Both the position numbers and the translations under genes were made by a program. From a virus, in the IMG/VR virus record IMGVR_UViG_3300032282_002403, positions 1-20,298 of that record: 20,298 nucleotides of DNA, one strand, 5' to 3'. The notes below the pieces were generated by a model. The model did no database searches. It had not been told where the DNA came from and saw only the letters and a list, made by a program, of their open reading frames with translations. This document shows, in pieces, positions 1-20,298 of this stretch (the first letter of the stretch is position 1; each line of letters starts with the position of its first letter).

Positions 1-3000
1 ATATGATAAATATACAAACAAAGATGAAAAATTTGGATTTGATAGTTCAGAATTTGATGTTGAAACTGATGAAATTATTCCAGATAATACTTATGATGTA
101 ACTTATGTTGATTATACAACAAAAGAAGAAGAAAGTTTTAGAGGAGTAAAAGGAGAAAGAACAATTTCAAAAAATGGCCAACCATTTATTAAATACACTT
201 TACCTAATGGTGAAGTTAAAAGAATACATGAAAATAATATTAAATCAGAAAATTTAGTTACAACTAAAAAAGTTACTAAAAAAGTTAAGTTTCAAGAAGA
301 TACCCCATCTAAATTAGTAGATGAAGAAGGTAATGAATATAATACTGCTGATTTTGCTGATCAAATTTTAGCAAGTGAAGATCCTAGTAACCGTCAAATC
401 ACAAAAAATTATATTCAAATTAGAAAAGAGTTAATTAATAAAGCTAGAATTAAAACTTTACAATCTACTATAGAAGCTAATAATCTAGCTATTACTCAAC
501 TACAAGAAGAAATAAATAGTTTTAAAAAAATAGCTAAAGAAAATTTAATATATTTATCTAGAGCTCTTACAAATAAAACACAAAAAACAACTGTTACAGT
601 TGACGGTCAAAAACTTAAAAAATCTGTAGCAGAATTAGAGCAATTAGTTATTGAAAGAAGAAATCAAATTAATGATGCACAAGAAAAAATTAATGCTATA
701 GAAAAAGAAAATGCATATATTGAAAATTCTAAAAATGATGATTTAAATAAAGTATATGATCAATATAATAATTTAGCTCAAGATGAAAAAAATCTAAGTT
801 TAAAAATTAAAGCAGTTAAACAAGAAATTGAAAAAGCTTCTAACAGACTTTCAGTTTTAGAAGATATAGTAGATAGACTTAAAAAGTTTGTTATTAATTT
901 ATTTGATATGCGTAAGCAAATACCTGATAGGTATCAAATAGCAGGTATTGAGATTAATACTAAAACTAGAGAGGCTAATGAACTAAGAGAATTAATTGAT
1001 GCTAAACTAAAAGAACTAGATTTCTTAGAAAAACTATATGTTAAATTTGAAAAAGAAAATAGTAATTGGGAAAATACTTTAATACAATTAATTAGAGAAA
1101 AAAATAAAGAAGTTTTAAAAGATATAAAAGCTAATAAAACTTCTGTTACAGAAGATCCTTTTATTGAAATAGCAAATTTATCAGATAAAGAAGAAGAGCT
1201 TAAAGAACTGTCTACAGCTAAAAAATCTATTTTAAACATGGCTAGTACTACTGGAATACATGTTGCTAATCCAGATACATTTAATGCTATAACTAAATTA
1301 GATATTGAAAGAGACAATGTTTCTTTAAGAGTAGTTACTAAAGAAATAGCACCTGAATTATTTAAAGAACCAGAAGAACTAGATCCTAGTAAACCTGCAA
1401 TTAAAGTTATTATTTACTCTAATGGTGTACCAGTAAATAAAAATTTAGAAGTTATTTCAGAAACTGACTATGAAAATATGTTAGTTTTAGATATTAGTGA
1501 AGCTACTTTACAATATAAAAATAAAGAGTTTGGAGATAAATTTTATGATTTACAAGCTTATGAAGAAACTCCTTATGAAGTAAAAAATGAAAATGATGAA
1601 GTTATTGAAGTAATAAGTGAAGCTGAACATAAGCGTAAGGAATATCAAACTTGGAGAGATAATGTTATAAATGAAGTAAATGAGGGAGAACCTAAATTTA
1701 TTTATCCTAAAGATAAATCTCAAGGTATTATAGAATTTGATTGGAGTAAAAAAAGAACTGAAGAATATGATACTACTGATGCTATTTATGATACTTTATT
1801 TTATAATTTATCACCGGCAGAAAGAACACAAGCTTTTAATAGCAGTGAAATTGTAATACCAGCTATTAATAAATTAAATGGTAAAAATGTAGTTCCAGGT
1901 TTACCTTATTTAGTTTATAATGGTAATGTTATACCATTGATAACTAGAAAGTTAAATAAAGAAGAAGTAAATGTTATTATTGATTTATTAAAAGCTAAAG
2001 AAATTGATTCTAATGTTTATCTAGATAGTGAAGTAAAACCTAATACAAAAAAAACTAAAGGTAAATGGACTAAAAGTAGAGTTAAAGGAGGTAAAGAATT
2101 AGATGGTACTAAAGATAAAAATGGTAATGTCTTAAAATGGTTTGAAGAAAAAACTGGTGAGAAAGAAAAGAAAAAAACTTATAGAAATAGAAAATCAAAA
2201 AGAGGTAAAAAGAGTTTTTATTATAAAAAAACAGGTAGAAAAAAAGGAGCAGGATTATATTATCAAAAAACAGAAACAGCTCCTAGAGAAAGTGTAAATA
2301 TTTTACAGTATTTACAATCTATTATTTATATGGGTAATCATTTAGCTGAAAGTAGAAATGAGCAAACAGAATTTTATTATGAAGCTAAAACTAAAAGATT
2401 AGTATTTTACGATTTTAAAGAACTTAAACAAGTTAAAATTCCATGTACAGCTAAAGCTATTGAAGATAATAGAGAAATATTAACTTTATTTTTACAGAAT
2501 AAATATCATCAAGTACATAAATCAACTTTAAATAGTCCGAGTACTAAAAAGTTTAATAAAATAACTAAGATAGAGGGAGGTAAAATAGAAGTTGAAGAAT
2601 TTACTTCATACAAACATTATTTACTTACTAATAAAAATAAATCTACTGAAAGAAATACAAATGATATTCCATTAACTACTAATATAGCAGATAAAGAAAA
2701 TCCAATTAAAAGTCAATATTTTACTTTTGAATCTTCAGCTAATCCTCAAGAAACAGGATTAAAAAATGCTGCTAAAAGTAAAAAATCTAATAAAGCAGCT
2801 CCAGTTAAAAATACTCCTAAAAAATCAGCTACTAAAGGGCCTTTAACTTTAGACAGTGTTATTGAAGGAATTGATAATGATGTTTTTTCTTTACCAGAAG
2901 ATGAGGATAGACTTGATAAGTTTTTTCAAGATTATGCTAAAAATGTATTAAAGATACCTAAAAAAGAAGTAGATAGTTTTCTAGCTAGTGTAGCTCAAAC

Positions 3001-6000
3001 AGTAGAAGATACTTTAGGCCTTGATTCAGAGATTTCTTTAGAGTTATATCAAGGTGTAGCTCTTTATCTAAAAGAAGATGAAGAGTCAGAAGGAACAGCA
3101 GAAAATTTAGAAGAAGAAATAGATGAAGAACCTGAGGTAGAAATAGATACAAATGTAAGTAATAATGATCCTTTTAGATTAGCTACTACTAAAGAATATG
3201 TAGAAGGTAATTATGAAAAAGCTAAAAAATGGTTATTAGAAAGATTTCCTAATTTAAAAGTAGAACAAGTAAAAGGTTTAATTGACAATAGAGCTTTTGG
3301 ACAAGCTTTGTATAATGCAGTTAAATTAGCTGAAACATTTGAAGAAGGTAGTGAATACCATGAGGCTTTCCACATAACTACTATGATGTATTTATCTAAT
3401 GATGAGTTAGATAAGTTATACAAAGAAGCAGCTTCTTTATATGGTAATCCTACGGTAAAAGATATTAGAGAACTACAAAAAATATATCCTAATTTAAATA
3501 ATACACAATTAGTAGAAGCTTATTATGAAGAAAAATTAGCAGAAGACTTTAGAAATTATGTATTAACAAAACAAAAAATAGCTCCTAAAGGATTAAAAGG
3601 ATTATTTCAAAAACTATGGAATAAAATTAAAGAATTACTTGGTATAGCTAATCATCCTAATATTGCTGACTTATTTGAAAAAATAGATACAGGGTATTAT
3701 AAAAATACTACGCCTGTTTACAATAGATTAAATAAATATAAAAAAAATAGTTCCTTAAAAGGATTAAGTGTATCAGAAAAACATAATTTAGTTGAGGGTA
3801 TTATAAGTATGGTTCTAAAAAATTATTTACAAAATAATAGTATTAGAACTTTAGGTTATGATAAATCAACTATAAAAAATTTAACTATAACTTTAAAAGA
3901 TGCTTTTATAAGTCATTTTCAAAAAAATGTTAATCATAAACATATAGTAGATTTATTAAAAAATGATTATAAATCTGTATTAGATGAAATTGCAAATTAC
4001 TTTAATCAATTTGGAGTTGAATTAACTTATGATGATTATATTGAAAATTTAGAAGAAGATACAAAACCAAAAGATCCTTTTAGTGATTCAATTGAGTTTG
4101 ATCCTGAAGAAACTACTAGTAAAGAAATAAAATTATTAATAGCTACATTACCAATATATAAAAATGGTAAATTAGAGTTAAATGAATTAGGATTGTTAAA
4201 GTTTTCTGAGTTTGGTTCTACTTTTAATTATTTAAGTAATTTGTTATCTGGATGTGTTACTTATGATGAGATGAGAGATAAAATAGTTGAGGCTATACCT
4301 TATAAGCCTGAATTAGAAATTTTATTAAATAGATTAGAAAGAACTTCAAATGATAAATTAGATGATTTTTTATTGCGCCAAAAGTTTACACAAGCTTTTG
4401 CTAAAACTAAATTAGAATATCAACAATGGTTAATTGAAGATGATGGAAATATTTATTCTACTAATAGTACAGGAGAATCTCAAGAATCTAGACAATTAGA
4501 TAATTGGAAAGTAGAAATAGCTGAAACATTAGCTTTTCAAGATTCACCTATTAAATTAGTTAATGATATTATTGTATTTAATGCTATTAGAATTGCTGAT
4601 AAATTTAAAAAAATTGAATCTTCTAAAACTACAATTGAAGAAAAAATTGTAAATAAATTTAAAACTTTAGGTATTGTATATACATTAATACCTAATTTAA
4701 CTAAATCAGATTTAAATAAAATTAATGAAACTTTAGAATTAATTGTAAGTAAAGGAATTAAAACTAATATTGCTTTAGAAACATTCTTTAAAAATGAAAG
4801 TTCAAGATTAAAGTTTTTATCTACTTTTGATTTAGGTATTAAAGATAATGATGTAAATTTACAACATATAGGTCCTGATGGTAAAACTAGATATTCGATT
4901 AGTTTAAATAATTACTTAACTTTAATAGGTAATACATTTAATAAATTACCAGCTTTAAAATCAAGAGAAGCTCTTTTTGCAGAACATCCTTATTTAGATA
5001 ATGCTTATACTCAAAATAGTTATTTTTTTAAATTAAATGGATTATTATTTGATGAATTAGGTAATAAAAGACCTAATTCTAAATTTACTATGTCTATTAT
5101 TGAAGGAGCCAGACAAGTAGAAGTAGGAGCTAATGGAGAAGCTATTGCAGATATGAAACCTGTAGATAAACTATGGTTATCAGTTAATAATATTTTAACA
5201 GGATCTATTCCTTTTTTAAGGGCCTCAGATAAATCATTAGAATTTGGTTTTAAATTGGATAAACCTTTATTTGATATAGAAAACATACAAGAATATGCAG
5301 TTAGAAATCAATATTTAACTATTTTAAAAGGGTATTTAAAAGATGAAATACATAGAACCAGATTACTTACTTTAAATGGTGTAGGAGCTAATATTAAATA
5401 CTATAAAGATCATGCATCTAATCTATATATGTTTAAAAAATATATTACTTTAGATAGTAGAGTATTAGATGATAAAAATGATGGCATTGTAGATACTTGG
5501 ATAAAAGCAAATGAAAGTTATATAGAAAGGCAACTAGATAAATGGATTAATGATTTAAGTAATACTAATTTAAATAAATTAGTAAAAAATAAAATCTTTC
5601 AAAAAACTGAAACAGGATATAAAAATTTAGGTATTAGTACATCACTTGAAGGAGTTTCTACTAAATTAAGTAACCAAAAAGCTTTTGATATTTGTAAATC
5701 TTTAGCTCTTAATTCTTTAATTGCTAACTTTGAACAGACTAAATTATTTACTGGAGATCCTGCAATGTATAAAAGTATAGAAGATTTTTATAAAAGAACT
5801 TCTGCAGCTGTAGGTACTAAATTAATGGCTTTTGATGATGAGTATATTAATAATTTTTTAAAAAGAAATAATAAAAGAACAGATAAAGTACCTAATGGCA
5901 GAGTTAAATGCGTAACATCAGTAGATGTTAGTTCATCTAGTCAACATTTAACCGAGTATAAAAAGATTTTAAAAACAAAATTTAAAAAAACTAAAGAAGA

Positions 6001-9000
6001 GATAGATTTTATATTAAGTCCTTATGAAAAAATGACTGAAAATGATGCTCAAGGATTTATAACTTTACCTGAGTACAGAGAATTTTTATTAAGAACAGGT
6101 ACTTATTGGACTCATTCACATGAAGATATTTATAAGAAAGCTTTAAATGGAGATACATTAACTGAAAAAGAATTAAATTATTTTCAACCTTTAAAAGCTC
6201 AACACTTTGGACCTAAAGCACAAGCTTCTTATGGAGCTAACTCAATAGCTAGTATGACTTTTTTAAAGTTATCATTAATGCCATTAATACCATCTGCTAT
6301 TAAAAATAGTAGTTTAGAGAAATTAAATATTGCTCTATTAAATTCTGGTACAGGTATTCATATTGCTGATTCAGGAACTAAATTAGGTGCTCAATTACAA
6401 TCTGATGGTAAAGGTAATTTCTTTCAACGGCCTTTTTATAATAGTAATGGATCTATAAATACTACTATTGCTGAAGATGCTACTTATGAATTGTACTATA
6501 AATTTTTAGGTATCCAAGTAGAAATTGCTTCATCAGTTAAATCTAAAACTTCTTATGGTACTCAGCAACGTAAACTTATTTTAAGTAATATCTTTAATGA
6601 AGCTAAGAGTAAAACTATGTCTTTTTTTAATACTAAAGGTAAAGTAGATTTAACACCTAAAGAATTACAACTAGAATATAATAAATTACTTAATGATTAT
6701 GTTAAGCTAGAACTAAATGATTTATTAAAAAGATTAAATGTATCTAAACAATCAAATGGGTCTTATATATTTAATGATGTTAAAAATGTAGCTAAAATTT
6801 TAAAAGATGAGGCTATATCAAGAAGAGCTCCTGCTAATTTAGTTGAAAGTATTCAAACTTTAACCGAAGCACAAATTACCAGCTTTAGAAATCCATTAGA
6901 TGCTTTACCTAATAGAAATAAAATTGAAAACATCTTATTAAGTTTAGTTAATAACTCTGCTATTAAACAAAAAGTAAAAGGTGGAGGTAAAATTCAAGGA
7001 TCTACTTCTGGTTTTGAAAATACTAAAAGAGAATTTGTTAAAGAAAATATTGTAAAATCAACTGGTCTAAAATTTTATAGAGAAGGTGCTTATGGAGAAA
7101 CCTTACCTGCACAATTTAAAATGGCTTTACCTAAAGACATGATTGGTTATATGAATTTAGTAGGAGGATTAGATAAATTAAATGAATTATTAGCTTATGC
7201 TTTTAGTGAAGTTGAAGTCCCTGTTGAAGTTGATGGTAAAATAAAAATGGTAATAGATCCTAATAGATCTCCTAGATATAATCCTCAATTAGTAGCTAAA
7301 TGGTTATATGATAATCAAATAGATGCTGAATTTAATCCTAAATTATTTCAATTTATAGGTTATCGTATTCCTACTCAAGGATTAAACTCTATTGAAAATG
7401 GTGAGATTATAGGATTTTTACCTCCAGAGTCAGGTGATTTAATTGTAGTACCAGCAGAAATCGTAGCTAAGTCAGGTTCCGATTTTGATATTGATAAATT
7501 GAATATCTTTTTACATAATTTTAATAAAAAAGATTATACAAGTTATTCAGATTTAAACACTAAAGAAGGTATCTTTAATAGACTAATAGAAATTAATCAA
7601 TTAGTATTATCTTCTCCAGAAAATTTTGAAGAATTAATTACTCCTAATAGTGATGATGTTATTAAAAGTATTGCTCATAAAATTAGAGATACTAAAAATT
7701 TAGCTCTTAGTAAAAATCCTAATAGTATTTTAGAATGGGATTACATTCAAGATATTGCTAACTATTTTTTAGTAGGTAAAGCAGGTGTTGGTCAAAAAGC
7801 TTTACACAATACTAGTCATGTATTATCTCAGCAAATTGGTGTTAAAGTTAATACTACTTTTAAAACTCCTAGTAATAAAGAAAAAAGTACTAGATTATTT
7901 TTTAAAGGTTTAGAAAATGAATATAGTTTATCAGCTGAATATGATATAAATAGGACAAATAAAATTACAGATATTATATCTCAATTTATAAATGGTTTTG
8001 TGGATGTAGCTAAAGAACCTTATGTATTCTTTTTAAATGCTAATACAAGCACTAATGATACTATTTCTTATTTGTTAAGAAGAAAAGTTCCTATTCAAAC
8101 AATAGCTAATTTTATGGTTCAACCTATTATAGATGAATATCTAAGTGCTCAAAGCATTAATGAATCTATGATGATAAAAACAAAAGGACAAGAATTAGAT
8201 AAACTCTCTTTATTAAATGAAGTACAAGATAAATACAAAGAGTTATTAAAAGAATTAAATGGTACTTATAATTCTGATTTATTGTTTACATCAGAAGAAT
8301 TAGAAGAATCTTTAAAATATTCTTTTAATGATCTACCTAAAAATAATAGTGCTAAAATTAAATGGTTAAAAATACAACTTCAAGTATTAGATAATTTTAT
8401 TACTTATCAAGAACAAGCTACTGTATTAAATGATATAATGTCTATAAATAAACCAGATACTACTACTCCTAAAAATTTAAATAGCTTATATACATTAAAA
8501 GTAATTAGAAAAAGAGTTAAAAATGCTAATTTAATAAGTCAAGAATATATAAATGCTTTTAAAAATGAAACTATGCTTAAAGGGTTTCATGCTGCTCAAG
8601 AAGAAACAGAGTTTTTATATACAGATTTATTTATAACAGAGTCTAAACCTGTTAAAGATAAATTGTTAGGATTACTTTCATTATATATTAATACTAGAAA
8701 ATCTCAAACAGATATTTCTGAAGTATTAGATTTATTTAAAAATGATTTTATAACTTTTTTATATAGTACAGCTAATACGGTTAAAAAAGGTAAGAGAAAT
8801 ACATTTTTAAGTAGTTTAATTCCAGAGTTATTTTTTGATAAAGATTTTTCAAATGAGGCTAATTTAGATGTAGCTCAAAGATTAGCTTCATTTAAAAAAA
8901 GTGTTAAGTATAAACAAGATCCATTTTTAAAGTCTATTATACCTTTAATTAATGATAATAAAAGAAGTCAAAATAATATTAAGTTCTTTAATAAAAAGTT

Positions 9001-10393
9001 AACTAAATATAAAGAAGATATGTTAACTGAGACTTTTAGAAATTATTTAGATTCAGTTACTTCTGTAGGTAAAGACGATCATTTATTTTTAAAATTACAG
9101 TATGTATTTATGTTGCAAGGTGGGCTACAAAACTCTCCAGTATCTTTCTTAGATAAAATTCCTCATGAATACTATAGTAAATTAGTAAGTATTGCTTTAA
9201 ATCATTTTAAAGATAATCCAGAAATAATTGAAAATTTTATAGATCAATTTTATAGAAATAATTATAACAATACTACTTTAGTACCTAAATCTAAAAACAA
9301 TTATTATAAATCTGCTGAAGATAAATTTGTTTATGATAATACTAATGTTAATTCTGAATTTCCTTATATAAAAAAATGGATTAAAGAAGAAAACGAATCT
9401 AAAATTAAAGCTGGATTCCCTAAAGGTTATTGGGCTTTATATAAAGGTTCTAAAGGAGAAAAAGAAACTACATTTAGTAGAGTAAGTAAATTAGGAGATG
9501 GTTTTTATTTAAAAGAATACTATCCTACTTTAAGACCATCAGTTATAGCAGCTAATAATGTAGCAGAAGATAAATTTGAAACTACCAAATTAATTAATAA
9601 ATTTGACACTTTAAATGAACCAATGACTATAGCAGAAGAAGTTACTACAACTACTGTGTACCCAGGAAAACCTGAATTTAACAGTCTTCCAGCTAAGTCT
9701 GATGTTCTTACAATGACTTATGCAGGTATTGGTTCTAGACAAACTCCTCCAGAAATTCTTAAACAAATGACACAAGTAGCTAAAGAACTTGAAAGTATAG
9801 GTTATACTTTAAATACAGGTGTAACATTTGGTGGTAAAAAAGAAGGAGCAGATAAAGCATTTGATGATGGTACTTCTAAAAAGAATTTATTTTCTCCTGA
9901 AAATCAAGGATCTAGAAAAAAAGAACAAGCTATTGCTAAAGAAATACATCCTAATCCAAGTGCTTTATCTCCAGCAGCATTAAAGCTAATGGCAAGAAAT
10001 ACTAATCAAGTATTTGGAGATAATTTAAATACTCCTGTAGATTTTGTATTATTTTATGCGGAAGAAACTGCTAATTCTTTAAGACCAAAAGGTGGCACAG
10101 GACAAGCTGTTGAGATGGCCAGAAGAAAAGGTATTCCTACTATTAATATGTCAAATCCTAATTGGATTGATCAACTTAAAGTTGCACTTGCTAACAAATC
10201 TACTCAACCTACTACTAGTGCTAAAACTACAACAACAGAACTTACAGATTCTACAGTTAATTCATTAAAAGAAGCTTTTGGCATGGATCCTGAATTTTTT
10301 GAAGATAGAGGAATTACTAAAGAAGAAGATTTTGATGAGCTATTACCTAAACAATTAAAAGAATTATTAAAAAAATATTGTAACAAAAAATAA
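1..10393 (+). CDS. Giant multidomain virion RNA polymerase (crAss-like), 5' end outside window
   Basis: Likely the DNA-dependent RNA polymerase packaged in the virion and injected to transcribe early phage genes, as known for gp66 of crAss-like phage phi14:2. The frame is open from the first complete codon at position 2, with no stop, so the Met codon at 908 is internal and the true start lies upstream; at least 3463 residues are encoded here. Visible order, numbering from position 2: coiled coil (about 140-380), Lys/Arg-rich linker (about 679-760), zincin-like module with HEAFH (1120-1124), long helical region, polymerase core with SGSDFDID (metal Asp 2494, 2496 and 2498), then a SLOG domain (about 3238-3400). 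The upstream GYRIPTQG and downstream INGFVDVAKEP motifs also fit this polymerase family. It ends in TAA overlapping the next ATG by one base (TAATG), so translation is probably coupled. It is longer than the roughly 2200 residues of phi14:2 gp66. Polymerase assignment is strong; roles of the other regions are inferred. Confidence 0.88.
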   Translation, partial: YDKYTNKDEKFGFDSSEFDVETDEIIPDNTYDVTYVDYTTKEEESFRGVKGERTISKNGQPFIKYTLPNGEVKRIHENNIKSENLVTTKKVTKKVKFQEDTPSKLVDEEGNEYNTADFADQILASEDPSNRQITKNYIQIRKELINKARIKTLQSTIEANNLAITQLQEEINSFKKIAKENLIYLSRALTNKTQKTTVTVDGQKLKKSVAELEQLVIERRNQINDAQEKINAIEKENAYIENSKNDDLNKVYDQYNNLAQDEKNLSLKIKAVKQEIEKASNRLSVLEDIVDRLKKFVINLFDMRKQIPDRYQIAGIEINTKTREANELRELIDAKLKELDFLEKLYVKFEKENSNWENTLIQLIREKNKEVLKDIKANKTSVTEDPFIEIANLSDKEEELKELSTAKKSILNMASTTGIHVANPDTFNAITKLDIERDNVSLRVVTKEIAPELFKEPEELDPSKPAIKVIIYSNGVPVNKNLEVISETDYENMLVLDISEATLQYKNKEFGDKFYDLQAYEETPYEVKNENDEVIEVISEAEHKRKEYQTWRDNVINEVNEGEPKFIYPKDKSQGIIEFDWSKKRTEEYDTTDAIYDTLFYNLSPAERTQAFNSSEIVIPAINKLNGKNVVPGLPYLVYNGNVIPLITRKLNKEEVNVIIDLLKAKEIDSNVYLDSEVKPNTKKTKGKWTKSRVKGGKELDGTKDKNGNVLKWFEEKTGEKEKKKTYRNRKSKRGKKSFYYKKTGRKKGAGLYYQKTETAPRESVNILQYLQSIIYMGNHLAESRNEQTEFYYEAKTKRLVFYDFKELKQVKIPCTAKAIEDNREILTLFLQNKYHQVHKSTLNSPSTKKFNKITKIEGGKIEVEEFTSYKHYLLTNKNKSTERNTNDIPLTTNIADKENPIKSQYFTFESSANPQETGLKNAAKSKKSNKAAPVKNTPKKSATKGPLTLDSVIEGIDNDVFSLPEDEDRLDKFFQDYAKNVLKIPKKEVDSFLASVAQTVEDTLGLDSEISLELYQGVALYLKEDEESEGTAENLEEEIDEEPEVEIDTNVSNNDPFRLATTKEYVEGNYEKAKKWLLERFPNLKVEQVKGLIDNRAFGQALYNAVKLAETFEEGSEYHEAFHITTMMYLSNDELDKLYKEAASLYGNPTVKDIRELQKIYPNLNNTQLVEAYYEEKLAEDFRNYVLTKQKIAPKGLKGLFQKLWNKIKELLGIANHPNIADLFEKIDTGYYKNTTPVYNRLNKYKKNSSLKGLSVSEKHNLVEGIISMVLKNYLQNNSIRTLGYDKSTIKNLTITLKDAFISHFQKNVNHKHIVDLLKNDYKSVLDEIANYFNQFGVELTYDDYIENLEEDTKPKDPFSDSIEFDPEETTSKEIKLLIATLPIYKNGKLELNELGLLKFSEFGSTFNYLSNLLSGCVTYDEMRDKIVEAIPYKPELEILLNRLERTSNDKLDDFLLRQKFTQAFAKTKLEYQQWLIEDDGNIYSTNSTGESQESRQLDNWKVEIAETLAFQDSPIKLVNDIIVFNAIRIADKFKKIESSKTTIEEKIVNKFKTLGIVYTLIPNLTKSDLNKINETLELIVSKGIKTNIALETFFKNESSRLKFLSTFDLGIKDNDVNLQHIGPDGKTRYSISLNNYLTLIGNTFNKLPALKSREALFAEHPYLDNAYTQNSYFFKLNGLLFDELGNKRPNSKFTMSIIEGARQVEVGANGEAIADMKPVDKLWLSVNNILTGSIPFLRASDKSLEFGFKLDKPLFDIENIQEYAVRNQYLTILKGYLKDEIHRTRLLTLNGVGANIKYYKDHASNLYMFKKYITLDSRVLDDKNDGIVDTWIKANESYIERQLDKWINDLSNTNLNKLVKNKIFQKTETGYKNLGISTSLEGVSTKLSNQKAFDICKSLALNSLIANFEQTKLFTGDPAMYKSIEDFYKRTSAAVGTKLMAFDDEYINNFLKRNNKRTDKVPNGRVKCVTSVDVSSSSQHLTEYKKILKTKFKKTKEEIDFILSPYEKMTENDAQGFITLPEYREFLLRTGTYWTHSHEDIYKKALNGDTLTEKELNYFQPLKAQHFGPKAQASYGANSIASMTFLKLSLMPLIPSAIKNSSLEKLNIALLNSGTGIHIADSGTKLGAQLQSDGKGNFFQRPFYNSNGSINTTIAEDATYELYYKFLGIQVEIASSVKSKTSYGTQQRKLILSNIFNEAKSKTMSFFNTKGKVDLTPKELQLEYNKLLNDYVKLELNDLLKRLNVSKQSNGSYIFNDVKNVAKILKDEAISRRAPANLVESIQTLTEAQITSFRNPLDALPNRNKIENILLSLVNNSAIKQKVKGGGKIQGSTSGFENTKREFVKENIVKSTGLKFYREGAYGETLPAQFKMALPKDMIGYMNLVGGLDKLNELLAYAFSEVEVPVEVDGKIKMVIDPNRSPRYNPQLVAKWLYDNQIDAEFNPKLFQFIGYRIPTQGLNSIENGEIIGFLPPESGDLIVVPAEIVAKSGSDFDIDKLNIFLHNFNKKDYTSYSDLNTKEGIFNRLIEINQLVLSSPENFEELITPNSDDVIKSIAHKIRDTKNLALSKNPNSILEWDYIQDIANYFLVGKAGVGQKALHNTSHVLSQQIGVKVNTTFKTPSNKEKSTRLFFKGLENEYSLSAEYDINRTNKITDIISQFINGFVDVAKEPYVFFLNANTSTNDTISYLLRRKVPIQTIANFMVQPIIDEYLSAQSINESMMIKTKGQELDKLSLLNEVQDKYKELLKELNGTYNSDLLFTSEELEESLKYSFNDLPKNNSAKIKWLKIQLQVLDNFITYQEQATVLNDIMSINKPDTTTPKNLNSLYTLKVIRKRVKNANLISQEYINAFKNETMLKGFHAAQEETEFLYTDLFITESKPVKDKLLGLLSLYINTRKSQTDISEVLDLFKNDFITFLYSTANTVKKGKRNTFLSSLIPELFFDKDFSNEANLDVAQRLASFKKSVKYKQDPFLKSIIPLINDNKRSQNNIKFFNKKLTKYKEDMLTETFRNYLDSVTSVGKDDHLFLKLQYVFMLQGGLQNSPVSFLDKIPHEYYSKLVSIALNHFKDNPEIIENFIDQFYRNNYNNTTLVPKSKNNYYKSAEDKFVYDNTNVNSEFPYIKKWIKEENESKIKAGFPKGYWALYKGSKGEKETTFSRVSKLGDGFYLKEYYPTLRPSVIAANNVAEDKFETTKLINKFDTLNEPMTIAEEVTTTTVYPGKPEFNSLPAKSDVLTMTYAGIGSRQTPPEILKQMTQVAKELESIGYTLNTGVTFGGKKEGADKAFDDGTSKKNLFSPENQGSRKKEQAIAKEIHPNPSALSPAALKLMARNTNQVFGDNLNTPVDFVLFYAEETANSLRPKGGTGQAVEMARRKGIPTINMSNPNWIDQLKVALANKSTQPTTSAKTTTTELTDSTVNSLKEAFGMDPEFFEDRGITKEEDFDELLPKQLKELLKKYCNKK
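420..1150 (+). other. Predicted coiled-coil region of the giant polymerase protein
   Basis: Residues about 140-380 of the visible product are rich in Glu, Lys, Gln, Ile and Leu with heptad-like spacing (for example around QLQEEINSFKK and INAIEKENAYI). There are almost no Pro residues. This is typical of long helical coiled coils. The part upstream of 420 is less helical and contains a short beta-rich stretch around TYDVTYVDY. Function is unknown; an extended helical rod would suit assembly with other virion cargo. Confidence 0.55.
2036..2280 (+). other. Lysine-rich basic linker in the giant polymerase protein
   Basis: About 80 residues carry about 30 Lys or Arg, including clusters such as EKEKKKTYRNRKSKRGKK, with Gly and Tyr between them. 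Such low-complexity basic segments commonly bind nucleic acid or act as flexible linkers. Nothing identifies it as a folded domain. Confidence 0.5.
3290..3720 (+). other. Zincin-like metallopeptidase module (HEAFH) inside the giant polymerase protein
   Basis: The HExxH motif HEAFH is encoded at 3359-3373 and is preceded by an acidic FEEGSEY stretch. About 50 residues later comes EEKLAEDF (3527-3550), in which a Glu could be the third zinc ligand. A basic amphipathic stretch follows (LKGLFQKLWNKIKELL), as is common after such domains in large phage proteins. The two zinc His and the catalytic Glu are all present, so the site could be active. Cleavage of the giant protein or of host targets is inference; the motif is short, but the downstream Glu makes chance less likely. 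Confidence 0.6.
6200..8170 (+). other. RNA polymerase catalytic core with DFDID motif
   Basis: The core is recognised from a run of motifs. DSGTKLG (about 6368-6388) resembles the Lys-bearing segment of the beta-like double-psi barrel. GYRIPTQG (from 7358) corresponds to the conserved Arg-Pro-Thr region before the active site in beta-prime. SGSDFDIDKLN contains the three metal-binding Asp residues at 7481-7495, equivalent to NADFDGD in cellular RNA polymerase. GKAGVGQKA (from 7775) and INGFVDVAKEP (from about 7988) follow in the order expected for crAss-like and YonO-like enzymes. The DxDxD motif assignment is firm; the beta-like Lys assignment is tentative. Confidence 0.85.
9710..10200 (+). 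other. SLOG (DprA/LOG-like) nucleotide-binding domain fused to the polymerase C-terminus
   Basis: The stretch begins YAGIGSRQTPPEI and continues with GADKAFDDG, an HPNP segment, LMARNTNQVFG, a hydrophobic VDFVLFYAE strand and KGGTGQAVEMARRKGIP. Together these are the signature of the SLOG superfamily, Rossmann-like domains that bind nucleotides or NAD-derived ligands. Thr/Ser/Pro-rich linkers lie on both sides (EEVTTTTVYPG before, QPTTSAKTTTTELTDST after), marking it as a separate module, and about 45 residues follow before the stop. Leu is coded CTT seven times between about 9685 and 10242, whereas TTA dominates the body, a weak hint of separate origin. The ligand cannot be told from sequence. 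Confidence 0.82.
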
Positions 10394-10890
10394 TGGAAAA
10401 TAAAAGTAAATTACTAAATAATAAAACTGTAGACGCTTTAAACTACAGAATTCAGCAAGAAGAACACTCTTCTAGAATTTATGAGCAAGCTTCTTTATGG
10501 CTTGATAACAAGGGTTTGTTAAACTGTAGTAAGTTGTTTAAAAACTATGCAGATGAGGAAATGGTTCATGCTACATTTGCTAAACAGTTCTTATTAGACT
10601 ATGGTATTACACCTTGTTTAGACCCTTTACCTTCTCCAGAAATTGAATATGAAACTCTATTAGATGTATTTGAAGCAGCTCATGAGCATGAGTTATTAGT
10701 AACTAAACAGTGTAATGATTTAGCTACCTTAGCTTTAAAAGAGAATAACCATGTGTTATATCAGTTAGCTTTAAGATACTGCACTGAACAACAAGAAGAA
10801 ATAGGTAAAACAATTACATTATTAGATATTCTTAAAATGAGTTCTGATATGTTAGTAGTAGATCATTATATAGGAGATAAATTATTATAA
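10393..10890 (+). CDS. Ferritin-like protein, non-haem FtnA type, ferroxidase residues intact
   Basis: Resembles bacterial ferritin, which oxidises Fe(II) and stores Fe(III) in a 24-subunit shell. At 165 residues it matches the length of E. coli FtnA. Aligned by eye, ligands of the dinuclear iron centre are all present: Glu23 (QEEHSS), Glu56 and His59 (DEEMVH), Glu100 (EHELLVT), Gln133 and Glu136 (EQQEE). The Trp36 and NKG segments after helix A also match the family. There is no signal peptide. The gene starts inside the stop region of the giant polymerase gene (TAATG) and ends two bases before the second giant gene, so it is co-transcribed and probably translationally coupled with both. Its placement suggests a virion or late role such as guarding injected DNA or proteins from iron-driven damage; this is inference. 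Membership of the ferritin superfamily is very likely; assembly into a cage is not shown. Confidence 0.88.
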   Translation: MENKSKLLNNKTVDALNYRIQQEEHSSRIYEQASLWLDNKGLLNCSKLFKNYADEEMVHATFAKQFLLDYGITPCLDPLPSPEIEYETLLDVFEAAHEHELLVTKQCNDLATLALKENNHVLYQLALRYCTEQQEEIGKTITLLDILKMSSDMLVVDHYIGDKLL

Positions 10891-10892
10891 TT

Positions 10893-13800
10893 ATGATTAG
10901 TTGCCCAAATAAAAAATTAAAAGCTTGGAAAGACCTTGTTAAAGTAGTAGGTGAAGACGATGCTCATGAACTATGGAATCATTATAAAGGAATGGTTCCT
11001 AGTTCTTATTATAACAACTCTGGTGAATTTTATCAATTACCTCCTGTTGGCAAATCTGATAATTTACAATATGAATTTAAAGCAGTAGATAAGATAACTA
11101 ATAACTTAAATAAAGTTATTAAATGGTCTAATACTAAAGGTTTAGATATTTGGAAAAAATTACAACAAGATTTACAAATACCTAAAGATCAAATTGAGCT
11201 ATTAAAAGAGTCTGAAGGTAATACTATTGAAGAAAAATTAGCTGCATTTATAGCTAATTATAGTTACACTGTTGAAATTAATACTTCTATTGATCCTAAG
11301 AGTAATCAAAATTATGGAGAAGATGTAGAAAAGGGTTTTAGAAGAGGAGAATTTAAATATTTTAAAAATTACAAATCTGAGTATATTAAAAGAGGATTTA
11401 GAGCAAATGATCCTCACATTAGAATATCTAAAGAAGAATATTATCAAGCTTTTGGTGAACAAGGAGAAAAATCAACATCTTATTATTCTCATTTAACAGC
11501 TCCAGGAGGTATTAATTATAAAGAAAATGCTATAACAATACCTGGAGTTATTAATGTTATATCAGCAGGTGGAGGTTATCATGATAATGATTTTAATCAA
11601 TCAAAAGGTGATATGGCTGGATGGTTTAGAAGTGATGATAAAACTCAAGGAGGTAAATATTATAAAGAGTTTTTAGAAGCATCTGGAATAGAAAATCCAG
11701 TAATTTCAGAAGATATTTTTAAAAAAACTCGTAGAATACTAGAAGTACAATCTTTTTTTCAAAAAGTTAGAGATGAACAAATTTTAGTTAATACTTTAAA
11801 CAGAGATAGAAAAGATAACATAAGAATATTACAATTAGAAAATATATCTTACGATAGAAATCTTACCAAAGAAGAAGAACAGGAATTGAGAAAATTAAAA
11901 GAACTTAATTTTAATAAAACAGGTAATCAATTCTTACAACTTCTAAACAAAGACAATAATTGGGTAACATTCTTTGTTAAATCTATTATACAAGACTCTG
12001 CTAAGAAAGGTTATGAAAAAGTAGTATTTCCTAGATTAGATACTATTATACAGATAGAAAGTCAAGGAAAATTTAAAACTTATAAAGAAGCTGAAGGATA
12101 TTATAAAGATGATAATTGGAAATTAAAATTAAAATCTTTAGAAGAGCATTTAAAAGAAGCTCAAAATTATACAATGTCTTCTCCTGAATGGGCAGAAGAA
12201 CAAGTTGAATTTGATACTCCTGAGTTACAAGAATTTCTTAAAAATGAACCTGAAAGAGCATTTAAAGATTTTAAAGATAATATAATTAGCGGTATTAAAC
12301 ATGAAATAGCTACTATGCAACCTACTTTGCTAAGTACAGCTAAATTTTATGAAGAAACTGTAACTAATGTTCTTGAAAAACAATATGGTAAAGAGAATGT
12401 AAAACAAATCACTGATGAATATGGTAATAGTTGGAATGAAGTAGAAGTTAAATCTGAATTTGAAGACCCTATTTTATTTCAATTATCTAATTTACTAAAA
12501 GATAAAGAAACTGTATATACAGATGATGAAAATGGGTTAACTATATCTAATGAAGTAGATGTTGAATTAAATAATAAACTTAAATCTTTTCTTAAAAAAT
12601 TAGGTATTACTTATGAAGCTGTTGAAAAAATATTAACTAATAAAGGTATAGAAGCTACAGCAGTAACTAATTTATTTACTAAAATAGTTCAAGTAGTTGA
12701 AGGTAAAGCAGATATAACTACTTTACCAGAAGAAACTGCTCACGTTTTTGTAGGCTTAATGGATAAAGATAGTTTATTATACAAACGTATGTATAATACT
12801 ATTACTAAATATGAAGTTTATCAAGAAGTACTTAGAGATTATGCTGATGTTTACAACAATGATGAAGTTAAATTAAGAGAAGAAGCTATAGGTAAATTAA
12901 TAGCTGCAAAAATTATTCAACAAAATGATTCTCAAGATACTTTAGAATTAAATAATTCATTTGGTAAATGGTGGAATAGTATCTGGCAAAGAATTACAAA
13001 TTTATTTACTTCTGTAAAAGATGATCCATTTGTAGAAGTAGCAAATAAAATATTAACTGAAGACACCGCAGGTCTAAAAAAAAGTGGTGAAAATGAAAAT
13101 TTTTACCAGCTTACTAATACAATGACTCCCCAACAGGCTGCAATTTTAAATTTAATTGATGAAGATCAAAAAAAATTAGTTTTAGTTCAGAATGAGAAAG
13201 AAAGGTATTATACATATGAAGGAGAAAGAACTGGTAAATCAGTAACTACTAGAATTGATGAAAAATTAGATAAAAATTTTGCAGAAAAAACACCTGAACA
13301 AAAAGCCAAATTTAAACTTAGTTCAGATTATGGTACTGACTCTCATGCAGATTTAGAAAATGCTGGTAGAAGATTATTAGCTGGAGAAAATGTAGCTAAA
13401 GTTGTAGTTACTAATCAGCCTACATATACTAAAATAGAAAAATATTTAACAGAGTTTAAAAAACAATTTCCAGAAGGTACTCAATATAGATTTGAAATTA
13501 GAGTATATGATAAAAGAAAAAGTGAACCAGGAACTATTGACTTACTAGTTGTAGAACCATCAGGTTTAACGCATACTTTTGACTATAAAAATACTACATT
13601 TTCTAAACAAGAAAAAGAAGTTTATGGAGAACCGGCTACTTATAAATTAAAAAGTTGGAACTTAAAAGTTGCAAGATATTCTTCTATTTTAAGAGATAAT
13701 TACAATGTAACTAACTTTGGTAAAAGAAGAGCTATTCCTACTGAATTTTTATATAAACAAGATTCAATTAAAGGAGTTAAATTAGGTAGTCCTACATATT

Positions 13801-16739
13801 CTGATAAAGAAGAGTATTTAAATCCTGTACCTTTATTAGAAGAAAATGTATTACCTAAAAGTAATTCTAGAGAAGATATAGAAAATGCAGATAAAATTAA
13901 TACTTTATTAAATCAGTTAAGAAAATTATATACAGATACTGAAAAAATAAAAACTAAAGATCCTGTACAACGAGAGTTATTATATCAAAAATTAGTTAAA
14001 TTAAGAAAGGCTATTAAATCTTTACAGTTAGATACTAACTTTGATAAATTTATTGATGCAGGTGCAACTGAATTAAGTTATATTGAACAAAGATTAAAAG
14101 ATAAAGATAATCCAGTAACTCCAGCTGAAGTTAGTTCATTTTATGAAACTTCTAATGCTTTTTCTAGTTTGTCAGATTCATTAATACATTTATTAATGGA
14201 TAAAACTATAGATAAAAAATTGCAAGAAGAATTAATGAAACTAGAGTTAAAAGCTAAACAAACTAAAAATGCTTTAAAAGAAAAATTTAAAAATATTATT
14301 TTTGAAGAAGCTTTAGCAATTGGAGAAACAGATCCTTTTACAGCTCAAAAAAAAGCCTCTAATTATTTTAAAAATATAAATCAAATTAATCATCCTTTAT
14401 TTAGAATCTTTTGGAATTTAGTTAATAAAAAGAAAATACAAACTAGAAAAGAAATAGAATCTTTAGAAGGTAAAATAACTAAAGCTGTTAAGAATTTAGA
14501 AAAATGGGCTGGTACTACAAGTATTGATAAATTTAAACATTTAATTAATGGTAAAAATCTTATTTCTAAATTTAGTCCAGAGTATTATAAATTAAGAGAA
14601 AAAGCTTATAAAGATAAAGATATTGATTGGTTAAAAAATAACTCAACAATAGATAAAGAAGGATTAGAAAAATTTTTAGAGAAAAAAGAAAAAGAGATTA
14701 AAGCAATTAAACATTCATCTAATAAAAAAGAAAACGACAAAAAAATACAAGAAAGTTTAAAAAGATTAAATGAAAGTTATAATGTACTTAAATATCCTAA
14801 AGCTTATTTATATGAAAAAAATGGTTTTATTAAACCTATAAATAAGTGGCAATCAGAAGAATATAAATTTATTTATAAATCAGGTAATGAGCCTTTAAAA
14901 GAGTTTTATGAATTATTTACTAAAACTATAAGAGATTTAGGAGAACATTTACCGGTAGATATAAAAGGAACTTTTATACCAGAAATAGAAGAATCTTTGA
15001 TTGAAGCTATATTTAATTCTGGTATTGGTAGTATATCTGGTCTTGGAGATAGAATAACAGATTCTTTTAAAATCAAATCAACTCCTGGTTATGGTGAAGT
15101 TAATGAATTTACAGGTGAGATTGAGAGGAATGTGCCTATTTATTATGTAAGACAAGCTGAAAAAAAATCTATGGACTTAGGTAAGTCTTTAGCTTTATTT
15201 GCTCAAATGGCTTTAAATTATAAGCATATGTCAGAGATTGAAGGTACAGTAATTACATTAAAACATGCCTTACAAGATGATAATTTATCTAGAGAATATG
15301 TTACTAATACTTTTAGTCAAGTAGCTAGAGATGAGTCAGGTAAATTTAAAACTACTAAAACTTCATTAGGAACTTTAGACGCTTTTAATGATTTTATGAA
15401 TTATTATTTATATGATGTTCGTACTAGAGCTAAAGATATTCCTTTAACTAAAACTTCAATAGATGAAAACGGTGAAGTAGTTACAACTACTTATTCATTA
15501 AATAAAGGTATTGCAAAAACTTTATCAGCTTATTCAATGACTTCATTAACATTAAATGTTGTCAGTGGTGGAGCCAACTTAGTTGGTGGTTTATCTAATG
15601 TTATAATGCAAGCTTCTAGAGGTAGATATTTTACTAAAAGACATGTATTAAAATCTGCTGCTTTACTTACTAGTAATAATGAAAAAGCCTATAAATTAAT
15701 AGAATATTTTAATATTATGGGTGAGCAAAAAATAGGTGAAAAAATTAAAAAATTATCTTCATCTAAAATTGCAGCTAATGTAACTACTGATAAATTTTAT
15801 TTCTTACAGCATGGTGGTGATTGGGCAGTACAAAATACTACTTTATTATCTATGTTACAAGGTCATACTATAGATAAAGGTAAAATCGTAGGTCTAAAAA
15901 AAATAGCTAATGGAAAATCTTTATTAGATTTAGCTGAAATTAAGGATGGTAAAATAACTATACCAGGAATAACAGATGAAGAATTTGATGTATTCAGAAC
16001 TAAAACTCAAAGATTAGCTGAAAATATATTGGGTATGTCTACTAGAGATAATGTAGCTCGTTATAGATTAACTTTAATGGGACAAATTTTTGGGCAATTC
16101 AGAAACTGGATGCCAAGGATGACAGAAGAAAGATTTGGAGGAATAAGTTATGATTATGATTTAGAAACTTTAACAAAAGGTAAATATATTAGCTTTGTTC
16201 AACAAGTAGTTAATAAAAGAGCTTTACCTTTAATAAAAGAATTAATTACAGGATATGGTCCTGCTAGTGAAGCTAGAGCTTTAGAATTATTTGAAAAAGA
16301 ATTAGCAGCTAATCCAGATCTAGCTGGTAAATTAACTTTTGAAGAATTTAAACAAATGCATTTAGAAAATTTAAATGCTATGAAAACTGAGTTAATAATA
16401 ATAGGTACTTTTTTAGCTACATTTTTATTAGCTAAAGTAGGTGATGATGATGATAAAGATAAAACTGTTTTTGAAAAACAATTAACTAAATTATGGTCTA
16501 GAAGTTTAAATGAATTAACTTTCTTTTTAAACCCATCATCATTTAAACAAATTATGAAAACTTCAGCTCCTATTATAGGTTTGTTAGATAATATTAGTAA
16601 TTTATTTTATGATACTTTTAAATATTGGACTGGTGTTGGAATAGATAATGAAGAATGGATTAAAGAAGCTAAACCTTTAAAACGTCTAAAAAGAGTTTTT
16701 CCAGTTACTAATGCTATTGATAGATGGTTTGAAGAATAA
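10893..16739 (+). CDS. Second giant multidomain virion-associated protein (polyvalent, nuclease-like)
   Basis: A 1948-residue protein two bases after the ferritin gene, probably packaged with the polymerase, since crAss-like phages carry clusters of giant genes of this kind. Visible order: N-terminus with SCPNKK and a Trp/Lys-rich motif (1-60); phage polyvalent-protein module (about 120-510) with GWFR, EVQS (284-287) and GYEKVVFP; zincin-like module with EETAH (613-617); PD-(D/E)XK nuclease-like domain (about 800-950) with Glu868, Asp883 and DYK (897-899); long Lys/Glu-rich coiled coils (about 1010-1400); a Gly-rich hydrophobic stretch (about 1550-1575); and one hydrophobic helix (about 1834-1850) followed by DDDDKDK. 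The start is chosen because it directly abuts the upstream stop and the SCPNK start is familiar from crAss-like giant proteins. The gene ends just before a strong terminator. Individual functions are inferred from motifs and none is proven. Confidence 0.8.
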   Translation: MISCPNKKLKAWKDLVKVVGEDDAHELWNHYKGMVPSSYYNNSGEFYQLPPVGKSDNLQYEFKAVDKITNNLNKVIKWSNTKGLDIWKKLQQDLQIPKDQIELLKESEGNTIEEKLAAFIANYSYTVEINTSIDPKSNQNYGEDVEKGFRRGEFKYFKNYKSEYIKRGFRANDPHIRISKEEYYQAFGEQGEKSTSYYSHLTAPGGINYKENAITIPGVINVISAGGGYHDNDFNQSKGDMAGWFRSDDKTQGGKYYKEFLEASGIENPVISEDIFKKTRRILEVQSFFQKVRDEQILVNTLNRDRKDNIRILQLENISYDRNLTKEEEQELRKLKELNFNKTGNQFLQLLNKDNNWVTFFVKSIIQDSAKKGYEKVVFPRLDTIIQIESQGKFKTYKEAEGYYKDDNWKLKLKSLEEHLKEAQNYTMSSPEWAEEQVEFDTPELQEFLKNEPERAFKDFKDNIISGIKHEIATMQPTLLSTAKFYEETVTNVLEKQYGKENVKQITDEYGNSWNEVEVKSEFEDPILFQLSNLLKDKETVYTDDENGLTISNEVDVELNNKLKSFLKKLGITYEAVEKILTNKGIEATAVTNLFTKIVQVVEGKADITTLPEETAHVFVGLMDKDSLLYKRMYNTITKYEVYQEVLRDYADVYNNDEVKLREEAIGKLIAAKIIQQNDSQDTLELNNSFGKWWNSIWQRITNLFTSVKDDPFVEVANKILTEDTAGLKKSGENENFYQLTNTMTPQQAAILNLIDEDQKKLVLVQNEKERYYTYEGERTGKSVTTRIDEKLDKNFAEKTPEQKAKFKLSSDYGTDSHADLENAGRRLLAGENVAKVVVTNQPTYTKIEKYLTEFKKQFPEGTQYRFEIRVYDKRKSEPGTIDLLVVEPSGLTHTFDYKNTTFSKQEKEVYGEPATYKLKSWNLKVARYSSILRDNYNVTNFGKRRAIPTEFLYKQDSIKGVKLGSPTYSDKEEYLNPVPLLEENVLPKSNSREDIENADKINTLLNQLRKLYTDTEKIKTKDPVQRELLYQKLVKLRKAIKSLQLDTNFDKFIDAGATELSYIEQRLKDKDNPVTPAEVSSFYETSNAFSSLSDSLIHLLMDKTIDKKLQEELMKLELKAKQTKNALKEKFKNIIFEEALAIGETDPFTAQKKASNYFKNINQINHPLFRIFWNLVNKKKIQTRKEIESLEGKITKAVKNLEKWAGTTSIDKFKHLINGKNLISKFSPEYYKLREKAYKDKDIDWLKNNSTIDKEGLEKFLEKKEKEIKAIKHSSNKKENDKKIQESLKRLNESYNVLKYPKAYLYEKNGFIKPINKWQSEEYKFIYKSGNEPLKEFYELFTKTIRDLGEHLPVDIKGTFIPEIEESLIEAIFNSGIGSISGLGDRITDSFKIKSTPGYGEVNEFTGEIERNVPIYYVRQAEKKSMDLGKSLALFAQMALNYKHMSEIEGTVITLKHALQDDNLSREYVTNTFSQVARDESGKFKTTKTSLGTLDAFNDFMNYYLYDVRTRAKDIPLTKTSIDENGEVVTTTYSLNKGIAKTLSAYSMTSLTLNVVSGGANLVGGLSNVIMQASRGRYFTKRHVLKSAALLTSNNEKAYKLIEYFNIMGEQKIGEKIKKLSSSKIAANVTTDKFYFLQHGGDWAVQNTTLLSMLQGHTIDKGKIVGLKKIANGKSLLDLAEIKDGKITIPGITDEEFDVFRTKTQRLAENILGMSTRDNVARYRLTLMGQIFGQFRNWMPRMTEERFGGISYDYDLETLTKGKYISFVQQVVNKRALPLIKELITGYGPASEARALELFEKELAANPDLAGKLTFEEFKQMHLENLNAMKTELIIIGTFLATFLLAKVGDDDDKDKTVFEKQLTKLWSRSLNELTFFLNPSSFKQIMKTSAPIIGLLDNISNLFYDTFKYWTGVGIDNEEWIKEAKPLKRLKRVFPVTNAIDRWFEE
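11250..12420 (+). other. Phage polyvalent-protein module with EVQS motif
   Basis: Within the second giant protein, residues about 120-510 carry a set of motifs seen together in large polyvalent proteins of phages and conjugative elements: YSHLTAPGGINY, GDMAGWFRSDD, RILEVQSFFQK (EVQS at 11742-11753), SAKKGYEKVVFP (about 11997-12032) and FYEETVTNVLEKQYG (from 12345) ending in a GNSWNEVEV strand. The usual form of the central motif is EIQSDWHQ. Here Ser-Phe-Phe replaces Ser-Asp-Trp. The biochemical activity of this module is not established. Confidence 0.6.
12700..13080 (+). other. Zincin-like module with EETAH in place of HExxH
   Basis: LPEETAH (12723-12743) occupies the place where HExxH is expected: Glu613-Glu614-Thr-Ala-His617. 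A downstream REEAIGKLIAAKI (from 12876) could supply the third ligand. As in the first giant protein, a Trp-rich amphipathic segment follows (FGKWWNSIWQRITNLF). The layout parallels the HEAFH module of the polymerase protein, but the first zinc His is Glu, so the site is either inactive or uses another metal arrangement. Confidence 0.45.
13290..13750 (+). other. PD-(D/E)XK nuclease-like domain in the second giant protein
   Basis: The arrangement fits the RecB/Cas4-like branch of the PD-(D/E)XK superfamily: GTDSHADLE with His818 in an N-terminal helix, Glu868 in FEIRVYD, GTIDLLVV with Asp883, a short turn, then FDYKNT with Asp897 and Lys899. A helix with WNLKVARY follows in the position of the QxxxY motif. 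All metal-binding residues and the Lys are present, so it may cleave DNA. Nuclease activity in the virion or in the injected complex is inference. Confidence 0.7.
15540..16450 (+). other. C-terminal hydrophobic segments of the second giant protein
   Basis: A Gly-rich hydrophobic stretch (LTLNVVSGGANLVGGLS, about 15549-15600) and a later helix of about 17-19 apolar residues (ELIIIGTFLATFLLAKVG, about 16389-16442), followed by an acidic DDDDKDK, could insert into or contact a membrane. Between them lies GQFRNWMPRMTEERFGG. A role in crossing the host envelope during ejection is possible but not shown. Confidence 0.45.
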
Positions 16740-16740
16740 T

Positions 16741-16772
16741 AAAAAAGACCCTCAATTAAGAGGGTCTTTTAA
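16741..16772. terminator. Bidirectional intrinsic terminator between convergent operons
   Basis: AAAAGACCCTC (16743-16753) and GAGGGTCTTTT (16760-16770) form a perfect 11-bp stem with loop AATTAA. The stem has a GC-rich centre, an A tract on the left side and a T tract on the right, so it works as a Rho-independent terminator on both strands. It lies just after the stop of the second giant gene and just before the stop of the opposing membrane-protein gene, in a gap of only 38 bases. Confidence 0.92.
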
Positions 16773-16777
16773 TTTAA

Positions 16778-17047
16778 TTACTTCTTTTTTTTTTCAAAGT
16801 ATTTCATTGCTATATAGTGCATACTTATAGAACCAATTACTGCTCCTACTAAATATGTCAGCATTAACACCCAATTATCTAAATTTAAAACTACTTGTCT
16901 TATAACTAGTAGCCAAATACCATTAGATAAAACAGATGCTACTGTATGATAAGCTAATGAATTACTATTTCTAGCTCTACTTACTAAAGTAAAACTAGCA
17001 TTTTGCAGGATTACTAATCCTAGCATTTTTAAAATTTGAATTAACAT
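16778..17047 (-). CDS. Small three-helix membrane protein, possible holin
   Basis: An 89-residue protein with three apolar segments: about 2-23 (ILKMLGLVILQNASFTLV), 34-56 (HTVASVLSNGIWLLVIRQVV) and 59-81 (WVLMLTYLVGAVIGSISMHY). A positively charged loop with SRARNSNS lies between the first two, and the C-terminus EKKKK is probably cytoplasmic. Size and topology fit a class I holin, but no lysin gene is adjacent. The SRARNS...YH...SNGIW pattern resembles small membrane proteins I associate with various phages and whose role is unsettled. It is the last gene of the leftward operon, 15 bases after the phosphoesterase stop, preceded by an A-rich leader and followed by the shared terminator. The membrane location is well supported; the holin call is only a guess. 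Confidence 0.72.
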   Translation of the reverse strand: MLIQILKMLGLVILQNASFTLVSRARNSNSLAYHTVASVLSNGIWLLVIRQVVLNLDNWVLMLTYLVGAVIGSISMHYIAMKYFEKKKK

Positions 17048-17062
17048 AATTTTTTTTTTAAT
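17048..17062 (-). promoter_or_regulatory. A-rich translation initiation leader
   Basis: Read on the minus strand, a run of ten A residues (T run at 17050-17059) ends four bases before the ATG of the small membrane protein, and no Shine-Dalgarno sequence is present. Bacteroidota and their phages favour A-rich, unstructured leaders over Shine-Dalgarno pairing, so this probably serves start selection. Confidence 0.35.
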
Positions 17063-18079
17063 TTAATGAGTGTAAACTTTGTTACCAAAATAAAATCTAT
17101 TGTTAATCCAGGTAGGTATATCTACATGATAAAAACCTTCTTTATCTACATTAACAACAGCAAAAGCATTAGTCCAGCTATCTACCATCGCTCTTGAAGC
17201 ATAATTAAATACTGACTTTTTAAAATCACCCATACTACCACAATTAAAAGCTCCCATCTTACCTTCTATATAAACCTGCTTTCTGTGTGTGTGGAAATAC
17301 AAACAACTTTTTCTGTAAGTATCTAAATGCTTTTTAGCTGTATGTATATTAGTAAATTCTCCGTGTAATACATCTAAATATTTACCTATAGTAACATAAC
17401 TCTTTTTCCAATCTTCAAATACATGGTATCCTCTAGCTACTAGATTTAAAGCTACAGTAGGACTTTGTAGAGCAGCTCCTAATTTAGAGTTATCTACTTG
17501 CCTCATATATCTATTATACCTATCTTCATGATTACCCCAGATATAAACCTTTTGTACATCAGGATGTAATAAAGATTCAATTTCTGTTAATACATGATTA
17601 GCTTCTTTGTATTCATGATCTAAAGTAGAATGTGATATATTACCTTTATCATGTGAAGATAAAGCTTCCATATCTATAAAATCTCCAGCAATAATTAACC
17701 CAGTAATTTTTTCTGAATTATCTTTTAAAAACTTTAAAAATGAATAATAAAAAGATTTATTATGGTAAGGTACATGAACACAACCTATTATAATCCAAAG
17801 ACCTTCTTCTTCATATTTACGAGATTTCTCTTTAAATACAGAACCAAATTTAAGCATTTGAACTTTTTTCATAGGTGGTATTTTAACTTGCTCAACAGTT
17901 AAACTTAACCTGTATCTTCTTCTAGCCTCATAAAAAACTTTTTCAAAATTTTTTATTGACAGATTCCACTTAGCAGTTTCTGTCCAAGGATAAAAATTAA
18001 AAGTTTCTATTGCTGATTTTTTAAAATATCCTGGTCTTTCTAATAACCAGGATATTATTCTTTCTTCTTTTTTTGTCAT
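17063..18079 (-). CDS. Calcineurin-like metallophosphoesterase with altered first metal motif
   Basis: A 338-residue protein of the metallophosphoesterase superfamily, which hydrolyses phosphomono- or diesters with two metals. Motifs in order: GCVHVPYH (99-106), GDFIDM (132-137), GNHEDR (182-187), LHG (238-240) and FHTHR (262-266). The first motif normally reads Asp-x-His. Here the Asp is Cys100 (codon TGT, seen directly on the minus strand near 17780); the other ligand positions are kept. About 90 residues precede the catalytic domain, including a basic helical part (YEARRRYRLSL) that may bind nucleic acid. Its ATG overlaps the TGA of the preceding gene (ATGA, 18076-18079), so translation is probably coupled. 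The substrate is unknown; a place beside a FEN nuclease suggests nucleic-acid or nucleotide processing. Confidence 0.88.
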   Translation of the reverse strand: MTKKEERIISWLLERPGYFKKSAIETFNFYPWTETAKWNLSIKNFEKVFYEARRRYRLSLTVEQVKIPPMKKVQMLKFGSVFKEKSRKYEEEGLWIIIGCVHVPYHNKSFYYSFLKFLKDNSEKITGLIIAGDFIDMEALSSHDKGNISHSTLDHEYKEANHVLTEIESLLHPDVQKVYIWGNHEDRYNRYMRQVDNSKLGAALQSPTVALNLVARGYHVFEDWKKSYVTIGKYLDVLHGEFTNIHTAKKHLDTYRKSCLYFHTHRKQVYIEGKMGAFNCGSMGDFKKSVFNYASRAMVDSWTNAFAVVNVDKEGFYHVDIPTWINNRFYFGNKVYTH

Positions 18080-18711
18080 AATTCAAATTCTTTTGAAGGA
18101 CTCATTTTTTCTTTTGGGGCCTTTATATTAAACTCTTTTTGATAGTATTCAATAAACCATGTAGGCATAGAACTTAATTCATTATCTTCAGGTAATCTTA
18201 CTTTTATTTTTTGTTCTATTTCTTGTTTGAGTTTTAAATCTTTGTGCAGGACTTTGTATATTGTTGAATTAGAGTCTAATCTATGAAAGTCTATTATTTG
18301 TTGTTTATACTTTTTACTAAATTGAGAAACTTTCCATTCAGTAAATAACTTATAATCATTTTTAAATTCATCAGGAACATTAAATACATACAAAGTATGT
18401 AGTTTATCAGGTTCATAATGATGCTCAAATAAAATATGATTTATAAGTTTATTTTCAAAGTTAATAAATGTTTTATCTCCTTTAAATCTGTATAGTAGTA
18501 TAATTTTATTTACGCTGTATTTAGCTTGATCTGAGCTATCTCCAATAAAAACACCTCTAAGATTGCTGTTGTAAATATCAGTAGAGTATTTAAAAGTATT
18601 ACTAGCTAACATTGGTAAAATGTAAGTCTTTGATTTGTTACTACCACATTGTAATTTAATATGCTCTTTAAATTGCTCTATAGCTATTTTATCTGTTTCA
18701 AATTCTTGCAT
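18076..18711 (-). CDS. Hypothetical phage protein, 211 residues
   Basis: Function not recognised. The protein is soluble-looking, mixed alpha/beta, without signal peptide or membrane segment. It has aromatic and charged stretches, including LHTLYVFNVPDEFKNDYKLF followed by a region with KYKQQI, a pattern reminiscent of uncharacterised proteins from Bacteroidota phages. The last 30 residues are polar and probably flexible (IKAPKEKMSPSKEFEL). It is translationally coupled to the phosphoesterase gene by an ATGA overlap and starts nine bases after the preceding stop. It is the only gene in the window that ends in TGA rather than TAA. Being a real gene is well supported by length, tight spacing and coupling; its role, perhaps as partner of the phosphoesterase, is a guess. 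Confidence 0.75.
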   Translation of the reverse strand: MQEFETDKIAIEQFKEHIKLQCGSNKSKTYILPMLASNTFKYSTDIYNSNLRGVFIGDSSDQAKYSVNKIILLYRFKGDKTFINFENKLINHILFEHHYEPDKLHTLYVFNVPDEFKNDYKLFTEWKVSQFSKKYKQQIIDFHRLDSNSTIYKVLHKDLKLKQEIEQKIKVRLPEDNELSSMPTWFIEYYQKEFNIKAPKEKMSPSKEFEL

Positions 18712-18720
18712 ATTAATTTT

Positions 18721-18993
18721 TTATAATTTAGAAAATTGAAAATTAAATAATTTTAATTCTCTTTCTTTTTCTTTTTTTAACTTCTCTATAAAATCTGTTG
18801 TCAATTTATCATGAATTTCTTTATCTATTAAAGGTAGTTTTCTAAAATATCCAGAACTATTAATAGTATATTCTATATTAATACTAACACTTTCTTTTTT
18901 AGATAGAATATAAGTTAATTCATCAATTTCTTGTTGACATTCTAAAATTTTACTATTTAGCTTTACAGCTCTCTTTAATATATCTAAATTCAT
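18721..18993 (-). CDS. Small coiled-coil protein of unknown function, 90 residues
   Basis: Function not recognised. The N-terminal half (about 4-35, ILKRAVKLNSKILECQQEI and onward) and the C-terminal part (about 66-85, EKLKKEKERELKL) are charged and helical, with a short beta-like segment between them (SINIEYTINSSGYFRKL). This suggests a helical hairpin or dimeric coiled coil. The start lies two bases after the stop of the exonuclease gene and the next gene begins nine bases after its own stop, so it is an internal member of the leftward operon. No membrane segment is seen. It could be an accessory subunit of a neighbouring enzyme, but nothing in the sequence proves this. Confidence 0.68.
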   Translation of the reverse strand: MNLDILKRAVKLNSKILECQQEIDELTYILSKKESVSINIEYTINSSGYFRKLPLIDKEIHDKLTTDFIEKLKKEKERELKLFNFQFSKL

Positions 18994-18995
18994 AA

Positions 18996-19775
18996 TTAAA
19001 ATATTGTCATCACATTTTTTGTAGGATAACTTGCAAGGTCAAAGTTATCACTTTTTTCTAATATCTTGGTACAAATATAGTTAGAATAAAATTGATTTAT
19101 TCCTTCATATTCTCCAAAATATTTTACAAATTCATTTAAGATTAATTGTGGATAAGGAGTACCTTGTGCATCATCATCAATAATTTTACAAGCTTTTACC
19201 TCACCCATTTTAGGAATTCCTTTAGTTGCATTGTGAGTTCCTTTTAACATATTAATCCAAAATCTTAATTCAGCTTCTTCACTACCTGTAGTAATCCATT
19301 CTTTTTTTCTCCAGTTAAAATGAGTACCTTTTAATGATAATAAATCAGAATCTATAGCACAAATAAAGCTATTAGGACAAGCTAAATTATACATTCTAAC
19401 ATAATCATCAACCTCATGATAATCTGCTGTATATACATTGTAATTACTTAATAAATAACTTTTTACAAATGTCCACCATCCAGGACTTTGTAATTTTCTA
19501 TCTGCTTTATAATCTGGATTGATTAATTTTTTAGATGTAATAGTATCCATACCTTTTATAAAGCCTACATATTCTTTAGCTTTACTAGATAGTAAAATAT
19601 CTTGCATAATAAATTTACAAGAAGCTGCTAATTCATCTTCTGTTTTTTCAGTGTACAAAAATCTTTTACCATCTTCTGTTCTCATAGGATTACCATCTGA
19701 ATCTAAAATTTTATTTCCATTACCTATTGCAAAAGCTATAGAATCTAAATCTAATATTGCTATATTATTCTCCAT
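18996..19775 (-). CDS. 5'-3' exonuclease / flap endonuclease family (FEN/PIN fold)
   Basis: A 259-residue protein resembling phage 5'-3' exonucleases of the T5 D15 and T7 gp6 type, which remove RNA primers or resect DNA during replication and recombination. Motifs: ILDLDSIAF (Asp9 and Asp11), YKADRK (89-94) with the helical-arch Lys/Arg, EVDD (Glu121, Asp123, Asp124), AIDSDLLSL (Asp142 and Asp144) and a helix-hairpin-helix-like GIPKMGEVKACKII (186-199) that would grip DNA. Length fits single-domain phage members. The segment before the hairpin, normally Asp-x-x-Asp-Asn, reads GTHNATKG (179-186), so the usual second-metal Asp residues are missing. The start is inside the end of the upstream gene (11-base overlap), indicating coupling. 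Family assignment is solid; catalytic competence is open. Confidence 0.85.
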   Translation of the reverse strand: MENNIAILDLDSIAFAIGNGNKILDSDGNPMRTEDGKRFLYTEKTEDELAASCKFIMQDILLSSKAKEYVGFIKGMDTITSKKLINPDYKADRKLQSPGWWTFVKSYLLSNYNVYTADYHEVDDYVRMYNLACPNSFICAIDSDLLSLKGTHFNWRKKEWITTGSEEAELRFWINMLKGTHNATKGIPKMGEVKACKIIDDDAQGTPYPQLILNEFVKYFGEYEGINQFYSNYICTKILEKSDNFDLASYPTKNVMTIF

Positions 19776-20178
19776 ATATTCCTATCATTTTTAATACTTT
19801 AATTAACTCAGATTTATTTTTAATAGTTCCTTTAAAAATACAATCTGTATAGGTATTATTATAAATAATTAATTTACTACGAAATATTGATTCAGATGTA
19901 TAATGAACTAAAATCCATTTATTTCTAGAAAATACTTCAGTAAAATCTAATTTGTATCTTGATTTATCAACTTTTTCTATTTTCCAACCTAAACTTTTAA
20001 TATCTTCTTTATTTAAGTATTTAACTCGAATATTATCATTTAAAATTTGACTTTCTAAATCTTCTAAAGTTTCTAATTTACCAAACAATTCATGAGAATA
20101 AAAATTATTACTATACCAATAATATTCAAATCCTACATAAAATTCATTTATTGTTGGTTTATAATATTTATTATCCAT
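19765..20178 (-). CDS. Hypothetical phage protein with TIKNKSELIKVLKMIGI tail
   Basis: Function not recognised. The 137 residues begin with an aromatic segment (FYVGFEYYWY), continue with an acidic helix, then RVKYLNKEDIKSLGW, a run of beta strands around KWILVHY, and end in IFKGTIKNKSELIKVLKMIGI. This order (FEYE-like start, VKYLxxEDIxxLGW, then GTIKNKSELxxLLKxL) is one I recall from many small proteins of Bacteroidota phages with no known role. The ATG overlaps the stop of the upstream gene by eight bases (ATGGATAA), and its own end overlaps the exonuclease gene by 11 bases, so it is translated as part of the operon. Not membrane-bound and no metal-binding motif seen. Confidence 0.75.
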   Translation of the reverse strand: MDNKYYKPTINEFYVGFEYYWYSNNFYSHELFGKLETLEDLESQILNDNIRVKYLNKEDIKSLGWKIEKVDKSRYKLDFTEVFSRNKWILVHYTSESIFRSKLIIYNNTYTDCIFKGTIKNKSELIKVLKMIGIYGE

Positions 20179-20298
20179 CTTTTTTAAATCCTAATTTAAT
20201 ACCAAAATCTAACATACTTAATAATAATTCAAAATCTTTAACTGGAATATCTTCTATAATATCCTCAAAATCTATTGTAATTTTTTTATCATTTACAT
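20171..20298 (-). CDS. Partial CDS, C-terminal 41 residues of a hypothetical protein
   Basis: On the minus strand the frame is open from the window edge to TAA at 20171-20173. The visible tail includes KKITIDFEDIIEDI and LLLSMLDFGIKLGFKKDG, acidic and amphipathic, with no recognisable motif. It overlaps the next gene by eight bases, the same style of coupling as elsewhere in this operon, which supports a real gene. The start lies beyond the window; an ATG at the very edge is in another frame and meets a stop at once. Function unknown. Confidence 0.6.
   Translation of the reverse strand, partial: VNDKKITIDFEDIIEDIPVKDFELLLSMLDFGIKLGFKKDG

Follow-up and report, generated by a model that had tools for sequence, protein, structure and literature searches.

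A SLOG-superfamily domain joined in frame to a Crassvirales virion RNA polymerase is an exchangeable cassette of giant phage proteins

The window analyzed here is the whole stretch of 20,298 nucleotides of the IMG/VR virus record IMGVR_UViG_3300032282_002403, for which no near DNA relative is found in INPHARED. Its first half is occupied by a single frame that stays open from base 2 to base 10393 and encodes, in this order, an N-terminal section, a virion RNA polymerase (vRNAP), a SLOG domain and a C-terminal tail; genes for a ferritin-like protein and a second giant protein follow (Table 1).

Table 1. Features of the window, with positions and residues of the encoded proteins.
Feature	Positions	Strand	Remarks
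Giant open frame, 3,463 aa	2..10393	+	Start beyond window; no internal stop
N-terminal section, residues 1-914	2..2743	+	Collinear with L068 and L077, both relatives that lack SLOG
Linker, residues 915-1056	2744..3169	+	Equivalent linker houses the SLOG domain in L015
vRNAP section, residues about 1057-3219	3170..9658	+	Homology to L067, L068, L070 and L077 stops at 3173-3236
Catalytic motif GSDFDID (DxDxD), residue 2492	7475..7495	+	In polymerase section
Conserved lead-in YPGKPEFNSLPAKSDVLTM	9659..9715	+	Travels with the SLOG domain; both together are residues 3220-3399 (9659-10198)
SLOG (DprA-like) domain, TYAGIGSR to last helix	9716..10198	+	PHROG 768, AF2, Foldseek
Ser26 of domain, loop after first strand	9734..9736	+	Invariant in fused, stand-alone and permuted rows of the alignment
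Arg113 of domain	9995..9997	+	Invariant in the same alignment; putative topological match of ThsA Arg371
Glu152 of domain, in GGTGQAVEMA	10112..10114	+	Putative topological match of ThsA Glu403 and the LOG Glu
Thr-rich linker and C-terminal tail	10199..10390	+	Near-terminal Cys3460 at 10379-10381
Ferritin-like protein, 165 aa	10393..10890	+	PF00210, E 1.5e-20; between two polymerase genes
Second giant protein, 1,948 aa	10893..16739	+	Related to Crassvirales RNA-polymerase-associated subunits

The polymerase section possesses the features of a Crassvirales vRNAP, i.e., the GSDFDID motif, homology to the "Catalytic RNA polymerase subunit" gp66 of phi14:2 (tblastn, E 5e-10), and synteny with a gp65-like gene. 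The SLOG domain continues in frame from this polymerase and sits between its natural end and the conserved Cys-bearing tail. A first-pass annotation made from the letters alone had proposed an in-frame fusion of a SLOG domain to a crAss-like vRNAP, and the one open frame, the catalytic motif and the gp66 homology bear this out; the four motifs on which it relied (YAGIGSRQTPPEI, GADKAFDDG, LMARNTNQVFG, and KGGTGQAVEMARRKGIP) are present at the place and in the frame given, and Thr-rich linkers are visible on both sides of the domain.

The DxDxD section, the gene order and the adjoining RNAP-associated protein are shared with gp66 of phi14:2 and with the gp47/gp49/gp50 cargo of crAss001. In contrast to the window, where N-terminal section, polymerase and SLOG domain form one chain, gp66 of phi14:2 (2,180 aa) gives no SLOG match. 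The vRNAP subunits of crAss001 belong to the virion cargo and accompany the DNA during translocation (PMC10172136, PMC7886860); presence of vRNAP in virions is known for crAss001 and phi14:2, and for the virus studied here it is predicted by homology. Separately, 78 of 80 distinct vRNAPs, proteins that are otherwise almost free of cysteine, carry a near-invariant C-terminal Cys, which offers a lead of its own on cargo packing or ejection.

The domain is a member of the SLOG superfamily and, within it, of the phage DprA-like family PHROG 768. With the C-terminal 330 aa as query, the "DprA-like" profile of PHROG 768 matches residues 105-270 at E 2.4e-44 over its positions 4-186 of 191, and the AF2 model (pLDDT 92.1) displays a Rossmann-type fold with the residue after strand 1, the helix Arg, and the GG loop with its following helix that characterize the superfamily. 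Among PDB structures, Foldseek places H. pylori DprA at the top (E 3e-4, prob 1.00). The SLOG assignment of the first pass is therefore confirmed by profile and by fold. Pfam, NCBIfam and PADLOC give no match for the window's copy (with the C-terminal 330 aa as PADLOC query), and neither the domain nor its profile, used as query against PDB sequences, retrieves anything relevant. Sister copies reach 16-20 bits against PF02481 (DprA), below the cut-off of 29.6, so that by this Pfam family the domain is not DprA/Smf proper. Membership in the LOG phosphoribohydrolases was rejected, as the motif reads GGTGQAVE instead of PGGxGTxxE and the LOG family is unmatched in any library searched.

The earlier comparison with ThsA of Thoeris holds at the level of the superfamily fold (Foldseek prob 0.91, E 0.07, weaker than DprA) but not at that of the sequence family, which is PHROG 768 instead of STALD; to judge by sequence, the domain lies outside the ThsA family. 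The ThsA SLOG domain is a host defense sensor fused to SIR2, whereas scans of the C-terminal 625 aa and of P0002-P0004 of the window detect neither SIR2 nor TIR. The ThsA pocket comprises Ser288, Phe357, Arg371, and Glu403 (PMC7272460), and the Ser, Arg and Glu of the domain seem to occupy positions that match Ser288, Arg371 and Glu403 by topology rather than by superposition.

Stand-alone phage DprA-like proteins of PHROG 768, matched in 1,400 INPHARED phage records, share with the window's domain the fold and the motifs GIGSR, GAD.AF, RN..Q and GGT..A at up to about 42% identity. They are proteins of about 150-220 aa, whereas the domain studied here belongs to a polymerase of 3,463 aa or longer. 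The fused domains form one clade (support 100/99) apart from the stand-alone proteins and differ from them by the conserved lead-in and by Glu/Asp in place of Arg/Lys. At the ThsA Glu403-equivalent position, set by topology and motif, 29 of 31 cassettes have an acidic residue (L041 has Ile and L015 Gln) and 54 of 65 stand-alone relatives have Arg or Lys, a contrast that may reflect one event on the branch leading to the fused clade and then counts as a single observation. This acidic residue, if it indeed corresponds to Glu403 of ThsA and to the Glu of LOG, would be the one new pointer to nucleotide sensing, a ligand or an anti-defense role.

A survey for the fusion elsewhere finds it again in independent contigs. 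Scanning with the seeds M[AS]RNTNQ and EQ[AD]IAKE, by which RNTNQ invariance and clean monophyly are partly built in while the Glu152 position is absent from every seed, yields 32 distinct loci, and in 31 of them the domain resides within an ORF of at least 1,269 aa; the SLOG clade is almost confined to giant phage proteins. A polymerase motif is present in 18 of these ORFs, with the domain C-terminal in 16 (among them the window, L006, L007, and L009) and upstream of the polymerase in two, L014 and L015 (73-74% SLOG identity); residues 763-914 and 1059-1383 of the window's protein correspond to the flanks of the L015 domain (1741-1928). The same clade also occurs in giant proteins with no visible polymerase motif. 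Near relatives of the polymerase, found only once an alignment served as query (the window's sequence alone finds none), lack the domain: homology stops at the SLOG start, where the L068 protein ends, and none of 80 polymerase-anchored loci contains the cassette. Across 136 pairs, SLOG identity shows no correlation with polymerase identity (rho 0.06, p 0.52). Since its position varies, identities are uncorrelated and near relatives are without it, the domain is a recurrent, exchangeable cassette that has been swapped between lineages and positions independently of the polymerase.

The clustering of CTT leucine codons, taken in the first pass as a hint of separate acquisition, is real (6/14 in the domain versus 21/325; Fisher p 3e-4; highest among 540-nt windows), although it is not significant when pooled over the 32 loci (p 0.15). 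Being limited to the window's copy, it records a recent transfer into a genome poor in CTT and is no property of the cassette. Together with the decoupled identities and the SLOG-free near relatives, it supports separate acquisition. By such mobility and its companion domains the protein fits the pattern of the polyvalent proteins (Iyer et al. 2017, PMC5512222), likewise large multidomain proteins of virions with exchangeable effector domains; here the carrier is a vRNAP, virion-borne by homology, and neither SLOG nor crAss is mentioned in that work.

Other crassviruses carry a second kind of SLOG domain on their vRNAPs, circularly permuted and cpYpsA-like (cr109, cr113, cr130, cr272, L124/125, L133, L139, and L140/142), with weak PF12694 matches in cr109 and cr130 (E 0.005-0.02). 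The cpYpsA-related family (PF12694) resembles these permuted domains and differs in strand order from the window's domain. SLOG domains have thus been recruited at least twice. In the vRNAP genes of gut crassviruses TAG encodes an amino acid, and an initial ORF survey of these viruses therefore overlooked SLOG. In RefSeq, the whole polymerases of cr109, cr113 and cr130 are named "DprA-like DNA recombination-mediator protein", a label supplied by the appended domain.

As to function, we favor, with a conviction just short of even, that the domain upon delivery would bind, and perhaps hydrolyze, an ADP-ribose-type host signal. The fusion to the polymerase would be its ticket for packaging and delivery: packed as polymerase cargo and ejected before or with the DNA, the domain would refold in the host, where its Ser/Arg/Glu pocket might bind a signaling nucleotide from TIR-type defenses (a cADPR isomer or similar) and possibly cleave it at the N-glycosidic bond, before any phage gene is expressed. 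Phage proteins able to bind cADPR signals or to degrade them are known (PMC13232231). A DUF4326-like companion domain, assigned from one Pfam match above cut-off (L039, E 3.5e-6) and one weak match (E 0.014), occurs in 7/32 SLOG ORFs and 0/72 SLOG-free vRNAPs; phage SLOG and DUF4326 proteins are predicted to process ADP-ribose derivatives (PMC9503650). DUF7831 had been considered as a macro domain from its FVFGDN/GGQA and GxGTG motifs, a reading that was rejected (AF2 pLDDT 90, best PDB match E 0.27); as its model has no significant PDB match, DUF7831 is not put forward here as an ADP-ribose companion, and it is rarer with SLOG (4/32) than without (38/72).

Counting against an ADP-ribose-type ligand, the closest solved fold is that of a DNA binder, and the other accessory domains of these giant proteins, some at neighboring sites, are enzymes that act on nucleic acids (AlkB-type oxygenase, RNase H, SF1/Dda helicase). 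The main rival, unlikely but to be taken seriously, is a DprA-like role in which the domain would bind single-stranded DNA (or RNA) to the benefit of the polymerase after injection; it might, for instance, keep hold of the non-template strand, shield DNA as it enters, or load a recombinase. The PHROG 768 name and the weak PF02481 matches of sister copies agree with it, and the Rossmann domain of H. pylori DprA holds ssDNA via basic residues (PMC4489622). However, the change from Arg to Glu/Asp on the pocket helix of the fused clade disfavors a phosphate-binding surface there, the accessory DNA-binding and oligomerization domains of DprA are not evident, and the domain is distant in sequence from the catalytic site, on either side of the polymerase.

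We regard as rather improbable an allosteric sensor, in which a bound nucleotide would signal the state of the host and switch the fused polymerase, or its release, without being neutralized. ThsA, whose SLOG domains sense a ligand and are coupled to an effector on the same chain (PMC7272460, PMC10022894), provides the precedent, but a fixed place and co-evolution with the polymerase would be expected, in contrast to the variable position and uncorrelated identities, to the absence of the domain from most relatives, and to its presence in giant proteins with no visible polymerase motif. More doubtful still is a metabolic LOG-like hydrolase that frees bases from nucleotides without being directed at defense: a LOG-like Arg in the helix before the last strand and a Glu in the GGxG..E helix after it are in place, but the departure from the LOG motif, the missing LOG matches, and the variation of the Glu (Asp, Gln, and Ile occur) argue otherwise. 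An artefact in which misassembly or a lost stop joined two genes, for which no evidence emerged, has practically no chance, as the frame is open, many independent contigs show the identical fusion, and the conserved Cys tail comes after the SLOG domain without a change of frame.

Returning to the ADP-ribose-type signal, a possible, still tentative wider picture is that crassviruses maintain a lineage of SLOG domains set aside for injection, as swappable vRNAP cassettes, by which such an immune signal would be neutralized or read before transcription, straight and permuted topologies having been recruited separately. Crassvirales are the most abundant human gut viruses, and to our knowledge little is known about how they handle signaling-type defenses. 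The phage proteins that we know to bind or degrade cADPR are expressed after infection. A SLOG domain delivered along with the polymerase would be at work from time zero, and our findings suggest that the swappable domain is a ready-made tool for dealing with host chemical alarm signals at entry.

The polymerase frame of the window runs through 3,463 codons without a stop and contains, at residue 2492 and upstream of the SLOG domain, GSDFDID, the catalytic DxDxD motif known from virion RNA polymerases (vRNAPs) of crAss-like phages. tblastn searches with this frame identify gp66 of Cellulophaga phage phi14:2, annotated as catalytic RNA polymerase subunit (E 5e-10), and many Crassvirales, and phi14:2 has the same gene order (polymerase, associated protein, and convergent replication genes), in agreement with the polymerase assignment of the first-pass annotation. 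Mass spectrometry of crAss001 virions detected the polymerase-associated proteins, for which a partly unfolded state during ejection has been modelled (PMC10172136), and for phi14:2 the enzyme is reported to be part of the virion and to be translocated together with the DNA (PMC7886860). By likeness to these proteins, the window protein is probably packaged in the virion. The vRNAP gene is immediately followed by a ferritin-like gene in the window, in two other SLOG-bearing loci (L031 and L008) and in L139, which carries a permuted SLOG (copies 42-74% identical); in L146 the ferritin-like gene precedes the polymerase frame.

Location of features in the window and in compared loci
Feature	Locus	Position	Remark
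Polymerase-SLOG frame	window	2-10393	single frame
Cys3460	window	10379-10381	numbering of the 3,463-aa frame
Ferritin-like gene	window	10393-10890	
Next giant gene	window	10893-16739	matches crassviral RNAP-associated subunits
Ferritin-like gene	L031	13657	
Ferritin-like gene	L008	12487	
Ferritin-like gene	L139	8026	
Ferritin-like gene	L146	4596	
DUF7831-like domain	L099	12788-13186	SLOG-free vRNAP
DprA-like gene	L152	598-1116	Stenotrophomonas phage Pokken

The four motifs quoted earlier for a SLOG domain all fall within the last 240 residues of the frame, and the domain is indeed a member of the SLOG superfamily. It is matched by PHROG 768 ("DprA-like DNA recombination-mediator protein," E 2.4e-44); Pfam, NCBIfam, and PADLOC gave no match to the window copy, and sister copies score weakly with the Pfam DprA family. 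An AlphaFold2 model built from 32 aligned copies (mean pLDDT 92) resembles Helicobacter pylori DprA best among PDB structures (probability 1.00, E 3e-4), with ThsA, the SLOG-bearing sensor of Thoeris, ranking lower (probability 0.91, E 0.07), and among viral models phage DprA-like proteins and YspA/cpYpsA-type SLOG proteins are closest.

Joining of two separate genes by assembly error is contradicted by the presence of the domain inside giant open frames in 31 of 32 distinct loci, the sole exception being L010 (279-aa frame). A DFD(I/V/G)D motif shares the frame in 18 of the 32; as each locus was taken with 10 kb of upstream sequence, the polymerase may have been missed in the others. A short in-frame tail with a cysteine close to its very end follows the window domain, and since such a cysteine is shared by almost every crassviral polymerase, whether or not it carries SLOG, the fused C-terminus is genuine. 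The cysteine was noted in the window, in the vRNAP C-termini of L002-L146, and in L048: 78 of 80 distinct crass-type proteins have Cys within the last 8 residues, mostly at -1 to -4, at an overall Cys content of 0.05% (median 2 per about 3,500 aa), as do 17 of 20 RefSeq vRNAP genes with the polymerase motif. Phi14:2 gp67 ends in its only Cys, and no such terminal Cys is present in gp65-like and other phi14:2 virion proteins. A literature search found no paper on this cysteine, which is possibly a packaging, anchoring, or ejection signal.

The SLOG domain is a cassette that moves between sites of giant proteins, accompanied from locus to locus by the lead-in P.F..LP.KS..PTMTYAGIGSR. It is C-terminal in the window, L006, L007, and L009 and upstream of the polymerase in L014 and L015 (73-74% identity to the window copy), in L015 within the linker corresponding to window residues 914-1059. 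The window polymerase is homologous to SLOG-free L067, L068, L070, and L077 as far as residues 3173-3236, where the L068 protein terminates. SLOG and polymerase-core identities are uncorrelated over 136 pairs (Spearman 0.06, p 0.52), SLOG being the more similar in 124, and cassette-type SLOG was found in 0 of 80 polymerase-anchored loci. The CTT clustering previously taken as a hint of separate acquisition is borne out (6 of 14 leucines in the domain versus 21 of 325 in the rest of the frame, p 3e-4); in SLOG-bearing relatives (e.g., L006-L008) CTT accounts for 28-45% of leucines throughout, consistent with recent transfer from a genome of this kind.

Other domains occur in these giant proteins. 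AlkB-type 2OG-Fe(II) oxygenase domains lie within giant crass-type virion proteins of L018, L021, L026, L040, L124, and L125, and a Dda-like helicase occupies the vRNAP C-terminus, the site of SLOG in others, in L050 and L058 (cr118 and cr50). C-termini of 38 of 72 SLOG-free vRNAPs carry a DUF7831-like domain, often diverged and mostly about 33-44 residues from the end; no PDB structure clearly matches its predicted fold. In the N4-like phage Pokken, a stand-alone DprA-like gene is among the first genes, a few genes ahead of an N4 gp2-like SSB cofactor, i.e., in early-gene position.

A tree of 65 sequences places the 32 cassette-type domains on one side of a branch (support 100/99) and stand-alone phage relatives on the other. 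After the GGT loop, 54 of 65 stand-alone members have Arg or Lys and 6 have Glu (one of them a spurious pattern match), against Glu or Asp in 29 of the 31 cassette copies that are readable. Fused, stand-alone, and permuted copies share Ser26 and Arg113 of the window domain without exception. The ThsA pocket is lined by Ser288, Phe357, Arg371, and Glu403, the latter in the helix after the last strand (PMC7272460), and Lys388, Arg371, and Glu403 contact 3'cADPR (PMC10022894); judged by motif and topology, the acidic cassette residue would correspond to Glu403. This residue, a DUF4326-like companion in 7 of 32 SLOG frames versus 0 of 72 SLOG-free polymerases (one member above the Pfam cut-off), and a published prediction of ADP-ribose derivatives as the targets of phage SLOG and DUF4326 (PMC9503650) favour a putative ligand of ADP-ribose type, although the DprA-like fold and the nucleic-acid companion domains (AlkB-type, RNase H, and helicases) count against it.

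SLOG was recruited a second time in permuted form. In cr109, cr113, and cr130 (human-gut and primate crassviruses), RefSeq labels the vRNAP gene, which reads TAG as an amino acid, "DprA-like." Its C-terminal domain matches PHROG 768 (E about 1e-13) with the GIGTR strand after, not before, the GGT segment, so a circularly permuted SLOG is also attached to crassviral polymerases. This strand order recurs in L124/125 (upstream of the polymerase), L133, L139, and L140/142, cr272 has a diverged copy, and the Pfam cpYpsA family matches weakly. In many gut Suoliviridae (L045-L064), vRNAP and associated genes contain dozens of in-frame TAG codons and no in-frame TAA or TGA; TAG is reassigned in their late/virion genes.

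Taken individually, crassviral vRNAPs, polyvalent proteins, and the SLOG family are already known. A full-text search, with subscription papers mostly outside its reach, found no paper in which SLOG or DprA is linked to crAss-like phages or Crassvirales, and the exchangeable SLOG cassette on the vRNAP, the distinct clade that it forms, and the second recruitment in permuted form seem to be novel. That SLOG was recruited repeatedly speaks for a role from which injected polymerase proteins benefit.
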